Assembly (NCBI GenBank): GCA_017406565.1
Contig: JAFQYG010000005.1
Location: 1-64,000, forward strand
DNA: 64,000 bases
Direction: 5' to 3'
Source: Candidatus Saccharimonadota bacterium
GTDB lineage: Bacteria > Patescibacteriota > Saccharimonadia > Saccharimonadales > Saccharimonadaceae
This document shows, one piece after another, positions 1-64,000 of this stretch. The notes below the pieces were generated by a model, which worked only from the letters and a program-made list of their open reading frames with translations, was not told the DNA's origin and made no database searches. Made by a program: the position numbers and the translations under genes. Within the stretch, counting starts at the first letter, position 1, and each line of letters starts with the position of its first letter.

Positions 1-402
1 AGTGCCACTATCTTCTGAATAGCTATAGCCCCAAGTATTGTCTGTAGTGAGATTTGATAGACTAGCATTAGTAGCAATACTGGAGAACTTATAGGCTGAG
101 TTGGTTTGATTGACTAAGTCTGTATTAGTAGTCTTTGTACCGGAAGTAGCAGTCAAAACATAGCCTTGTGAGGCATTGGTAGCTACATTGACATTAATGA
201 CATTAGAGTCTGAGACTGAACCTGGGGAGAGATTATTGATTAATAGATCTCCTGATAGATTTACTGAGATAGTAGGATTGAAGGTGAAGCCGACCTCTAC
301 ATTGGATGAATAAGTCAGTGCGGAAGAATCTGAAATAAACAAAACACTCAAGAATATCATACTGCTAAGTATTAAAGTGGTAGCTTTTGCAATTAACTTC
401 AT
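1..402 (-). CDS. Surface/exported protein, N-terminal part (cut by window edge)
   Basis: An open frame on the minus strand starts with ATG at 402 and runs to base 1 without a stop, giving 134 residues of a longer protein. It opens with a signal peptide (MKLIAKATTLILSS, hydrophobic to about residue 25, then SDSSA). The mature part is rich in Ser, Thr and Asn, with beta-strand-like stretches such as VNVATNASQGYVLTATSGT and then NTWGYSYSEDSGT. The same layout (signal peptide, SGD/SGS-type beta segment, then NSWGYYY) occurs at the start of the surface protein at 46831-48822, so the two are probably paralogous cell-surface proteins. The function is unknown. The C-terminal domain lies outside the window. 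Confidence 0.75.
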   Translation of the reverse strand, partial: MKLIAKATTLILSSMIFLSVLFISDSSALTYSSNVEVGFTFNPTISVNLSGDLLINNLSPGSVSDSNVINVNVATNASQGYVLTATSGTKTTNTDLVNQTNSAYKFSSIATNASLSNLTTDNTWGYSYSEDSGT

Positions 403-477
403 ATTTTCCTATAATCCTACAAAAACAAAACTTATAAAATAAGTATAACAATTATAATAGCTAGGTGCAAGTTTTAG

Positions 478-1719
478 CTATTTGCGATTTAGAATTACTA
501 GGTTTTCGATATGAGGAGTGTGAGGGAAGAAGTTGAAAGTTTTGACTGTATCAATTTGATACTCTGGTAGTAATAATTTGATGTCACGGGCTTGGGTGGC
601 TGGATTACAGGAGAGATAGATGATTATTTCTGGGCAGACGGATAAGAGTTTTTCGATGAGTTTTTTGTCGCAACCAGCGCGAGGGGGGTCGAGAATGACC
701 GTTTGTCCTTCTTCAATATAATCTAATGCTTCTTCTGACCTCGCGAAAACTGCTTGAGGGGAGTTTTTTCGGGGCGCGTCCACGGCCCCTGTCGCCACAG
801 GGGCCGTGGCGCTACTCCTCGCCTTGCCAGGCTCCGGACCCCCTTCAAAAACTCCCTCTTGACAGTTTTCACATAATTCATGGTAAGCGTATTTATCACA
901 TTCGACGAGAGTGAGATGGCGGTCAGAGGCGACTGAGAGGCCAATGGTACCGACGCCGGAATACAAGTCTAATACTTTGTCGGTATTAATGTGTTTTTTG
1001 ATTTCGGTGAGGGCTAGCTCATAAACTGGAATATTGATTTGGAAAAAACCATTGGGTGAATAGGAATACTCGCGTCCAAGAATAGTATCTGTGAGATTTC
1101 TAAACTCAGGATGAGGTTGATGATTTTCATAGAGGCCGCCCGATACTTCACCTTTTTGGTTACAGCGAAGTAGGAGTGATTGATATTTGCGAGCCTCTTC
1201 GTGACGATTGTTTAAATCGGCAATAATTTGTTGGGCTTTTTCGAAAATTTCGGGTCGTTCGAGGGAGGATTTCGTGATGGGAATTTTACGGTGAGAACCT
1301 CGTGCATGAAATGCGAGGCTAATCTTCTCTGTATTATTATTCCAATAGAGCGCGTACTCCATTTTGTTGCGATAAAAATAGTCGCATCCATCAGTAACAA
1401 CTAATGGAGAGGGAATATCGATATGATGTTCTTTAAAAATTTCGGTGATTAGTTCTGATTTTAATTGTAGCTCGTAATTATAATCAATGATTTGCCATGG
1501 TGAAGTCGATAAAAAACAATCATCCATTGGTTGAACACGAAACGGAGAATGGTTGAACACTTTTGTAGCAATAGCTTCAACGTAATGAGATTTGTTTTTT
1601 GTGATACTAAATTCAGAAACTGTTTCTTTTGGAAGTGCATTCCAGAAAAAAATTTTCTTACCATCTTGAAGAGTGCCTAGCGCTTGCCCGCCAGGAATGA
1701 TTTTGTCGACTTCTATCAT
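478..1719 (-). CDS. TrmA/RumA-family RNA (uracil-5-)-methyltransferase with an in-frame insertion
   Basis: 413 residues. The product is expected to transfer a methyl group from SAM to C5 of a uridine in rRNA or tRNA. The order fits the family: TRAM-like N-terminus (GGQALGTLQDGKKIF), central domain, SAM site VLDLYSGVGTIGL, then DPPRAGCD and the catalytic-cysteine motif YLSCNPATQARD. The Cys cluster that holds 4Fe-4S in RlmD (CGGC) is not there; the equivalent place reads CFLSTSPWQ. Between the SAM-binding acidic loop (LVECDKYAYHELCENCQ) and the next strand lies an insertion of about 35-40 residues rich in Ala, Gly and Pro, encoded by a GC-rich palindrome (745-870) unlike the rest of the gene. 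A TATAAT lies 7 nt before the ATG, so the gene is probably leaderless. The exact RNA target cannot be read from the sequence. Confidence 0.85.
   Translation of the reverse strand: MIEVDKIIPGGQALGTLQDGKKIFFWNALPKETVSEFSITKNKSHYVEAIATKVFNHSPFRVQPMDDCFLSTSPWQIIDYNYELQLKSELITEIFKEHHIDIPSPLVVTDGCDYFYRNKMEYALYWNNNTEKISLAFHARGSHRKIPITKSSLERPEIFEKAQQIIADLNNRHEEARKYQSLLLRCNQKGEVSGGLYENHQPHPEFRNLTDTILGREYSYSPNGFFQINIPVYELALTEIKKHINTDKVLDLYSGVGTIGLSVASDRHLTLVECDKYAYHELCENCQEGVFEGGPEPGKARSSATAPVATGAVDAPRKNSPQAVFARSEEALDYIEEGQTVILDPPRAGCDKKLIEKLLSVCPEIIIYLSCNPATQARDIKLLLPEYQIDTVKTFNFFPHTPHIENLVILNRK
745..870. repeat. GC-rich nested palindromic element inserted in the methyltransferase gene
   Basis: A 126-bp segment (exactly 42 codons) has imperfect inverted ends: GAAAACTG at 745-752 matches CAGTTTTC at 863-870, and GGGAGTTTTT near 759-768 matches AAAAACTCCC near 847-856. 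Its centre is a perfect 13-bp stem, 780-792 against 797-809 (CCACGGCCCCTGT / ACAGGGGCCGTGG), with a 4-nt loop. It is strongly GC-rich in an AT-rich genome and adds a stretch to the protein where other family members have a short loop. The architecture resembles palindromic elements inserted in frame in Rickettsia genes (RPE). No second copy was seen by eye in this window. Confidence 0.7.
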
Positions 1720-1726
1720 ATTTTAT

Positions 1727-1750
1727 ATTATACCAGAAATATGTTATAAT
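1727..1750. promoter_or_regulatory. Divergent promoter pair with two leaderless starts
   Basis: On the minus strand TATAAT (1732-1727) lies 7 nt before the methyltransferase ATG at 1719. On the plus strand TATAAT (1745-1750) lies 6 nt before the ATG at 1757. Transcription would start at, or within a base or two of, each start codon. No SD sequence is present on either side. Confidence 0.65.
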
Positions 1751-1756
1751 TTAGAT

Positions 1757-3946
1757 ATGAGCGGGTCAGAGGTCTTACAGGCGAGCGAAAAGTCTGCGCT
1801 AACTAATAATCAGATTGTTTCTAATGTTGTTGGTAAAAAGAATAAGGTTAAAGGTGTAGGCAATCTTAAAGGTATATCTGCGCTTGGTTTTATTATTTTG
1901 ATGGTTGTAGTTTTTGCAGTGATTTTTAACTCTGGCACTTTAATACCGTCTGCTATTTCGGAAAGATTGATTGAAGAGACCGATGTTCAGTATGCAGATG
2001 CAGTGGAAAGTAAAAAGATTGTTTTTCAACAAGCTTTGGCGGCTGGAGATATTCCTGACAATACTACGGAAATACTAAAGAAGAACGGTGTTTTAGTAGG
2101 ATATATGAATAATGGTGAGTTTAAAGAAGGTAACCATCATGAAGATGGTTTAGTTTTAAAACAGGGCGATAAGATTATTACGCCAGAACAATTTATTAGC
2201 GAAATGAAGAATAATGTAGAGTTATACAATGCGATTGATAATGCAACATATAAGCGCGCAGCATATTATTATGATGAGGAAGCGGAAAAAGTATTCCAAA
2301 AAATAGGAACTAACCGAAATAATTTTACGGCTGAATCAGATTTTGAAGAAGTGATGGACCAAAAAATGAAATCTGGTAGTGATATTAGTGTCAACAGCGT
2401 ATATTCAGCAGATAATGAGGATGGATTAGTAGAGGGTGGTGCTTCAGCTAATTCAAGCGATAAAGCAAAAGAATTCGTAGAAGCTGTAAGACAAAAAAAC
2501 CCAGCAGGGAATGCAACTGAGTCAGCAATGAACACAGCGGACGCTTTAAAGGTGGCTGACACGACAGCAAAAGAGCAACGTTCAGCTTTGTTTTACTCTT
2601 TATTTATGGAGAATATCAGTAAAATGAAAGCAGGGGAAGGGAATGATTCAAAGATTAATGAAGCAATGAGTTTTTTGTATGACGAAGCTGAAACTGAAGT
2701 TGTAGATGTAAATACTGGTGAGATAATAAAAACAAAAGGAACACCACTTGATTCACCTAGTTTATATGCACTTCTCGCAGATGAAAAGGTAAATCCTGAG
2801 GAAGTAAAAAATTATTCTTCAGATCGTATTTTGATGACTATGGAAAATCAATTAAATACGACTAGTGGGGAGACGATAGAGGGAACTATAGCGTCAACTA
2901 CAAATGGTGTGAAGGGTTCGATTGGTAGATTTATCAGTAATGGAATAGAGCTCGCGTCTTCTGCTTTAGTAGATTTAGTAACACCTACCATATCTAGCTC
3001 TTTAGTAGATAATTCGTTCGATACATTGAAAGGGGTGAATGCGGGAGAATTCTTAGTTGAAGGAGCGGTTAATACTGGGAAACTACTCGCTAAAGCCAGT
3101 GGGGCAACATCGGGTGATAGTGATGCGGTAGTGGAATACGCAAGACTAAATAATGAAGTATTAGCAATGGACGCAAGAGTGGATAGAATGAACCGTAGCC
3201 CATTTGATGTTACATCGAAGAATACTTTCCTCGGATCGATTGTTTATAATTTTTCTATATCACTACATAAAGCGGGTGGGTCAATTATGGCAAAGAGTGC
3301 CTCTATATTTGGTAATGTTGGAAAATCACTGGGTTCGCTTACGACTAGTGCCTATGCGGATTCTACAAATAGTTACCTTACGACATTTGGAAATTATTGT
3401 GAAACAATTGGTTCGATTGGTGCGGTGGGCTCACCACAGTGTTCGGAAACAGTAACGTTTGATACAACTACACTTGATGATCCTTTTAATGATCCTGGAT
3501 TTAAGGCATTTATTGAAGCCAATACTACATTATCTAGTGGTACGCGCACCATTAATGATGGTTCAACTTTAGCAAACTTCATTATATATAATAATGAGAG
3601 AGTAACCCCAATTGGTGTAATGGATGGTGGAATACTGGATTCATTATCAAACGGCTCTTCTTCAGTGTCGTTTATTTCAGATATAGTTCAAATGATAAAA
3701 TTACTATTCGGCACTTCTGAATCAGATAAGAGAATTGCTTCTGGGGCAGCATTTGTGAATTCTAACAACAATGATGATTGGCAGACATATAAATATGCAC
3801 AAAGATACGTGTCATTGGCGCGAGCAACTGCTTCGTTAAGAAAATATGCTGATGGTTCTACTGCTTACGATAAGATTAAGTATTTTGAAGGTTCAGATAA
3901 CCCCGTAGTAGCGTTTACGAAGAAGTATTATGCATCTCGACGCTAG
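1757..3946 (+). CDS. Large membrane-anchored protein of unknown function
   Basis: 729 residues from the ATG at 1757, chosen because a TATAAT box sits 6 nt upstream; upstream in-frame starts would lie before the promoter. One membrane segment at about residues 42-62 (GFIILMVVVFAVIFNSGTLI) follows a basic cytoplasmic tail, so the remaining roughly 660 residues should face outward. The outer part is polar and helical, with low-complexity Ser/Ala/Gly stretches, and has few cysteines. I do not recognise a domain. The C-terminus (KRIASGAAFVNSN, then an Arg/Lys-rich end) overlaps recF convergently by 32 nt. It could be an accessory protein of the secretion cluster later in the window, but this is only a guess from its single-anchor layout. 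Confidence 0.7.
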   Translation: MSGSEVLQASEKSALTNNQIVSNVVGKKNKVKGVGNLKGISALGFIILMVVVFAVIFNSGTLIPSAISERLIEETDVQYADAVESKKIVFQQALAAGDIPDNTTEILKKNGVLVGYMNNGEFKEGNHHEDGLVLKQGDKIITPEQFISEMKNNVELYNAIDNATYKRAAYYYDEEAEKVFQKIGTNRNNFTAESDFEEVMDQKMKSGSDISVNSVYSADNEDGLVEGGASANSSDKAKEFVEAVRQKNPAGNATESAMNTADALKVADTTAKEQRSALFYSLFMENISKMKAGEGNDSKINEAMSFLYDEAETEVVDVNTGEIIKTKGTPLDSPSLYALLADEKVNPEEVKNYSSDRILMTMENQLNTTSGETIEGTIASTTNGVKGSIGRFISNGIELASSALVDLVTPTISSSLVDNSFDTLKGVNAGEFLVEGAVNTGKLLAKASGATSGDSDAVVEYARLNNEVLAMDARVDRMNRSPFDVTSKNTFLGSIVYNFSISLHKAGGSIMAKSASIFGNVGKSLGSLTTSAYADSTNSYLTTFGNYCETIGSIGAVGSPQCSETVTFDTTTLDDPFNDPGFKAFIEANTTLSSGTRTINDGSTLANFIIYNNERVTPIGVMDGGILDSLSNGSSSVSFISDIVQMIKLLFGTSESDKRIASGAAFVNSNNNDDWQTYKYAQRYVSLARATASLRKYADGSTAYDKIKYFEGSDNPVVAFTKKYYASRR

Positions 3947-4922
3947 TAATAATTACTTGATTATTTTTAAAATTATCAACCAAACAACGACGACGTGTTT
4001 CATCTAATTCGGAAAAAACATCATCTAATAATATGAGAGGTTTTTGGTGGGTTTTTTGATAGATTAAGTCAGCTTCAATGAATTTGAGGGCTAAGATAAT
4101 TGAACGGCATTCACCACGAGAAGCAGAACCTTCAGCTGGTTTATGATTAAAATAAAACACAAAATCATCCCTATGCACTCCAAAGGTCGTGTGACCAAGA
4201 TAGGAATCCCTTTCGAAATTTTGCTCAAGGTGTGAGAGATATTTTTCTTCACTATAATTATTAATCTCTGTTTTATAATTAATTTCTACTTCGTCATCAT
4301 TTTTAGCAATTGAACGATAGGTAGAAGTGAGGTGTTTATTGATTTCCTGAATATATTTATAGCGGTAATTAAATAGTTCTGTACCATATTTAGCCAGAAC
4401 TAGATTCCAAGAAAAGAGAGCTTCTTTGGTGAGAAAATCGTTTTTTAAGAGCTCATTGCGCTGTTTGAGAGCCTTTTGATATTTAGATAAGCTAACAGAA
4501 TAAGAATCATTGAATTCCGCAAAAACACGGTCAAAATATTCGCGGCGGCGACTAGGAGAATGAGTAATTAAATTTAAATCTGAGGGTAAAAATAATACAA
4601 CTGGATATTTTTGTTTTTTAGGAAGGCGTCTAGTTTTTTTATCTAGAATATGGAAGGTCTTAGTGCTTCCGTCATAGGTTGCGATATTTTTTTCACCATT
4701 CACAAATTCTAATTCAATTCGGTAATAGTCAGTGCCGTTTTTAATAATCTCTGAATCGGTGGCACGGAAGCTTTTCCCACGAGTCAAAATATAGATTGCT
4801 TCTAAAACAGAAGTCTTACCACAGCCATTTTCACCTAGAATAAGGGAGGTTTCATCCTCACAAACTAGTTGGTAGGTTGAGTGATTACGAAAATTAATTA
4901 ATTTAATAGATTTGATTATCAT
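3915..4922 (-). CDS. recF: DNA replication/repair protein RecF
   Basis: 335 residues, slightly shorter than the usual 360 or so. RecF is an SMC-like ATPase that helps load RecA at single-strand gaps together with RecO/RecR. Visible motifs: Walker A GENGCGKTS near residue 30 after an N-terminal FRNH motif, the ABC signature region ASRGECRSIILALKFIEADL, and Walker B PLILLDDVFSELD near the C-terminus. The start overlaps the dnaN stop by one base (TAATG), which implies translational coupling. The dnaA-dnaN-recF order is the classical origin arrangement. The last residues overlap the convergent gene at 1757-3946. Confidence 0.93.
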   Translation of the reverse strand: MIIKSIKLINFRNHSTYQLVCEDETSLILGENGCGKTSVLEAIYILTRGKSFRATDSEIIKNGTDYYRIELEFVNGEKNIATYDGSTKTFHILDKKTRRLPKKQKYPVVLFLPSDLNLITHSPSRRREYFDRVFAEFNDSYSVSLSKYQKALKQRNELLKNDFLTKEALFSWNLVLAKYGTELFNYRYKYIQEINKHLTSTYRSIAKNDDEVEINYKTEINNYSEEKYLSHLEQNFERDSYLGHTTFGVHRDDFVFYFNHKPAEGSASRGECRSIILALKFIEADLIYQKTHQKPLILLDDVFSELDETRRRCLVDNFKNNQVIITSVEMHNTSS

Positions 4923-6022
4923 TATGAACTAAGTGGCATTACAATATGAGTATATTTTTTATCTTTTTTATTACGAAGGACAGCTGGAGAAATATGATCC
5001 GAGAATTCAAATTCGATCTCTTTACTATCTAGTGAATTTAAAGCATCTAAAATGAAGCGTGAATTAAAGTTGACTCGACCATCTTTATCTACTTCTGTTT
5101 CTATAATAGAATCGTTTTCGCCGTATTCGTTTGCGATAGATTTGACCGAGAAAGTGTCTGGGGATTTAGTCTCACAAATAATTGAACCACCAACTGAACG
5201 AGCAAAAAGAGCAGCGAGTTTAGTAATACGAATTAATTCTTCACGGTTTAAAGTAATCTTTATATTGTTATTTTTGGGGATAAGTTTTTGGTAGTCGGGG
5301 TAACTCGTATCGATAAGCTTAGAAATAATTTCAACTTCACCAAGGCGAAATCTTACAAGATCATCATTGAATGAAATCTCAACTTCTTCTACATCATCAC
5401 TAATAGAGCGAAGAACTTCTTGGAGAGTGGAGGAGGGAACAATGGCTTTAACTTCGCTTTCAACTTTATTGATAAGTATTTTTTCAGCCAGGCGATAGCC
5501 ATCAGTAGCAGCAATTGCAAGACAGTCATCATAAGTATTAAAGAAAACACCGGTAAGTGCTGGACGAGTCAAATCATTGGAACTAGCGATGATTACTTGA
5601 GAAATACTATTTTTAAATTCTTCTACGCCAACTTTATATATGACAGCTTTCTTTTCTTCAAATTCTGGTAACTCCGGGAAATCGTCAGCGATTGAACCAT
5701 TAATAACTGAAGAATACTTACCAGCTTTAATTTCTACTTTCGTATCTCTAGATGATATTTGAATTGTTTCGTTTTTAGGTAGATTTGAAACAAATTCAGC
5801 AAGAAGTTTGGCTGGGATAGTAACAACTCCATCTTCAGAACTAGAGACTGGAAGAAAATCTATCATTGCCATATCTAGGTTGGTGGTGATCAGGGATACT
5901 TTTTTGTGATCTACTCTAATTAATACATTATTAAGTATCGGAAGAGTAACTTTACCTATAGCTATACGACTAACATTATTTAATGCGCGACTGAGTTTTT
6001 CTTGTGTAACTTTGATCTTCAT
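4922..6022 (-). CDS. dnaN: DNA polymerase III sliding clamp (beta subunit)
   Basis: 366 residues, the usual length. The beta clamp is a homodimeric ring that tethers DNA polymerase to DNA. The N-terminus MKIKVTQEKLSRALNNVSR and the LPILNNVLI and FPELPEF segments are typical, and the C-terminus (YTHIVMPLSS) corresponds to the partner-binding end of the clamp. A good SD (AAGGAA) lies 5-6 nt before the ATG. It lies downstream of dnaA, from which it is separated by a 251-bp spacer with DnaA-box-like sequences, and is coupled to recF. Confidence 0.95.
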   Translation of the reverse strand: MKIKVTQEKLSRALNNVSRIAIGKVTLPILNNVLIRVDHKKVSLITTNLDMAMIDFLPVSSSEDGVVTIPAKLLAEFVSNLPKNETIQISSRDTKVEIKAGKYSSVINGSIADDFPELPEFEEKKAVIYKVGVEEFKNSISQVIIASSNDLTRPALTGVFFNTYDDCLAIAATDGYRLAEKILINKVESEVKAIVPSSTLQEVLRSISDDVEEVEISFNDDLVRFRLGEVEIISKLIDTSYPDYQKLIPKNNNIKITLNREELIRITKLAALFARSVGGSIICETKSPDTFSVKSIANEYGENDSIIETEVDKDGRVNFNSRFILDALNSLDSKEIEFEFSDHISPAVLRNKKDKKYTHIVMPLSS

Positions 6023-6273
6023 TTTAGTTCCTTTCTATTAAATTATTAATAATAGTATTAGTAGGCTTTGTGGAATAGTGGAAAAGGTTACTTATAATAA
6101 GGGGTAATTTGTTAGTGAAAAAATGAGTGGAAAAGGTGGGAAAAGTACGTGTAAAAGTTGAGTTTTCAACAAAAGATGGAAGACTATTATTTTTTTCACA
6201 AAATAATTCACCAAAAATAAACAAAGTTTTACTATGGGTTTTGCACGGGATTTCCACATTTTTAATAAATTTA
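6023..6273. promoter_or_regulatory. dnaA-dnaN spacer with DnaA-box-like sites
   Basis: This gene-free stretch holds several 9-mers close to the DnaA box: AGTGGAAAA at 6077-6085 and 6126-6134 (reverse of TTTTCCACT) and ATTTCCACA at 6250-6258. It probably contains the dnaN promoter and may be part of a bipartite origin together with 7633-7864. The small open frames crossing it look like chance frames. Confidence 0.5.
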
Positions 6274-7632
6274 TTAGCCATAGATTTTTTCCTTGATTTC
6301 TTCGATTTGATCACGGAGAATGAAATTAAGTTTTAAATCCTTTTCTATCTTACTAATACCATGCATGACAGTGGAATGATCTTTTACTCCTACTTCGGAA
6401 GCGATTTTATTAGTGCTGAGAGGGGTTTCTTTACGGAGGATATACATAGCGACTTGGCGGGCAGTCTTAATATGGGCTACACGAGATTTACCACACATTT
6501 CTTTAGTGGTGAGATTATAATATTTAGCAACTTTTTCAACGATTTGTTTAGGAGTGGCTGGACGGAGTTTGGAAGTACGATTGACGCTAACTGAGCCGTT
6601 TTCAATGAGCTGTAATGGAGTGAGACCACGAACCTCAGACATTAAGAGTATAGTATTGAATTCACCTTCAAGGTCGCGGATGTTAGTGTTTACATTTTCA
6701 GCGATATATTCAATTGCTTCTGGTTCGATTTCTTTATCTTCGAGTTCTGCTTTGGCTCTCAAAATAGCACATTTATCTTCAAATTTAGGTAACTGAAGGT
6801 CAAAGGCACCTGCCCAAGTTAGGCGTGATGCAAGGCGTTCATCAACGGTTTTGATTTGGGATGGGAGACGGTCGGAAGTCACAATAATTTGTTTATTAAG
6901 TTGATAGAGGTCATTAAAGATATTGAAAAATTCTTCTTGAGATTTTTCCTTATTAACAATAAATTGAAAATCATCAATAATAAGACAGTCAAGTTTTTGG
7001 AATTTACGATTAAATTCTTTACCTTTGCCATTTTGGATGGCGTCGATGAAATCTGAGTAGAAGTGTGAGATTGGAGTATAAAAAACTTTAAGGGAGGGGT
7101 CTCTTCTTAAGAGTTCATTACCGATCGCTTGAACTAAGTGGGTTTTACCGAGACCTGGGCCGCCATAAAGGAAAAAAGGATTATAACGATCACCAGGCGA
7201 TTCAATAATATTGCGAGCGGCAGCCACTGCTAGATTATTATTAGAACCTACAACGAAGTTATCAAGAGTATATTTTTGGTTAAGACCATTTTGGGGAGGA
7301 GTTATGGTAGATTTACGGATGGATTTGATATGATTACCAATATTTGTGAGATTGTTTTTGGTGATTTCGCGGGGACGTACTTTGGATTTGACTTTTGTTT
7401 GGACTTCAAATTCAATGTTTTTAACATCTATATCATTATTTTTGAGGGCGGTGGTGATGATATCAAGGTAGCGATTACGGAGTTGTTTAACATAGAAAGT
7501 GTTTTTTACACCAATAATAATATTTCCATCTTCATTAGAAATAAGATTGGTATCTTGGAACCAAGTTGAAAAATTGGCAGGGGAAAGTTGTTGTTCGATT
7601 TCAGCTAAGGCGTTCTTCCAGACGTCATACAT
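6274..7632 (-). CDS. dnaA: Chromosomal replication initiator DnaA
   Basis: 452 residues, normal length. DnaA binds DnaA boxes, melts the origin and loads the helicase. Domain I is at the N-terminus (VWKNALAEIEQQLSPANFSTWF). The AAA+ core carries Walker A (GGPGLGKTHLVQAIGNE) and Walker B (CLIIDDFQF), and the domain IV helix-turn-helix carries the DnaA signature (GVKDHSTVMHGISKIEKDL). A strong SD (GGAGG) precedes the ATG, and a TATAAT box lies about 30 nt upstream. It is divergent from rpmH, with origin-like DNA between them. Confidence 0.97.
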   Translation of the reverse strand: MYDVWKNALAEIEQQLSPANFSTWFQDTNLISNEDGNIIIGVKNTFYVKQLRNRYLDIITTALKNNDIDVKNIEFEVQTKVKSKVRPREITKNNLTNIGNHIKSIRKSTITPPQNGLNQKYTLDNFVVGSNNNLAVAAARNIIESPGDRYNPFFLYGGPGLGKTHLVQAIGNELLRRDPSLKVFYTPISHFYSDFIDAIQNGKGKEFNRKFQKLDCLIIDDFQFIVNKEKSQEEFFNIFNDLYQLNKQIIVTSDRLPSQIKTVDERLASRLTWAGAFDLQLPKFEDKCAILRAKAELEDKEIEPEAIEYIAENVNTNIRDLEGEFNTILLMSEVRGLTPLQLIENGSVSVNRTSKLRPATPKQIVEKVAKYYNLTTKEMCGKSRVAHIKTARQVAMYILRKETPLSTNKIASEVGVKDHSTVMHGISKIEKDLKLNFILRDQIEEIKEKIYG

Positions 7633-7864
7633 TTAGTTTGATAACCTCCTTCTTTAGATTATTATAGCATGAAAAGGGGAGTTTTCCACAGGTTATTTAA
7701 AGAAAAAATATGTTTTAATATGTAAAATGCGTATAGATGGTGAGTTTTCCACTAAATGAGGGTTTTACCTAAGAAACGGTGGAAAACTGCTTGAAAATTG
7801 TGGAAAAATGAGGTATACTATAATAAGAATTTGATAATTTTAAAAATTTAAGGAATAATAAATT
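7633..7864. other. Probable replication origin (oriC) between dnaA and rpmH
   Basis: The intergenic region contains four DnaA-box-like 9-mers: TTTTCCACA at 7682-7690, TTTTCCACT at 7745-7753, and on the other strand 7778-7786 (TTTTCCACC) and 7799-7807 (TTTTCCACA). An AT-rich tract at about 7693-7728 could be the unwinding element. The rpmH-dnaA position is the classical origin site. The genome's own box appears to be TTTTCCACA rather than TTATCCACA. A GC-skew plot over the whole chromosome would confirm or refute this. Confidence 0.7.
7819..7824 (+). promoter_or_regulatory. -10 box of rpmH
   Basis: TATAAT, 40 nt before the rpmH ATG. This gene has a leader and an AAGGAA ribosome site. The box sits next to the last DnaA box (7799-7807), so DnaA binding may affect this promoter. 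Confidence 0.5.
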
Positions 7865-8002
7865 ATGCCAAAGAGAACATATCAGCCGCATAAGAAGCAG
7901 CGTAAAGTTGAGCATGGTTTTATGAAGCGAAATGCTACTAAGAATGGTCGTAAAGTATTAGCACGACGTCGTTTGAAAGGACGTGCTCGTTTAACTGCTT
8001 AA
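7865..8002 (+). CDS. rpmH: 50S ribosomal protein L34
   Basis: A 45-residue, very basic protein starting [19 protein letters not shown] and ending [13 protein letters not shown], the universal L34 pattern. An SD-like AAGGAA lies upstream of the ATG at 7865. The gene starts the rpmH-rnpA-yidC-jag series found next to dnaA in many bacteria. A hairpin directly after the stop separates it from rnpA. Confidence 0.97.
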
Positions 8003-8006
8003 TAAT

Positions 8007-8024
8007 AAGTCCCCAAGGGGACTT
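8007..8024 (+). terminator. Hairpin between rpmH and rnpA
   Basis: AAGTCCCC and GGGGACTT form a perfect 8-bp inverted repeat with almost no loop, followed by ATTTAG. It can act as a weak terminator or processing site, which would explain the separate rnpA promoter just downstream. Confidence 0.5.
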
Positions 8025-8032
8025 ATTTAGTA

Positions 8033-8038
8033 TATAAT
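8033..8038 (+). promoter_or_regulatory. -10 box of rnpA (leaderless)
   Basis: TATAAT with a 7-nt spacer to the ATG at 8046. There is no SD between them. Confidence 0.6.
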
Positions 8039-8045
8039 ATATATT

Positions 8046-8405
8046 ATGCTAAGTAAGAAATATCGGTTTCATTCACGTGGTGGAGTGAAATATGTCTATC
8101 AGCATGGAAAGACGGTGCGTAAGGCACAAATGTCGTTGGTTTTTGCTGAGAATACACGAGGTTTTACACGAATAGCGGTGGTGGTATCTAAAAAAACGGC
8201 GAAATTAGCGGTAGATAGGAACCGGATACGCCGTAGAGTATATGAGGCGATAAGAATTAATTATGATTTAATTCCTGAAAAAATGGACTATATTTTTGTG
8301 GTTTATTCTAAAAAAATAATGAAGATGCCTTTTGATGAACTCGAGAAACTGTTGGGGGAGCTAGTCGAGGAAAGTAAAATGTGCTATAATAAAAAGAATG
8401 GATAA
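8046..8405 (+). CDS. rnpA: Ribonuclease P protein component
   Basis: 119 residues. The protein assists the RNase P RNA in removing tRNA 5' leaders. It carries the basic RNase P signature DRNRIRRRVYEAIR at about residues 57-70, following the aromatic/basic N-terminus KKYRFHSRGGVKYVYQHGK. It is likely translated from a leaderless mRNA and overlaps the yidC start by 8 nt. Confidence 0.95.
   Translation: MLSKKYRFHSRGGVKYVYQHGKTVRKAQMSLVFAENTRGFTRIAVVVSKKTAKLAVDRNRIRRRVYEAIRINYDLIPEKMDYIFVVYSKKIMKMPFDELEKLLGELVEESKMCYNKKNG
8385..8390 (+). promoter_or_regulatory. -10 box of yidC inside rnpA
   Basis: TATAAT lies within the last codons of rnpA, 7 nt before the yidC ATG at 8398. It could make a separate leaderless yidC transcript. 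Confidence 0.5.
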
Positions 8406-9507
8406 AAAGAGTGTGAGAAAATATATTTATTGGGGGATATTTATTGCTTTTGTGGTGGGCTCCATAATAACAGGTAGCCCGTTTAATCTTATTGATGTAG
8501 TAGTAGTGCGTCCGATTGTAAATATTCTATTTATAATATTTAACTTAGTACACGATTTTGGTTTAGCAATTATAGTTTTTACTATTCTAGTAAAACTAGT
8601 GATGTGGCCATTGACTAAAAGGCAACTCAATCAGACTAAATTAATTCGCAAACTTCAGCCTGAGCTTACACAGATTAAAAAGAATTGCAAAGGGAATAAA
8701 CAACTTGAGTCTTTACAGACAATGGATTTATATAAAAGGTATAATGTAAAGCCTTTTGCTTCAATGGCGACGATTCTGATTCAGTTGCCAATATTTATTG
8801 CGATTTTTTCGGCTATTCGTGTAATTGCGACACCTTTGCCACAAGATAACTTATCGAATCGAGCATATAATATTGTAGCGTATGAAGGATCGGAGATTCA
8901 TGAAATCTCAGAAAAACAAGCAGTGTATCTTGCTGATCTTACTAATGATAAAATTCCGGTTGAAGAAAAAGCTGCTTACGATTTTCACCCACAATTATTT
9001 GGTACGATTAATTTAGATGTAAAAGCTAGTGATGTGTTGTCGGGAAAGTTTTCATGGAGTGCTTTGTTTATTTTGGCATGTGCAATAATGGCTTCCGTAG
9101 TGCAGTACTGGGCGACGAAGCAACAAATGCCTTCAGGTAAATCAGAGAAAAAGAAGAAATTCCGTGAGCTAATTCAAGAAGCAAAAGATGGTAAAGAAAT
9201 TGAGGATATGGATGTATCGTCGGTTGCTACAGGTCAAATGTCGATGATGATGCCGATTATGATGTTCTTAATTATGTTTAATCTTAATGGTGCGCTTTCT
9301 TTCTACTATTTCTTAAGCAATATAATTACGGTGACACAGCAGCGGATAATATTGAAGAAGGTAGATCAGGAAATTGACGCTGTCACTGATAAAGCTGTAT
9401 TAAAAGAACTTAGAAAGATTAAAGAGGCCGAAGTGGTCGAAAATAAAAAAACAGGAACAAAAATAACTCGCATCTCCGCCCGTGATACTAAAAAGAAAAG
9501 GAGATAA
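8398..9507 (+). CDS. yidC: Membrane protein insertase YidC/OxaI
   Basis: 369 residues. The product inserts and folds membrane proteins, alone or with Sec. An N-terminal membrane segment (residues 10-25) is followed by the conserved core: GLAIIVFTILVKLVMWPLTK, then the paired helices around QLPIFIAIFSAIRV, and a later bundle with MMPIMMFLIMFNLNGALSFY. The hydrophilic insert between the core helices (about residues 160-205) is long. The C-terminus is very basic, as in forms that bind ribosomes. It overlaps rnpA by 8 nt and is followed 3 nt later by jag. Confidence 0.94.
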   Translation: MDKKSVRKYIYWGIFIAFVVGSIITGSPFNLIDVVVVRPIVNILFIIFNLVHDFGLAIIVFTILVKLVMWPLTKRQLNQTKLIRKLQPELTQIKKNCKGNKQLESLQTMDLYKRYNVKPFASMATILIQLPIFIAIFSAIRVIATPLPQDNLSNRAYNIVAYEGSEIHEISEKQAVYLADLTNDKIPVEEKAAYDFHPQLFGTINLDVKASDVLSGKFSWSALFILACAIMASVVQYWATKQQMPSGKSEKKKKFRELIQEAKDGKEIEDMDVSSVATGQMSMMMPIMMFLIMFNLNGALSFYYFLSNIITVTQQRIILKKVDQEIDAVTDKAVLKELRKIKEAEVVENKKTGTKITRISARDTKKKRR

Positions 9508-9510
9508 TAA

Positions 9511-9972
9511 ATGAATAAAGATGAATCTATAAGGTTTGCGAGCCGATATTTGGAGGATTTGTTGAGTTTTTTTGGAATCAATGTTGCAGTGACTTCCACA
9601 ATTGATGACGAAGTAATTCAACTATCAGTTCCATCAACATCCTTAAATTCACTTTTAATTGGGCGAAATGCGGATAATTTAAGAGCTTTGCAACATATTG
9701 TTTCGATGGCATTAGTGTCTAAAGAAGCCGAAGTGACACGTGTGAATGTTGATGTAGCAAATTATAAAAGACAGCGAGCTGATCGAATTGCAGATAAAGC
9801 TGAGGGGTGGATTGCGAAGGTACGTAAAACTGGTGAACCGATGGAGATTAATCTTAATGCTGCCGACAGGCGGGTAGTACATAAGTTAGCACAAGATTAT
9901 TCGGATATTGAAACACATTCAGAAGGGGAAGGACGAGAGCGAAAATTAATTATTAGTAAAATAGATAATTAA
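9511..9972 (+). CDS. khpB: RNA-binding protein KhpB/Jag (KH and R3H domains, no Jag-N)
   Basis: 153 residues, shorter than the usual 200 or more because the N-terminal Jag-N domain is missing. A KH-like segment (IGRNADNLRALQHIVSMAL, residues 49-68) is followed by an R3H domain (NAADRRVVHKLAQDY). An SD AGGAG lies 7 nt before the ATG. The link with yidC is conserved in many bacteria, where the protein influences cell-wall synthesis and cell shape through RNA binding. Confidence 0.88.
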   Translation: MNKDESIRFASRYLEDLLSFFGINVAVTSTIDDEVIQLSVPSTSLNSLLIGRNADNLRALQHIVSMALVSKEAEVTRVNVDVANYKRQRADRIADKAEGWIAKVRKTGEPMEINLNAADRRVVHKLAQDYSDIETHSEGEGRERKLIISKIDN

Positions 9973-10117
9973 CTCATAATTTATTCGCGTTTCGCAGCAC
10001 GCCGGGAAAAATCTCGTCAACTAATCGGGACTGCGCCGAAATTTCAGTTTCGTACTCGTCTCGACTAGTTTCCTCGATTTTTTCTCGGGTTTGCTCTATG
10101 CTTATAAATTATGAGTT
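9971..10117. repeat. 147-bp imperfect long palindrome between convergent genes
   Basis: A perfect 14-bp inverted repeat (AACTCATAATTTAT at 9971-9984 against 10104-10117) encloses further nested complementarity. GGGAAAAATC near 10004-10013 faces GATTTTTTCTC near 10076-10086, and ACTAATCGGGAC at 10020-10031 faces GTCTCGACTAGT at 10058-10069. The interior is GC-richer than the flanks. It begins inside the jag stop region and ends inside the stop codon of the next gene, so it may be a bidirectional terminator, but it is unusually long for one. Confidence 0.7.
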
Positions 10118-11871
10118 TAACTATCTGTTTTATTAACGATAATTACGAAGTCGCAGGTGGTGTCGATGCTAGCAGGGAGCTCTTCAAGGCTCTTAGCGGT
10201 GGTATGGTATTTTTCTTCTAATAGTTTTTTAGTGCCAGGTTTTTCTTCGGTGCGGGCATAGATAATATATTCGCCTTCATATTCGCCATTCGCGGGGACA
10301 TCGTCAACATAGATGGTTGGATAGCCGTCTTTTTCTAATTCGAGTTTCTCGTTATTAGCAGAGTCTGAAGCACCGGCGGCATTTAAAATAACAATGGTTG
10401 GATCTTCATATTTCTTTGGATCTCCGGAGAACATTTTGGCTACATAGCTACGAATACTACTAAAGTTGCCATTGCCACCAACGGGTAAAACATAAGAGAT
10501 GCCGTTAATGGTGCCTGTAGTCATAAGCTTTTCTGGTTCAATGAGGGATACTTGGCGAATATTGTTGAAATCAAAGTCGTAAGTAAGATGTGCTAAGGAT
10601 TTCATCTCATCAATTGAGAAATTAGTGCGAAGATTGTCTCCTAATGTACTAGCAAGACTTAAAATGTCGGTGAGAGAAAGCTTTTTCTCGAATACTTTGT
10701 CTTTGATACCGATAAGAATCTTTTGCTGCGAAGCACCGCGAGTGAAGTCACCACTAGCTGTACCGTGACGAGCCCTAGCAAGACCAAGAGCTTGATCACC
10801 GTTAATGGTATAAGTTTCACCTGCTTTAAAGACTGCGCCTGTCCAGCCATAGTCAGAAATATCTTCATCTAGAGTGATATTAATACCGCCTAATGTATCG
10901 ACAATTTGGATGAGTGAGCCCCAGTTGAGATGGGCGTAGTAGTGAAAGTCAAGCCCAAGAATATTACCGACTTCATCTGAGAGAGCTTCAGCGCCAGATT
11001 TTTCATCATCACCTGCCATATTATTGCACCAGTATATTTCATTGATTTTGCCAGTGGCAGTGCAGGTTGGTGAAGCTTTGAGATCGCGTGGTAAGGAAAG
11101 CATAGCAACATCGCCAGTTTTTTGGTCAAGGCTGATGACCATAATAGAATCGGTGAGTTGGGCACCGTCATGAGTGCCGTTACCCTCATCTCCGGCCATA
11201 TTGTAGCCACTTGTACCAAAGGCAAGAATATTGGTACGACCGTTTTCGTCGGTTTTAAGTTCGACGTAGTTTTCAGTGAATAAATCAAATATATTACCTT
11301 GGCCACCGGTAATTTTAGCAATAATGTCGTTACCCCAAAGGATAAACCAGACTACTCCACCAATAAGGAGTAAAACAATAAAAAGGATAATTCCAATAAT
11401 AATTTTGCGCTTTTTGCTAATGGGTTTTTTGTGCATTTTTTTGGCTTTCTTTGATTGGTTGGTCAATTCGGAAGGATCTGCCGCTTTTAATTCACCAGTT
11501 TGTTCGTCGAAATCAAAAGCTTGAATGGGTTGCAAAAAATCTTCAGCTGAACTTTGAGGGGTGGGTTTTTGTGATATGGTTGGCGTGGTTGGTCGTGGAG
11601 CTGGTTTAGTGGTAACGACTGGACGCTTAGCAGTGGTGGTCTTACGTGTAGCAGGTTTTTTGGTGGTGGTTCGTGTAGTGGTGGATGGCTTTTTTGTAGC
11701 CGGTTTTCGAATAGTAGTTGCACGAGTGGACGATGGACGCGTTGTGGATTTTTTGGCAGTGGTGCGAGTGACAGGTTTTTTGGTAGTAGTTTTTTTAGAA
11801 GGTTTAGTATTAGCCGCGGAAATTTTAGCGCGACGCGTAGTAAGACCATCAATTGATTTATTTTTATCCAT
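10117..11871 (-). CDS. LytR-CpsA-Psr (LCP) family protein with a Lys/Thr-rich cytoplasmic tail
   Basis: 584 residues. LCP proteins attach wall polysaccharides to peptidoglycan from lipid-linked precursors. Residues 1-110 are a repetitive Lys/Thr/Arg/Pro-rich tail (units such as KKPVTRTTAKKSTTRP). A membrane segment is at about 156-178 (IIIGIILFIVLLLIGGVVWF). The LCP domain then carries TDSIMVISLD, MLSLPRDLKA and ARARHGTASGDFTRGASQQK with the conserved Arg residues, and a LytR_C-type domain (PTIVILNAAGASDSANN onward) is at the C-terminus. The tail faces the cytoplasm and resembles histone H1-like DNA-binding sequence. The start is supported by a TATAAT box 8 nt upstream. The envelope sugar genes that follow fit its role. 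Confidence 0.9.
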   Translation of the reverse strand: MDKNKSIDGLTTRRAKISAANTKPSKKTTTKKPVTRTTAKKSTTRPSSTRATTIRKPATKKPSTTTRTTTKKPATRKTTTAKRPVVTTKPAPRPTTPTISQKPTPQSSAEDFLQPIQAFDFDEQTGELKAADPSELTNQSKKAKKMHKKPISKKRKIIIGIILFIVLLLIGGVVWFILWGNDIIAKITGGQGNIFDLFTENYVELKTDENGRTNILAFGTSGYNMAGDEGNGTHDGAQLTDSIMVISLDQKTGDVAMLSLPRDLKASPTCTATGKINEIYWCNNMAGDDEKSGAEALSDEVGNILGLDFHYYAHLNWGSLIQIVDTLGGINITLDEDISDYGWTGAVFKAGETYTINGDQALGLARARHGTASGDFTRGASQQKILIGIKDKVFEKKLSLTDILSLASTLGDNLRTNFSIDEMKSLAHLTYDFDFNNIRQVSLIEPEKLMTTGTINGISYVLPVGGNGNFSSIRSYVAKMFSGDPKKYEDPTIVILNAAGASDSANNEKLELEKDGYPTIYVDDVPANGEYEGEYIIYARTEEKPGTKKLLEEKYHTTAKSLEELPASIDTTCDFVIIVNKTDS

Positions 11872-11875
11872 TGTT

Positions 11876-11885
11876 TATAATTATA
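11876..11885. promoter_or_regulatory. Shared palindromic -10 box for two divergent genes
   Basis: The 10-mer TATAATTATA contains a TATAAT on each strand (plus 11876-11881, minus 11885-11880). The minus box is 8 nt from the LCP start at 11871 and the plus box is 9 nt from the LexA-like start at 11891. Only one polymerase could occupy the site at a time. Confidence 0.6.
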
Positions 11886-11890
11886 GCATA

Positions 11891-12217
11891 ATGGCAACGA
11901 AAATTACGAAAAAACAATTAGCGGTTTTGAATTTTTTAGAAGATTTTACAGAGGAAAAAGGGTATTCACCATCCTATCGTGAGATACAAGAAGGATTAGG
12001 TTTGTCTTCGGTTTCGGCGGTAGCGGAACATATTGATAACCTTGTTGCTAAGGGGGTGTTGAAGAAAGTACCAGGTGCGGCACGATCTTTAGAGGTGTTG
12101 GATTATAAACATGAAGAAACGGTGAAATTATTTAAGGCTAAGTTAATAGATTGCTCGGAAGAAGAGGGAATTATCTTAAAATCAGCAGCAGAAGTGTTGG
12201 GACTAGATTTGGGTTAG
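11891..12217 (+). CDS. LexA-like DNA-binding protein without the peptidase domain
   Basis: 108 residues from the ATG at 11891; a much longer open frame upstream is only the shadow of the repetitive LCP tail. Residues 1-68 match the LexA winged-helix domain (KKQLAVLNFLEDFTEEKGYS, then PSYREIQEGLGLSSVSAV and EHIDNLVAKGVLKK). LexA continues with a Ser/Lys S24 autoprotease domain. Here only about 40 residues follow (KLIDCSEEEGIILKSAAEVL) and no cleavage site or Ser-Lys dyad is visible. It is probably a small transcription factor, perhaps controlling the divergent LCP gene or itself, since their promoters overlap. Confidence 0.8.
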   Translation: MATKITKKQLAVLNFLEDFTEEKGYSPSYREIQEGLGLSSVSAVAEHIDNLVAKGVLKKVPGAARSLEVLDYKHEETVKLFKAKLIDCSEEEGIILKSAAEVLGLDLG

Positions 12218-12283
12218 TTTTGGGGTGGAACAGTTTACAAATAAACATGAGTTGATTATAATGATATCAGGAGGGTCATTATT

Positions 12284-12826
12284 ATGGCACAAAGAAGAAA
12301 ACGAAGTAAAAAATGGATTTCTTGGTTGATTATTCTAGTTCTTTTGATTGGAGCTGGGGTAGTTTGCTATTTAGTGTGGGATAGTTATTTCAGGGATAAG
12401 ACAGAGCCAGAAACTAGCGAAACGACAGAAGATGTGGATATCGAGAAAGGTAAGAATAATACTGAGGTTGATTTGACTAGCGAAGAACCAGAAAAACAAA
12501 AAGTTGAACAATATGACGGGGAAGATCCGAATAATGCTCAGGAACTATCTGGAGTGGTGACATATGCGGGGGTAAATAATGGGACGTTGATGATTAGAGT
12601 GAATATTGACCAATATTTAGATAGCGGTAAATGTGAGTTGACTTTATCTCGTGGGGGTGCTACCATACATAACAGTATAGCTAGTATTATTGGCAGCGCT
12701 TCTACATCAACTTGTGAAGGTTTTGATGTGGGAGTAGGTGAACTTGGGGGAGGAAATGTAGAAATAAATATAAAATTAGAGTCGAACGGTCGAACGGGTT
12801 CGATTCATGGAGAGGCTAATATTTAA
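12284..12826 (+). CDS. Small single-pass exported protein, function unknown
   Basis: 180 residues with a basic start (MAQRRKRSKKW), a membrane anchor at about 13-33, an acidic Glu/Thr-rich spacer (residues 40-85) and a compact outer domain from about 88 containing two cysteines (KCELTLSRGG and TSTCEGFDV) that could form a disulphide. I recognise no family. A TATAAT at about 12257-12262 and an AGGAGGG ribosome site mark the start. The stop codon overlaps the next start by one base (TAATG), so it is translated with the cell-wall-active candidate that follows and may work with it. Confidence 0.75.
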   Translation: MAQRRKRSKKWISWLIILVLLIGAGVVCYLVWDSYFRDKTEPETSETTEDVDIEKGKNNTEVDLTSEEPEKQKVEQYDGEDPNNAQELSGVVTYAGVNNGTLMIRVNIDQYLDSGKCELTLSRGGATIHNSIASIIGSASTSTCEGFDVGVGELGGGNVEINIKLESNGRTGSIHGEANI

Positions 12827-14823
12827 TGTTGAAACAAAGGCGACGTAGAAGTAAACGAATTTGGTACGTAGCATTGGGGGTGTTTATCGCGGTATTTTTG
12901 TTTTCGTTTTTGACCCAAAGGTTTAAGAATAATTCTGAAGTCGATGCAGCGTCGACTGCTGGATTTGATCCGGGATATATTATTTCAGATTATCAGATGG
13001 GTAATTATAATTCGATGAGCGAGGCAGATATTCAAAGATTTCTAACCTCAAAAAATTCTTGTCCTAATACTAACTATAATTATTATCAGTCGTTGTCGGC
13101 TAGTGGGAAGTATACGTGGCACTGGGCAAACGGACATTTTGTATGTTTATCTGAAGAAAGATTTGGTGATGGTGAGGTGATTGGTTCGGGAGATACAGCT
13201 GCTCATATTATTTGGCAAGCGGCGCAAGATTATCGAATTAATCCGCAAGTTTTGATAGTATTATTGCAAAAAGAGACTTCTCTCATTACTGATCCAATCC
13301 CGAATAACGGTGATTATCGTAAGGCGACTGGTTATGGTTGTCCAGATACAGCACCGTGTTCGGCGCAATACTATGGTTTTAAGAATCAAATTCGTAAAGC
13401 GGCGTCATTGTTTAGGACAGTATTGGATGGGGGGTGGACAAACTATCCGTTAGGTAATAACTATGTACAATATAATCCAAATGCTGCTTGTGGTGGATCG
13501 GTCGTGAATATTCGTTCGTTAGCCACTTCGGCGCTATATAGGTATACCCCGTATCAGCCGAATGCTGGAGCTTTGGCGGCTGGTTATGGCACAGTTTACT
13601 GTGGGGCTTATGGGAATAGAAATTTTTATTTGTATTTTGAGGATTGGTTTGGGGGGATAGTTGAATCGAGGGCCGAATGGCAAGATATGCAACTTCCTCG
13701 TGTAATGTCTGTGGACAAGACGACTCTACTTATTAATGCAGATGATCGTGTTACTACAGATGTATGGTTGGAACAGGAGGAAAATTATTATTTTACTAGA
13801 AAGACTACGGTTTTTTGGGGAGGTGAGCAGCAGGTGTGTTTGCAGAGGAAAATTGACGAGGGGACAAATAGATGCGTGTTAATGGATAGATTGTCTGATA
13901 TTGTAATTGATGCGAAAGCAATTATTTTACCGAAAGCGAAGGACTATGAAGTAGAGAAATGGACATGCATTGTTAATTTAAAGAATAAGAGTGTGGAATG
14001 TGGGAAAAAGGCGTATTCTGTTGGAGAAGTATTGAATATAAAGAAAATAATAACGATTGATAAGGAAGTTTATTTGGTTGTTGATGGCGATTATGGAATT
14101 CTGAAAGCAAGAGTTGAGCCTAAGCTGTATTATCAAAAGATAGGTCCGACTTTGATGAAACTAAAAAATAATTCTCATAAGTATAAAGGTGAAGAATATC
14201 AAATAGTTCAAGATTTGGAGGCAAAAGAAGACACGTTTATTAGTATTACGGATAAAACTATTATTGAAGATAAAGTGTTTTATCGGACAACTCATGATCA
14301 TGATTATGGGAATAATTATATAATCCCTGCATCTGATTTATCTGACAGCATTTTCACACAATTTTTGTATCCGAGAAATCTTGAACTAATTAATAGTACT
14401 AGTTCGATTAATTTGGATAATGGACAGGTTTGCCATTATTATAATGAGAAGGTTATAAATAGATATACGAAAAAAATAAGGTATAACGCTGAAGTGTATT
14501 TTCAAAATGAAGATGAAGTTAATACGAATTGCGTAGTGAAAGCGTCGGAGTTGAGGGAAACAGAGTATAATTTTAATGAAAATACTCCGACGAGTGGTTT
14601 CATGAGTTTTCAGTTTCCGCGGAATTTGAAAACAAAGAGTGATGTATATATGATAAATATAAAAAATGGAAAAACGTGTAACGAGTTTTTACGAAAAAAT
14701 AATACCCAAAAGTACAATTCTAAAATTATGGTTAATAATATAGTTTTTTACAGGGCTGAATATAATACTGGTATTAATTCTTCATGCGCAGTGCCCGCAA
14801 ACGTTTTGCAAGAGGTTAATTAA
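12826..14823 (+). CDS. Exported protein with a lysozyme-like/hemagglutinin-type domain
   Basis: 665 residues. A basic N-terminus and a membrane segment (residues 13-30) form an anchor or signal. Residues 45-280 carry a domain of the kind seen in actinobacterial and Saccharibacteria surface proteins: SEADIQRFLTSKNSCPN, then SGDTAAHIIWQAAQDYRINP, QVLIVLLQKETSL and GYGCPDTAPCSAQYYGFKNQ. The helix QVLIVLLQKE followed by a cysteine-rich loop suggests a lysozyme-like fold with Glu as a possible catalytic residue; this is an inference. The C-terminal 250 residues contain at least two degenerate repeats (YPRNLELINS with GQVCHYYNE, FPRNLKTKSD with GKTCNEFLR). Possible role: peptidoglycan cleavage or attachment to a host cell surface. 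Confidence 0.65.
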   Translation: MLKQRRRRSKRIWYVALGVFIAVFLFSFLTQRFKNNSEVDAASTAGFDPGYIISDYQMGNYNSMSEADIQRFLTSKNSCPNTNYNYYQSLSASGKYTWHWANGHFVCLSEERFGDGEVIGSGDTAAHIIWQAAQDYRINPQVLIVLLQKETSLITDPIPNNGDYRKATGYGCPDTAPCSAQYYGFKNQIRKAASLFRTVLDGGWTNYPLGNNYVQYNPNAACGGSVVNIRSLATSALYRYTPYQPNAGALAAGYGTVYCGAYGNRNFYLYFEDWFGGIVESRAEWQDMQLPRVMSVDKTTLLINADDRVTTDVWLEQEENYYFTRKTTVFWGGEQQVCLQRKIDEGTNRCVLMDRLSDIVIDAKAIILPKAKDYEVEKWTCIVNLKNKSVECGKKAYSVGEVLNIKKIITIDKEVYLVVDGDYGILKARVEPKLYYQKIGPTLMKLKNNSHKYKGEEYQIVQDLEAKEDTFISITDKTIIEDKVFYRTTHDHDYGNNYIIPASDLSDSIFTQFLYPRNLELINSTSSINLDNGQVCHYYNEKVINRYTKKIRYNAEVYFQNEDEVNTNCVVKASELRETEYNFNENTPTSGFMSFQFPRNLKTKSDVYMINIKNGKTCNEFLRKNNTQKYNSKIMVNNIVFYRAEYNTGINSSCAVPANVLQEVN

Positions 14824-16555
14824 AAGGGAAAGATTTAATAAGTATTTTTTGTTTTTTAGTAAGTTCGGGGACTGGCTTATAATTGTTTTTTAATTGATTT
14901 AGATACTTGTTACTAAAAACTTTTGTGATATCTGCGGGTTGGTATGTTTTTCCTATGCCAGAATAATAATCAATAAACTTATATGTACCGCCAGTGACAT
15001 TATCAGATATTTTTATATGTGCGTTAGGGATAGATAGACTATCAGCAAAGATTAGGCCGTGTAGGGAAGAAGAAAGAATGAGGCCACATTTTGAGATTTT
15101 TTGAGCAACATTTCTAGGTGAATCTAGAGGAGTGATGACTTCAAAGCGAGGATCTTCACAAAATTTTTTCGTGATGTCAGTTTTGATGTCGGCGTAATGA
15201 ATAACAACACCGATTTTATTGCTGTGGCGTTTTTTTCTTAGTAAATATGCGGAATTAATTAGAATCCCTGGATCACCTGTGGGGACATTGTAGCCAATTC
15301 TAGCTAAGGTTTTTTCGCCGCGTACGGCGTAAAACTTAATATGCTCTACGCCGTCTCCACCGCTATCTTCGCGAATGAAACCACTACCCCAAGAGTTAAC
15401 TACTTTTCCGCGCCAAGAATTTTTAGCGATTTCGATAATTGATCCAGTAGTGATTAAATCGCAGGTTTCGATTGGCTCCCATTCAGTATTAAAACCAAAT
15501 ATATTGAATATTAGGTCTTGAGATACTATGTCTCCGAAATTATTGATGTGTGAAGGCTCCCACCAGTATAGTTTGATAGTTGGCTTGATGATATTTTTCC
15601 TTTTTTTGAGTATGGGGTATCTTACGCCTTTAAGAACAAAAGACGTTTGGAGGAGAGTCTTTTTGATTTGTGTAAAAAGATTTTTTATGAACATTGGGGC
15701 TGATAAGGTCTTGAACCAATTTGCGAAACTTGTTTTTCTGCTATTACGGCGCCAAATTTTAAGATAACGATTATAAACGTTTTGCCTTTTATCTTCATGA
15801 TGATATGGGTGGTGTTTCCACGGTTTATCGAGTGTAAAATGGAAAAAGACTGTTGAATCCTTAATTGCGAATTCTTTGAAGTGGGGCATGTAATTGTAGG
15901 CTTCATCTAGTGTAACGGGAGAAAGGTTGGAATAATTTGCCAGTAAAAAGAGGGCAAAGAGAGAATCGTCACCTTTGCGAGGGCAACACCTTTTCCAAGC
16001 TTTATAGTATAGGTCTCCGCTTTTTTGTAAGAGTTTAAGTTTTGTAAGAACGGTATTATTCATGTAAACGATGCCGCTATTAAATCGATACTTAGAAAAG
16101 AGTTCGGGGGGGATTTTAAATTCTTCTATGAGACTATCTTTATCAGGGCCAAAAAGCTCGTTGAACGTGTTTGCGCAGACGCCACCTATATCATGAATTG
16201 GTGGACAATTTTCGAGAGGATTTTTTAGACAGATAATGTCTCCATCCATATATATAGAATACTTATAACCAAGTTTCTTGAAGAGTTCCGGCCCAGCAAA
16301 AATATAGTAGCATTCAGTGGGGTATTGCCAAACTTGAAAGAATAAATAAGTTAAGTCTAGTTCAATATAATTAATCGAATGTTTTTTGAGCAATCGTTTG
16401 TTTTTGCTAGATATATGTTTGCTGAGAATATATAGGTTTGCATTAGGTAGGAATCTGCGAACCGATAATAAAGAGGTGGCTGCTTGAAAGATATATGAAT
16501 CATTGGCAGAGGAAAAGAAGACAGTATTATTGGTAGTAAGTGGTTCTTTTGCCAT
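14816..16555 (-). CDS. GT8-like glycosyltransferase fused to a polysaccharide pyruvyltransferase domain
   Basis: 579 residues from the ATG at 16555 (MAKEPL). An upstream ATG at 16567 overlaps the TATAAT and is unlikely to be transcribed. Residues 10-250 look like a glycosyltransferase of the GT8 type with the metal-binding DGD motif in YSIYMDGDIICLKNPL and a later DSLFALFLLANYS segment. Residues 320-530 look like a CsaB/WcaK-type pyruvyltransferase: NFGDIVSQDLI, KFYAVRGEKTLARIG, GDPGILINSAYLL and ILSSSLHGLIFADSL. The first half would add a sugar and the second might add pyruvate to an envelope glycan. The two activities are usually separate genes. The end overlaps the convergent gene by 8 nt. 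Confidence 0.8.
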   Translation of the reverse strand: MAKEPLTTNNTVFFSSANDSYIFQAATSLLSVRRFLPNANLYILSKHISSKNKRLLKKHSINYIELDLTYLFFQVWQYPTECYYIFAGPELFKKLGYKYSIYMDGDIICLKNPLENCPPIHDIGGVCANTFNELFGPDKDSLIEEFKIPPELFSKYRFNSGIVYMNNTVLTKLKLLQKSGDLYYKAWKRCCPRKGDDSLFALFLLANYSNLSPVTLDEAYNYMPHFKEFAIKDSTVFFHFTLDKPWKHHPYHHEDKRQNVYNRYLKIWRRNSRKTSFANWFKTLSAPMFIKNLFTQIKKTLLQTSFVLKGVRYPILKKRKNIIKPTIKLYWWEPSHINNFGDIVSQDLIFNIFGFNTEWEPIETCDLITTGSIIEIAKNSWRGKVVNSWGSGFIREDSGGDGVEHIKFYAVRGEKTLARIGYNVPTGDPGILINSAYLLRKKRHSNKIGVVIHYADIKTDITKKFCEDPRFEVITPLDSPRNVAQKISKCGLILSSSLHGLIFADSLSIPNAHIKISDNVTGGTYKFIDYYSGIGKTYQPADITKVFSNKYLNQLKNNYKPVPELTKKQKILIKSFPFN

Positions 16556-16630
16556 ATATAGATTCATTATATCATGGATTCATTGAAGTAAGGAGTAAAG
16601 TGAAGAAAGGTTTTTAAAAAATACCGGAGG

Positions 16631-17713
16631 TTAAACAATCCATTTGCCGATTAACGGAAGTTTAAATAAAGCAATGGAGATGACATAAGATATGAAGAGA
16701 ATTAGAATTGTTAACGCTGGTATAGAAAAAAGTGGGTTGAAAGATAAGGAGTTTATTTTAAAAATAGAATCCAGTGTTTCTAGAATTGGGACGTGTATTA
16801 AATATACTCCTAGACTACATCTCGAGAAAAGCTGAAGGATTTTATATCGTTTTGATGAAATGGTGTGGTTGAGATGGTTTTTGAAAAAAACGAATACTGC
16901 GACACTCATGGCTGCTACGTTTATAGTGAGATTTTCGTAGAAAATAGTGATTAGCTCACCTTTAAAATAAGACGAGAGGGTAGTAGCGATGATAGTAAAT
17001 AAAGCTCCAGTTATTCCAGCGACGTAGATTAGAATTTCCGTTTTTCTTTTTATAGTGTGATTATGAAGATAGTAACCTAAGATAAAATAACTAGTGAATC
17101 CGAGTACCATGAAGATACGCATCATTTCGATTTTACCATTGATTACTTCTGCGATTAGATTGGATTTTAAGGAAATTATTTCGAGTAATTCGGGGATGCA
17201 GAAGGCGAATATGAACGATAGTATTAAGAAATATTGAGTCGTTTTTTTATTCTTGATAAGTTGCTGTAGAATTGGGACGATTATATATAATCCAATAAGC
17301 ATATACAAGAACCATAAATAGTATGGTTCGGTTGCTAGGTTGAGTAGAAAATCTGTTATGGTGAAGTGATTATTGGATAGGAGGGCTCGCCAAGAATTGT
17401 AAATGAGTGTCCAAAGGATGATGATTATTAGTAATTTGAGAATATTTTTTTTGTATAGTTTTTTAAGTGGTTGTTTTTTGTTTAAAAAAAGTGATCCACT
17501 TATCATGACGAATACAGGAACGCTCCAGCGCGTGAGACTATCGTAGACATTGAAAGTGATCCAGGCAGGTGAAGCGATATCTACTGCACGTAGGTTTTGA
17601 GCAGAAACATGCAAAATAATAACTGCGAACATAGCAATCATTCTTAAGTAGTCGAAATATAGTATGCGTTTTGGATTTTTTTCTGCCGGGTGAGATAAGT
17701 GAGTTTTTTCCAT
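16631..17713 (-). CDS. Membrane acyltransferase (acyltransferase 3 / WecH-like)
   Basis: 360 residues, about ten hydrophobic segments. The start PKRILYFDYLRMIAMFAVIILHVSA contains the Arg (in YLRMIA) and the His (in ILHVSA) typical of acyltransferase-3 family enzymes that O-acylate envelope glycans. SVPVFVMISGSLFLNK is another family hallmark. A TATAAT lies 8 nt before the ATG. It sits among glycosyltransferases, so the substrate is probably the surface polysaccharide made by this region. Confidence 0.85.
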   Translation of the reverse strand: MEKTHLSHPAEKNPKRILYFDYLRMIAMFAVIILHVSAQNLRAVDIASPAWITFNVYDSLTRWSVPVFVMISGSLFLNKKQPLKKLYKKNILKLLIIIILWTLIYNSWRALLSNNHFTITDFLLNLATEPYYLWFLYMLIGLYIIVPILQQLIKNKKTTQYFLILSFIFAFCIPELLEIISLKSNLIAEVINGKIEMMRIFMVLGFTSYFILGYYLHNHTIKRKTEILIYVAGITGALFTIIATTLSSYFKGELITIFYENLTINVAAMSVAVFVFFKNHLNHTISSKRYKILQLFSRCSLGVYLIHVPILETLDSIFKINSLSFNPLFSIPALTILILFISYVISIALFKLPLIGKWIV

Positions 17714-17721
17714 ATGGTAGA

Positions 17722-17727
17722 ATTATA
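17722..17727 (-). promoter_or_regulatory. -10 box of the acyltransferase gene (leaderless)
   Basis: TATAAT on the minus strand, 8 nt before the ATG at 17713, with no SD. Confidence 0.55.
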
Positions 17728-17807
17728 ACCTATTTTGGATAAATAGTGTGTAATATATTGGCGTGATGAGGTTGATTAATGTTGGGTTAAGGTGTATTAT
17801 ATTATTA

Positions 17808-19940
17808 ATGAAGAGTGTTGATATTTCTGTTGTTTTTACGTTCCATAATGAAGGGATGGTGATTTATAAGACGTTTTTGGCGTTAGGAAGAATGCTAAAA
17901 AGACTGGATGCAAATAATGTAAGTTATGAGATAATTGCTCATATAGATAATGGTGATGAAAAGACGGAAAAGTATATCAGTAATTTAGGCAAGAGATTTA
18001 ATATTAAAGTTTATAGAAATAGTTTTGGAGAGCCTTCGCAATCAAGAAACTATGCTGCTGCTAAGGCGACAGGAAAATATGTTTGTTTGATGGATGGTGA
18101 TGATTTGTTTTCAGAGAATTGGTTAATTGATGCATATAATATTCAGGAAAAATCACAAGAAGACATAATACTGCATCCAGAGTATAATATAACGTTTGGT
18201 CTAGATGAACAACCAAGAATGTGGCGGATGAAGGATTCTTTTGATTTAGAAACGGATTTGATAATATTATTTGGCAGGAACAGATGGTGTTCCGGGACAT
18301 TCCTTAAGAGGAGCGTAGCAAAAAAATGTTTATATGAAAAGACGATTGGCTGCTACGGCTTTGAGGATTGGCATTATAATTGCGAAACGCGTTATAAAGG
18401 GATAAAGCACAATATAGTGCCAGATAGTATTCTATTTTATAGAGTCAGAAAAGGTTCAACTTATTCTAAGCATATCGGAGAGAATACAACTATAGCTTAT
18501 TGTGATGCTTTTAGTTTAGAGAATATGAAAAAGATGTATAAACAAGAATTTGAAGAACCTGTGAGTAGGATTCCTGATGCTAATAGGAGCCTACGCTTTT
18601 TGCAAATTGGTCACAAAGTATTGAGGCATACGCCAATTATTAGAAAAACGGATAAGAAAATTACTCAAATAATTGAGCAACGACGTGCAGATAATAAGAT
18701 GAAAACTTTATCGCAATCATTGATAAAGGAATGGAAGGCAATTAATAAAATTGAAGGTATGTTATACCCGGATAAAGAAATTATTTCGCGTATGCCAATT
18801 TATAATTCGGAGTTGGATTATTATGGTAAGGCATATTGTCGTATCGCGCATCGATTAGATAGAAATCCTGATTATGTTTTTCTGCCTCCTATAATGAATG
18901 TTGGCGGAACAGAAAAGGTTTTAGAAAACTACTTGAATGCTCTGTATCAATTACATCCGGATTGGTATGTTGTTGTTTTTGGTAAGTTGCCAGAAGGTCA
19001 TCCGTATAAAATACCTTCCAATGTGACGTTTGTAGATTTTGATTCAATAACGGATGGTTTTGAAGATTGGGAAAAGAATTTTTTGGTAACGAAATTTGTA
19101 GTGCAAACTAAAGTGAAACGGCTCCATATAATAGGAAATGAACGATATTATCGATGGGCTCTGGATAATAGGAGTTTGATTAAAACTAATGATATCTCGT
19201 TGAACTGCTCATTCTTTATGCATGAGTATTCTGATGATGAAGAGCGCATCCAAAGCTTTGCTGATTCTTATTTTGTAGAGCTTGAACCATATATTAGTAA
19301 AATTTTTACGGACAATGCAGTGATTGCTAAAGATCTTATAGAAAGAACTGGTTTTGAGCCAGAAAAGGTATCGGTGCATTATCAGCCAGTGAATTTTAAG
19401 ATGAAACAAGCTAATAAAACTTCTAAAGGGGATAGCCATAAGATTCTTTGGGCTAGTAGGGTCGCTCCGCAAAAACGTCCGGATATTTTGAAAAAAATAG
19501 CCAAAGATTTACCGAATAATTATAGTATTGATGTTTATGGCAGAATACAAAAACCTTATTATAGAAGCAATTATTTTGATGATGCCAAAAATATTTCTTA
19601 TAAAGGGTCATTTAGTAATATTATGGATTTGCCTATTGCTGATTACGATGTTTATTTATACACTGCCCAAACTGATGGAATACCAAATATTTTACTTGAG
19701 ATAACAGCGTTAGGTTTGCCAATTGTTGCTACCAGAGAAGGTGGAGTGCCTGATTTAATTGAAGATGGTGTAAGCGGAGAGTTGGCTGATCTTAATGATA
19801 TAGATAAGTATATTCAATCTTTAGTAAATATAGTAGAGCATAATAAGAAAGCGGAATATGTGAAAAAAGCACAGAAGACTATTAAAACAAGACACACTTG
19901 GGATAATTTTATAGAGACAATTAAACGAGATATAGGGTAG
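17808..19940 (+). CDS. Two-domain glycosyltransferase (GT2 + GT4)
   Basis: 710 residues from ATG 17808, chosen because a TATTAT box lies 7 nt upstream and the GT2 fold begins immediately (SVDISVVFTFHNEG). An alternative start at 17763 would add 15 residues. The N-terminal half is GT2: QSRNYAAAKATGKYVCLMDG followed by DDLFSENWL, with metal-binding acidic residues. The C-terminal half is GT4: KILWASRVAPQKRPDILKK, ISYKGSF, and TDGIPNILLEITALGLPIVA with the nucleotide-sugar-binding Glu. Such fusions add two sugars in sequence to an envelope glycan. No membrane segment, so probably a soluble or peripheral enzyme. Confidence 0.85.
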   Translation: MKSVDISVVFTFHNEGMVIYKTFLALGRMLKRLDANNVSYEIIAHIDNGDEKTEKYISNLGKRFNIKVYRNSFGEPSQSRNYAAAKATGKYVCLMDGDDLFSENWLIDAYNIQEKSQEDIILHPEYNITFGLDEQPRMWRMKDSFDLETDLIILFGRNRWCSGTFLKRSVAKKCLYEKTIGCYGFEDWHYNCETRYKGIKHNIVPDSILFYRVRKGSTYSKHIGENTTIAYCDAFSLENMKKMYKQEFEEPVSRIPDANRSLRFLQIGHKVLRHTPIIRKTDKKITQIIEQRRADNKMKTLSQSLIKEWKAINKIEGMLYPDKEIISRMPIYNSELDYYGKAYCRIAHRLDRNPDYVFLPPIMNVGGTEKVLENYLNALYQLHPDWYVVVFGKLPEGHPYKIPSNVTFVDFDSITDGFEDWEKNFLVTKFVVQTKVKRLHIIGNERYYRWALDNRSLIKTNDISLNCSFFMHEYSDDEERIQSFADSYFVELEPYISKIFTDNAVIAKDLIERTGFEPEKVSVHYQPVNFKMKQANKTSKGDSHKILWASRVAPQKRPDILKKIAKDLPNNYSIDVYGRIQKPYYRSNYFDDAKNISYKGSFSNIMDLPIADYDVYLYTAQTDGIPNILLEITALGLPIVATREGGVPDLIEDGVSGELADLNDIDKYIQSLVNIVEHNKKAEYVKKAQKTIKTRHTWDNFIETIKRDIG

Positions 19941-19993
19941 TTAATAATCATTTGTACTTTATATATTAGTAATAGTAGAAGGTATTATTTAAT

Positions 19994-21142
19994 ATGAATA
20001 AAGTGGTTTTTTTAGTAAGAAATGTGTCACCTGAAAAGTATGGTGGAGGCGAAACATATCAGTTGATGCTAGCAGAGGGGTTAAGAGGGCATGGGTTTAA
20101 GCCGTATATAGTAACGTCGTCATTGGGGCTGTTGAGGGAAGCTAGAAAAAATGGTTTGGACGCTATACGTGCGCCCTATATAAATCAGCAGAATTGGAGT
20201 GGATGGAGGAACATATTATTTCCGATTTATTGTATTAAAATACTAAAATTAAGAAAATGGTATAAGCAAGTTTTTGAGGAATATAAGCCTAGTACGGTAA
20301 ATATTCAATCGCGCGATGATTGGGTTGCAGCGACGAAAATGGCAAAGAAAAAACATATCCAAGTTTTGTGGACGGATCATATGGATTTTAGGAGTTGGGT
20401 ATTAACGAATGTTAATGTGAAATATAAAAATTGGATTGGAAAATGGGTTTTATATTGTGCAAAAAAGGCTGATAGAATAATAATGATTAGTGATTATGAA
20501 AGAGAGTGTTTTGAAAGGATAGTAGGTCATCGGAAATATAATAATGTGATAACTATAAAAAACGGTGTAAGGGATAGTTATAATAAGTACAATGGCGTGA
20601 AGAAAATTAAGGATAGTGTTTGCTATGTTGGAAGAATTGTGGATTATAAGGGTATTGGTGAATTGATAACAGCATTTTCGGAGGTATGTAGAGAATACCC
20701 AGATGCGAAACTGAACATTTATGGAGATGGTAATGATTATGACAAGTATAGAAAAATGGTAGTAAGTGACAAAAGAATTATTTTTCATGGCAGGACCAAT
20801 AAACCTTTAGAGGCGATAGCAGAAAATGAAATTTTTGTTTTACCTAGCTATCGAGAGGGGTTATCTCTATCATTACTAGATGCGGCAATGATGAAAAAGA
20901 AAATAATTGCTTCAGACGTGGATGGTAATCCGGAAATTGTTGTTGGGGGGGAGACTGGGCTGTTGGTGCCGGCACGAAATAAAAATGAATTGTCGAAGGC
21001 TATAATTTGGATGCTAGCACATAAAAAAGAAGCAGAAAGAATGGCAAGAAATGCACGAAAGCATTATGAGAAAAATTTTTGTTTTGAAAGTATTTTTGAA
21101 GAAAAAATATTACCGTTATATAATAATACAAAAGAGGAGTAA
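19994..21142 (+). CDS. GT4-family glycosyltransferase
   Basis: 382 residues. The N-terminal Rossmann fold has the glycine loop in SPEKYGGGETYQLMLAEGLR. The C-terminal fold has DSVCYVGRIVDYKGIGELIT, LNIYGDGNDYDKY, FHGRTNKPLEA and the donor-site motif PSYREGLSLSLLDAAMMKKK. It likely transfers a sugar from a nucleotide donor during envelope glycan assembly. It is followed after 3 nt by galE, so both are probably co-transcribed. A TATTAT box lies 5 nt before the ATG and no SD is present. Confidence 0.88.
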   Translation: MNKVVFLVRNVSPEKYGGGETYQLMLAEGLRGHGFKPYIVTSSLGLLREARKNGLDAIRAPYINQQNWSGWRNILFPIYCIKILKLRKWYKQVFEEYKPSTVNIQSRDDWVAATKMAKKKHIQVLWTDHMDFRSWVLTNVNVKYKNWIGKWVLYCAKKADRIIMISDYERECFERIVGHRKYNNVITIKNGVRDSYNKYNGVKKIKDSVCYVGRIVDYKGIGELITAFSEVCREYPDAKLNIYGDGNDYDKYRKMVVSDKRIIFHGRTNKPLEAIAENEIFVLPSYREGLSLSLLDAAMMKKKIIASDVDGNPEIVVGGETGLLVPARNKNELSKAIIWMLAHKKEAERMARNARKHYEKNFCFESIFEEKILPLYNNTKEE

Positions 21143-21145
21143 AAA

Positions 21146-22150
21146 ATGAAGATATTGCTAACTGGTGGGACAGGATACATTGGTTCACATACAGCTGTGG
21201 AGCTATTGGAAAATGGATATGAGGTTGAAATACTAGACAATCTTTTTAATAGTAAAAAGACTGTGCTTGATGATATAGAAAAAATAACTGGTATAAAACC
21301 GAAATTTCACGAGGTGGATTTGCTTGATATGCCAGCGGTAGAAAAAGTATTTGAAGAAGGTAATTTTGATTTAGTTATGCATTTTGCTGGGCTAAAGGCA
21401 GTAGGCGAATCGGTAGAAAAACCATTGAAATATTATGAAAATAATGTAGGTGGCACAATAAACTTATTGAAATGCATGGAGAAGAGTAGGGTAAAAAGAA
21501 TTGTATTTTCCTCTTCGGCTACTGTTTACGGAAATCAGGGAGTGGCTGAATTAACAGAAGAAATGCAAACTGGTGTCGGAATAACAAACCCATATGGTGA
21601 AACGAAACATATAATTGAAGAGTTGTTGAAGGATGTTTCGGAGTCTGATAGTGAGTTTGAAGCTACGATTCTACGATATTTCAATCCGGTCGGAGCGCAT
21701 TCTTCGGGATTTCTCGGTGAAGACCCAAACGATATTCCAAATAATCTGATGCCAATTATTATGAAGGTTTCTATTGGTGAAATAAAAGAACTTAGTGTAT
21801 ATGGTGATGACTATGACACTATTGATGGAACTGGAGTTCGAGATTATATTCATGTTGTCGATTTGGCTAAGGGGCATGTAGCAGCACTTAAGAAGATGGG
21901 ACCAGGGGTGTCTATCTATAATCTTGGTACTGGAAAGGGGACTTCGGTATTTGAGATGATTTCAGCTTTTGAAAAGGCGAGCGGAAAGAAGTTACCATAT
22001 AAAGTAGTAGAACGAAGACCTGGTGATTTAGCAGAGATGTATGCTAATCCTAATAAAGCTAATCAAGAACTTGATTGGCATACGGAATTGTCGATTGAAG
22101 ACGCGATGAATGATACAATAAATTATTTAAGACACATAGAAAAAAAGTGA
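21146..22150 (+). CDS. galE: UDP-glucose 4-epimerase
   Basis: 334 residues, normal length. It interconverts UDP-glucose and UDP-galactose (possibly also the N-acetyl forms) with bound NAD. The N-terminal GGTGYIGSHTAVELLE is the NAD site, the SSSATVYG segment supplies the catalytic Ser/Thr, and NPYGETKHIIEELL holds the YxxxK pair. An SD (GAGGAG) precedes the ATG. Supplying UDP-galactose fits the neighbouring glycosyltransferases. Confidence 0.94.
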   Translation: MKILLTGGTGYIGSHTAVELLENGYEVEILDNLFNSKKTVLDDIEKITGIKPKFHEVDLLDMPAVEKVFEEGNFDLVMHFAGLKAVGESVEKPLKYYENNVGGTINLLKCMEKSRVKRIVFSSSATVYGNQGVAELTEEMQTGVGITNPYGETKHIIEELLKDVSESDSEFEATILRYFNPVGAHSSGFLGEDPNDIPNNLMPIIMKVSIGEIKELSVYGDDYDTIDGTGVRDYIHVVDLAKGHVAALKKMGPGVSIYNLGTGKGTSVFEMISAFEKASGKKLPYKVVERRPGDLAEMYANPNKANQELDWHTELSIEDAMNDTINYLRHIEKK

Positions 22151-23085
22151 AGATGAAGGTTTCTATAGTTGTCCCAGTTTATAATGTTCAAGATTATGTA
22201 TTGCGTTGTTTGGAATCTCTAAAAAAACAAACATACAAAGAAATAGAAATAGTGATTGTGGATGATGGATCGACGGATAAATCTGGGAAAATATGTGATG
22301 AATTTGCAAAAAAAGAGAAACGAGCTAAAGTTTTTCATAAGAAGAATGGTGGGTTATCAGATGCTAGAAACTATGGTATTAGTAAATCAAGTGGAGAATT
22401 GATTGCTTTTGTGGATAGTGATGATTATGTTGGGGAAGGTTTTATTGATGAAATGGTAGATGTAATGGAAAATGATGGAAGTGATATTGTTGTTTGTGGG
22501 TACGATAAATCTTTGCCTGAGGGTGGGGTCGTAAATGGTCCCGAGGCAGTTTATAATTGTTTAATTCGGCAGGACAATGTGGATATTGTTGCTTGGAATA
22601 AACTTTATAAAAAGTTGCTATTTACAGATAATAGAATAACTTTTCCTAAGGGAGAAAAACATGAAGATTTATTGACGACGCATAAGATAATGTCTAAAGC
22701 GCAAAAAGTGAGTTATTTAGATAAGGCATTATATTTTTATGAAGATAGGGAAGGGAGCATTACCAATGCTGAAACGGTGGAAGACAAATTAAGAATGCGT
22801 GAACGAGCAGCTAAAGAAGCAATTAATTATTATGTAGATAATGGTGACTTGTGTGATATGGCTAGGGTTTCTTTAATGTTAGCTAAATATGCTTATATTG
22901 ATGCTGCAATAAGGGGGGATATTGGTTTGGAATATTATGAAAAAAATCTACATTGGCTTCGGCAGAATATAGAAAGATACAAAGATAATAAGTATTTAAC
23001 AAAGAAGCTAAAGATATACAATACACTGAATCTTTCAGGTGGTAGAGTGATATATAAAATGTTTAGAAGATTTATTACAAGATAG
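22147..23085 (+). CDS. GT2-family glycosyltransferase
   Basis: 312 residues if started at the GTG at 22147, which overlaps the galE stop (GTGA); an ATG at 22153 is an equally good start. Hallmarks: VSIVVPVYNVQDYVLRCLES, IEIVIVDDGSTDKSGKICDE, GGLSDARNYGISKSSGELIA and FVDSDDYV with the DxD-type metal site. Soluble, with a helical C-terminus. Its stop codon directly abuts the stop of the convergent ABC transporter gene, with no base between them. Confidence 0.88.
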   Translation: MKMKVSIVVPVYNVQDYVLRCLESLKKQTYKEIEIVIVDDGSTDKSGKICDEFAKKEKRAKVFHKKNGGLSDARNYGISKSSGELIAFVDSDDYVGEGFIDEMVDVMENDGSDIVVCGYDKSLPEGGVVNGPEAVYNCLIRQDNVDIVAWNKLYKKLLFTDNRITFPKGEKHEDLLTTHKIMSKAQKVSYLDKALYFYEDREGSITNAETVEDKLRMRERAAKEAINYYVDNGDLCDMARVSLMLAKYAYIDAAIRGDIGLEYYEKNLHWLRQNIERYKDNKYLTKKLKIYNTLNLSGGRVIYKMFRRFITR

Positions 23086-23862
23086 TTACGATAATAGGTT
23101 TAAGTAGGCTTTGGCGACTGTTTTTGGGTCGCCATTTTGGATTATTTTACCATTTTCGATAAGAATGGCACGATCGCAATATTTGCGCACATCGGTCATA
23201 GAGTGAGTGACCAAAACTACGGTTTGTTTTTTCTTGTGGAGAGAGGAAAAATAATTGTTGCACTTTTCTTGGAAAGCGGCATCACCTACGGCGAGGACTT
23301 CGTCTAGAAGTAAAATATCACCGCGGGCACGTATAGCAATGGAGAATGCTAGACGCACTTGCATCCCGGAGGAATAGTTTTTGAGTTTCTGGTCTTGAAA
23401 ATCTCTAAGTTCAGCGAATTCCCAAATATCATCGTACATGGCATCCATTTCTTCGTTGGAGAAACCGAGTAAGGCACCGTTTAGATAGACATTTTCACGG
23501 CCAGTTAGGTCTGGGTTAAAACCTACTCCTAGTTCAATAAATGGGACTAGAGTGCCGTTAACAGTGATCTCTCCTTTTTCTGGGTAATAAATGCCTGCTA
23601 ATATTTTGAGGAGAGTGGATTTACCGGAACCGTTGCGGCCGATTATCCCGACAAATTCTCCTTTTTTGATTGTAAAATCTAAGCCTTGGAGTACATTTTG
23701 GTCTTTGTACCCCTTAATGCCTTTGAGGCGATTGAAAAATGCTTGTTTTAGGCCAAAAGCTTGTTCAGTAGGTAAACGAAAACTTTTATGTAAATTTTTA
23801 ACGACGATTGCGTTTTCGTCTTCACTGTGTAACTCTGTACGGGTACCAATTTCGCGTTTCAT
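23086..23862 (-). CDS. Polysaccharide ABC exporter, ATP-binding protein (TagH/Wzt-like)
   Basis: 258 residues. Drives export of lipid-linked glycans across the membrane with the permease encoded just upstream. Walker A is GIIGRNGSGKSTLLK, the signature is NYSSGMQVRLAFSIAI and Walker B is DILLLDEVLAVGDAAF. The spacing and the LAVGDAAFQEKC segment are typical of the TagH/Wzt/KpsT branch. It lacks the carbohydrate-binding C-terminal domain of long Wzt proteins. Its start overlaps the permease stop by one base. Confidence 0.92.
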   Translation of the reverse strand: MKREIGTRTELHSEDENAIVVKNLHKSFRLPTEQAFGLKQAFFNRLKGIKGYKDQNVLQGLDFTIKKGEFVGIIGRNGSGKSTLLKILAGIYYPEKGEITVNGTLVPFIELGVGFNPDLTGRENVYLNGALLGFSNEEMDAMYDDIWEFAELRDFQDQKLKNYSSGMQVRLAFSIAIRARGDILLLDEVLAVGDAAFQEKCNNYFSSLHKKKQTVVLVTHSMTDVRKYCDRAILIENGKIIQNGDPKTVAKAYLNLLS

Positions 23863-24671
23863 TAAACCTCCTCTGCGAAGAATTTTGATCTTTTACGAAA
23901 AACCATTGAACCAGCGATAAGCGTTAGAATTGTAAGGATAATTGGGACGACGACGACTGGACTGGTTATATAATTCCATGCGGTAATTGTTTCATGAGTA
24001 ATGAAATTGTAACGAATATCTTGGATGGCTTGGGCGATAGGGTTTAAGAGAATTATTTTAGCTGCTTTGACGCTAGTTTCGGCTACTAAAGAAAGTGGGT
24101 AAATAATTGGGACTGCATAGAATAATGCCTGCATTAAAACGTCCCAAATAGAAGTTACATCTCTATATTTAACGTTGATGGAGCCTAATAAGAAAGCTAT
24201 ACCAAGAGATAGAATATATAATTCAAATATGGCAGGAATTGCTAATAACCATGATAGGCTAAAATCAACACCGTTGATGAATGCAAAAATGATAATTACA
24301 ACTACGTTGATTAACATATTGATCACCGCCGTAAGAGTAGCCGAAACAACCACGATGTATTTAGGGAAACTAATTTTTCGTAATAAGTCTCCTCGATTAA
24401 CGATAGCTTGGATACCCTGAGAGGTACATTCAGTAAAAAAACTCCACATGGTGATACCGCAAAGGAGATACACTGAATAATGAGGTATATCGTTTCCGAT
24501 TTTGAGTAGTTTAGCAAAAACAATATATAGAATTGCAAACATCATGAGTGGGCGAAGTAGTGCCCAAAGGTATCCTAAAACAGAACCTTGATAACGAAGC
24601 TTAAAATCTGTTTTGGTCAGCTCTTTTAAGAGGATACGATTTTTTCTGTTGAGAACACGTGGTATATTCAT
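23862..24671 (-). CDS. Polysaccharide ABC exporter, permease (TagG/Wzm-like)
   Basis: 269 residues from MNIPRV at 24671; the start two codons upstream lies in the 6-nt spacer after a TATAGT box. ABC-2 type membrane protein with about six membrane spans. The N-terminal amphipathic part (LTKTDFKLRYQGSVLGYLWA) followed by LLRPLMMFAILYIVFAKLLK is characteristic of this family. It pairs with the ATPase downstream and likely exports the glycan assembled by this gene region. Confidence 0.9.
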   Translation of the reverse strand: MNIPRVLNRKNRILLKELTKTDFKLRYQGSVLGYLWALLRPLMMFAILYIVFAKLLKIGNDIPHYSVYLLCGITMWSFFTECTSQGIQAIVNRGDLLRKISFPKYIVVVSATLTAVINMLINVVVIIIFAFINGVDFSLSWLLAIPAIFELYILSLGIAFLLGSINVKYRDVTSIWDVLMQALFYAVPIIYPLSLVAETSVKAAKIILLNPIAQAIQDIRYNFITHETITAWNYITSPVVVVPIILTILTLIAGSMVFRKRSKFFAEEV

Positions 24672-24677
24672 TACCAT

Positions 24678-24683
24678 ACTATA
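24678..24683 (-). promoter_or_regulatory. -10 box of the ABC exporter operon
   Basis: TATAGT on the minus strand, 6 nt before the ATG at 24671. This position decides between the two possible starts. Confidence 0.5.
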
Positions 24684-24727
24684 GTATCATATTTTGTTAG
24701 ATTATGCGAGGTTGTGGGTCGGTATGG

Positions 24728-24733
24728 TAGAAT
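24728..24733 (+). promoter_or_regulatory. -10 box of the CotH-like gene (leaderless)
   Basis: TAGAAT with a 6-nt spacer to the ATG at 24740. An ATG at 24734 directly behind the box would lie upstream of the expected transcription start. Confidence 0.5.
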
Positions 24734-24739
24734 ATGTGT

Positions 24740-26104
24740 ATGAGGAAGAAGAAAAACTATTCTAGAAGAAGGGAGGTTTTTTTCGTTGTATTAACGGTTC
24801 TTATTTCGATTGTTGTGATTTGCGCTATAATGTACAACCAACAAAAATGTATAGATTGTAATGTTTTCCCAAAAATAAATATTGATTTGAATAATGTTAC
24901 GTTAAAAGAGATTAATGATAATGAAAAGTGGGTAAAATATGGCGGCAACACCGTTACGCTGTCGAGTCGTAACGGAGAAGAGGTGTTTAAAGATGTTGAA
25001 ATGAAAGGGAGGGGAAATTATTCTTGGTTGGCAGATAAGAAGTCATATAATATTAAGTTTCCTAATAAAGTGAACCTTTTAGAGATTGGCAAGCATAAAA
25101 AATGGGCTTTAGTTGCAAATAGCTTGGATGACTCTTTCTTGAGAAATGATCTTGGCCATTATATTGCGAATGTAATTTTTAAAAACAATAATATCAATGG
25201 TGATTTTGTTGAGTTAGACGTAAATGGGAAAAATATAGGTTTGTATTATTTATCTGAGTTAGTATCAATAAATAAGGAATCTGTTGACATCAGATCTCCA
25301 TTAGCAATTTTAGTCGAGATGGACAAGCCATATTGTCAGGAGGAAGAAGAGTATTATACGAGTACATGGATAAAAGACTGTTTTATTGTGAAAGATTATA
25401 GAAATAATGAAGAATATAATACTGTAATGAGAGACTTTATGCGTGACTATAATTATTTTGAGAATGCTCTAATTCATAATAAAACGGATGAAATATTTAA
25501 CTATATTGATGAGGATTCTTGGGCAAAATACTATTTGTTGAGTGAATTTACGGGTGATGTGGACGCTTATGTAACGAGTTGGTACATGTACAAGGATGGC
25601 GTGGATGATAAAATATATGCAGGACCTGGGTGGGATTTTGATGCGGCATTTGGTAATAAAAATTGGGGGGGTGATTGGCCTGAAGATTTTTATTCTCCTG
25701 ATACCCAAATGGCTAGATTGAAGTTTTCTTTCGGAGAAAGAGATGATTATGTTGAGGGGCAGGGAATGGGGTGCAGGTATAATTTGGAAGAGAAAAAAGG
25801 GAGTTTAGAATATGTTTCGCCAGTAATGTGTTATTTATTGGACGTGCCTGATTTCAATAATAGGGTAGAGAAGATATATAAGGAGACGTTGATGGGAAAA
25901 CGTAATTTGATAGTTGATTATATTAAAGATAAAGCGAACTATATTAGGGAAGCAGCAGTAAGGGATGGCGAGAAGTGGAATAAGGGTAATTTTGAAGAAG
26001 CAGTGGATTATTTGATCTGGTGGGTTGATAAGAGATTTGATCTTTTTGATGAATTGTATGGAGGTGAAAAAATAGAATACTTAGAAGAACCGTTTGAAGT
26101 ATAA
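24740..26104 (+). CDS. CotH-like protein kinase family, membrane-anchored
   Basis: 454 residues. A basic start and one membrane segment (residues 12-33) put the catalytic part outside the cell. Family features: MKGRGNYSWLADKKSYNIKF, then HKKWALVANSLDDSFLRND, and the metal-binding GPGWDFDAAFGN. CotH phosphorylates spore-coat proteins in Bacillus; relatives in non-spore-formers are found with exopolysaccharide and adhesion genes. The sequence DIRSPLAILVEMDKPY fits an ATP-binding strand. Here it could phosphorylate a surface protein or glycan; the target is unknown. Confidence 0.82.
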   Translation: MRKKKNYSRRREVFFVVLTVLISIVVICAIMYNQQKCIDCNVFPKINIDLNNVTLKEINDNEKWVKYGGNTVTLSSRNGEEVFKDVEMKGRGNYSWLADKKSYNIKFPNKVNLLEIGKHKKWALVANSLDDSFLRNDLGHYIANVIFKNNNINGDFVELDVNGKNIGLYYLSELVSINKESVDIRSPLAILVEMDKPYCQEEEEYYTSTWIKDCFIVKDYRNNEEYNTVMRDFMRDYNYFENALIHNKTDEIFNYIDEDSWAKYYLLSEFTGDVDAYVTSWYMYKDGVDDKIYAGPGWDFDAAFGNKNWGGDWPEDFYSPDTQMARLKFSFGERDDYVEGQGMGCRYNLEEKKGSLEYVSPVMCYLLDVPDFNNRVEKIYKETLMGKRNLIVDYIKDKANYIREAAVRDGEKWNKGNFEEAVDYLIWWVDKRFDLFDELYGGEKIEYLEEPFEV

Positions 26105-26106
26105 TG

Positions 26107-26112
26107 TATAAT
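26107..26112 (+). promoter_or_regulatory. -10 box of GT2 gene (leaderless)
   Basis: TATAAT directly after the stop of the CotH-like gene, 7 nt before the ATG at 26120. Confidence 0.55.
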
Positions 26113-26119
26113 AAATATT

Positions 26120-26926
26120 ATGAGTAGAGTTGATGTTTCGGTGATTATACCGGTTTACAATACTGGCGCGTCGGCAAAAAAACTGATTAAAAAGATCTTA
26201 GGGAGTTTTGATGATTTAGAAATAATTGTGGTAGATGATGGCTCGACGGATGATTCTCGGGATTTATTAAAAGCTATTGGTGATAAGAGGGTAAAAATAT
26301 TTGGTAAGGAGAACGGTGGTCCGTCTAGTGCGCGGAATTTTGGGATTGAAAAAGCAAAGGGAAAATACTTATTGTTTGTAGATTCTGATGATGACGTGGA
26401 AAATGGCTACGTGGATAAGATGGTAAAAGCTATGAATGATGGAATTGCTACGGCAGTGTGTGGTGTGAAATATTGTAAGCTTGATAATAATAGCAAGGAA
26501 GATGTATATCTGGATGATTTCCCTTATCGTGAGAATGAAAATAATAAAGATTTGATGTTGAGAAGTTTATTGCACGATGGGCGGATGTATCCGGCGTTTA
26601 ATAAGATATTCAGAACAAATATCGTAAAAAACAATAAGTTGAAGTTTGATGAGTCGATGGATTTTGGTGAGGATACGAAATTTGTGATGGACTATTTGGA
26701 AAATGTGGATGGGGCAATTAAGTTCGTTTTGGAACCATTGTATATTTATTATGCTGGAACGTCGACAAGCACAGCAAAGAAAATGCAAGGTGAATGGAAA
26801 AATTGGAAGAAATGTTTTAGCAACCTAAAAAAGTGGGTTGGGGAGTATCCTACTTTAGGACAGAGAAAAACGTTAAGTTTGATTTATTTAAAGTGGCGAG
26901 CATCTTGGATCAGAACTAAATTTTAG
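26120..26926 (+). CDS. GT2-family glycosyltransferase
   Basis: 268 residues. VSVIIPVYNTGASAKKLIKK, IIVVDDGSTDDSRDLL, GGPSSARNFGIEKAKGKYLL and FVDSDDDVENGY are the usual GT2 motifs. It is related to the enzymes at 22147 and 26916. The C-terminus is Lys/Trp-rich and may touch the membrane. It overlaps the convergent GT2 gene by 11 nt. Confidence 0.87.
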   Translation: MSRVDVSVIIPVYNTGASAKKLIKKILGSFDDLEIIVVDDGSTDDSRDLLKAIGDKRVKIFGKENGGPSSARNFGIEKAKGKYLLFVDSDDDVENGYVDKMVKAMNDGIATAVCGVKYCKLDNNSKEDVYLDDFPYRENENNKDLMLRSLLHDGRMYPAFNKIFRTNIVKNNKLKFDESMDFGEDTKFVMDYLENVDGAIKFVLEPLYIYYAGTSTSTAKKMQGEWKNWKKCFSNLKKWVGEYPTLGQRKTLSLIYLKWRASWIRTKF

Positions 26927-27890
26927 TTTTTAATTTGTAGGCAATTTGGAATAATTTGGGGTTAAATAGAGCGAGTTTAATAGCAAATTTATCGGTTTTG
27001 GTAGCTTCTGGATTATTGATAATATATTCTTGATGTACTTTGAGATAAGTAATGAGACTTTCGGTTTTTGGATTATTTAATGGAATTTGACGAAGTATAG
27101 AAAACCGAGCTCGTATGCGTCGTTCGTTGGTGATATTTTTTAGTTTTGGGTAACGGCTATCGATATCATCGCACATTTGGTCGGTGAGTTCGATGAGGTC
27201 GAATTTACGATCGTCGAATTTTTGGTTAATAATAGAATTGTCGTGATGAATATAGATATAGTATTCGTCGGGGACAAAAACTATTCTTTTGGCTTTCATA
27301 ATTAGTTTGTAGGTTGTGCCGACGTCTTCGTGGAGTTTGCTCACTGGGAATTTAATACTTTTAAAGTAATTTGTAGGGAAGAGTTTCATGGTGCTGGATA
27401 ACATGAACCCATTTTCTTGAAGCATATTAATAAGAGTTTGTTCGGTGGTGAAAACTTGTTTAGGATAGTTATGATTAAAATCTTTTGTTTTGCCATTTGG
27501 GTAGAGTTCTTTAAATGAACACACTGCAATATCTGAGTGTGAATTTGTCAGCGCTTCATATAAACCTTTTATCATATTCGGCTCAATACGATCGTCCGAA
27601 TCTACGAAAGTGATATATTTTCCGGTAGCATTTTTTATTCCTGTATTTCGTGTGCCAGAAAGACCTTGGTTATCTTGGTGGATGGCTTTGATGCGTTTAT
27701 CGCTTTTGGCATAATCGTCAACGAGTTGTTCGGAATTGTCAGTGGACCCGTCATCTACAAGAATAATTTCAAGATTATGATATGTTTGAGACAAGATTGA
27801 TTCAATGCAATCTCGAAGTGTTTTTTTACTATTAAAAACTGGCACAACTATAGATATAATAGGATTGTTTATCATTTCGCCTTTTTCCAT
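26916..27890 (-). CDS. GT2-family glycosyltransferase
   Basis: 324 residues from ATG 27890 (MEKGEMINN). The frame stays open for 87 more codons upstream, but that part overlaps uvrA and a TATAAT sits 6 nt before this ATG. Motifs: ISIVVPVFNSKKTLRDCIES, LEIILVDDGSTDNSEQLVDD, QGLSGTRNTGIKNATGKYIT and FVDSDDRIEP. Probably a further sugar transferase of the envelope glycan region. Divergent from uvrA. Confidence 0.88.
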   Translation of the reverse strand: MEKGEMINNPIISIVVPVFNSKKTLRDCIESILSQTYHNLEIILVDDGSTDNSEQLVDDYAKSDKRIKAIHQDNQGLSGTRNTGIKNATGKYITFVDSDDRIEPNMIKGLYEALTNSHSDIAVCSFKELYPNGKTKDFNHNYPKQVFTTEQTLINMLQENGFMLSSTMKLFPTNYFKSIKFPVSKLHEDVGTTYKLIMKAKRIVFVPDEYYIYIHHDNSIINQKFDDRKFDLIELTDQMCDDIDSRYPKLKNITNERRIRARFSILRQIPLNNPKTESLITYLKVHQEYIINNPEATKTDKFAIKLALFNPKLFQIAYKLKTKI

Positions 27891-27896
27891 AGGTCT

Positions 27897-27934
27897 ATTA
27901 TACCATGGACAAAACTTGATTTCTGTAGTATAAT
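27897..27934. promoter_or_regulatory. Divergent promoters of the GT2 gene and uvrA
   Basis: The minus-strand TATAAT (27902-27897) is 6 nt from the GT2 ATG at 27890. The plus-strand TATAAT (27929-27934) is only 2 nt before an ATG at 27937, so transcription should begin inside that codon's neighbourhood and uvrA must start further downstream. Confidence 0.5.
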
Positions 27935-27951
27935 ATATGCGTTTATTTTTA

Positions 27952-30894
27952 ATGGAGATGGCGATGATTGATGCTGAAGATAAGAAGATAGAACAGATTG
28001 AGGGAGAGATTTTTGGTGCTGAAAATGTGATAAGAGTACGAGGAGCGCGGCAGAATAATCTTAATAACCTTGATGTGGATATTCCACGGGATAAGTTAGT
28101 GATTATCACGGGGTTGTCGGGGTCAGGTAAATCGTCTTTGGCATTTGACACAGTATATGCGGAGGGGCAGAGGCGCTATGTGGAATCGTTATCTTCTTAT
28201 GCAAGGATGTTTTTGGGGATAATGGATAAGCCAGATGTGGATTCTATCACTGGGTTATCTCCAGCGATTTCGATTGATCAGAAATCTACTTCGAGAAATC
28301 CGCGTTCGACAGTGGCGACAGTAACGGAAGTTTATGATTATTTGAGGCTTTTGTTTGCAAGAGTTGGAGTGCCGCATTGCCCGATTTGCCACAAAGAAGT
28401 GAGCCGACGATCGGTGGAAGATATTGTTAATGAAGTGATGAAACTACCACTTGGGGCTAAATGTATATTACTTGCGCCAATTGTGGCAGCAAAAAAAGGT
28501 GAATTCCAGCATATTCCAGAACAGTATTCAGCGAAAGGTTTTTCGAGGGTACGGGTAGATGGGATAATCTATGCCTTAGATGAATTTCCAGAATTAAACA
28601 AAAATGAGCGACATAATATTGAAATGGTAGTAGACAGATTCGTGTTGAATCCAGAATTAAAATCTAGAATTAGCGGATCGGTAGAACAGGCACTTGAAAT
28701 GGGGCAGGGAATTATTGAAATATTGAGAATAACTGATAATTCAGTGTCGGTAGGTGAGTCTAGAATCTCAGCTGATAAAACAGAATCATATACGTATTCG
28801 CAGAGATATGCTTGTCCGGATCATCCGGATGAGTTAATCCCAGAATTAACACCAAGACTATTTAGTTTTAACGCACCAGAGGGGGCTTGCCCAACTTGTA
28901 TGGGGCTTGGTACACGGATGGAAATTGATCCGGGGCTGGTGTTTAATAATAATTTGACTATTGCAGAAGGTGGAATTCGACCGTTTAATCGAGTCGGTCA
29001 AGAATCTTGGTGGTTAAAAAGATTGATGGCAGTAGGGTTAAAGCATGGATTTAATGTATACACTCCGATTGGGGAGTTGTCAGAGGAAGTGCGACAGAAG
29101 ATACTATACGGTACAGGTGATGAAAAGTATGAGATGAAAATTAGTGGTTCGGGAAGATTTGCGGATGGTACTGTGTATGAAACAACTTATGAAGGTGTGA
29201 TACCAATGTTGGAAAGACGTTATCATGATCCGAAAGTTTCAGATTTTACGAAACATGATATTGAGAGATTTATGAGAGTGCGTCAGTGCCAAACTTGTCA
29301 TGGTGCTAGGTTGAAGCCGGCGGTGTTGGCTGTGACGGTGCATGATTTGAACATTGTGGATATGTGTAATTTGGATGTTGATGCAACGTTGGAGGTTCTG
29401 TCACAGGATTTAGGTTTTTCAGAATCTGAAATGATGATTGCTGGACCGATTTTGAAGGAAATTCGTGAACGTGTGAAATTCATGCAAGATGTGGGATTGG
29501 GATATTTGGAACTTGGCCGTGCAGCAAACACGTTGTCTGGTGGGGAAGCACAGAGAATTAGACTTGCAACGCAAATTGGATCAGGGTTGCAAGGAGTATT
29601 GTATGTATTGGATGAACCATCGATTGGGTTACATCAGCGAGATAATAATAAACTAATTGCAACTTTGAAACACTTGAGAGATTTGAAGAATACAGTATTG
29701 GTAGTAGAACATGATGAGGATACAATGCTGCAATCGGATTATATTATTGATATTGGTCCTGGGGCAGGAGCAAAAGGTGGACGATTAGTGGCGGCGGGTA
29801 CGCCGTCGGAGATAATGAAGAATCCAGATTCAATTACTGGTAAATATTTATCAGGGGAAATGACAATACCTACTCCGAAAAAACGTCGCAAGATACGAGC
29901 AGGTCATGAACTCGTAGTACGAGGTGCGCGTGAGAATAATTTGAAGAATATTGATGTAGCTTTCCCATTAGGAGTTTTAAATGTAGTGTCGGGTGTATCT
30001 GGTTCGGGCAAGTCTACTTTAGTGAATTCGATTTTGGCGAATGAACTACTCGCAAGATTACATAGAGCCCAAACGGTATCGGGAACGCACGAAAAAATTG
30101 AGGGAATTGAAAAGATTAATAAGGTAATTGTAATTGATCAATCACCAATTGGCAGAACGCCACGAAGTAACCCAGCAACTTATACTGGAGTATTTACGGC
30201 AATCCGTGAGTTGTTCGCATCGCAGCCGGAAGCAGAAGTGCGAGGATACAAAGCGGGGAGATTTTCGTTTAATGTAAAAGGTGGGCGATGCGAACATTGT
30301 CAGGGTGATGGTGTAAATAAGATTGAAATGCATTTCTTGCCAGATGTGTATGTAACGTGTCCGACTTGTCATGGAAAGCGATACAATCGAGAAGCGCTAG
30401 AAGTGAAATACAAAGGTAAAGATATATCGCAGGTACTGGATATGACAATTGATGAGGCTGTAGAATTTTTTGGAGCTATTCCTTCGATTGCTGCGAAACT
30501 TCGAATCATTCAAGAAGTGGGGCTTGGTTATATTAAACTTGGACAACCGGCGACGACTTTTTCGGGTGGGGAAGCACAAAGAATTAAACTTGCGACAGAG
30601 TTATCACGACGTTCTACTGGTAAGACTTTGTATATTTTAGATGAGCCAACAACTGGATTGCACTCGGATGATGTGAAAAGATTACTTGGTATTTTGAACC
30701 GGTTAGTTGATGGTGGTAATACTATGATTGTAATTGAGCATAATTTACATGTGATAAAGTCGGCGGATTATATTATTGATATGGGGCCAGAAGGTGGGTT
30801 GAAAGGTGGTGAAGTATGTGCTTGCGGTACTCCGGAGGAATTAGCGAAATCTGGTAAAACTCCAACAGGGAAATACCTTAAAGAATACTTATGA
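27952..30894 (+). CDS. uvrA: Excinuclease ABC subunit A
   Basis: 980 residues from ATG 27952, the first start codon after the predicted transcription start; ATG 27964 (MIDAEDKK), preceded by GGAG, is a good alternative. UvrA recognises DNA damage with UvrB in nucleotide excision repair. It contains two ABC ATPase modules (GLSGSGKSSLAFDTVYAEGQ near the N-terminus, SGVSGSGKSTLVNSILANEL in the middle), both with LSGGEAQRI/FSGGEAQRI signatures, and zinc fingers (CPICHKE, CPTCMGLG, CQTCHG, CEHCQGDG, CPTCHGKR). It ends in ATGA overlapping the next gene. Confidence 0.97.
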   Translation: MEMAMIDAEDKKIEQIEGEIFGAENVIRVRGARQNNLNNLDVDIPRDKLVIITGLSGSGKSSLAFDTVYAEGQRRYVESLSSYARMFLGIMDKPDVDSITGLSPAISIDQKSTSRNPRSTVATVTEVYDYLRLLFARVGVPHCPICHKEVSRRSVEDIVNEVMKLPLGAKCILLAPIVAAKKGEFQHIPEQYSAKGFSRVRVDGIIYALDEFPELNKNERHNIEMVVDRFVLNPELKSRISGSVEQALEMGQGIIEILRITDNSVSVGESRISADKTESYTYSQRYACPDHPDELIPELTPRLFSFNAPEGACPTCMGLGTRMEIDPGLVFNNNLTIAEGGIRPFNRVGQESWWLKRLMAVGLKHGFNVYTPIGELSEEVRQKILYGTGDEKYEMKISGSGRFADGTVYETTYEGVIPMLERRYHDPKVSDFTKHDIERFMRVRQCQTCHGARLKPAVLAVTVHDLNIVDMCNLDVDATLEVLSQDLGFSESEMMIAGPILKEIRERVKFMQDVGLGYLELGRAANTLSGGEAQRIRLATQIGSGLQGVLYVLDEPSIGLHQRDNNKLIATLKHLRDLKNTVLVVEHDEDTMLQSDYIIDIGPGAGAKGGRLVAAGTPSEIMKNPDSITGKYLSGEMTIPTPKKRRKIRAGHELVVRGARENNLKNIDVAFPLGVLNVVSGVSGSGKSTLVNSILANELLARLHRAQTVSGTHEKIEGIEKINKVIVIDQSPIGRTPRSNPATYTGVFTAIRELFASQPEAEVRGYKAGRFSFNVKGGRCEHCQGDGVNKIEMHFLPDVYVTCPTCHGKRYNREALEVKYKGKDISQVLDMTIDEAVEFFGAIPSIAAKLRIIQEVGLGYIKLGQPATTFSGGEAQRIKLATELSRRSTGKTLYILDEPTTGLHSDDVKRLLGILNRLVDGGNTMIVIEHNLHVIKSADYIIDMGPEGGLKGGEVCACGTPEELAKSGKTPTGKYLKEYL

Positions 30895-31448
30895 GTTGGA
30901 AGAACGATCAAGTCTCAGAAAAAGAGACAAAGCGGATATTAGAATTGGCACAAAAATGTTTGAGTGTGTCTGGTGATTATGTAGAAATGGGGTGTTATAA
31001 AGGAGATACATCGTTGCTACTAGCTGATATCATAAGGAATGTTGGGAAAAAATTATGGATTTATGATTCGTTTGAAGGGTTGCCGGAAAAGAGTGAAGCA
31101 GACGAATCGGTGCTAGGAATAAATTTTAAGGGGGGAGAATTATTAGTGACAAAAAGGGAAGTAAAACAGAGATTTCTGAAAGCGGGATTGCCGGTGCCGG
31201 TGATTAAGAAGGCATGGTTTAGCGATTTAACGTTAGAAGATTTACCAGGACAGATTGCGTTTGCGTTTTTAGACGGGGATTTTTATGAATCGATTCGGGA
31301 TTCGATTAAGCTGGTGGCGCCGAAGATGAGTGAAGATGGTGTGATGATAGTACATGATTATACTAACCCAGCTTTGCCTGGAGTGAAAAAGGCAGTAGAT
31401 GAGTGGAGACAGGGAAAGTACAGCCGTTTTGAGGTGGTTTTGTTGTAA
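30891..31448 (+). CDS. TylF/MycF-like SAM-dependent methyltransferase
   Basis: 185 residues. Class I methyltransferase fold with GDYVEMGCYKGDTSLLLADI as the SAM site, KLWIYDSFEGLPEKSEADES typical of macrocin O-methyltransferase relatives, and the metal-binding acidic motif AFAFLDGDFYESIRDSIKLV followed by GVMIVHDYTNPALPGVKKAV. Family members methylate sugar hydroxyls and are common in surface glycan clusters. It overlaps uvrA by 4 nt (ATGA), so it is translated as part of that operon although its likely role belongs with the glycan genes. Confidence 0.82.
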   Translation: MSWKNDQVSEKETKRILELAQKCLSVSGDYVEMGCYKGDTSLLLADIIRNVGKKLWIYDSFEGLPEKSEADESVLGINFKGGELLVTKREVKQRFLKAGLPVPVIKKAWFSDLTLEDLPGQIAFAFLDGDFYESIRDSIKLVAPKMSEDGVMIVHDYTNPALPGVKKAVDEWRQGKYSRFEVVLL

Positions 31449-31485
31449 ATTTGTATGTTATAATTAGGGAAAGGAGTTAATAAGA

Positions 31486-32688
31486 ATGTCAACAACAAAT
31501 ATTACTAAAATTTTCTTGGTTTTAAATTCTGGATCATCTTCGGAAAAATTTTCACTTTATGAAGGAGAAGACGAAGTATGTTCGCTTTACTTTGAGGGGA
31601 TCGAAGAAAAAGGAAAGAAAAAATTTATCTGCACCATTACAAGGGCAGATGGTTCGGAAGAGGTAGTAGATAAAAAATGGGATACCTTGGATGTAGCATT
31701 TAAGGAAGCAAAGGCGATTTTTGAGAAGGAAGGATTTATTAATGAAGCTCATCCATTAGATGGCATATTAGTACGTGTAGTGGCAGCAGGGAAATACTTC
31801 TCGGCGAATCATATTGTAGACGAGAAGACCTTTGAAGAATTAGAAAAAGTACGCGTGACAAATCCTTTACATGTACCTGGAACAGAGAGAGGGATTAAGA
31901 ATGCTAAAGAAACATTTCCAGATGTGCCTGTAATGGTAATGAGTGATTCAGAAGCGTTGACGGCTGATTCGAGGAAGGATACGTTGTATGCTTTACCTAA
32001 GGAAGTAATTGATGAATTTGATCTTGGACGATGGGGTGCACACGGTGCTTCGTATGGCTATATGATGTACCGTATTCCAGAATTGGGGTTGCTTGAGAAA
32101 AAAATGATTGTCTGCCATCTTGGTTCGGGGTGTTCAATTACTGCTTTGATCGATGGCAAGCCAGCTTATACTTCGATGGGTGAAACTCCGCTTGAAGGGT
32201 TGATGTCATCGACGAGAACTGGCTCGATTGATCCAACAATTGGTGCGTTGCTCGGAGAAAAATTAGGCGCTGCAGAAGCAATTAAATTGATGAACAAGCA
32301 ATCTGGCTTGCAAGCAATGGCTGGCTCTAACGATATGCGTGAAATCATTGCTGGGGCAGAAGATGATAATGCAGATGCTGCAGCGGCATTTGATTTGTTT
32401 ATTGATGGGGTAGTAGGAAAAATTGGTGAATTTGCAGCAAAAATGGGAGGCGTAGATGCAATTGTCTTTACGGCGACAATTGGTGAACGTTCAATTCCGG
32501 TGCGAAGCGCAGTGATTTCAAAGTTAGAGTTTATGGGCTTTAAACTCAAAAATGACATAAAGATTGATAAAAGTGCTGGGTACGCGAATGTGGCAGAAGA
32601 AGATTCAAAGCCAGTTTATGTGATCCCAACGAATGAAGCAGCTTATATGATTAAAAAGGCTTCTGAATTGCTTGATAGTATAAAATAA
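31486..32688 (+). CDS. ackA: Acetate kinase, divergent
   Basis: 400 residues. It converts acetyl phosphate and ADP to acetate and ATP, which would matter to a fermenting organism with few pathways. Conserved parts: VLNSGSSSEKFSLYEGE, HLGSGCSITALIDG, TSMGETPLEGLMSSTRTGS followed by IDPTIGALLG, and TNEAAYMI at the end. Changes from the standard enzyme: RVVHGGE is RVVAAGK, the FDTAFHQ segment is SDSEALTA, and GFHGTSH is GAHGASY. The Arg of the TRTG motif and the central His are kept, so activity is plausible. No phosphate acetyltransferase gene is seen in the window. An SD (AAAGGAG) precedes the ATG. Confidence 0.85.
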   Translation: MSTTNITKIFLVLNSGSSSEKFSLYEGEDEVCSLYFEGIEEKGKKKFICTITRADGSEEVVDKKWDTLDVAFKEAKAIFEKEGFINEAHPLDGILVRVVAAGKYFSANHIVDEKTFEELEKVRVTNPLHVPGTERGIKNAKETFPDVPVMVMSDSEALTADSRKDTLYALPKEVIDEFDLGRWGAHGASYGYMMYRIPELGLLEKKMIVCHLGSGCSITALIDGKPAYTSMGETPLEGLMSSTRTGSIDPTIGALLGEKLGAAEAIKLMNKQSGLQAMAGSNDMREIIAGAEDDNADAAAAFDLFIDGVVGKIGEFAAKMGGVDAIVFTATIGERSIPVRSAVISKLEFMGFKLKNDIKIDKSAGYANVAEEDSKPVYVIPTNEAAYMIKKASELLDSIK

Positions 32689-32711
32689 AATAGTTATTAA
32701 CCTAACAAGAA

Positions 32712-32738
32712 TTAGCACTCGGGGGTTTACAGTGCTAA
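32712..32738. promoter_or_regulatory. CIRCE element of groES-groEL
   Basis: TTAGCACTC, nine bases, then CAGTGCTAA: the HrcA operator TTAGCACTC-N9-GAGTGCTAA with one mismatch. It overlaps a TTTACA -35 box at 32726-32731, which is 16 bp before TATAAT (32748-32753), so HrcA binding would block polymerase. Confidence 0.9.
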
Positions 32739-32778
32739 TTTTTGTGCTATAATTGAGGTAGAAAAGGAGTTATCAAAA

Positions 32779-33033
32779 ATGACACTAAAACCATTAAAAG
32801 ATCGCGTAGTGGCGGTGGTGGAAAAACCGCTAGAAAAGACTAAGTCTGGGATTTTACTTGGAGAAGCAAAGGAAAAACCAGCATATGCAGTAGTGGAGTC
32901 GGTCGGTCCAGAAGTGAAAAGCGTGAAAAAAGGCGATAAGATTGTTTATAAAGAATATTCTACGACAGAAATAAAGGTCGATGATAAAGATTATATTATT
33001 TTAAAAGAGGAGGATGTCCTAGCGACATTATAA
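32779..33033 (+). CDS. groES: Co-chaperonin GroES
   Basis: 84 residues, slightly short for the family. It forms the seven-subunit lid of the GroEL chamber. LKPLKDRVVAVVEKPLEKTK with the mobile loop SGILLGEAKEKPAYAVVESV and the C-terminal YIILKEEDVLATL are typical. AAGGAG lies 9 nt before the ATG. It is the first gene of a CIRCE-controlled operon; groEL follows after 3 nt. Confidence 0.95.
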   Translation: MTLKPLKDRVVAVVEKPLEKTKSGILLGEAKEKPAYAVVESVGPEVKSVKKGDKIVYKEYSTTEIKVDDKDYIILKEEDVLATL

Positions 33034-33036
33034 AAC

Positions 33037-34650
33037 ATGGCAAAGAAGATTTTTTATGAAGCAGAAGCAAGAGATAAAGTTTTATCTGGTGCGAAACAAT
33101 TATATGATGCGGTGAAAGTGACGTTTGGGCCTAAAGGGCAGAACGTAATTATAGAAAAAGAATATGGTGCACCTGTGATTACTCACGATGGCGTGACCGT
33201 GGCAGAAGCAGTGGAGCTTCCTAATAAAGAGGATTCTTTGGGCGAAGCTGTGGGTGCGAAATTGATTAAAACTGCAGCACAAAAATTAAATAAGGTTGCA
33301 GGTGATGGTACTACAACTGTAACTGTGCTTACTTATAATATTCTTAGTGAAGCGAATAAATTAATTGCAGCTGGTGTAAATCCGATGGAACTGAGAAGTG
33401 GTATCGAGAAAGCTGGAGCGAAGATTGTAGCTGAGATTGAGAAGTCGGCAGAGAAGATTGAAGGCGACTCATCGAAGGTAGCTGAAGTTGCAACAATTTC
33501 GGCGGGTGATGCGGAGATTGGTAAATTAATTGCTGATGTGATTTCGAAGATTGGTAAGGATGGCGTAGTGACTGTAGAAGCTGGTCAAGGACTGGAGATG
33601 GAATCCGATATCGTGGAAGGTTTTTCGTATGATAAAGGGTATTCATCACCTTTCTTTGTGACGGACGTTAATCGCCAAGAAGCAGTGTTCGAAAAACCAT
33701 TAATACTGGTAACTGATAGAAAAATATCGGCTGCTTCGGATATTCTCCCGCTCTTAGAAAAAGTTGCACAAACTGGTAAGAAAGATATGGTGATTATTGC
33801 AGAAGAGGTTGAAGGGGAAGCGTTGAGTCTATTAGTATTAAATAAACTTAAAGGTGTATTTAATTCATTAGTGTTAAAAGCTCCGTCGTTTGGTGATAGG
33901 CGTAAGGAAATCATGGAAGATATCGCTATTTTGACTGATGCAACAGTGGTATCTAGTGATAAAGGTTTGAAACTTGAAGAGGTGGGGCTTGAAGTGCTTG
34001 GCTCAGCCGCAAAGGTGATTGCCACTAAGGATGAGACTACTATTATTAAGGGGGCTGGTAGTACTAAAGCAGTACGAGAACGAATTGATTTGATTAACGC
34101 TCTTGCTGGGAATGCAAGATCCGATTATGAGCGTGAAGAGTTTGAAAAGCGGGCAGCAGCACTTTCTGGTAAAGTGGCAGTAATTAAGGTTGGTGGTGCC
34201 TCAGAGACAGCGATTGAAGAAAAGAAATATCGTGTTGATGATGCAGTAGCGGCAACTAAAGCAGCATTAGCAGAAGGTATTGTGACTGGTGGTGGTGTAA
34301 CGTTAGTAAATATGGCTAACAAGCTGGATACGCAGGATGCGGGGGCTAGAATTGTACGTGAAGCGTTGAAGGCCCCATTTGTGCATATTATGGAAAATGC
34401 TGGTCTAAATGCACAAGCATTGCTAGCTGAAGTTGAATCTGCAAAGGCTGGATTTGGTATTAACGTAATGAAGCCTGAGGACGGATTGGTCGATCTTAAG
34501 AAGAAGGGGGTGATTGACCCAGCTAAGGTGACAAAAGAAGCAGTCAAGAATGCAACTTCGATTGCGGCGACAGCAATTACGATGGGTGCTCTAATTTGTG
34601 AGATCCCAGAAGAAAAACCAGCCGCACCAGATATGGGCGGAATGTACTAA
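33037..34650 (+). CDS. groEL: Chaperonin GroEL
   Basis: 537 residues. It folds proteins in an ATP-driven double ring. ATP-site motifs KVTFGPKGQNVIIEKEYGAP and AGDGTTTVTVLTY are present, the apical domain is complete (EGFSYDKGYSSPFFVTD), and the C-terminus ends in the flexible GGMY tail. It is co-transcribed with groES. Two hairpins follow the stop. Confidence 0.97.
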   Translation: MAKKIFYEAEARDKVLSGAKQLYDAVKVTFGPKGQNVIIEKEYGAPVITHDGVTVAEAVELPNKEDSLGEAVGAKLIKTAAQKLNKVAGDGTTTVTVLTYNILSEANKLIAAGVNPMELRSGIEKAGAKIVAEIEKSAEKIEGDSSKVAEVATISAGDAEIGKLIADVISKIGKDGVVTVEAGQGLEMESDIVEGFSYDKGYSSPFFVTDVNRQEAVFEKPLILVTDRKISAASDILPLLEKVAQTGKKDMVIIAEEVEGEALSLLVLNKLKGVFNSLVLKAPSFGDRRKEIMEDIAILTDATVVSSDKGLKLEEVGLEVLGSAAKVIATKDETTIIKGAGSTKAVRERIDLINALAGNARSDYEREEFEKRAAALSGKVAVIKVGGASETAIEEKKYRVDDAVAATKAALAEGIVTGGGVTLVNMANKLDTQDAGARIVREALKAPFVHIMENAGLNAQALLAEVESAKAGFGINVMKPEDGLVDLKKKGVIDPAKVTKEAVKNATSIAATAITMGALICEIPEEKPAAPDMGGMY

Positions 34651-34651
34651 A

Positions 34652-34704
34652 TTAGAAGAGACTTCTAAAAAAATTAGGCCGAGATTGTCCTCGGCCTAAT
34701 TTTA
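34652..34704 (+). terminator. Terminator of groES-groEL
   Basis: A small perfect hairpin (TTAGAAG at 34652-34658 with CTTCTAA at 34662-34668) is followed by a strong 11-bp stem (34673-34683 with 34690-34700, ATTAGGCCGAG) and TTTTAT. Confidence 0.8.
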
Positions 34705-34712
34705 TAGATAAT

Positions 34713-34738
34713 GAAATAACCCCTGGTGGGGTTATTTC
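34713..34738 (-). terminator. Hairpin, probable terminator of the convergent gene
   Basis: An 11-bp perfect stem (GAAATAACCCC with GGGGTTATTTC) and a 4-nt loop, placed just behind the stop of the minus-strand gene at 34765. Confidence 0.6.
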
Positions 34739-34764
34739 AAATAAATGTGAGGTGGGGGAACTAT

Positions 34765-35280
34765 TTACATCTTGTCAATGGATTGGACAAGGTAGAGAAG
34801 CGCATTGGCGCGGGCAGTTTCGTCAGGGATTTCGCGAGCAGCTTCATAAGCTGGTTGCAAAACAGTGTAGTCTTTGAGTTCTTCGAAAATGTCACGGTAA
34901 ATGTTGAACCTTTCAGGAGCGTCCATGTTGACTTTGCCAAGAAGTGGTGCTAAATCACGAAGAGCAGCCTTTTTAATCTCGCCGGTGTTTTGAGGCGCAG
35001 GTTCTGCTTCTGTTAAATCAGGTACTTCGACTGGCTCGATTGGAGCGATTGGCTCAGGTTCAGGTGCAGGAGTTTCAATTTTTGGTTCTGGGAATGGTCC
35101 AACTGGTTCACCTAGTTCGCCAGTATCACCTTCAGGAACTGATGATGGAGCGGCGACCGGATCAGAAAAAACTGGATCGACGCTGGTTGTGTTTGCAATA
35201 TCATCGATTGCTTTTTGCAGATCATTATCTACGCTTGCTGTAGTTGAGTCTGCCGGATTAGTTGTTTGAGTTTGGTCCAT
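34765..35280 (-). CDS. Pro/Glu-rich hypothetical protein
   Basis: 171 residues, no signal peptide or membrane segment. Residues 1-105 are acidic and disordered, with Pro-Glu and Pro-Ile repeats (TPAPEPEPIAPIEPVEVPD). Residues 108-171 are predicted helical (KKAALRDLAPLLGKVNMDAP, then RFNIYRDIFEELKDY and ARANALLYLVQSIDKM). The SD AAGGTGGG is strong, which suggests good expression. I do not recognise a family. The layout suggests a cytoplasmic scaffold or adaptor with a helical binding domain. Confidence 0.75.
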   Translation of the reverse strand: MDQTQTTNPADSTTASVDNDLQKAIDDIANTTSVDPVFSDPVAAPSSVPEGDTGELGEPVGPFPEPKIETPAPEPEPIAPIEPVEVPDLTEAEPAPQNTGEIKKAALRDLAPLLGKVNMDAPERFNIYRDIFEELKDYTVLQPAYEAAREIPDETARANALLYLVQSIDKM

Positions 35281-35332
35281 TTTTGCCCACCTTCTGTTGT
35301 TAAATACTTATGTTAATATTATCATAGTTTAT

Positions 35333-35797
35333 TTAAATACGCAAGAAGTTTACGATTTTATCGAGAAAATCAAGCTTTACTTCTTCCATAGGGAGTCTGG
35401 CGCCAAGAGCGTCAACGATTGCTTCGCCACTATCACCAGGGAAGTATATTTTGACGCTAAGGCCGAAACGCTTTTTGGGGATAAGAACAGCGGAAAAATG
35501 CGAATCTTCTTTGAGAATGCCGAAAGCTTTGAAATCTTCAAATTTGTGGAGTTTTTCGCCTTCTTTGAGGCCGTCTTCTTCAAGGGTGTATTGGATTTTA
35601 CGGGGAGGGCGGGAAATGGAAATCAGGATAGCAATAATGCTAACGACGATGAGGGCAAGAAAAGTCCACGATTTAAGGAAAAAAGCTAAAGCTGATAAGG
35701 CTAAACCAATCCCAAATAATCCAAAATACCATCCTACGTTGTGCTCGCGGGTGATGTATTCTTCGGCTTGCCAAGAAATACCGCTTTGTGTTACCAT
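35333..35797 (-). CDS. Small two-span membrane protein, function unknown
   Basis: 154 residues from the ATG at 35797 (MVTQSGISW), since a TATAAT box lies 6 nt upstream; the open frame continues 23 codons further but would start before the promoter. Two adjacent membrane spans at about residues 25-65 (YFGLFGIGLALSALAFFLKS, then a second span) are followed by a soluble domain with a beta-rich pattern (PRKIQYTLEEDGLKEGEKLH and SAVLIPKKRFGLSVKIYF). This looks like a small PH-like cytoplasmic domain on a membrane hairpin, as in bacterial PH/YdbT-type proteins, but the resemblance is weak. Confidence 0.75.
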   Translation of the reverse strand: MVTQSGISWQAEEYITREHNVGWYFGLFGIGLALSALAFFLKSWTFLALIVVSIIAILISISRPPRKIQYTLEEDGLKEGEKLHKFEDFKAFGILKEDSHFSAVLIPKKRFGLSVKIYFPGDSGEAIVDALGARLPMEEVKLDFLDKIVNFLRI

Positions 35798-35803
35798 AAG
35801 TAG

Positions 35804-35809
35804 ATTATA
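35804..35809 (-). promoter_or_regulatory. -10 box of the small membrane protein gene
   Basis: TATAAT on the minus strand with a 6-nt spacer to the ATG at 35797. It sets the start of this gene. Confidence 0.55.
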
Positions 35810-35852
35810 ACACACTTCGCAAAAAAGTGAAAATATGATAAAATGAGTGCAT

Positions 35853-35942
35853 GGAGGGTTACCCAAGTGGTTGAAGGGGACTCATTGCTAACGAGTTAGT
35901 CCGGGGCTACCTGGAGCGAGGGTTCAAATCCCTCACCCTCCG
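35853..35942 (+). tRNA. tRNA-Ser (anticodon GCT)
   Basis: The acceptor arms GGAGGGT (35853-35859) and ACCCTCC (35935-35941) pair fully. The anticodon GCT is at 35887-35889 in a 7-nt loop closed by ACTCA/CGAGT-type pairing. A long variable arm, as in class II tRNAs, is present, and the T arm reads GGGTTCAAATCCC. The discriminator is G at 35942, as expected for serine, and CCA is encoded at 35943-35945. It reads AGC/AGU codons. Confidence 0.96.
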
Positions 35943-35981
35943 CCAATTTGAAACATTGTTTCTTTTTTTGTTTGTATATGG

Positions 35982-35987
35982 TATAAT
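35982..35987 (+). promoter_or_regulatory. -10 box of pilin-like gene (leaderless)
   Basis: TATAAT with a 6-nt spacer to the ATG at 35994. An ATG at 35988, directly after the box, is therefore unlikely to be the start. Confidence 0.6.
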
Positions 35988-35993
35988 ATGGAT

Positions 35994-36422
35994 ATGAAAA
36001 GAATAGCTAAAATTATTTTACCAATATTATTAATCGCTGGTTTTTTGACATTTTTAGTAGTACCAGAGGTGTCTGCAATAACTTTGCGTGAAGGAGCTGA
36101 AGCTGCACGTTGCGATGGCTGCCCAGCGGATTTATTTGGTGATAAAGGTGCTTTCAAGCAGGTTACTAATACGATTCTTTATATTGTAGGTATTATTGCG
36201 GTGATTATGTTGATTATCGGTGGTATTAAGTATGTAATTTCTGGTGGTGACTCTAAAAAGGTAACAGATGCGAAAAATACGATTCTTTATGCAATTATTG
36301 GTTTGATCATCGCATTCTTATCATATGCTATTGTAAACTTTGTCATTTCTGCGTTGCCAAGCTCAGAAGACGAGAAACAAGAAGAACAAACTTCGCTTTT
36401 AATCCAATCGACTGAGGGCTAG
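35994..36422 (+). CDS. VirB2/TrbC-like pilin protein
   Basis: 142 residues. A signal peptide (MKRIAKIILPILLIAGFLTF, likely cut after VSA) is followed by two membrane helices separated by a short polar turn: ILYIVGIIAVIMLIIGGIKY, then VISGGDSKKVTDAKNTILYA and IIGLIIAFLSYAIVNFVISA. This is the VirB2/TrbC prepilin layout and the same GG-IxY-x-SGGD-x-KK pattern occurs in the three minus-strand proteins at 37746-39308. The mature part begins with a short loop with two cysteines (RCDGCPADLFG). It may build the pilus of the secretion apparatus. It overlaps comF convergently by 24 nt. Confidence 0.8.
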   Translation: MKRIAKIILPILLIAGFLTFLVVPEVSAITLREGAEAARCDGCPADLFGDKGAFKQVTNTILYIVGIIAVIMLIIGGIKYVISGGDSKKVTDAKNTILYAIIGLIIAFLSYAIVNFVISALPSSEDEKQEEQTSLLIQSTEG

Positions 36423-37094
36423 AATTGCAATTATGATGTCTTTAGCTCCGGCTTGCCGGAGCTTTTTGACGGCTGCTTTCATTGAGGCGCCAGTGGTCCA
36501 AACATCATCAAGAAGTATATAAGTGGTAGATGGATCGATTGTTGCTTTTGAAGATACGACGTAGGCAGAATCGGCTTGGGTCAATCGCATGGAGCGGTTT
36601 GCGCCAACTTGAACAGTGTTTTTGGCACGGAGAAGAAGTTTGCTGGTTTGGTAGTTTTTACCACGAATTTTGGCAAGATGCTTAGCGATGAGATAGGTGT
36701 GATCGAGGCCTCTTTCGCGAATGTGACGGTCGATAGTGGGGAGGGGAACGATGACAGCTTGGTTGGTGGTGTTAGGTAGAATCTTGTCTAAAATTTCGGC
36801 TAGAGGTTTAGCAAGAGCGCGAGTGGAATGATACTTATAATCATGGACGAGGTTGCCTATGAGAGAAGAACGCTCTCCAACGAGATAAATGGGTGGCAAA
36901 GTATGACATTTTTGGCAACGATGGTTTTTGGCTTTGGCTTTACAATTTGGGCAAATTTGAAGTTGGCTAGCGATGATGTTATTTTTACAACGATTACAAA
37001 GCACCTCCCCTAAACGTTCACAACCTCTACAGTAGTGAGGAGCAAGGAGGTCTAAAAGCTTTGGAAATGTTGTATTTTTTACACTATTTGGCAT
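36399..37094 (-). CDS. ComF family phosphoribosyltransferase-like protein
   Basis: 231 residues from MPNSVK at 37094. Further upstream the frame lies inside the hsp20 gene. N-terminal zinc-finger pairs (CRGCERLGEVLCNRC and CPNCKAKAKNHRCQKC) precede a PRTase-type domain with the PRPP motif YILLDDVWTTGASMKAAVKK and the typical RHIRERGLDHTYLIAKHLAK stretch. ComF is needed in naturally competent bacteria to move incoming single-stranded DNA to the recombination machinery. Its place beside type IV pilus/secretion genes supports a DNA-uptake role in this window. Confidence 0.9.
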   Translation of the reverse strand: MPNSVKNTTFPKLLDLLAPHYCRGCERLGEVLCNRCKNNIIASQLQICPNCKAKAKNHRCQKCHTLPPIYLVGERSSLIGNLVHDYKYHSTRALAKPLAEILDKILPNTTNQAVIVPLPTIDRHIRERGLDHTYLIAKHLAKIRGKNYQTSKLLLRAKNTVQVGANRSMRLTQADSAYVVSSKATIDPSTTYILLDDVWTTGASMKAAVKKLRQAGAKDIIIAILALSRLD

Positions 37095-37158
37095 GATTTT
37101 CTTGATTTTACTACGAAGATGGTATATAATAAAGCATAACAATATAAGTGGAGGAAAT

Positions 37159-37662
37159 ATGGCTCGTACAAACAGTGACGATTTGCTGATGGAGGATGAT
37201 CTCGCCGCTGCGTTCCTAGGTGAAGATATGGATGTCACCGCACCTGTTGAGGCTGAGGAACCAGTCGTAGAGGATGTTCCGCAAGAAGAAGGCGAACCGG
37301 TCGAAGATGAATGGGTGGATACGGACGAGTTTCCTGGACAGTTAGCAGTAGATGTCTATGAAACCGCCGACAAGTTAGTAGTAAAAGCTCGCACCGCTGG
37401 CATCTCGAAATCTGATCTCGATGTCAGTATTTCTGACAATATTTTGACTATTTCCGGTGTATTGTCTGGTGGTGAAGATGAGCAGACTACTAGGTGGCAC
37501 ATTCAAGAGTGCTATTGGGGTGAGTTTTCACGTACGATTGCGCTTCCTGTTCAAGTACGCGAGGACGAGAACAGTGTGAAGGCAGAGCTCAAAGATGGTG
37601 TGCTTACCATTATGTTTGAGAAGGAGAAAACTGAAGCTCCAAAGAAGATTGCGATTCAGTAA
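37159..37662 (+). CDS. Small heat shock protein (Hsp20/alpha-crystallin)
   Basis: 167 residues from ATG 37159 with a GGAGG site; the longer open frame upstream has no support. A long acidic N-terminal arm (DDLAAAFLGEDMDVTAPVEA, then many Glu) is followed by the alpha-crystallin domain (GQLAVDVYETADKLVVKART onward, ending ENSVKAELKDGVLTIMFEK). It is an ATP-independent holdase. The very acidic first 60 residues are unusual for the family. Confidence 0.9.
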   Translation: MARTNSDDLLMEDDLAAAFLGEDMDVTAPVEAEEPVVEDVPQEEGEPVEDEWVDTDEFPGQLAVDVYETADKLVVKARTAGISKSDLDVSISDNILTISGVLSGGEDEQTTRWHIQECYWGEFSRTIALPVQVREDENSVKAELKDGVLTIMFEKEKTEAPKKIAIQ

Positions 37663-37669
37663 ATCTAAG

Positions 37670-37695
37670 ATCTCCCTAGTTGTAGGGAGATTTTT
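37670..37695 (+). terminator. Terminator of hsp20
   Basis: ATCTCCCTA, four bases, TAGGGAGAT, then TTTT: a 9-bp stem with a T tract on the plus strand. Confidence 0.85.
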
Positions 37696-37706
37696 GTTGA
37701 CATAAA

Positions 37707-37732
37707 AAATATCTCCCGGATGGGAGATATTT
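37707..37732 (-). terminator. Terminator of the minus-strand pilin genes
   Basis: AAATATCTCCC and GGGAGATATTT form an 11-bp stem with a 4-nt loop. On the minus strand it is followed by a T tract. With the preceding hairpin it forms a back-to-back terminator pair for convergent genes. Confidence 0.8.
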
Positions 37733-37745
37733 GTAGATGTTATAA

Positions 37746-38063
37746 TTAGGCATCACCTAGAATGGTATCAAGGACGAATTGGACAATCGCAAAGGCTAAC
37801 ACACAGATAACGAGGCCAACTACACCGTAGAGGATAGTGTCTTTAGCTTTTTTGACTTTACCGGCATCACCAGATGAAGTCATGTAGTTGACACCACCAA
37901 TAATAATGACGATAACACAGACGAGACCAAGTATGCCGATGACGGATTTGATGATTGTGCTGACATTTGTCCATAAACTTGCGCCTGGATCAACAGGGTC
38001 TACTGGGACTCCTATTGTGTTGCTGCCTGCGTTGCTGCCAAGAGTTGTGATTAGTTCTTTCAT
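37746..38063 (-). CDS. VirB2/TrbC-like pilin protein (short)
   Basis: 105 residues with no clear signal peptide; the N-terminus (MKELITTLGSNAGSNTIGVP) is polar. Two membrane helices flank the family turn: SVIGILGLVCVIVIIIGGVN, then YMTSSGDAGKVKKAKDTILY and GVVGLVICVLAFAIVQFVLD. AAGGAT serves as ribosome site. It is almost identical in the helical core to the next gene at 38102-38572, so the two arose by recent duplication. Confidence 0.8.
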   Translation of the reverse strand: MKELITTLGSNAGSNTIGVPVDPVDPGASLWTNVSTIIKSVIGILGLVCVIVIIIGGVNYMTSSGDAGKVKKAKDTILYGVVGLVICVLAFAIVQFVLDTILGDA

Positions 38064-38101
38064 TTTTTATCCTTTATGATTAATTTAGTATTATTTTATA
38101 A

Positions 38102-38572
38102 CTATTCTTTAAAAAATGCAATATCATTTTGGACAAGGGTGGTATGGTAAGCTTCTTCTTCATCGTCTTTTTCTGCTTTATTTGAGAGAAGATCATCAAT
38201 GACAAATTGGACGATAGCAAATGAGAGCGCGCAGATAATTAGGCCAATCACAGCATAGAGAATTGTGTCCTTGGCTTTTTTGACTTTGTTCGAATCGCCA
38301 GATGAGGTCATGTAATTGACGCCACCGATGACAATAAAGATTACGGCAACGATGCCTAGAACAAGGATAATCCCTTTTAGGATGGTGGAAAGAGCATTAT
38401 CGAGAGTACCTGTTGACTGGTTAGGACAACCGGCAGCTGCTCTAACCTCGTCGGAAACATTTCCATTGTCACAAATACTGTTAGTAGCGTGAGTTGGTAA
38501 AGAAGTAAACAGACAACTTCCCAAGACGCCTGCGATGATAAGAGGTACTATTTTAATAGATTTTTTAATCAT
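38102..38572 (-). CDS. VirB2/TrbC-like pilin protein with signal peptide
   Basis: 156 residues. A signal peptide (MIKKSIKIVPLIIAGVLGSC, to about residue 29, THA) precedes a short loop with two cysteines (SICDNGN and AAGCPNQ). The two membrane helices of the family follow (LVLGIVAVIFIVIGGVNYMT, SSGDSNKVKKAKDTILYAVI) and the tail is acidic. The start overlaps the stop of the following upstream gene (38565-39308), so both are one transcript. Confidence 0.8.
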   Translation of the reverse strand: MIKKSIKIVPLIIAGVLGSCLFTSLPTHATNSICDNGNVSDEVRAAAGCPNQSTGTLDNALSTILKGIILVLGIVAVIFIVIGGVNYMTSSGDSNKVKKAKDTILYAVIGLIICALSFAIVQFVIDDLLSNKAEKDDEEEAYHTTLVQNDIAFFKE

Positions 38573-39308
38573 GGATCTCCTTTGATATGATTATTTCTTT
38601 ATTGTTTGCGTAGGTGGTGTTTGGGATGGTAGTAGCAGCGTCAGAAATAATACCAGATACGAAGGCAGTAATTACTTCGGCGAGTGCAACTATTATGAGG
38701 CCAATTACAGCATAGATAATGGACTGTTTGGCTTTTTGGAGCTTATTGGGGTCCCCTGCTGAAGTCATGTAGCCCACGCCGCCATAAAGGACAAAAACAA
38801 CACAAACGATGCCGGCTATTGCGATAACCCATTGAATGCCACTGGAGATCATTTCGCTTGCGCTGTTGACGCATTCGGTTCTAGCGCAATCGGCACTGAA
38901 ATCTGCACCGAGGGCGATGCGAATTGAGTTGACTATGATATGGGCCAACATTACAATAGCTAGGCCAATAAATGCATGGACGAGGGTTTTTTTACCGGCG
39001 GCGATTTTGCCTGGTTCGCCGCTGGACATCATGTAAAGATATCCACCATAAATGACATAACCTAATACAAGATAAGCAGCGATAATAGTAATGTCAGTCA
39101 GGACATTGGCAGCGATAGTCCAAACGCCGGATTTGATGGAATCTGCATCGTGGATATCGACACCACAGTCCCATGAGGTAAGACCGAGGAAATTGGTGCG
39201 GCATTCTCCAATATAACTAGCTGCAGAAGCTGATTGGCTAGAGTATAATGCGACGGTAGATAAAGTGGTTAGAAATAAAGCAATCGCTACAATAGTTTTC
39301 TTAATCAT
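38565..39308 (-). CDS. Double VirB2/TrbC-like pilin protein (internal duplication)
   Basis: 247 residues. After a signal peptide (to about residue 30, ASA) come two full pilin modules in one chain. Module 1 is at about 70-135: AAYLVLGYVIYGGYLYMMSS, GEPGKIAAGKKTLVHAFIGL. Module 2 is at about 155-225: AIAGIVCVVFVLYGGVGYMT, SAGDPNKLQKAKQSIIYAVI. They are linked by a loop with two cysteines (DCARTECVN). Four membrane helices in all. Such a protein could join two pilin subunits covalently or act as a base subunit. The start has a TAAGAT box 6 nt upstream. Confidence 0.8.
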   Translation of the reverse strand: MIKKTIVAIALFLTTLSTVALYSSQSASAASYIGECRTNFLGLTSWDCGVDIHDADSIKSGVWTIAANVLTDITIIAAYLVLGYVIYGGYLYMMSSGEPGKIAAGKKTLVHAFIGLAIVMLAHIIVNSIRIALGADFSADCARTECVNSASEMISSGIQWVIAIAGIVCVVFVLYGGVGYMTSAGDPNKLQKAKQSIIYAVIGLIIVALAEVITAFVSGIISDAATTIPNTTYANNKEIIISKEIHD

Positions 39309-39314
39309 ACTTTT

Positions 39315-39320
39315 ATCTTA
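39315..39320 (-). promoter_or_regulatory. -10 box of the pilin operon
   Basis: TAAGAT on the minus strand, 6 nt before the ATG at 39308; it would serve the three pilin genes 39308-37746. Confidence 0.45.
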
Positions 39321-39408
39321 GCATAAAAGTAGAAAATGTCTAGTTTTTGAAAAGTGGTTGTGGTTATGACATAGATTTGACTAACAGATAAAAAAAGGGG
39401 TTTACCTC

Positions 39409-39437
39409 TTGACAAAAGTGCTTATGCGTGCTATAAT
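39409..39437 (+). promoter_or_regulatory. Consensus sigma70 promoter of the VirB6-like gene
   Basis: TTGACA (39409-39414), 17 bases, TATAAT (39432-39437): a perfect consensus promoter, the strongest in the window. The transcript would have a leader of about 56 nt with a small hairpin (GCCTT...AAGGC) and a GGGAGG ribosome site. Confidence 0.85.
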
Positions 39438-39499
39438 TGTCGTACGCCTTAAAAGAAGGCCTATCTTGAAAGGTCATAATAGGGAGGCGAAGAATAACT

Positions 39500-42400
39500 A
39501 TGAGTGGTAAAAAATCCTCAAAATTTGAAAGGTTAAGGGCGCTTTTGGCTGGATTTTTGGTGTTCATAGGTATTTTTACAGGGGTAGGTAGTACGGTTTT
39601 ACAAGCTGGTGAAGCCTATGCTGTTTCAAGTAATGATGATACTGTTTTGACAGAAACTAGTAATAACGAGGGTGATGACAATTCTGATGAACAAGAAATA
39701 GACAATAATGAGAATTCTGATTCTGATGAAAACACCAATGATAGTACTACAAATAATACTTCAGCTGCTGTAGGTACCGGCAATGGGAAAAATGATACTT
39801 GTAAAGATAGCCTGGGCGCACTAGGTTGGTTAGTTTGTCCCGCAACAGGGGCGATCGCAAAGGGTGTGGATTTTCTATATAACTTAATTAGTGATTTCTT
39901 GGTGATTAATCCAATTCCTACAGAGGACGGTACACCGGTATATGAGATTTGGAAGTATTGTCGTGGATTTACGAATATCGTATTTATTATCTTTCTTTTG
40001 ATTGTGATTTATTCGCAAATAACAGGGATAGGTATTTCTAATTACGGGATTAAGAGATCTTTGCCGAAGTTGATTGTGGCAGCGGTTATGGTTAACCTCA
40101 GTTTTGTGATTTGTCTACTAGCAGTTGATGCGTCGAACATTATTGGTAACAGTTTGAGAGGGCTGTTCACATCTATTCAGGAAACGACGTTGGCAGCGAG
40201 TTCAATGGAAGCAGGCGCATCGTCTTATACTGAAATGTACAGTGCGATTGCAGGTGGGGGAGCTTTGGCGCTTGCGGGAACAGCGATTGCTTTTGAGGCT
40301 GGCGCAATATGGATGTTAATTCCGACGGCATTGGGGGCTTTGGTAGCTGCGGTGACGGGTCTGCTTACGATTGCATTACGCCATGCGGTGGTGGTGCTTT
40401 TGATTATGATTTCGCCACTGGCTATGGTAGCAAATATTTTACCGAATACTGAGAAGTGGTTTAAGAAATGGAAAGATTTATTGTCTAGAATGTTAGTATT
40501 TTACCCGATGTTCTCATTGCTATTTGGTGCGTCAAGTTTGGCTGGCTTTGCAATTATTATGAGTGCGAAGAGCGGATGGGGCTTACTACTTGGTACAGCA
40601 GTGCAGGTTTTCCCATTGTTCTTCTCGTGGTCGCTCATGAAGATGTCTGGTACGTTCCTTGGTGATATTAATTCGAAGATGCGTGGGTTGGCAGCTGGTC
40701 CACTTGCGACAAACCGTGGTTGGGCGGATTCGCATCGACAGACAACTAAATCGAATATGTTAGCTTCTGATAAGAGTACGAGAACACCATCATTGAGATT
40801 GATGCAATTTATTAATAATCGTCGAATTGGTAGAGAAGAAGATATGAGTGAGAGTGTGGCATTAGCGAGAAATCGTGCTTTGGCGGCGCGAGCGCAAAGG
40901 AACTGGCAAGGTCGTGGAGCGACGGGTGCGCCAACGAAGCGAGGAGAGAGGGCCTATGGTAGAATTGCACAGAATCTTGAATATCAACGTGTGATTGAGC
41001 GTGATAAGAATACGATGAATAAAGGCCTTGGTTATCTAGCTGCAAAGGGAACTGTACAAAGAGCTCGGTTAGATAAATTAGATGCAAGAGTCGTGTCTGC
41101 TTCTGATTTATTGAAAGTTGAGCAGGCGCGTGGTGAAAAAATTGAATATGAAAATGCAAGAGGGTTCCATGGTAGGATGGAAGGTGCGATGAATGCACAT
41201 ATGGATAGTGTAAATGGGTTTAAGATGGAAAATGGAGTAATGGTGCCTAGAGAAGGGTATAAATTCCACTTCGACCCAAATAATTTGTCGCAGACTTCAG
41301 AGATGGCTAGGTATAATGCGATGCATCAAATTATGGAGGGGAGCGAAATCGATGTACAATATGCAGTTGCAACATCGGCGCATGCTTATGATACACAGAA
41401 GAAGATGTTTGATACTAAAATGCAAAAATACTTTGAAATGGCGCCTCCGACACAAGATGTGGTCAATCGTTTGAATGAAATTACGAAACGTGCAAATGCG
41501 AGTGTAGATATTGATGCGATTGTATCTGGCTTGAGAGTGTTGAATCAACGTGGTGATACAGATTTGATGAGAATGCAGATAGAAAATGTACTGAATAGTA
41601 GAGACGGGATCGAATTGGGTTCACATGCAGCGCAATCTTTGGCGAGTTTCTTGATGTTTGAAGTCAAAGATAATGACCCGTTCCTAAGGAGATATGGTAA
41701 ATATATTAATCTTGAAACTGCAAAAATTTATAATGAAAATGCAGATCATCCAGAAAAAATGCGTAAAAATAAGAGACTGTCACTTAGTGAGTATATTACT
41801 GGTGAGTATGATGACTGGATAGAGGATGATTGGGAAAAAGATAGCACCGGTGCGCCAATACGAACGCATCGACTTGGAAAATCGAAGAGACCTCTAAAGA
41901 CTTTGATTGAAGGTACATCGCTTGATAATGTCGAGAGGACTGCTTACAAAAACTTAGATGATATGTTGATGAATGCATATAGTGATGAGAATGGCGTAGT
42001 TGATATTAACAAATATTTGAAGCGTCGTGAAGAAATTGAAACGGCGATTGGCCCTGCGTTTATTTCGGCCAGCTTGAAATATTTGTCTGGTAGTGAGCAA
42101 TTAAAAAATGCAGTAAGCTTCTTGACGGGCTATGATGAGAACGGTAAAGCAAGATGGGATGAAGGAGGCGACTTGGCAGGCAGCAAGGATGCGGAGCAAT
42201 ACTTCAGGAAGAAAACAATTCAGTATATCGAGAACCAAACTCCAGTACAGATTTTTGGGTTACGCTCGGATTACTATGCTTCGCTTTCAAATCACTTATA
42301 TAAGGCTTATGAAGAAGCTGATACAAGCGATTGGGATGAAGATGCAATTTCAGAACGCAATGAGTTGATGAAAGAGCGTGCTGAAATTCAGACGAGGTAT

Positions 42401-42967
42401 AGTGATTTGCCTGCTGAAGAGGCGAATAGTCGACGTGAGAAAGATATGAAAGCTTTGAGGAATAAGATGGTGGGTGCTCAGTTTAGACAGATTTTGGATT
42501 CTAAAGGTAAGCTTAATCAGATTTATAGGACTCGTCGTTCTGGTGGTGGTAACAGCGCGAAAGACTGGCTACGTGATTGGCTTGATTTGGATAATGAAGC
42601 AATCATCAATATGAAATTAAATGCGGATCGTGAGAAAACGCAAGCCGAATTAAAGAAATTAAAAAAACCTTCTAAAAAACCGTCAGAAGGGGATTCGGAT
42701 ATTGATGATGTTTCTAGTGGAAGGATATATACTGAAGCAGATAGGGCGAGCTTCACTTCATATATTGATGATCTTTGGCATGATATGAAGGAAGAAGATG
42801 TCGAGACATTTTATGATGCATCTTTGAAATTTATTACGGAGAATTTGGGTAAGAATAGTTATATAGCTCATGAATATAGCAGATTCCATAAAGATGACCC
42901 ATATGCAGATAGTCATGTATTGAAAGAGTTTTTGATGGATATTTTGAATAATCTGGATAATTATTAG
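39500..42967 (+). CDS. VirB6/TrbL-like type IV secretion protein with a large soluble tail
   Basis: 1155 residues. A signal-like segment (residues 14-36, ending AYA) leads into an acidic Asn/Glu/Asp/Thr stretch (40-90). The middle (about 110-400) has around seven membrane helices, including RGFTNIVFIIFLLIVIYSQI and LIVAAVMVNLSFVICLLAVD, which fits the VirB6/TrbL channel scaffold. The remaining 700 residues are a Lys/Glu/Arg-rich, largely helical soluble domain (for example SRREKDMKALRNKMVGAQFR) with no recognised fold. VirB6 with an enlarged tail is known from other CPR systems. The gene has the best promoter in the window and is directly followed by a terminator. Confidence 0.8.
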   Translation: MSGKKSSKFERLRALLAGFLVFIGIFTGVGSTVLQAGEAYAVSSNDDTVLTETSNNEGDDNSDEQEIDNNENSDSDENTNDSTTNNTSAAVGTGNGKNDTCKDSLGALGWLVCPATGAIAKGVDFLYNLISDFLVINPIPTEDGTPVYEIWKYCRGFTNIVFIIFLLIVIYSQITGIGISNYGIKRSLPKLIVAAVMVNLSFVICLLAVDASNIIGNSLRGLFTSIQETTLAASSMEAGASSYTEMYSAIAGGGALALAGTAIAFEAGAIWMLIPTALGALVAAVTGLLTIALRHAVVVLLIMISPLAMVANILPNTEKWFKKWKDLLSRMLVFYPMFSLLFGASSLAGFAIIMSAKSGWGLLLGTAVQVFPLFFSWSLMKMSGTFLGDINSKMRGLAAGPLATNRGWADSHRQTTKSNMLASDKSTRTPSLRLMQFINNRRIGREEDMSESVALARNRALAARAQRNWQGRGATGAPTKRGERAYGRIAQNLEYQRVIERDKNTMNKGLGYLAAKGTVQRARLDKLDARVVSASDLLKVEQARGEKIEYENARGFHGRMEGAMNAHMDSVNGFKMENGVMVPREGYKFHFDPNNLSQTSEMARYNAMHQIMEGSEIDVQYAVATSAHAYDTQKKMFDTKMQKYFEMAPPTQDVVNRLNEITKRANASVDIDAIVSGLRVLNQRGDTDLMRMQIENVLNSRDGIELGSHAAQSLASFLMFEVKDNDPFLRRYGKYINLETAKIYNENADHPEKMRKNKRLSLSEYITGEYDDWIEDDWEKDSTGAPIRTHRLGKSKRPLKTLIEGTSLDNVERTAYKNLDDMLMNAYSDENGVVDINKYLKRREEIETAIGPAFISASLKYLSGSEQLKNAVSFLTGYDENGKARWDEGGDLAGSKDAEQYFRKKTIQYIENQTPVQIFGLRSDYYASLSNHLYKAYEEADTSDWDEDAISERNELMKERAEIQTRYSDLPAEEANSRREKDMKALRNKMVGAQFRQILDSKGKLNQIYRTRRSGGGNSAKDWLRDWLDLDNEAIINMKLNADREKTQAELKKLKKPSKKPSEGDSDIDDVSSGRIYTEADRASFTSYIDDLWHDMKEEDVETFYDASLKFITENLGKNSYIAHEYSRFHKDDPYADSHVLKEFLMDILNNLDNY

Positions 42968-42981
42968 AATGCTAAAAACTC

Positions 42982-43010
42982 AAACTGCCAAGATTTGCTT
43001 GGCAGTTTTT
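42982..43010 (+). terminator. Terminator of the VirB6-like gene
   Basis: AAACTGCCAAG and CTTGGCAGTTT form an 11-bp stem with a 5-nt loop followed by T residues. Confidence 0.88.
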
Positions 43011-43036
43011 GTTTATGCTTATCAATATAATTATGT

Positions 43037-43042
43037 TATAAT
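43037..43042 (+). promoter_or_regulatory. -10 box of the prgI operon (leaderless)
   Basis: TATAAT, 6 nt before the ATG at 43049, no SD; it starts the prgI-virB4 transcript after the preceding terminator. Confidence 0.6.
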
Positions 43043-43048
43043 AATTGT

Positions 43049-43990
43049 ATGGCACAATATAAGGTGCCTCAGGATGTTGAGGCGGATGATAAATTACTCG
43101 GGCCGTTTAGTTTTCGGCAGTGCGTTTATCTTTTGATAGCTGGTATTTTGATTGCGATAGCAGTAGCTCTGTTTTCGCTGTTCCCATTACTTGCAATTAT
43201 ACCTATAATACCGGCGTTTTTCTTTCTAGTGTTGGCATTGCCGCTCAAGAAAGATCAACCGATGGAAACATACTTAGCAGCGATTGTGTCGTATTATCTT
43301 AAGCCGCGTAAGAGGGTTTGGACACCTGGGCAGAAGGAATCAACTATTCAGATAACCGCTCCGAAGATTGTTGAACAATCGCGTACGCGTGATATCACTG
43401 GTGAAGAAGCTACACATAGATTGTCGTTTTTGGCTGACATTGTGGATACTGAGGGTCAAGCAATTAAGAATGTTGGTGGTAATAACCAGGTGAGCGAGGA
43501 AATAGTTAAAGAAGCGAATTCGATGAGCGATATGTTTGAGACTTCTCATTTTGCAAACCTTGAGACCACTATTGCTCAAGACGAGAACAAAAGGCATGAA
43601 GAAGTGATGAGGGAAATGCGTGAGGCGATTGCACAAAGTGAGGATATAACTGGTACTATCAAAAAACGTAGTGATAAGGAAGAACCGGAGCAAGCTCCGG
43701 CGGTAAGGGCTGAAGTGAAGACTTCGTTGTCATCGACGAGTACAGTAGGGGCAAAACCAGATTTTGGGTCATCAGTAGTAGTAACACCGGGTGCTCCAAT
43801 ACAAACTGAGCCTGTGGAAAAGTCTAATCAGGTTAGAAAAGAATCAAGTGAAAAACCTGAAAAAAGTTCGTTAAAAGCTAGTATAATAGAATTAGCAAAT
43901 AATCCTGATTTTTCTATAGCGACCATCGCGAAAGAAGCTAACCGTATTAATGGAAAGGAAGAGGGCGAAGTTTTTATATCGCTACATTAA
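43049..43990 (+). CDS. PrgI-like (VirB3-type) type IV secretion protein
   Basis: 313 residues. Residues 1-100 match PrgI: YKVPQDVEADDKLLGPFSFR, then two closely spaced membrane helices (QCVYLLIAGILIAIAVALFS, FPLLAIIPIIPAFFFLVLAL) and MEAYL-like METYLAAIVSYYLKPRKRVW. Residues 130-313 are a polar, charged tail not found in short PrgI proteins. VirB3/PrgI works with VirB4 in the inner-membrane complex, and the gene is followed after 3 nt by the VirB4-type genes. Confidence 0.85.
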   Translation: MAQYKVPQDVEADDKLLGPFSFRQCVYLLIAGILIAIAVALFSLFPLLAIIPIIPAFFFLVLALPLKKDQPMETYLAAIVSYYLKPRKRVWTPGQKESTIQITAPKIVEQSRTRDITGEEATHRLSFLADIVDTEGQAIKNVGGNNQVSEEIVKEANSMSDMFETSHFANLETTIAQDENKRHEEVMREMREAIAQSEDITGTIKKRSDKEEPEQAPAVRAEVKTSLSSTSTVGAKPDFGSSVVVTPGAPIQTEPVEKSNQVRKESSEKPEKSSLKASIIELANNPDFSIATIAKEANRINGKEEGEVFISLH

Positions 43991-43993
43991 AGT

Positions 43994-44932
43994 ATGAATC
44001 CACAGCAAATGAATCCTAACGCACCACAAGTGATTATGCCTGGTCAACAACCGGTGCCACAGGGTGCTGCGCCGCAAATGATGATGCCTGGGCAGATGCC
44101 AGCGCAACAGATGCCGATGCAACAAATGCCTGGGCAAGCACCAGTACAGCAGATGGGAAATCAAAATGCTGCAGGGATTGGCTCGGCGGCAATGGCAGCA
44201 CAACAGGCTGCGCCGGTTTCTCCAAATAAAGAAGCGCCTTCATCTACGCAAGCGACTTTGTTAATATCAGAGTTGCGCGATAACGTGGTGATTATGAAAG
44301 ACGGATCGTTTAGAGCCGTGGTGGCTTGTAAGTCAATTAATTTTGATTTGATGAGCGAAACGGAGAGAGAGGGCGTAGAATATTCGTATCGTAATTTCTT
44401 AAACTCGTTGAAGTTTACGACACAGATATTGATTCGAAGCCAAAGAGTAGATATTGGGCCTTACATTGAGAGATTGTCAGAGATTCGACGTAACAATGAT
44501 AATATGTTGCTTGGTGTATTGATGGACGATTACATTAACTTTATTGATGTTTTGTCGCAAGAAGCAAATATTATGGACAAGTCTTTCTTTATCATTATTC
44601 CTTACTATTCTTCGCCGGATATGGAAAAAGAATTGCAGCAGACAAAAAACTTTTTCAGATCTTTTTCACGTACAAAAACTTCTGATGTAACAAGGATTGA
44701 TAGAGCAACTTATGACAAAGCTTTGACTGAATTGACAAACAGGGTTGATTCAGTAATGGCTGGACTGTTCCAGATTGGAATTCATTCAGTACGTCTTAAC
44801 ACTAAGGAACTGGCTGAGCTTTATTATAACTTTAATAACCCAGATACGGCAGTTAGAGAACCTTTGGTGGACTTTTCAAAATTAGCGACGATGTATGTTA
44901 AAAAAGGTGATAAGCAGGGAGGAGAGGCGTAA
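43994..44932 (+). CDS. VirB4 N-terminal-domain-like protein with a Gln/Met/Pro-rich arm
   Basis: 312 residues, soluble. Residues 1-80 are a repetitive arm (QQMPMQQMPGQAPVQQMGNQ). The rest (about 85-300) resembles the non-ATPase N-terminal domain of conjugative VirB4/TraC ATPases: LLISELRDNVVIMKDGSFRA, then VVACKSINFDLMSETEREGV and LNSLKFTTQILIRSQRVDIG. No Walker motif is present. The stop overlaps the virB4 start by one base (TAATG). It probably associates with VirB4 and may place an adaptor arm at the ATPase. Confidence 0.75.
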   Translation: MNPQQMNPNAPQVIMPGQQPVPQGAAPQMMMPGQMPAQQMPMQQMPGQAPVQQMGNQNAAGIGSAAMAAQQAAPVSPNKEAPSSTQATLLISELRDNVVIMKDGSFRAVVACKSINFDLMSETEREGVEYSYRNFLNSLKFTTQILIRSQRVDIGPYIERLSEIRRNNDNMLLGVLMDDYINFIDVLSQEANIMDKSFFIIIPYYSSPDMEKELQQTKNFFRSFSRTKTSDVTRIDRATYDKALTELTNRVDSVMAGLFQIGIHSVRLNTKELAELYYNFNNPDTAVREPLVDFSKLATMYVKKGDKQGGEA

Positions 44933-46758
44933 TGGCTAAGAAACGTCAATTGACAGCAGCAGAGATTGCGGCGCAAAATGAAGCGATGGAAGCCGCAGAA
45001 ATTCAGCACGCGTTTGAGCAAGGTACGAATACTTTACGTGATTTGATTTCGCCTTCAGCGATTGAAATTCATTCTGATTATTTTAGGTTAGGGAATAAGT
45101 ACGGGCGAACGATGTATGTTTATGGATATCCAAGGACTTTGTATACTGGGTGGTTGTCGCCAATTATTAATATTGATGAAGTATTAGATGTGTCGATGTA
45201 TATTTATCCAGTGGAGTCGGCAGTAGTAATGAAAAACTTGAAAACGAAAGTGACGCAACTTGAAGCATCGATGAATCTTAATGCTGAAAAGGGTAAGATT
45301 CGTGATCCAGAACTTGAAGCAGCAATCAACGATGCAGAAGAGTTGCGTGATCAGTTGCAGGTAGGTGAGGAAAGATTCTTCCGATTTGGCCTATATGTGA
45401 CGCTTTGGGCAGATTCTTTGGATGAAATGAAATTTGTACAGCAGAAGATTGAAACGATTTTTGGTCAGCAGATGGTGTTTTCAAAGGTTGCAAATTCGCA
45501 ACAAGAGCAAGGGTTGAATTCGATTACGCCACAATGCATGGATCAATTACAGATTCGTCGTAATATGAATACGGGTGCGATTTCAACATCATTCCCATTC
45601 ACCTCGGCAGATTTGACACAAGACAAAGGGATTTTGTATGGCATCAATATGCATAATAATGGTTTGGTGATTTTCGATAGATTCTCACTGGAGAATGCCA
45701 ATATGGTGGTATTTGCAAAATCTGGTGCTGGTAAATCATTTACAGTGAAATTAGAAGCTTTGAGATCGATGATGGTGGGGGCAGAGATTTTAATTATTGA
45801 CCCTGAAAATGAGTATCAGAAATTATGTGATGCGGTAGGCGGGGCTTATATTAGATTGTCTCTTAATTCAGATGTGAGGATTAATCCGTTTGATTTACCG
45901 AAAGTAGTAGATGCAGAAGATGCGAATGATGCTTTGAGAGCTAATTTGGTGACTTTGCATGGTTTGTTTAGAACGATGCTAGGGGGGAATCAAATGGCTT
46001 CGGGTGGGCAAATGGTGCCAGCATTAACTGCAGCTGAAGAAGCGGATCTCGATCAGGCTCTTATAGACACTTATGCGCGAGCAGGGATTACTTCAGATCC
46101 ATTGACGCATCAATCGACGCCGCCGACAATTATGAATTTGTATGATACGCTTTTGCATATGGAAGGTTCTGGGCCGGCTTTGGCGCAGAGACTACGTAAA
46201 TATACGACAGGTACATTTGCGGGGATTTTCTCACAACAATCAAATATTGATATTAACAACCAGATGGTAGTGTTTAATATTCGTGATTTGGAAGAAGAAC
46301 TTCGTCCAGTGGCAATGTATATTGTGTTGTCACATATTTGGAATATTGTTAGAGCATCGCAGAAGAAACGTTTGCTAATTGTGGATGAGGCATGGCAATT
46401 GATGCAGCATGAGGATTCGGCAAACTTTATGTTCTCACTAGCTAAGCGAGCACGTAAGTATTATCTAGGTCTTACGACAATTTCGCAGGATGTGGAAGAT
46501 TTCATGGGTTCGAAAATGGGACGTGCGATTGTGGGTAACTCGTCAATGCAGTTATTGTTAAAGCAATCAGTATCGGCAGTAGATGTGTTATCAGACGTGT
46601 TTAAATTGACTGAAGAAGAGAAGCGTAGGTTATCGAACTTCCCGGTGGGGCAGGGACTATTCTTTGCGGGGCAAAACCACGTGCATATTCAAATTATTGC
46701 GTCAGAGACTGAAGAAGGTTTGATCACAACGAATCCAGCGCAGAAGGCGGCGGGGTAA
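44932..46758 (+). CDS. VirB4-like type IV secretion ATPase
   Basis: 608 residues. Energises assembly or substrate transfer in type IV secretion. Walker A is FAKSGAGKSFTVKLEALRSM, the strand ILIIDPENEYQKLCDAVGGA follows, Walker B is RLLIVDEAWQLMQHED, and SRAKRARKYYLGLTTISQDV-like motif (AKRARKYYLGLTTISQDV) and MQLLLKQS are the typical late motifs. The N-terminal part is shorter than in classical VirB4. No VirD4 coupling protein is visible in the window, so the pilus could serve DNA uptake or attachment rather than conjugation. Confidence 0.92.
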   Translation: MAKKRQLTAAEIAAQNEAMEAAEIQHAFEQGTNTLRDLISPSAIEIHSDYFRLGNKYGRTMYVYGYPRTLYTGWLSPIINIDEVLDVSMYIYPVESAVVMKNLKTKVTQLEASMNLNAEKGKIRDPELEAAINDAEELRDQLQVGEERFFRFGLYVTLWADSLDEMKFVQQKIETIFGQQMVFSKVANSQQEQGLNSITPQCMDQLQIRRNMNTGAISTSFPFTSADLTQDKGILYGINMHNNGLVIFDRFSLENANMVVFAKSGAGKSFTVKLEALRSMMVGAEILIIDPENEYQKLCDAVGGAYIRLSLNSDVRINPFDLPKVVDAEDANDALRANLVTLHGLFRTMLGGNQMASGGQMVPALTAAEEADLDQALIDTYARAGITSDPLTHQSTPPTIMNLYDTLLHMEGSGPALAQRLRKYTTGTFAGIFSQQSNIDINNQMVVFNIRDLEEELRPVAMYIVLSHIWNIVRASQKKRLLIVDEAWQLMQHEDSANFMFSLAKRARKYYLGLTTISQDVEDFMGSKMGRAIVGNSSMQLLLKQSVSAVDVLSDVFKLTEEEKRRLSNFPVGQGLFFAGQNHVHIQIIASETEEGLITTNPAQKAAG

Positions 46759-46830
46759 CAATAAGCTGTTGAATTGGTTTGGAGACTGTTAATCTGGTTT
46801 TTGTTTGTCGTGAGACAATAAATGTTAATT

Positions 46831-48822
46831 TTATGTTCCTGAAATGCAACGTACTGTTCTTCCGCTGTATTTACCAGTAATAACGTTAGCGACATTGACT
46901 TCTGAAATGCCAATATCAGATATATAGGCATTGTATACGTTACTATATGCAGTGGGTGACCAATATTCACCCCAGCTATTACGACTACGGATCGGAAGTG
47001 TTCCGATACCAGAAAGAACAGTATTAATAGGATACGAACGGTATGTGTTTGACATTACTATTCCAGTGGGATTAGTGTCAGAATCTGATTTATCGCCGTT
47101 GCCACCTAGAGTAATATGTAATTGGGCAGACTCACTGTTTGGTATGTTACTAGTATCTCCGTTTGTTGGTAGATGCCAACCTTTTGGACAGATATCGCCA
47201 CCTACATTTGTATTTTCAGTTTGAATACTATGGACACCGTTTCCTGCAGTAGCAGAATACCAATTGTAATAATTACCATAACTATATACATCTCCAGCTG
47301 GATCGTAGTTAGATGCTGTGTTATTAACGAATAAGGTTGTATTGTCAGTCCTAATACGCGATTGGTCATCACAAACTAAAGAACCAGTATTACACCATCC
47401 TTCTGGAGCGGTAGTTGCATTATAAGCTATTGATGAATTTGGTGAAAGATGATTAGAAGTTACACCTGTATCATAGACATTCGTGAGCGGAAGTGACGGG
47501 TTATTGGTATTTGAAGATGAAAGCGTGGCAGAGTCATCTAGCCTTAAGTTTTCCATCATCCAACATTTACTATCAGCTAATTTAGCCACGGCATAAACAT
47601 TATTGTCTCTAGTATCTCTAAGTGCAGTGACACTACCAATACTCATACTGCTGCAGCCAGACCAGTTTTGCATATTACCAGCAGGAGCTAGCCATTTAGC
47701 GTAGAGTTTAAGTCTGCTAGTACTATATTGCCCAGCAGCGAATTCTATAGTTTGTTGTGGCCCATAATTGGCCCCGGTGCCATCAGGTTTAGTATTCCAA
47801 GAAATGAAGCCATAACCATCACGTTTGTAATTTGGTGCATAGAGTCTAGCGGAAGTATCAGTTTCCAGAATTTCCTGGTTGCCCATTTCGCCTTCTACAT
47901 TATTAGGGTTAGATACATTGGCAAAATAGCAAATGTTCCCATTAGGACAATCATTCCACATGGCATAAAGTGTAATAGTATTTCCGACCGTAGTTAAATC
48001 GGTGACGGATTGTTGGTCGGTGTAGGTTATCCCACTGCCATCTTGAGCCGTATTCCAACCAACAAAATAGTAGCCAGATGGAGCGGTGAAACCATTAGCT
48101 GTTAATTGTGTGGAAACTCCTTCATAGATGGTTTGGTCATTCATAGTACCGGTACCAGTGATTAGATTGCCTTCAAAGTAACTAGCAGGACTGAAGTGGA
48201 CATTATATCGCATACACGCATCCGCAATCGTAGCAGTATAAATAATAGTGCCATTATTATTAGAATTATTGGCGTCGGGGATCATTTTATAGTTACCTAC
48301 GGGTATAGAACTGGATGATGATACACCATAGTATATATTAAAGCTATCATTAATATTTGTACTGCTAGGGGAAGCTAATGGTGTTTTAATTGTAGCAGGG
48401 TTATTTAGTGTAGGTACTGGGCTAAAGATGTCGTCAGCCGTTGGAGTGGTAGTAGGATTAGCGTTATTATAATAATATCCCCATGAGTTAGGATTGTTCT
48501 TTAGACTAGCTATACCATTAACTGGTGTGAAGTAAGTGTCTGATTGGTTATTAGCTGAATTACCATTGAGATAGAGATTATTATTATTAACTGATGTATT
48601 AATAGTAAAGTTATAACCATACCTACAAGTAGTTGCTACATTAATACTATCTGCACTGATGGCTGTATCTGCATCTGCTGTGACATTGATGTTTTGTGAG
48701 CCTGAGGAGGTGAGGGTGAGGGTGTAATTGGTGGCGGAAGTATTAGAAGATATCAAAATAGTCCCAAAAAGACTTAATAATATGAGACTGATTAGGGTTT
48801 TAAGATTTAATGTTTTAATCAC
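46831..48822 (-). CDS. Large surface protein with InlB-type repeats and a Fibrobacter major-paralogous domain
   Basis: 663 residues starting at GTG 48822. The order is: signal peptide (residues 1-30, NTSA); a beta-rich Asn/Ser/Thr domain (31-200) like that of the cut-off protein at 1-402; two InlB/Listeria-Bacteroides-type repeats (GYYFVGWNTAQDGSGITYTD and YGFISWNTKPDGTGANYGP, each ending LYAMW/LYAKW); and a C-terminal Fibrobacter-succinogenes major-paralogous-type domain (KCWMMENLRLDDSA, GDICPKGWHLPTNGD, VRCISGT). The protein is probably exported and exposed on the cell surface, where it could bind a host cell. It is convergent with virB4. Confidence 0.85.
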   Translation of the reverse strand: MIKTLNLKTLISLILLSLFGTILISSNTSATNYTLTLTSSGSQNINVTADADTAISADSINVATTCRYGYNFTINTSVNNNNLYLNGNSANNQSDTYFTPVNGIASLKNNPNSWGYYYNNANPTTTPTADDIFSPVPTLNNPATIKTPLASPSSTNINDSFNIYYGVSSSSSIPVGNYKMIPDANNSNNNGTIIYTATIADACMRYNVHFSPASYFEGNLITGTGTMNDQTIYEGVSTQLTANGFTAPSGYYFVGWNTAQDGSGITYTDQQSVTDLTTVGNTITLYAMWNDCPNGNICYFANVSNPNNVEGEMGNQEILETDTSARLYAPNYKRDGYGFISWNTKPDGTGANYGPQQTIEFAAGQYSTSRLKLYAKWLAPAGNMQNWSGCSSMSIGSVTALRDTRDNNVYAVAKLADSKCWMMENLRLDDSATLSSSNTNNPSLPLTNVYDTGVTSNHLSPNSSIAYNATTAPEGWCNTGSLVCDDQSRIRTDNTTLFVNNTASNYDPAGDVYSYGNYYNWYSATAGNGVHSIQTENTNVGGDICPKGWHLPTNGDTSNIPNSESAQLHITLGGNGDKSDSDTNPTGIVMSNTYRSYPINTVLSGIGTLPIRSRNSWGEYWSPTAYSNVYNAYISDIGISEVNVANVITGKYSGRTVRCISGT

Positions 48823-48921
48823 GAGAACTACTTTCTTATGTGGCTGCTCTTATTTACTTAGTTTACATAATTATTATAGCATAAACAGTATATCTACAAA
48901 AAATTATTATAAGGTAGATAA

Positions 48922-48948
48922 TTAGCACTCTTGCGTTTTGAGTGCTAG
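48922..48948. promoter_or_regulatory. CIRCE element of dnaJ
   Basis: TTAGCACTC, nine bases (TTGCGTTTT), GAGTGCTAG: the HrcA operator with only the last base off. The -35 box TTGCGT (48931-48936) lies in its spacer, 17 bp before TATAAT (48954-48959), so repression would be direct. Confidence 0.92.
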
Positions 48949-48953
48949 TGATA

Positions 48954-48959
48954 TATAAT
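48954..48959 (+). promoter_or_regulatory. -10 box of dnaJ (leaderless)
   Basis: TATAAT, 7 nt before the ATG at 48967. It combines HrcA control and a leaderless start. Confidence 0.6.
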
Positions 48960-48966
48960 ATATATT

Positions 48967-49875
48967 ATGGCAAAACGTGATTATTATGAAGTTTTAGGCG
49001 TATCTAAGAACGCTTCTGATGATGAGATTAAGAAGGCTTATCGTAAATTGGCGATTAAATATCATCCGGATAAAAATCCTGGTGATAAGGAAGCTGAAGC
49101 GAAATTTAAGGAAATTAATGAAGCGCATGATGTATTGTCTGATAAACAAAAACGCGCACGTTATGATCAATTTGGACATGCTGGTGTAGGTGGGGCTGGT
49201 GGAAATCCATTTGCTGGTGGCGCTAATCCATTCGGACAAGGTGGGAATTTCAATTTCAATGGGCAAACATTTAACTTTGATTTTGGCGGTGGTGGATTTG
49301 ATGATATTTTGGGAAGTATTTTTGGGTTTGGTGGTCCAAGAAGGCCACGCAAAGGAGCTGATTATCAGACGACAGTAAATTTGACTTTTGAAGAAGCGGT
49401 TTTTGGCACAACAAAATCTGTGTCAGTAGAGGGTAAGGATTTGAAAGTAAAAATTCCGGCCGGGATTGATGATGGAATGTCAATTAGATTACATGGTAAA
49501 GGTGGACCGGCACCAGAAGGTGCGACGGAACGCGGTGATTTGTATGTAAAAATTCGCGTAAAACCACACAAGCATTTGACGCGGGAAGGCGCAATTATAT
49601 TATCAGAAGAAAAAATCAGTATGGTAGATGCGGCGCTTGGATGTGAAATTGATGTTGAAACAGTGGATGGTAAGATTACGATGAAGATACCAGCTGGTAC
49701 GCAATCCGGAACTCCATTTAAGTTGTCGGGACATGGTGTGCCGTTTAGAACGGATGGTGATAGAGGCCCACACATTGTGACAATAATTGTGGAAACACCA
49801 AAAAATCTGTCACGTAAGCAGAAAGAATTATTGGAAGAATTCAAAAAATCTAAGAAACGCGGATTTTGGGGTTAA
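48967..49875 (+). CDS. dnaJ: DnaJ/CbpA-type co-chaperone without zinc fingers
   Basis: 302 residues. The J domain ([23 protein letters not shown] in [17 protein letters not shown]) stimulates DnaK. A Gly/Phe-rich linker ([20 protein letters not shown]) and the C-terminal beta domains ([19 protein letters not shown] onward) follow. The four CxxCxGxG zinc motifs of classical DnaJ are missing, as in type II Hsp40 proteins. A CIRCE element controls it. No dnaK or grpE lies next to it. Confidence 0.93.
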
Positions 49876-50111
49876 GCTGAAATACGCAGTTCGACAAGAC
49901 CAGTTGAAGTGTTGCGGACGACAAGATCGACGCCGTTGGCGGCGCGTTCGATTCGGTGGGTGACCCAGCCGTCAGAATTGCGAACGACGAGGGAATCAGA
50001 AATTAGGCTTCCTTCAATATAGGAAGTAGACCCATCTGGAGCGCGATAAAGTACCCCATTTCTGAGTAACATTTCTTTTAGTTCACCCACTGTAAATCCA
50101 TAATTATTCAC
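49872..50111 (-). CDS. Small hypothetical protein
   Basis: 79 residues if started at the GTG at 50111, where a TATACA box lies 6 nt upstream; a TTG at 50144 would add 11 residues. It has an N-terminal helix ([20 protein letters not shown]) and then two beta-hairpin-like repeats ([34 protein letters not shown]). No family is recognised. It overlaps the end of dnaJ convergently by 4 nt. Confidence 0.55.
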
Positions 50112-50221
50112 TTTTAGTGTATATCTTAAATTATGAAAATGCAAGCACTAGGAGTTTCAAAATGGGCCTTTTTGTGGTATAATGAGGGTGGAAATTTAAA
50201 TTTGATGTTATTTGTTAACCC

Positions 50222-50245
50222 GCTAGTATAGAGAAAAATACTAGC
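50222..50245 (+). promoter_or_regulatory. Hairpin in the rny leader
   Basis: GCTAGTAT (50222-50229) and ATACTAGC (50238-50245) form a perfect 8-bp stem, loop AGAGAAAA. It lies in a leader that begins near 50184 behind the TATAAT at about 50177-50182 and ends at AAGGGA before the rny ATG. RNases often adjust their own level through such leader structures; this is inferred only. Confidence 0.45.
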
Positions 50246-50268
50246 AAAAACAATTAGAAAGGGACTCT

Positions 50269-51786
50269 ATGGAAATTGTTATCCCAATTATTGCCGCAGC
50301 GGCAGGTGTTGCTGCTGGTGCGGGCGGGATTTTTGCATACAATAAGAAAAATGAAAAGGGTGGCAAAGACAAGGCTGATGATTTGGTACGTAAAGCTAAG
50401 CGTGAAGCGTCAGACATTGTTTTGTCAGCTAAAAAAGAAGCTGCTAAAGTTACTGAAAAGAATCAACAGGAAGAAAACGAACGTCGTCGTGAATGGAAGC
50501 GTACAGAGAACCGTTTGGCAGAACGAGAGACTGCACTTGATACTAAGTTAGACCAGTTGGAAAAGAAAACTGAAAAATTAGTACGTGAAGAAAAAGAATT
50601 GGATGAATTAAAAAACGAAGTACGTGATATTCGTACAAAACAGCATGAAAAATTAGAAAAAATTGCAGGGCTGTCTAAAGCGGAAGCACGTGAAAAATTA
50701 ATGAAAATGACTGAAAATGATATCAAGCAAGATTTGGTGGGTTTGGTAGTTAAAGAACAAAAGGAAATCAAACATGGTGTAGACGAAGCTGCGCAAGCGA
50801 TGCTTCTTACCGCAATGGAGAGAATGTCGTCGGAAGTAACAGCTGACCGTACAATTACAGCTTTGAAGTTGCCTGATGATGATATGAAAGGACGAATTAT
50901 TGGTAAGGAGGGGCGCAATATTCAGGCTTTGCAACGAGCGACTGGTGTGGATATTTTAGTTGATGATACACCTGGTATGGTAGTGCTTTCTTCGTTTGAT
51001 CCAATTCGTCGTCAAGTAGCAAGGTATGCTTTGGAACGTTTGATGAAAGATGGGCGTATTAATCCAGCTTCGATTGAAGATTCTGTAGCAAAAGCAGAAC
51101 GTGAAATTGAAAAAGAAGTAGTGCGAGCTGGTGAGGATGCAGCACGCGAAGTTGGGGTAGTAGGTATCCCACGAGAAATATTGCACTTACTTGGTGAATT
51201 GAAATTTAGAACATCTTACGGACAAAACGTATTGCTACATTCAATTGAAATGGCGCATGTGGCAGGTATGATTGCAGAAGAAATTGGTGCGGATAAGCGA
51301 ATTGCAAAAACTGCAGCACTTTTACATGATATGGGTAAGGCAGTGACGCACAAAATTGAAGGTAAGCATGCGGATATTGGTGCAGAATTAGCTAAGAAAT
51401 ATGGTATGAGTGATACAGTCGTACATGCGATTGCAGCACACCATGATGATATTGAACCAACTACACCAGAAGCAATTATTGTGAAGATTTGTGATGCGAT
51501 GAGTGCAGCGCGTCCTGGAGCACGCAACATCTCAGCAGAGAACTTTGCAGAAAGAATGCGTGATCTTGAAAATATTGCAACTTCATTCCAAGGCATTGAC
51601 AAGGCTTATGCGATTTCGGCAGGTCGTGAAATACGTGTGATTGTAGAACCAAAGCAGATTGATGATTTGTCAGCACTTAAGTTGGCACGCGATATTGCAA
51701 ATAAAATTGAAGCAACGATGAGCTATCCTGGTATTATCAAGGTAAATGTGATTCGTGAAACGCGTGCAGTAGAGTACGCAAAATAG
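50269..51786 (+). CDS. rny: Ribonuclease Y
   Basis: 505 residues. Membrane-bound endonuclease that starts mRNA decay. An N-terminal membrane helix (IVIPIIAAAAGVAAGAGGIF) is followed by a long coiled coil (about 35-150), a KH domain (GRIIGKEGRNIQALQRATGV) and an HD domain (LLHDMGKAVTHKIEGKHADI, with HAIAAHHDDIEP). The AAGGGA site lies close to the ATG. Length and order match typical RNase Y. Confidence 0.96.
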   Translation: MEIVIPIIAAAAGVAAGAGGIFAYNKKNEKGGKDKADDLVRKAKREASDIVLSAKKEAAKVTEKNQQEENERRREWKRTENRLAERETALDTKLDQLEKKTEKLVREEKELDELKNEVRDIRTKQHEKLEKIAGLSKAEAREKLMKMTENDIKQDLVGLVVKEQKEIKHGVDEAAQAMLLTAMERMSSEVTADRTITALKLPDDDMKGRIIGKEGRNIQALQRATGVDILVDDTPGMVVLSSFDPIRRQVARYALERLMKDGRINPASIEDSVAKAEREIEKEVVRAGEDAAREVGVVGIPREILHLLGELKFRTSYGQNVLLHSIEMAHVAGMIAEEIGADKRIAKTAALLHDMGKAVTHKIEGKHADIGAELAKKYGMSDTVVHAIAAHHDDIEPTTPEAIIVKICDAMSAARPGARNISAENFAERMRDLENIATSFQGIDKAYAISAGREIRVIVEPKQIDDLSALKLARDIANKIEATMSYPGIIKVNVIRETRAVEYAK

Positions 51787-51792
51787 TCGTGC

Positions 51793-51798
51793 TATAAT
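51793..51798 (+). promoter_or_regulatory. -10 box of the CmpB-like operon (leaderless)
   Basis: TATAAT 6 nt before the ATG at 51805, immediately after rny. Confidence 0.6.
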
Positions 51799-51804
51799 TT
51801 AGCT

Positions 51805-52455
51805 ATGAGTGAACGAAAAACGTTTTGGGAGAGCCGACGCGAGTTTTTGGATAAGAAAATTAAGTTAGAACGATATCAAAAAATTGGTGTATTGCTTTTG
51901 GTGATTGTGCTGAGTGGATTTGCGGGTTGGTTATGGGAGTTTTGTTTACAAGAAGTGTCTGGTGGATTTCAAGGACTATATATTAAAGGCGGTAATCTTT
52001 CGCCGTGGATAAATATTTATGCGTATGGAGCGGTCTTAATAATTGGCACGACGTATCGTTTGCGAAAAAACCCTTGGTTGGTGTTTTTAGTATCGGCAGT
52101 GGTATGTGGAGTGTTGGAAGGATTGGCTGGATGGTTGGTATATAGCATCTTTGATGGAGCGAGGTATTGGAACTATTTGAATTCGTGGTGGGGATTTGGT
52201 AGTATTAATGGATTCGTGTGTCCGGTGAGTGTGATAGCGTTTGGACTTGCGGCGGTAGCATTAATATATTGGGCGTTGCCGTGGTGTATCCATGTGGCGC
52301 GCACGATGTCAAAGCGAGCGTTTTTGATTATGACGATTTCATTATTCTCGGCAGTGATGGTAGATGATGTGGTAAATTTAATTTTAAAAAGTATGGATTT
52401 GCCGACGGCAATGAATTTGTATGAGAGTTGGGGATGGCAGTACCGAAGCAAATAA
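51805..52455 (+). CDS. Membrane protein of the CmpB (putative ABC-permease) family
   Basis: 216 residues, five to six membrane spans. The conserved pattern is SGFAGWLWEFCLQEVSGGF, then SPWINIYAYGAVLIIG, a third span with VLEGLAGWLVYSIFDGARYW and NGFVCPVSVIAFGLAAVALI. Members are called putative ABC-transporter permeases but their function is not established. The end overlaps the start of the repair gene by 22 nt, so both are probably read from one mRNA. Confidence 0.78.
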   Translation: MSERKTFWESRREFLDKKIKLERYQKIGVLLLVIVLSGFAGWLWEFCLQEVSGGFQGLYIKGGNLSPWINIYAYGAVLIIGTTYRLRKNPWLVFLVSAVVCGVLEGLAGWLVYSIFDGARYWNYLNSWWGFGSINGFVCPVSVIAFGLAAVALIYWALPWCIHVARTMSKRAFLIMTISLFSAVMVDDVVNLILKSMDLPTAMNLYESWGWQYRSK

Positions 52456-53138
52456 ATAATTATAAAGAACTTTGCGAAGCGTTGACGCGTGAAGCGACTG
52501 AAAAGAACCGGGAATTTAATGAAAAAATAATCCCAACTAAAAGAAAGATTTTGGGAGTGAAAGCGCCGGTAGTTAGAAAGCTAGCTGCGATGGTACCACG
52601 TGAGAAAATTGATGAGTTTTTGAAGAATAAGCCAGTGACATTAGAAGAAGTACTAGCGAGAGGATTTTTGGTTTGCAGGTTGCCGTATGGTGAAATGGTT
52701 TTGGTGTTTGACTCACAAGTAAAGTACATTGATGATTGGTGTTCGTGTGATACGTTTTGCTCGGGACTGCGCAAAAGTTTAAAATTACATGAGGATGAAT
52801 TTTTAAAATTAAAAATTGAAAAATTATTGAAGGGTTCGCGAGAATATACGACGAGAGTGGGACTAGTACTTTTAAAATGTTATTATGTGAAAGCGGAATA
52901 CTTGGAGATGATTTTTGAACAGGTAGAACGACTGGCTTCGCGCGAAGAGTATTATATACGGATGGCGATTGCGTGGTTGTTGTCGGAATGTTTTATTAAA
53001 TATCCTACGGCAACGACGGCATATTTGATAGATTCTAATTTACCAAAATGGACGTTTAATAAGACAATCTCAAAAATTTGTGATTCGTATCGAGTGGATG
53101 CAGAAACGAAAGAAATGCTTAAAAGAATGCGAAAATAA
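52434..53138 (+). CDS. DNA alkylation repair protein (AlkD-like HEAT fold)
   Basis: 234 residues from ATG 52434 (MAVPKQ). AlkD-type glycosylases remove bulky or cationic alkylated bases using a HEAT-repeat fold. The characteristic start KILGVKAPVVRKLAAMVPRE and helical repeats with DDWCSCDTFCSGLRK and YIRMAIAWLLSECFIKYP are seen, the latter containing the conserved tryptophan and acidic residues of the active-site groove. Forms a set with three further damage-control genes downstream. Confidence 0.85.
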   Translation: MAVPKQINNYKELCEALTREATEKNREFNEKIIPTKRKILGVKAPVVRKLAAMVPREKIDEFLKNKPVTLEEVLARGFLVCRLPYGEMVLVFDSQVKYIDDWCSCDTFCSGLRKSLKLHEDEFLKLKIEKLLKGSREYTTRVGLVLLKCYYVKAEYLEMIFEQVERLASREEYYIRMAIAWLLSECFIKYPTATTAYLIDSNLPKWTFNKTISKICDSYRVDAETKEMLKRMRK

Positions 53139-53170
53139 TTATTGTATAATTAAAAAAAGGAGTGAGGTAT

Positions 53171-53638
53171 ATGTATCGGAAAGAGTTTATGGAGATGGCG
53201 ATTGAGGAAGCGAAAGCTGGAATTACGGCTGGTGATGGCGGGCCGTTTGGCGCGGTGATTGTGAAAGATAGTGAAGTGATTGCAACAGGACATAACTGTG
53301 TATTAAAAAATAATGATTCAACATGCCATGGCGAAATAGATGCAATTAGAAAAGCAGAACAAAAACTTGAAACTTACGATTTAACTGGATGTGAAATTTA
53401 TACAACTGGTGAACCTTGTCCGATGTGTCTCGCGGCGGTGATGTGGGCAAATATTGATAAAGTGTATTATGGGTGCACACTTGAAGATAATGCAAAGATT
53501 GGATTCCGGGATGAGAAGTTTGATAAATTGATGGGAGAAAGAGCGAATTTGCCGGAAGGATTATTGGAAGAGAAAGACAGGGAATTATGTTTAGAATTGT
53601 TCGATGAATATAAAAAAATGGGAGAAACGATTTATTAA
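53171..53638 (+). CDS. Guanine deaminase-like / nucleoside deaminase
   Basis: 155 residues from ATG 53171 (MYRKEF), 8 nt after GGAG; the GTG at 53162 lies inside the SD. Zinc deaminase of the cytidine-deaminase superfamily: GGPFGAVIVKDSEVIATGHN, HGEIDAIRKAEQKLETYDL with the catalytic His and Glu (HGE instead of the common HAE), and GEPCPMCLAAVMWANIDKV with the zinc cysteines. Length and sequence are closest to Bacillus GuaD, which turns guanine into xanthine. tRNA-adenosine deaminase is the alternative but is less likely. Confidence 0.85.
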   Translation: MYRKEFMEMAIEEAKAGITAGDGGPFGAVIVKDSEVIATGHNCVLKNNDSTCHGEIDAIRKAEQKLETYDLTGCEIYTTGEPCPMCLAAVMWANIDKVYYGCTLEDNAKIGFRDEKFDKLMGERANLPEGLLEEKDRELCLELFDEYKKMGETIY

Positions 53639-53649
53639 GGTAAATAAAA

Positions 53650-54171
53650 ATGAGCGTGAGTATTAAAGGATATCATAAAGAATTAAAGGAGCGTTTTGAA
53701 GCTGAAGAAGAAAGATTACGTAAGGTATTAGGTGATGATGTAGTGATTGAACACGTGGGGAGTTCGGCGGTTGGAATTGGTGGGAAGAATATCGTAGACA
53801 TATTAGTGGGAGTGAAAACAACTGAAGACATGGTACCGGTGCGAGATTTGTTAACGTCGGCGGGATATCGTGAAGGGCACGACACGCATCCGGAAAGAAT
53901 CTTTATGGCGCTACGCGCAAATGATGATGGGACGGATCGGGAAACTGGTGAAGGCGACTATCATGTGCATATCGTAGTGAATGAGTCGGAAGAATGTATG
54001 AATATGATTCGGTTGCGCGATTTTCTACGTGCGAATCCTGAGGAGGCGAAAAAATATTTTGAAATGAAGTCAGTTTTTGCTAAAGAAGCTGGGTATGATA
54101 GAAAAACATACAAGGCTTTAAAAAGTAAATATGTGAGTAAGTTAATTAAAAAAGCGAAAGATTCATTATAA
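53650..54171 (+). CDS. GrpB/UPF0157 family nucleotidyltransferase-like protein
   Basis: 173 residues. Hallmark IEHVGSSAVGIGGKNIVDIL is a nucleotidyltransferase-type GSS...D-x-D motif, followed by LTSAGYREGHDTHPERIFMA and DYHVHIVVNESEECMNMIRL, then RDFLRANPEEAKKYFEMKSV. Members often lie beside CoA or stress genes and the substrate is unknown. It stands in an operon-like run with tight spacing (11 nt from the previous gene). Confidence 0.85.
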   Translation: MSVSIKGYHKELKERFEAEEERLRKVLGDDVVIEHVGSSAVGIGGKNIVDILVGVKTTEDMVPVRDLLTSAGYREGHDTHPERIFMALRANDDGTDRETGEGDYHVHIVVNESEECMNMIRLRDFLRANPEEAKKYFEMKSVFAKEAGYDRKTYKALKSKYVSKLIKKAKDSL

Positions 54172-54193
54172 TGTAATATATGAAAGGAAAATA

Positions 54194-54763
54194 ATGAAGA
54201 TTGAATATTTGGGACATGCGTGTTTTAGATTAGATGATCAATTAGTGATTGATCCATATAAGGATGGGTCGGTGCCAGGGTTGGTGGATTTACGCACGTC
54301 GGCGGTGAAAGTGATTTGCACGCATGAACATGCGGACCACAGTGGGCGTGAATGTGTAGAATTGGTGCCTGGTGAATGTGAGTTTGAAATAAAAGAAGTA
54401 GCGAGCTTTCATGATGATCAGAAGGGAGCGCTTCGTGGACCAAATACGATATTTGTGATAACAAATGAAGCGGGGGAGAAACTAGTACATTTAGGTGATT
54501 TGGGACATTTTCCGGATGAAGAGCAGCTAGCTGCGATTGCGAGTGCAGACTATCTACTAATTCCGGTGGGTGGGTATTATACGATTGATGCGGAGATGGC
54601 AATGAAGATTTGTGAGGCTACGAATCCGAAATACATAATTCCGATGCACTATCGGACTAGTGAATCTGGGTATCCGGAACTTGCGACGGTGGATGAATTT
54701 GTGAAGTTGGCGGATGAAGCGGGGTTGGGCGACAAAATCGAAAAAGACTTTATAAAAAATTAA
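54194..54763 (+). CDS. Metallo-beta-lactamase fold hydrolase (UlaG-like)
   Basis: 189 residues. The metal site HEHADHSG (CTHEHADHSGRECVELVPG) is present, with LGHACFRLDDQLVIDPYKD at the start, SFHDDQKGALRGPNTIFVI in the middle and HLGDLGHFPDEEQLAAI plus PMHYRTSESGYPEL at the end. UlaG acts on ascorbate-6-phosphate lactone, but many relatives have other substrates. AAAGGAAA precedes the ATG at 8 nt. Confidence 0.87.
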   Translation: MKIEYLGHACFRLDDQLVIDPYKDGSVPGLVDLRTSAVKVICTHEHADHSGRECVELVPGECEFEIKEVASFHDDQKGALRGPNTIFVITNEAGEKLVHLGDLGHFPDEEQLAAIASADYLLIPVGGYYTIDAEMAMKICEATNPKYIIPMHYRTSESGYPELATVDEFVKLADEAGLGDKIEKDFIKN

Positions 54764-54788
54764 ACTTATAACTAATTTGGAGAAAAAG

Positions 54789-55361
54789 ATGAAAAAGATT
54801 GTTTATTTGACAACCAATAAATTTAAGGTGCGTGAAGCAGAAATGGTGCTACGCGATAAATATGGATTTGATTTAGAAATAATTGATCCAGATTTTGAGA
54901 TATATGAAATTCAGGCTAAAACATGTGGAGAAGTGGCTGGTTTTTCTGCTCAATATGCAGCAAATAAAATCGGGAAGCCATGTCTAAAATCGGATACAGG
55001 TTTATATATCGATGCTTTAGGTGGATTACCTGGTCCGTATAATGCATATTTTGACAAGCAGATTGGGTATAAAAAATTTTTGACGATGTTGAAGAACGAA
55101 AAGAATCGTAAGGCACGTTTGGAACATTGTTTTGCCTACTGCGAACCCGGAAAAGAACCAGTAATATTTAGTGGTGAGACGATGGGTACAATTGCTAAAG
55201 AAGCACGTGGCAACGATGGCCGATGGCACGATTTCTTCTTTATCCCGGATGGCGAAACGAAGACGTTGGCTGAGATTGGTGACGAAGATCCGATGAGAAA
55301 AAACGCGTTTTTCGGGTCGGCGATTCACGATTTTGCGAAATGGTATAAAGAACAAAGATAG
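54789..55361 (+). CDS. rdgB: Non-canonical purine NTP pyrophosphatase (RdgB/HAM1)
   Basis: 190 residues from ATG 54789 (MKKIVYLTTNK), 6 nt after GGAG; the TTG start four codons upstream overlaps the SD. It hydrolyses dITP/XTP to monophosphates and so keeps deaminated purines out of nucleic acids. Motifs: TTNKFKVREAEMVLRDKYGF, SDTGLYIDALGGLPGPYNAY with the conserved SDTGL, and GRWHDFFFIPDGETKTLAEI. Together with the deaminase and AlkD-like genes it forms a nucleic-acid hygiene cluster. Confidence 0.93.
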   Translation: MKKIVYLTTNKFKVREAEMVLRDKYGFDLEIIDPDFEIYEIQAKTCGEVAGFSAQYAANKIGKPCLKSDTGLYIDALGGLPGPYNAYFDKQIGYKKFLTMLKNEKNRKARLEHCFAYCEPGKEPVIFSGETMGTIAKEARGNDGRWHDFFFIPDGETKTLAEIGDEDPMRKNAFFGSAIHDFAKWYKEQR

Positions 55362-55379
55362 AGAATGATGGGGTGGGGG

Positions 55380-55408
55380 TTGTGATTATTGTTGGAGTGT
55401 GTCTATAA
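55380..55408 (+). promoter_or_regulatory. Promoter of the structured small transcript
   Basis: TTGTGA (55380-55385), 17 bases, TATAAT (55403-55408). Transcription would begin at about 55415, giving an untranslated leader of roughly 160 nt. Confidence 0.65.
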
Positions 55409-55414
55409 TGTGGC

Positions 55415-55695
55415 GGGTTGGAGAAGTTTTGTTTGCGAGCAATGTAGATTCCCCTCGTAGTGGGCGAACTCGTGTTTTACGGGTTCGCTCCTGGATGGGG
55501 GGATTTATACGTTGGTATTCTAGAAGGCCTCGGTGGATGCCCCCGATTTGTAAATAAAAACAAAAAGGAGGTTGCTATGGAGATAGAGTTTTACTTTAGA
55601 TTCAAGCTTAAACCGAAAACAAAAAAAGTTACTGTCGTCGTAGACGAACAGTAACAGCTCTCTAACCATGGTAGGATTCTAGATCCTCCTGCCAT
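55415..55695 (+). ncRNA. Structured small RNA candidate with an embedded ORF
   Basis: Four helices can be drawn: 55462-55473 with 55479-55490 (12 bp including two G-U pairs, GGGCGAACTCGT); a GGGGG (from 55497) to CCCCC (55540-55545) closing pair; 55628-55639 with 55643-55655 (GTTACTGT and CGTC against GACG and ACAGTAAC, one bulged A); and 55668-55695, terminator-like. It could be an independent RNA, or the leader and tail of the 25-codon ORF. I could not match it to tmRNA, 6S, SRP or RNase P RNA by eye. Confidence 0.5.
55577..55654 (+). CDS. Basic 25-residue peptide (small ORF)
   Basis: MEIEFYFRFKLKPKTKKVTV plus five residues, with a near-perfect ribosome site (AAAAAGGAGG) 6 nt before the ATG, which is the best SD in the neighbourhood. 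Alternating hydrophobic and basic residues suggest a beta-strand or a membrane-surface peptide. The stop codon sits inside the 55628-55655 hairpin. No comparable family is known to me, and translation is inferred from the SD only. Confidence 0.5.
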   Translation: MEIEFYFRFKLKPKTKKVTVVVDEQ

Positions 55696-55725
55696 CATTA
55701 TATTAATGCTAATCAGTAATGTCAA

Positions 55726-56436
55726 CTACTTTTCTGGTTTGTCTGTGATGGTGACGCCACCGAAGCCGCCGGCTGCATCAATATAGATGGTGTATTTGCC
55801 TTTTTCGGTGGCGTTTTTGCGGTCATCGGAAAAACCACCAAAAATGAAGCCAGATTTTAGTTTGACTTTGACATCGTCTGGAACGATAATATCGATACCG
55901 CCGAAGAGAGTGAAGGCTTTGATGACGGTATCTTTGTCGAATTTAGCGTTTTTGAGATTTAATTTAGCACCGCCAAAAATGGCGACGAGATTGGAGCCTT
56001 GGAAGGTTTCGTCTTTGTAGACGCGATCGCTACCAGAAAAGATGGCCATTTGGGAATCCATGGTTTTGCCGTCTTTTTCGGCTTCTTTTACTTTTTTCTC
56101 GACTTCTTGGTCGTTTTTGTTGTGGAAGGTTGATCTAATAATGATGGTAAGGCCGGCGACAACTAAGAAGACGGCGAGGATGACTTTCCAGGCGACGCCA
56201 TAAGAAAAGACATCTTGTGCAGCAAGCAGAAGGATGACGCCAGCGGAGATGAAGCCGAGACTGGCTAATTTGTCTTTTTCGGTGAAGAGGCTAATGACAC
56301 TTGGTACGATGATGAACAAGGTCCACCAGCCGTCGAAGAAGATGTTAAAGTTGAAAAGCCCGAATGCGTTGAGACCGAAAATTAGGCCTAGCGCAATAAT
56401 GGCTACACCCCAGATAATTGGTTTGATTTGTTTCAT
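55726..56436 (-). CDS. LiaF-like membrane protein (LiaI/LiaF transmembrane part + toastrack domain)
   Basis: 236 residues. Four membrane helices in the first 105 residues (IKPIIWGVAIIALGLIFGLN, WWTLFIIVPSVISLF, LGFISAGVILLLAAQ, WKVILAVFLVVAGLTIII) are followed by a charged linker and a C-terminal beta-rich domain (DRVYKDETFQGSNLVAIFGG, AKLNLKNAKFDKDTVIKAFT, and FGGIDIIVPDDVKVKLKSGF) typical of cell-wall-stress LiaF proteins. No LiaS/LiaR kinase pair is next to it. A strong SD AAGGAG lies 8 nt before the ATG. Confidence 0.85.
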   Translation of the reverse strand: MKQIKPIIWGVAIIALGLIFGLNAFGLFNFNIFFDGWWTLFIIVPSVISLFTEKDKLASLGFISAGVILLLAAQDVFSYGVAWKVILAVFLVVAGLTIIIRSTFHNKNDQEVEKKVKEAEKDGKTMDSQMAIFSGSDRVYKDETFQGSNLVAIFGGAKLNLKNAKFDKDTVIKAFTLFGGIDIIVPDDVKVKLKSGFIFGGFSDDRKNATEKGKYTIYIDAAGGFGGVTITDKPEK

Positions 56437-56625
56437 TTGATAGCTCCTTTATGGGGTAATTATAGCATAGAGTATAGGGGGATTGGGGGCTAAATGGCGA
56501 GATTAGTGTAGACTTGGGTGGGGGGTTGTAGTTTTCGGTGGCGCGTGGTATGGTGATGGAATAATTCTATGGGTAACTAGAGGGCGATTAAAAACGGAGT
56601 TATAAAAAACAAAATAGGAGGTAAA
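56437..56625. other. Gene-free spacer before the HNH gene
   Basis: No gene seen. It carries the LiaF-like promoter on the minus strand (TATAAT at about 56465-56460), and the HNH gene's AGGAGG site at its end. Confidence 0.5.
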
Positions 56626-56916
56626 ATGTCATCAAATAATAATAGTATTAAGATGAGACTTCTTTGGGAAAATGGCAAAAGGTGTGCAATTTGCGGAAAA
56701 AAGATTCGGAGTTTTGATGAGCTTACAGTAGATCATATTGTGCCGAGATCAAAAGGAGGGAAGCACACTATAGGTAATTGCCAATTGGCGCATAAATCAT
56801 GTAATTCGCTCAAAAATGACAAAATGCCAGAGGAATATGAACGAGCACTTAAATATAATAAACGACGAATAATATTAATGAGGGTTAGAAGGGGAATTCT
56901 TTTCTGGTATAACTAA
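56626..56916 (+). CDS. Small HNH endonuclease
   Basis: 96 residues. Zinc and catalytic motifs: CAICGKKIRSFDELTVDHIV, then PRSKGGKHTIGNCQLAHKSC and N in NSLKNDK, which is the C-x2-C ... DH ... N ... H-x2-C pattern of HNH nucleases such as McrA-like enzymes. The basic C-terminus (ALKYNKRRIILMRVRRG) may bind DNA. It has an AGGAGG ribosome site. It lies just upstream of the defence operon and may be defence-related or a leftover of a mobile element. Confidence 0.88.
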   Translation: MSSNNNSIKMRLLWENGKRCAICGKKIRSFDELTVDHIVPRSKGGKHTIGNCQLAHKSCNSLKNDKMPEEYERALKYNKRRIILMRVRRGILFWYN

Positions 56917-57170
56917 AACAGTATAATATTGGACAGTTCTTTTTTTGCTTCTGCTTCTAAAAAAGACTCTCCATTTAAGAATTTATTGTTTAGTGCTTCT
57001 TTTGGTGATTCTAAAGAAAGAATTTTTCCTTGATTTTCAAGCCATATTTCATATTTATTATTCTTTGGCTGAATTGTATAGTTTTTATTATTGTAGGTAA
57101 ACTCTATTTCTTCTCCTCTCTCAAGGCATTCGTAAAACTCTTTTTGAGGTTCATCTATTTGGTTTTCCAT
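56913..57170 (-). CDS. Small acidic hypothetical protein
   Basis: 85 residues. ECLERGEEIEFTYNNKNYTI, then QPKNNKYEIWLENQGKILSL and EALNNKFLNGESFLEAEAKK suggest a small alpha/beta fold. No family recognised. AAGGAA serves as SD. It overlaps the end of the convergent HNH gene by 4 nt, as antitoxin or immunity genes sometimes do, but opposite orientation makes this weak. Confidence 0.65.
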   Translation of the reverse strand: MENQIDEPQKEFYECLERGEEIEFTYNNKNYTIQPKNNKYEIWLENQGKILSLESPKEALNNKFLNGESFLEAEAKKELSNIILF

Positions 57171-57279
57171 AGGTTGATTCCTTTCAATAGCAGTTTATAT
57201 TTATTATATAATACTTTATTTTTAATACCTTGCTCTTTAGTCGCGATTATTATTGGATTATCGCTATTTCTTTTTGTGG
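57171..57279. other. AT-rich spacer with the minus-strand promoter
   Basis: Contains a TATAAT on the minus strand near 57204-57199, which fits the gene at 56913-57170. Nothing else is seen until the plus-strand TATAAT at 57280. Confidence 0.45.
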
Positions 57280-57496
57280 TATAATTAAGGGGCAATACAT
57301 CAACATTAACAGTTTGGCAATACGCTAACCTTGGTTTCTATAAAAGGGAAAGTGGGACCCTCATCGGCCCAATTTTGGCCCCTTTATGGAAGCTAATGTT
57401 GGTGTATTGCAAACCGTATGGGGGTTCCATTTTTTTTGCAGTAAATGAATTGGGCCCTAGTAGTTGTCGTATTGCAGAAAGAAGTTTTCTGCAATG
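57280..57496 (+). promoter_or_regulatory. Switch-like leader of the methyltransferase operon
   Basis: TATAAT is at 57280-57285, so the leader runs from about 57292 to the ATG at 57494. The 13-mer GCAATACxxxAAC occurs twice (57292-57304 and 57317-57329) and its reverse complement twice (57398-57410 and 57463-57475). Pairing A joins 57292-57308 with 57394-57410 (17 bp, one G-U), B joins 57317-57329 with 57463-57475, C joins 57366-57374 with 57448-57456 (GGCCCAATT), and D joins 57471-57480 with 57486-57495 (10 bp, hiding the start codon's A and T). B and C are nested with each other, B excludes D, and both B and C cross A. Two alternative folds result. No SD is present. Confidence 0.65.
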
Positions 57497-58153
57497 CCCC
57501 AAAAGAATAAAAGGACAGCAGAAGACTCTTCTTCACGGAAGGGTCTTTCTGTTAGGAAAGGTATCAAGTCGCGCGACCGCGTGAGAAATCGCGGGGAGGT
57601 TTTTACGGAGCTTCGCGAAATAAATAATATCTTGGACTTGACGGCGGATGCGCATCGAAATTATAAGGATCAGAGAATCTTGGAGCCAGCTTGCGGGAAT
57701 GGCAATTTTTTGGTAGTGATACTTGAGCGACGACTCGCAGATATTAAAAAGGCAATTAAGAAAAAGAATCAAGACGATACAGAGTTTGCGATACTAACGG
57801 CGTTATCTACGATGTACGGCGTGGACATTATGCCGGATAATATCAAAGAGTGTCATGAACGGCTCGAATCAATAATTGAGAAGTTTTATAAAGAAAGAGT
57901 ACCGACGAAAAATCGTAGGCCGGAGTTTTTTGATGCTGTAAAAGAAATACTGCGTACTAATATTCAGTTGGGAGACATGTTAAATGGGAAAGAAAAGATT
58001 TATTTTGTGGAATATACGGTGCCGCGTGATTATTATTTTGTACGAAATGAGTATCGCTTGATTGATTTAGAGCTAGGAATTAATTCGTCAAAAAAGCGAA
58101 TAAGGCCAACGCATTATTTAAAAATAGGAGGAAGAAATGCCAACGAACATTAG
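57494..58153 (+). CDS. Small methyltransferase-fold protein with SAM motif, no NPPY
   Basis: 219 residues from ATG 57494 (MPQKNK); no SD, and the start lies in a hairpin. The SAM-binding motif I is clear (RILEPACGNGNFLVVILERR, residues 61-80) and GVDIMPDNIKECHERL matches the next strand. A NPPY/DPPY catalytic motif is not visible. The N-terminal SRDRVRNRGEVFTELREINN is like the start of N6-adenine methylases. It therefore may be the SAM-binding half of a two-part enzyme with the downstream protein, or a regulatory paralogue. It overlaps the next gene by 17 nt. Confidence 0.75.
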   Translation: MPQKNKRTAEDSSSRKGLSVRKGIKSRDRVRNRGEVFTELREINNILDLTADAHRNYKDQRILEPACGNGNFLVVILERRLADIKKAIKKKNQDDTEFAILTALSTMYGVDIMPDNIKECHERLESIIEKFYKERVPTKNRRPEFFDAVKEILRTNIQLGDMLNGKEKIYFVEYTVPRDYYFVRNEYRLIDLELGINSSKKRIRPTHYLKIGGRNANEH

Positions 58154-59687
58154 CAAGAACCTATTAAACCTTTCACACTATTATAAGGATAGGCGAAATC
58201 CGGATATTCTGGATTGTATAGCCAATCTCAGTTCGGATGAGGTATTTACGCCACCAGAATTGGCGGATAAAGTGTTGGATTTATTACCCGAAGAAGTATG
58301 GAGTAATCCGAATTTAAAGTGGTTGGACCCGGCTTGTAAAACGGGTGTGTTCTTAAGACAAATTGCAGTTCGCCTAATGGTGGGGTTAAAGGATACGATT
58401 CCTGACGAAGCAGAGAGGCGCGAACATATCTTCAAGAAAATGCTATATGGAATGCCGATTACGAGACTAACAGCACTAATGAGTCGGCGAAGCGTATATT
58501 ATGCGAAAAATGCGATGAGTGATAAGTCGGTAGTGAAGTTCAACGATAATGAAGGTAATATCATCTTCGTGCCGATGGAGCATCATTTCAAGATGGGGAA
58601 ATGTACGTTTTGTGGACTATCGCAAAACGAGAAGGTACTCGGTAGTCGTGATGGAATGGGGGAGTTAGAAAACCATGCATATCAATTTATCCATTTAAGA
58701 GAGGAGACATTAAAAACTATGAAGTTTGATGTGATTGTGGGGAATCCGCCGTATCAACTCGGGGATGGTGGTGGGGTTGGCTCGTCAGCGATGCCTATTT
58801 ATCATCTCTTTATACAGCAAGCAAAACGGTTGCACGCTAGGTATATTGCTTTTATTGTGCCTTCGCGTTGGTTTGCTGGAGGGAAGGGGTTAGATAGCTT
58901 CCGGGATGAAATGCTGAATGACAAGCATATTAAGAAGATAGTTGATTACCCAAATGCTAATGATTGTTTCCCTGGGGTTGAGATAAAAGGTGGTGTTAAT
59001 TATTTTATTTGGGATAGAGACTATAGTGGAGATTGCGAGATTACGAATGTTTATGGAGAAGATTTTTCATCTCTCGCAAAAAGAAAACTTAATGAATGGG
59101 ATATTCTAATTAGATGGAATGATGGAACGTCGATTTTGAGAAAAGTCCAAAAAATGGGAGAAGAAACTTTAGATAAAAAAGTTTCTTCAAGGAGACCTTT
59201 TGGTTTTGGCAGTAATTATTCGAAGTATGATCAGATTAATAACCCAGATAAGGTTAAACTGTATATGATGAACAAAAAAACTGGATATATTCTGAGGACT
59301 TTGGTTCAGCAATCGACGAATTTAATAGATGTAGATAAGGTTTTATTAGCAAAAGCAGGTAGCGTGAACGGCGTCTATCCGAACAATATAATCGGAACAG
59401 TCTTTGTTGCTGACAAGCCTAGCGTTTGCACAGAAACGTTTCTAGTTGTTGGCCCTTTTCGATCTAATGCAGATGCTGAGTATTTTGTAGATTATATGAA
59501 AACGAAATTTGTGAGGTTTATGATAATGCTACGGACTCCTACGCAGAATATGAGTAAAGCTTGTTTTTCGTTTGTACCGGATTTGCCAATGGACCATAAA
59601 TGGACGGATGAGGAACTGTACAAAAGATACGATTTGTCAGAAGAAGAGATTAGCTTTATTGAAAAAATGATTAAGGAGATGGAATAA
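58137..59687 (+). CDS. Eco57I-type N6-adenine DNA methyltransferase
   Basis: 516 residues, starting with a good AGGAGG site inside the end of the previous gene. Motif I is degenerate (LDPACKTGVFLRQIAVRLM, with Lys where Gly is usual), while motif IV, the catalytic one, is intact (KFDVIVGNPPYQLGDGGGVG, NPPY at residues 203-206). The C-terminal half (IVDYPNANDCFPGVEIKGGV, GFGSNYSKYDQINN and TPTQNMSKACFSFVPDLP) resembles the target-recognition part of type IIG/Eco57I enzymes. It probably methylates the host DNA to protect it from the helicase-nuclease downstream. Two Cys pairs (CTFC, and DCFP) are seen but no finger. Confidence 0.88.
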   Translation: MPTNISKNLLNLSHYYKDRRNPDILDCIANLSSDEVFTPPELADKVLDLLPEEVWSNPNLKWLDPACKTGVFLRQIAVRLMVGLKDTIPDEAERREHIFKKMLYGMPITRLTALMSRRSVYYAKNAMSDKSVVKFNDNEGNIIFVPMEHHFKMGKCTFCGLSQNEKVLGSRDGMGELENHAYQFIHLREETLKTMKFDVIVGNPPYQLGDGGGVGSSAMPIYHLFIQQAKRLHARYIAFIVPSRWFAGGKGLDSFRDEMLNDKHIKKIVDYPNANDCFPGVEIKGGVNYFIWDRDYSGDCEITNVYGEDFSSLAKRKLNEWDILIRWNDGTSILRKVQKMGEETLDKKVSSRRPFGFGSNYSKYDQINNPDKVKLYMMNKKTGYILRTLVQQSTNLIDVDKVLLAKAGSVNGVYPNNIIGTVFVADKPSVCTETFLVVGPFRSNADAEYFVDYMKTKFVRFMIMLRTPTQNMSKACFSFVPDLPMDHKWTDEELYKRYDLSEEEISFIEKMIKEME

Positions 59688-60253
59688 TGGCATTAGTAAA
59701 TAGAGATAGGGAGAGAAACCTGAATGACTACGAAAAAATAGCCGACGTAATAATAAGCCACTCTGAAATAGATAAAATAATGTCTGAATTATTAGCTGCA
59801 TTTATTGGTGACGATGTTGAGTTGTCTCATGCTATCAACGATAGCGCAAAACTAAGCTTTGAACAGAAACGGATTCTCTTGACGGAAATAACAAAAAGAT
59901 ATAAGGATAGCAATTGGAAGAAAGAGTTGCTGTTCTTTTTAAAAACAATTCAGAATCTTGAACAATTTCGAAATAAAATTGCACATGGTAATACATTGAG
60001 AGAGATATTAAGAAAAAAGACTTTGAATGAGATACCGTATTTACGCAATAATCCAATCTTTCAAAAAGAGTGGCCACAGGATATAGATATTGACGTTTTA
60101 TACAGTAATTATAATGAAGTGTTAAGTACGAATAATCCGTATGTGAAAAAAGAATACTTAATAAAAGGCCAAACTGATGACTTGTATTTTTTAATAGATA
60201 GATTGGAACAAATACCGCCAAGCGAAATAATAGAGGAGATTAAAAATGAGTGA
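59687..60253 (+). CDS. HEPN-motif protein in the defence operon
   Basis: 188 residues, all helical, overlapping the methyltransferase stop by one base (TAATG) and the helicase start by 8 nt. Residues 95-100 (RNKIAH) form the Rx4H motif of HEPN ribonucleases, with the polar Asn after Arg that is usual there. The helices before it (EIDKIMSELLAAFIGDDVEL) fit the HEPN bundle. HEPN domains act as RNases in toxin-antitoxin and abortive-infection systems. I infer a similar role, either as an RNase effector or a structural subunit. The family is not recognised further. Confidence 0.65.
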   Translation: MALVNRDRERNLNDYEKIADVIISHSEIDKIMSELLAAFIGDDVELSHAINDSAKLSFEQKRILLTEITKRYKDSNWKKELLFFLKTIQNLEQFRNKIAHGNTLREILRKKTLNEIPYLRNNPIFQKEWPQDIDIDVLYSNYNEVLSTNNPYVKKEYLIKGQTDDLYFLIDRLEQIPPSEIIEEIKNE

Positions 60254-62735
60254 CATTTTGAATTATCAAGCCAAGCCGAGGCAGATTTATGCCTATACGG
60301 CGAATGGGCAGATTGGGATAAAAGTAGGCGATACAACAAAAGACGATGTAAATATTCGGATTCAACAAGGACTGGTGAATACGCCGAACCCGCAATATCA
60401 TATTGAATTTGTGGATTATGCGGTTACTGTTGATGGGCATTTGTTCCGTGATTACGATGTGCATCATGTATTGGAAGATTTAGGCGTGAAGCGACTCAAG
60501 AATCAGGATGGTTCAACTACAGAATGGTTCGAAACTGATGTTGCGACAGTTAAGCAAGCATTCCTGACAGTGAAGCATGGTCGCGCAGTTCAGAAAGCTC
60601 GGACGAAAGATTATGCACTCCGTGAAGAGCAAAAGAGATTTATCCGTGAGACGGAATCGTATTTTAGAACCTACGATGCGAATCCAAAGAACGATAAAGC
60701 GCCGCATTATCTATGGAATGCAAAGATGCGGTTCGGAAAAACTTTTACAGCATATGAACTCGCTAAGAAGATGAACTGGAAGCGGATTTTAGTGCTAACT
60801 TATAAACCAGCGACGGCGAAGCAGTGGCGTGATGATTTGGAAGAGCATATTGATTTTGAAGGTTGGCAATTTATTAAGGGCGGGGATTATGATTGGGATA
60901 AGATTGACCAGACGCAACCGATTGTGTGGTTTGCAAGTTATCAAGATATTTTGGGGAGAGATAAGGGTAAGACGGTAAAAGAAAAGTTTATCAAGATGTA
61001 TGAGCAATCGTGGGATGCGATGTTCGTGGATGAATATCATTTCGGAGCGTGGCGTGATGCGGCGAAAGAGCTGGGACAAGCAAAAGATGACAATGAGACG
61101 GTGATGCCAAAAGAGGGTGATGAGGAGGGCGAGATTGAGGCAACGATGCCACTTGATGTGAAACACTATGTGTATTTGTCGGGAACGCCATTTCGAGCGA
61201 TTGCAGATGGGGAATTTGCAGAGGATCAGATTTCGAACTGGACTTATGCAGACGAGCAGAGAAAGAAAGAGGAATACGTGGGGCGCAAGGATAATCCGTA
61301 TGCGGAGTTACCACAAATCGTAATGATGACATATAAGATGCCAGAAAAGTTACGAGAGGTGGCGATGCAGGGAGAGTTTAATGAATTTGATTTGAATACT
61401 TTCTTTGCGGCAAAGAAGAATGAACAAGATGAATATGTATTTGATCGCGAAAATGATGTGCAGGCATTTCTATCGATCTTACACGGAGCAAATTTAGAGC
61501 AAAACGTTGAGGAAGGGTTTGTAGTGAAGAGACCGCCAATTCCGTATGAGGATGCGAGATTATTGTCTGTACTAAATCATACTTTTTGGTTACTGCCAAA
61601 CGTACCTAGCTGTAAAGCGATGAAGAGACTTCTAGAGCGAGACAATTTCTTTAGACAGTATAAGATTGTTTGCGCGGCAGGGAATGAAGCTGGGATGGGT
61701 GAGGCGGCGCTTGCACCAGTGATGGAAGCAATATCTGATGATCCATTTTCAACAAAGACGATTACATTATCGTGCCAGAAGCTAACGACTGGTGTAACGG
61801 TAAGGCCTTGGACTGGAGTATTTTTCCTACGTAACATTACGGCGCCGGAGACTTATTTCCAAGCAGGGTTTCGAGCACAATCGCCGTGGTCTTATGCAAA
61901 CGAAGCGGGCGAAAAGGAAATCTTTAAAGAGACATGCTATGTGTTTGATTTTGCACCTACGAGAGCGATTAAACTAATATCAGATTATGTGTCTGGACTT
62001 GGCGTAGGTGACAAAAGAAAACCAGAAGAGCAGATTCAGGAGTTTTTGCATTTCTTGCCCATCTTAAGTTATGACGGATACGTGATGCAATCGCTAGACG
62101 CAAAGTCAGTGCTGGACATTTCAACGTTTGGAATTGGCTCGACGATGCTTGCGAGAAGGTGGCAGTCAGCGAGACTAGTGGACGTGTCAAATGTGGTGCT
62201 CGAAAAAGTGCTTAATAATGCTGAGTTGATGGCGGCGCTAGAAAAGATTGAAGATTTTCGTAATTTGAGACAAGATATGACGAAAGTGATTGCACGTGAG
62301 AAAGCAATAAACCAAACGAAGAAGGAAGGAAAAGAGCTGACGCCGCGGGAAAAGAAAGAGAAGAAGGAGAATGATGGATTTAAGAAAAAGTTGCGTGAAA
62401 AATTATTGAAGTTTCTCACGCGTGTACCGGTATTTATGTATTTGACTGAATATCGTGAGGAGACTTTGAAGGATGTAATTACGCAGCTTGAACCGGAGTT
62501 ATTTACAAGAGTGACTGGGATTACGGTGCGTGATTTTGAACTAATGTGCGAGATTGGGGTTTTTAATAAGGGGCATGTAAATGAAGCGGTTTATCAATTT
62601 CGACGTTTTGAGGATTCATCGCTAAATTATGTAGGTGGCCATGATGAAGTGGGAGATATGCTAGCACTAATTGGTGGATTTGACGCTGTTGTAACACGTG
62701 AAGAAGCGGATGAAATAATTGAGGGGATGGTGTAA
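60246..62735 (+). CDS. GIY-YIG-like nuclease fused to an SF2 helicase (restriction subunit)
   Basis: 829 residues. The N-terminus (about 10-110) looks like a GIY-YIG/T5orf172 module: IYAYTANGQIGIKVGDTTKD, Arg in NIRIQQG, then GHLFRDYDVHHVLEDLG and the EWF in STTEWFETDVA. The second half is an SF2 motor: Walker A variant MRFGKT (161-166), VDEYH (261-265), SGTPFRA (312-318), then TLSCQKLTTGVTVRPW and QAGFRAQSPWSY, the motif VI region. The helix-rich C-terminus (AREKAINQTKKEGKELTPRE) follows. Together with the adenine methyltransferase it fits a restriction system in which DNA is translocated and cut. The catalytic Glu of GIY-YIG enzymes is not obvious, and may be replaced by Asp. Confidence 0.8.
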   Translation: MSDILNYQAKPRQIYAYTANGQIGIKVGDTTKDDVNIRIQQGLVNTPNPQYHIEFVDYAVTVDGHLFRDYDVHHVLEDLGVKRLKNQDGSTTEWFETDVATVKQAFLTVKHGRAVQKARTKDYALREEQKRFIRETESYFRTYDANPKNDKAPHYLWNAKMRFGKTFTAYELAKKMNWKRILVLTYKPATAKQWRDDLEEHIDFEGWQFIKGGDYDWDKIDQTQPIVWFASYQDILGRDKGKTVKEKFIKMYEQSWDAMFVDEYHFGAWRDAAKELGQAKDDNETVMPKEGDEEGEIEATMPLDVKHYVYLSGTPFRAIADGEFAEDQISNWTYADEQRKKEEYVGRKDNPYAELPQIVMMTYKMPEKLREVAMQGEFNEFDLNTFFAAKKNEQDEYVFDRENDVQAFLSILHGANLEQNVEEGFVVKRPPIPYEDARLLSVLNHTFWLLPNVPSCKAMKRLLERDNFFRQYKIVCAAGNEAGMGEAALAPVMEAISDDPFSTKTITLSCQKLTTGVTVRPWTGVFFLRNITAPETYFQAGFRAQSPWSYANEAGEKEIFKETCYVFDFAPTRAIKLISDYVSGLGVGDKRKPEEQIQEFLHFLPILSYDGYVMQSLDAKSVLDISTFGIGSTMLARRWQSARLVDVSNVVLEKVLNNAELMAALEKIEDFRNLRQDMTKVIAREKAINQTKKEGKELTPREKKEKKENDGFKKKLREKLLKFLTRVPVFMYLTEYREETLKDVITQLEPELFTRVTGITVRDFELMCEIGVFNKGHVNEAVYQFRRFEDSSLNYVGGHDEVGDMLALIGGFDAVVTREEADEIIEGMV

Positions 62736-63203
62736 ATGCTGATGACAAATGTGAGACTAGGAGATTCTGTCCAAGAGTTAGGGTTTCCGTCTGGAATTGT
62801 AAACGAATTAAAGAGGTATGGAGTTAGCACGATTAAGGATTTAGTTGATAAAGATATTGATGGGTTGTTTGATGAAAGTTTTACTCTCAAGAATTATTTA
62901 AGTAGGTTTTTTGTGATAAATGCTAGAGGTAATGATAAGGATAAGAAGAAGGAAGAGGAAACTATTAGTTTTAAAGGATTTTCGTTTCAGAAGGAATTAC
63001 AACAATTTATAAAAGAGCATTATGCTAAGCAAATTGAAATTCGGTATAAAACAAATCGTATTAAAAGCGATAAGAGATGGCGTCGAGTTGTAGTGGCTGG
63101 ACAAAATGAAGCTCTTCTGTTTACTAATGATGTTCGCCCGTCTGGTGGACGCGTTGCATATGTGAAAGAAAAAATTGTAGAATTCCGAGAAGTCGATAGC
63201 TGA
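62736..63203 (+). CDS. Helix-hairpin-helix protein of the defence operon
   Basis: 155 residues starting directly after the helicase stop (TAAATG). Residues 14-45 (GFPSGIVNELKRYGVSTIKD) resemble a helix-hairpin-helix or RNA polymerase alpha-C-like DNA-binding unit. A charged linker with KDKKKEEE follows, then a beta-rich domain (QIEIRYKTNRIKSDKRWRRV, VVAGQNEALLFTNDVRPSGG) that resembles a WYL or SH3-like module. Probably a DNA-binding regulator or accessory subunit. The function is not recognised. Confidence 0.6.
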   Translation: MLMTNVRLGDSVQELGFPSGIVNELKRYGVSTIKDLVDKDIDGLFDESFTLKNYLSRFFVINARGNDKDKKKEEETISFKGFSFQKELQQFIKEHYAKQIEIRYKTNRIKSDKRWRRVVVAGQNEALLFTNDVRPSGGRVAYVKEKIVEFREVDS

Positions 63204-63258
63204 TTCATCCAATAGTGACAAAATATTGAATTAAAGAGTGAAATGAAGCCGCAAGTTT
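63204..63258. other. Short gap between convergent genes
   Basis: 55 nt without a gene. No strong terminator hairpin is seen. Confidence 0.4.
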
Positions 63259-64000
63259 TTACTGATTAGTTTTAATGTATTCTTTTAAATAGCTCCTAAG
63301 TCCTTCATCGCAAGCATAAATGTATGTGCCATTGATTCCACGAGTGCACATTATGTAATATATATTAAGAATATAGCGTTTCAAATCCTCATCGCTGGTT
63401 TTGTTTTTGCCGTTTTTGTCGAAGTATTGCTTTTTGTCGATATATAACTGGTTCTTTTCTCTGTCATATTTCAATTCATTTCCAATAATCACACCGGCGT
63501 AATTTAAGTCGAAGCCTTGTATGGTGTGAATACAGCCAATTTCATTTGGGGAATTTGGTGAATTGACCCAATTGTCATAACGGACATTCCATATATATTT
63601 ATGCCCGTCTATGTCTATATCGTAGTCGTCATTATCAATGCATGCTTTTGTTTCTTGCAAATTTTGTGGATTGATTTCGCCTTTGGTTTTCCATTCCCAC
63701 GCGTAGCCGGCAACATTCCTACATAGTCCAACTCCATCTTGATTATTCATTTTGCGGATTGCTTCGGTCATTTTATGGACGTTATCGAATATTTTGAAAT
63801 CATAGTTTTGACTTTCGTTCTTGCTTTCAAAAGATTCAAATCTTTCGGGCGGATTATCGCTAAAAATAGAGCGTATGTAATTGACGTATCTTTGACCTCC
63901 TTTACCACATCTGATTTGTGCGTCTAATTGAAGCATGTGAGCTCCCTGTTTTTCTAATTCGTGAAACTGTTTTGCATCAACGTCGGCTCTCTTGATAGAC
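63259..64000 (-). CDS. DUF2075/Schlafen-related SF1 helicase, C-terminal part (cut by window edge)
   Basis: The frame stays open to base 64000; 247 residues are visible. Motifs of the SF1 helicase/DUF2075 family: GAHMLQLDAQIRCGKGGQRY, IGCIHTIQGFDLNYAGVIIG and NIYYIMCTRGINGTYIYACD, the last two being the typical late motifs. The N-terminal Walker part lies beyond the window. DUF2075 proteins occur in restriction and phage-defence islands, sometimes fused to nuclease domains. It is on the opposite strand to the preceding operon, so it is a separate unit. Confidence 0.8.
   Translation of the reverse strand, partial: SIKRADVDAKQFHELEKQGAHMLQLDAQIRCGKGGQRYVNYIRSIFSDNPPERFESFESKNESQNYDFKIFDNVHKMTEAIRKMNNQDGVGLCRNVAGYAWEWKTKGEINPQNLQETKACIDNDDYDIDIDGHKYIWNVRYDNWVNSPNSPNEIGCIHTIQGFDLNYAGVIIGNELKYDREKNQLYIDKKQYFDKNGKNKTSDEDLKRYILNIYYIMCTRGINGTYIYACDEGLRSYLKEYIKTNQ

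Follow-up and report, generated by a model that had tools for sequence, protein, structure and literature searches.

The segment at positions 745–870 of the window, by which we mean the whole 64,000-nucleotide stretch of DNA that was analysed (contig JAFQYG010000005.1 of a Candidatus Saccharimonadota bacterium), is one copy of a dispersed repeat family. The core of this repeat has moved between genes and species, while the arms that flank it are specific to each locus and covary within it. We hold, with moderate confidence, that the most suitable description is that of a selfish mobile palindromic element that is translated in frame and whose arms are made by template switching; both the translation and the template switching are inferred. 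Its distribution is almost wholly limited to one genus of Saccharibacteria from the ruminant gut, and no paper on such elements in these bacteria was found in the literature searched.

The inserted segment and its host gene

The host is a gene for a methyltransferase of the RlmD/RumA/TrmA type, with a Pfam tRNA_U5-meth_tr match (2.6e-16), an NCBIfam rumA match (3e-45, yet under that model's whole-protein cut-off, 183.55 bits) and 1uwv RumA among its PDB matches. The features of the locus are the following:

478..1719, minus strand: RlmD/RumA/TrmA-type 23S rRNA (uracil-5-)-methyltransferase gene, 413 aa
745..870, minus strand: inserted palindromic element (core and most of the arms), open in the frame of the methyltransferase gene
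769..846, minus strand: mobile core (GAAGGGG...CCCCGA), 78 nt, common to other copies
847..873, minus strand: outer stem P1, upstream (mRNA 5') locus-specific arm, from the inverted ends and the fold
742..768, minus strand: outer stem P1, downstream (mRNA 3') locus-specific arm, from the inverted ends and the fold
816..838, minus strand: core hairpin P2 (TCCGGAGCCTGGCAAGGCGAGGA), from the structure of covariance model R1
776..812, minus strand: core hairpin P3, tip CCCCTGTGGCGACAGGGG, 16 bp with one bulged A and compensatory changes from copy to copy

The initial annotation, made from the sequence alone, had proposed a GC-rich palindromic insertion lying in frame inside a conserved RNA methyltransferase gene, and most of its description held. 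The open reading frame runs uninterrupted across 745–870, and the extra residues sit between the SAM-site motif GVGTIGLS and DPPR, as had been claimed for the SAM-site and DPP motifs. The claimed inverted ends (745–768/847–870) are imperfect, with 75% complementarity over 24 nt; the central 13-bp stem (780–792/797–809) is perfect; and the GC content reaches 0.63 at 721–840 versus about 0.30–0.45 farther away. The extent of the element had to be refined, since only 769–846 is mobile and the outer arms are locus-specific. When near-identical cores are compared across different genes, position identity drops at the edges 769 and 846 from near 1 to about 0.25.

The RNA fold of 735–880 (minus strand) has an energy of -84.9 kcal/mol versus -50.1 ± 4.0 kcal/mol in dinucleotide shuffles (z = -8.8, with none of 200 shuffles equally stable), and its shape is a three-way junction, not a single hairpin. 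In the AlphaFold model of the protein, the insert is positioned in a loop of the predicted fold, between helix 276–286 and strand 322–325; residues 290–317 have a pLDDT below 50 and the rest of the model is confident (mean 87.4).

Distribution, reading frames and mobility

A DNA search of the window's genome (G000) gave four more strong copies, in obg, valS, an rsuA/rluB-type pseudouridine synthase gene and miaA, and covariance models added others. The five strongest copies of this genome all use one frame and have the three-way-junction fold in common, with compensatory changes. Among 50 rlmD orthologues of the genus a long insert between the two motifs is present in 21 and missing in 29. The reading of the segment as a repeat that spreads into proteins would have been refuted by a loop carried in all orthologues and by the absence of further copies; neither was the case, which supports that interpretation.

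Two related families were modelled, family A with covariance model R1 and family B with R2, the core being about 78–85 nt long across both; some matches are shared by the two models, and the E-values are rough. Family A has about 14 matches in the 0.8-Mb genome of the window and is present in 33 of the 40 sampled genomes of the genus, and family B reaches up to 21 matches and 39 genomes, respectively. When R1 was searched across 149 genomes of the order, the matches were all within the genus apart from a single marginal one (E 1e-3), with none in about 20 genomes of other genera of the same family. The only family-B matches outside the genus are weak ones, in two genomes that belong to a single further genus. 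A scan of 84,980 species for an exact 19-mer returned Saccharibacteria, mostly from the ruminant gut, and five unrelated records in which the covariance model found no element. There was no Rfam match near the gathering score.

Family B has a P2 hairpin different from that of family A and a similar P3 tip, and it lies in frame in queA, obg and other genes; L102 1590–1682 is an example, and there are other places in the window's genome, where obg contains one A and one B copy. Two weak family-B matches face each other about 150 nt apart near a gene start in a different genus of the taxonomic family, an arrangement conserved in two genomes (L359 1501–1830 and L360 1261–1616).

Reading frames were studied on 112 distinct family-A copies scoring at least 35 bits. 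Inside open reading frames of at least 200 aa there are 96 of them, in both orientations and in all six frames, always free of stops. For the average genic copy 64% of the six frames are open, and a derived value of only about 56% holds for the frames not used by the host; universal openness of the host frame is thus not merely a consequence of high GC. Because "genic" was defined by a spanning open reading frame, gene-breaking copies had to be excluded by a tblastn check of the other 16 with the proteome of a relative: each is intergenic and splits no gene. Surviving genic copies are therefore restricted to in-frame insertions. For family B, 40 of the 46 examined copies lie in open reading frames of at least 200 aa, the other six not having been checked individually. 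The names of host genes outside the window's genome were read from translations and not assigned by family search. The gaps occupied by the 16 intergenic family-A copies are often very short, and the adjacent genes start or end within a few tens of bases of the element.

Movement of the core between genes and species is shown by pairs of cores that are 99–100% identical in different genes of different species, namely tsaD of G003 (L046) with obg of G095 (L069), and miaA of G000 (L005) with a tRNA synthetase gene of G035 (L042); host genes compared between species of the same set are typically only 65–87% identical. Moreover, the tree of the 50 rlmD genes requires 13 gains or losses, at least six of them forced by well-supported branches. 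The inserts at the rlmD site belong to several subtypes, and both orientations of the element are found at one site. The compared genomes are one per species and many are metagenome bins, and no two of them are related closely enough for one insertion event to be visible.

Searches for Y1, rve, IS110 and reverse-transcriptase domains in the window's genome did not reveal a mobilising enzyme. For transposases, only the Y1, rve and IS110 families were searched and none was found there; Y1_Tnp occurs in one of the 40 genus genomes, which is not G000. Genes for reverse transcriptase occur widely in the genus, in 25 of 40 genomes (examples are L323 and L324). They were not found in the copy-rich genomes G000, G003, G017, G024, G025 and G035, and for this reason no link to reverse transcriptase as the mover can be made. 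Carriage by viruses is likewise unsupported by the 19-mer matches in viral contigs: one 19-mer had no match, and a second had three, none of them a convincing element by the model.

Origin of the locus-specific arms

The arms are complementary within each site over about 18–30 bp and unrelated between sites. In family A the duplex formed by a copy's own arms has -18.2 kcal/mol, versus -6.1 kcal/mol (sd 3.0) with arms exchanged across loci; for family B the values are -16.4 and -5.7, respectively. Strict scoring gives a median of 18–19 Watson-Crick pairs, and the full fold has 28 extra pairs beyond the model. Identity falls to chance directly outside near-identical cores at different genes. Genome G003 has three copies with identical cores and three different, well-paired arm sets, which means that the arms form at insertion or soon after it. 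Between orthologous insertions, the divergence of the arms roughly keeps step with that of the host gene, and thus the arms are not fast-evolving copies of a master. Where both sides of a stem pair have been altered in orthologous insertions, 55 pairs are still Watson-Crick and 25 are not. Locus specificity and covariation of the arms are in this way shown.

Comparison with empty sites gives information on where the arms come from. The net insertion minus the model length has a median of +2.5 nt (IQR -8.5 to 10), so the arms largely occupy positions formerly belonging to the host. The local hairpin at 62 orthologous sites without the element does not exceed in strength those at other places in the same gene, with a mean percentile of 0.61 and 2% of the sites in the strongest tenth. 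In tsaD (L058) the conserved stretch FPLLSLVIS is encoded by the downstream arm, and the sequence of the upstream arm comes close to the reverse complement of that arm; obg has its downstream ADL codons in mirrored form on the upstream side. Compared with the empty orthologue, the upstream flank is the more changed at 44 sites and the downstream one at 13 (61 sites, p = 5e-5); the excess persists when counted per gene (p 0.0025) and is the same in both orientations of the element. Since the placement of gaps could influence which arm looks host-derived, these figures come from a test that included reversed sequences. The asymmetry might instead reflect uneven conservation around protein loops, a possibility that we keep in mind.

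In this explanation the core inserts into genes and intergenic gaps in either orientation, and insertions breaking the frame are purged. The genic copies that are left lie in frame and would form flexible loops at the protein surface, although the only ground for inferring translation is the open frame. The element does not carry its arms, which are produced anew at each site. We propose that a template switch of the DNA polymerase, provoked by the stable core hairpin or by insertion as such, turns one flank into an inverse copy of the other. The outcome would be long locus-specific inverted repeats with little added length and the frame kept. Template switching has been described as homogenising inverted-repeat arms and inverting spacers in genes (PMC8604942), and as creating and maintaining hairpins, with perfect stems arising in one step (PMC8794818). 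It would account for the length neutrality, the locus-specific arms, their covariation and the fact that one site can hold either orientation. That the arms arise in this way remains an inference, with one genome per species and no insertion event caught. There is a bolder reading, to which we give slightly less than even odds, in which only a naked hairpin core is inserted and the host sequence on its flanks is then rewritten during replication, at each new site, as a matching inverted repeat. If this is true, the ends of the element are not its own, and the small net change in length lets it colonise essential genes.

Among the alternatives, it could be argued that the element targets pre-existing hairpins, so that the core enters their loop and the arms were already there. 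In its favour, the net gain in sequence is about as long as the core, and hairpins without a core exist at the rlmD site in some genomes. However, the 62 empty orthologous sites are not prone to form hairpins, and at least one of the coreless hairpins looks like a relic and not a target, so we consider this explanation unlikely. The coreless hairpins are L151, L153, L172 and L181; L172 has arms in common with the full copy L168, suggesting a loss of the core that left the arms.

Similarly unlikely, in our opinion, is that the arms are kept by selection for a hairpin in the mRNA, for example, for excision, RNase processing or ribosome bypassing. Very stable folds and strong covariation speak in its favour. 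An RNA stem would tolerate G-U but not A-C, however, and on the mRNA strand the arm mismatches show no excess of the former (G-U versus A-C, 30:30). Besides, excision or bypassing would not require stop-free in-frame copies, yet these are seen in all six frames. On the element strand, strictly paired arm positions have G-T over A-C in a ratio of 24:6 under the strictest setting and no excess under the laxest; this counts against our preferred description, as it could mean selection on a single strand or on a transcript of the element.

A conventional MITE-like element, mobilised by a transposase in trans and with own arms that drift quickly after insertion, would have similar size, palindromic form and dispersal in the genome. 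We find it very unlikely, given that copies with the same core differ completely in their arms as soon as the core ends, that in orthologous insertions the divergence of the arms does not outpace that of the host gene, and that Y1, rve and IS110 transposase domains were not found in the window's genome. Finally, an ordinary lineage-specific protein loop that is GC-rich by chance would fit the location of the insert in a loop of the predicted fold, but it is practically ruled out by the near-identical copies in unrelated genes and intergenic gaps and by the recurrent gain and loss at the rlmD site.

Relation to known palindromic elements

Rickettsia palindromic elements (RPE) and the protein-coding palindromic repeats of Wolbachia offer the closest likeness, being palindromes of about 100–150 bp, dispersed, and found both in frame in conserved genes and between genes (PMC2229807, PMC10969869). 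The parallel with RPE drawn in the initial annotation holds for behaviour: the Saccharibacteria element, 126 nt with arms, meets the size feature of a dispersed palindrome of about 105–146 bp, and also that of in-frame insertion in conserved protein genes. Nevertheless, the family is distinct in its distribution, arms and use of six frames. It belongs to a different phylum, and the 19-mer scan gave no Rickettsia record (no alignment to RPE sequences was made). The shared terminal inverted repeats of RPE (12 bp, PMC2229807) are not met, as arms differ between identical-core copies; nor is the single conserved peptide per family (PMC10969869), as six frames yield several unrelated peptides. Moreover, the complementarity of the arms persists, whereas in RPE the identity of the repeats is reported to be lost over time (PMC6649704). 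Thus, the element works like RPE but is not RPE, differing in taxon, terminal repeats and peptide.

The coding palindromes of nematomorph mitochondria are also long inverted repeats in conserved coding sequence, with both arms translated, that are gained and lost; template switching has been proposed for them, although no shared mobile core is described (PMC6649704). Template-switch mutation at quasipalindromes is alike as a proposed process, with arm homogenisation, spacer inversion and perfect stems (PMC7202029, PMC8604942, PMC8794818), but it is a mutation process at inverted repeats that the same papers do not describe as a source of the ends of mobile elements. MITEs (ERIC, RUP, NEMIS) and REP elements are equally small, non-autonomous palindromic repeats; MITEs, however, have terminal repeats in common and are often accompanied by a cognate transposase, and the Saccharibacteria element has no conserved terminal inverted repeats. 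The REP/REPIN type (20–40 bp, extragenic, with a Y1 RAYT) was rejected, since the element is mostly intragenic and Y1_Tnp was seen in just one of the 40 genus genomes, not in G000. For an intron or translational-bypass (byp) element, which is removed from the mRNA or skipped by ribosomes and thus leaves the frame free, there is only indirect evidence to the contrary, in that the frame is always preserved.

Most reports of protein-coding palindromic repeats concern Rickettsia and Wolbachia. The family described here is dense, apparently recent and at home in bacteria of a different phylum with reduced genomes, and it shows that the capacity of selfish DNA to invade essential genes extends to a distant lineage. 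With dozens of near-identical cores and different arms, it constitutes a natural experiment on the origin and upkeep of inverted repeats. In RlmD, QueA, LepA, Der, MnmA and others the same loops have been hit repeatedly, which maps the protein loops that tolerate 30–40 extra residues. The longest loop at the rlmD site (L182) has 112 residues from GTIGLS to DPPR and contains an antisense family-A copy together with additional sequence.
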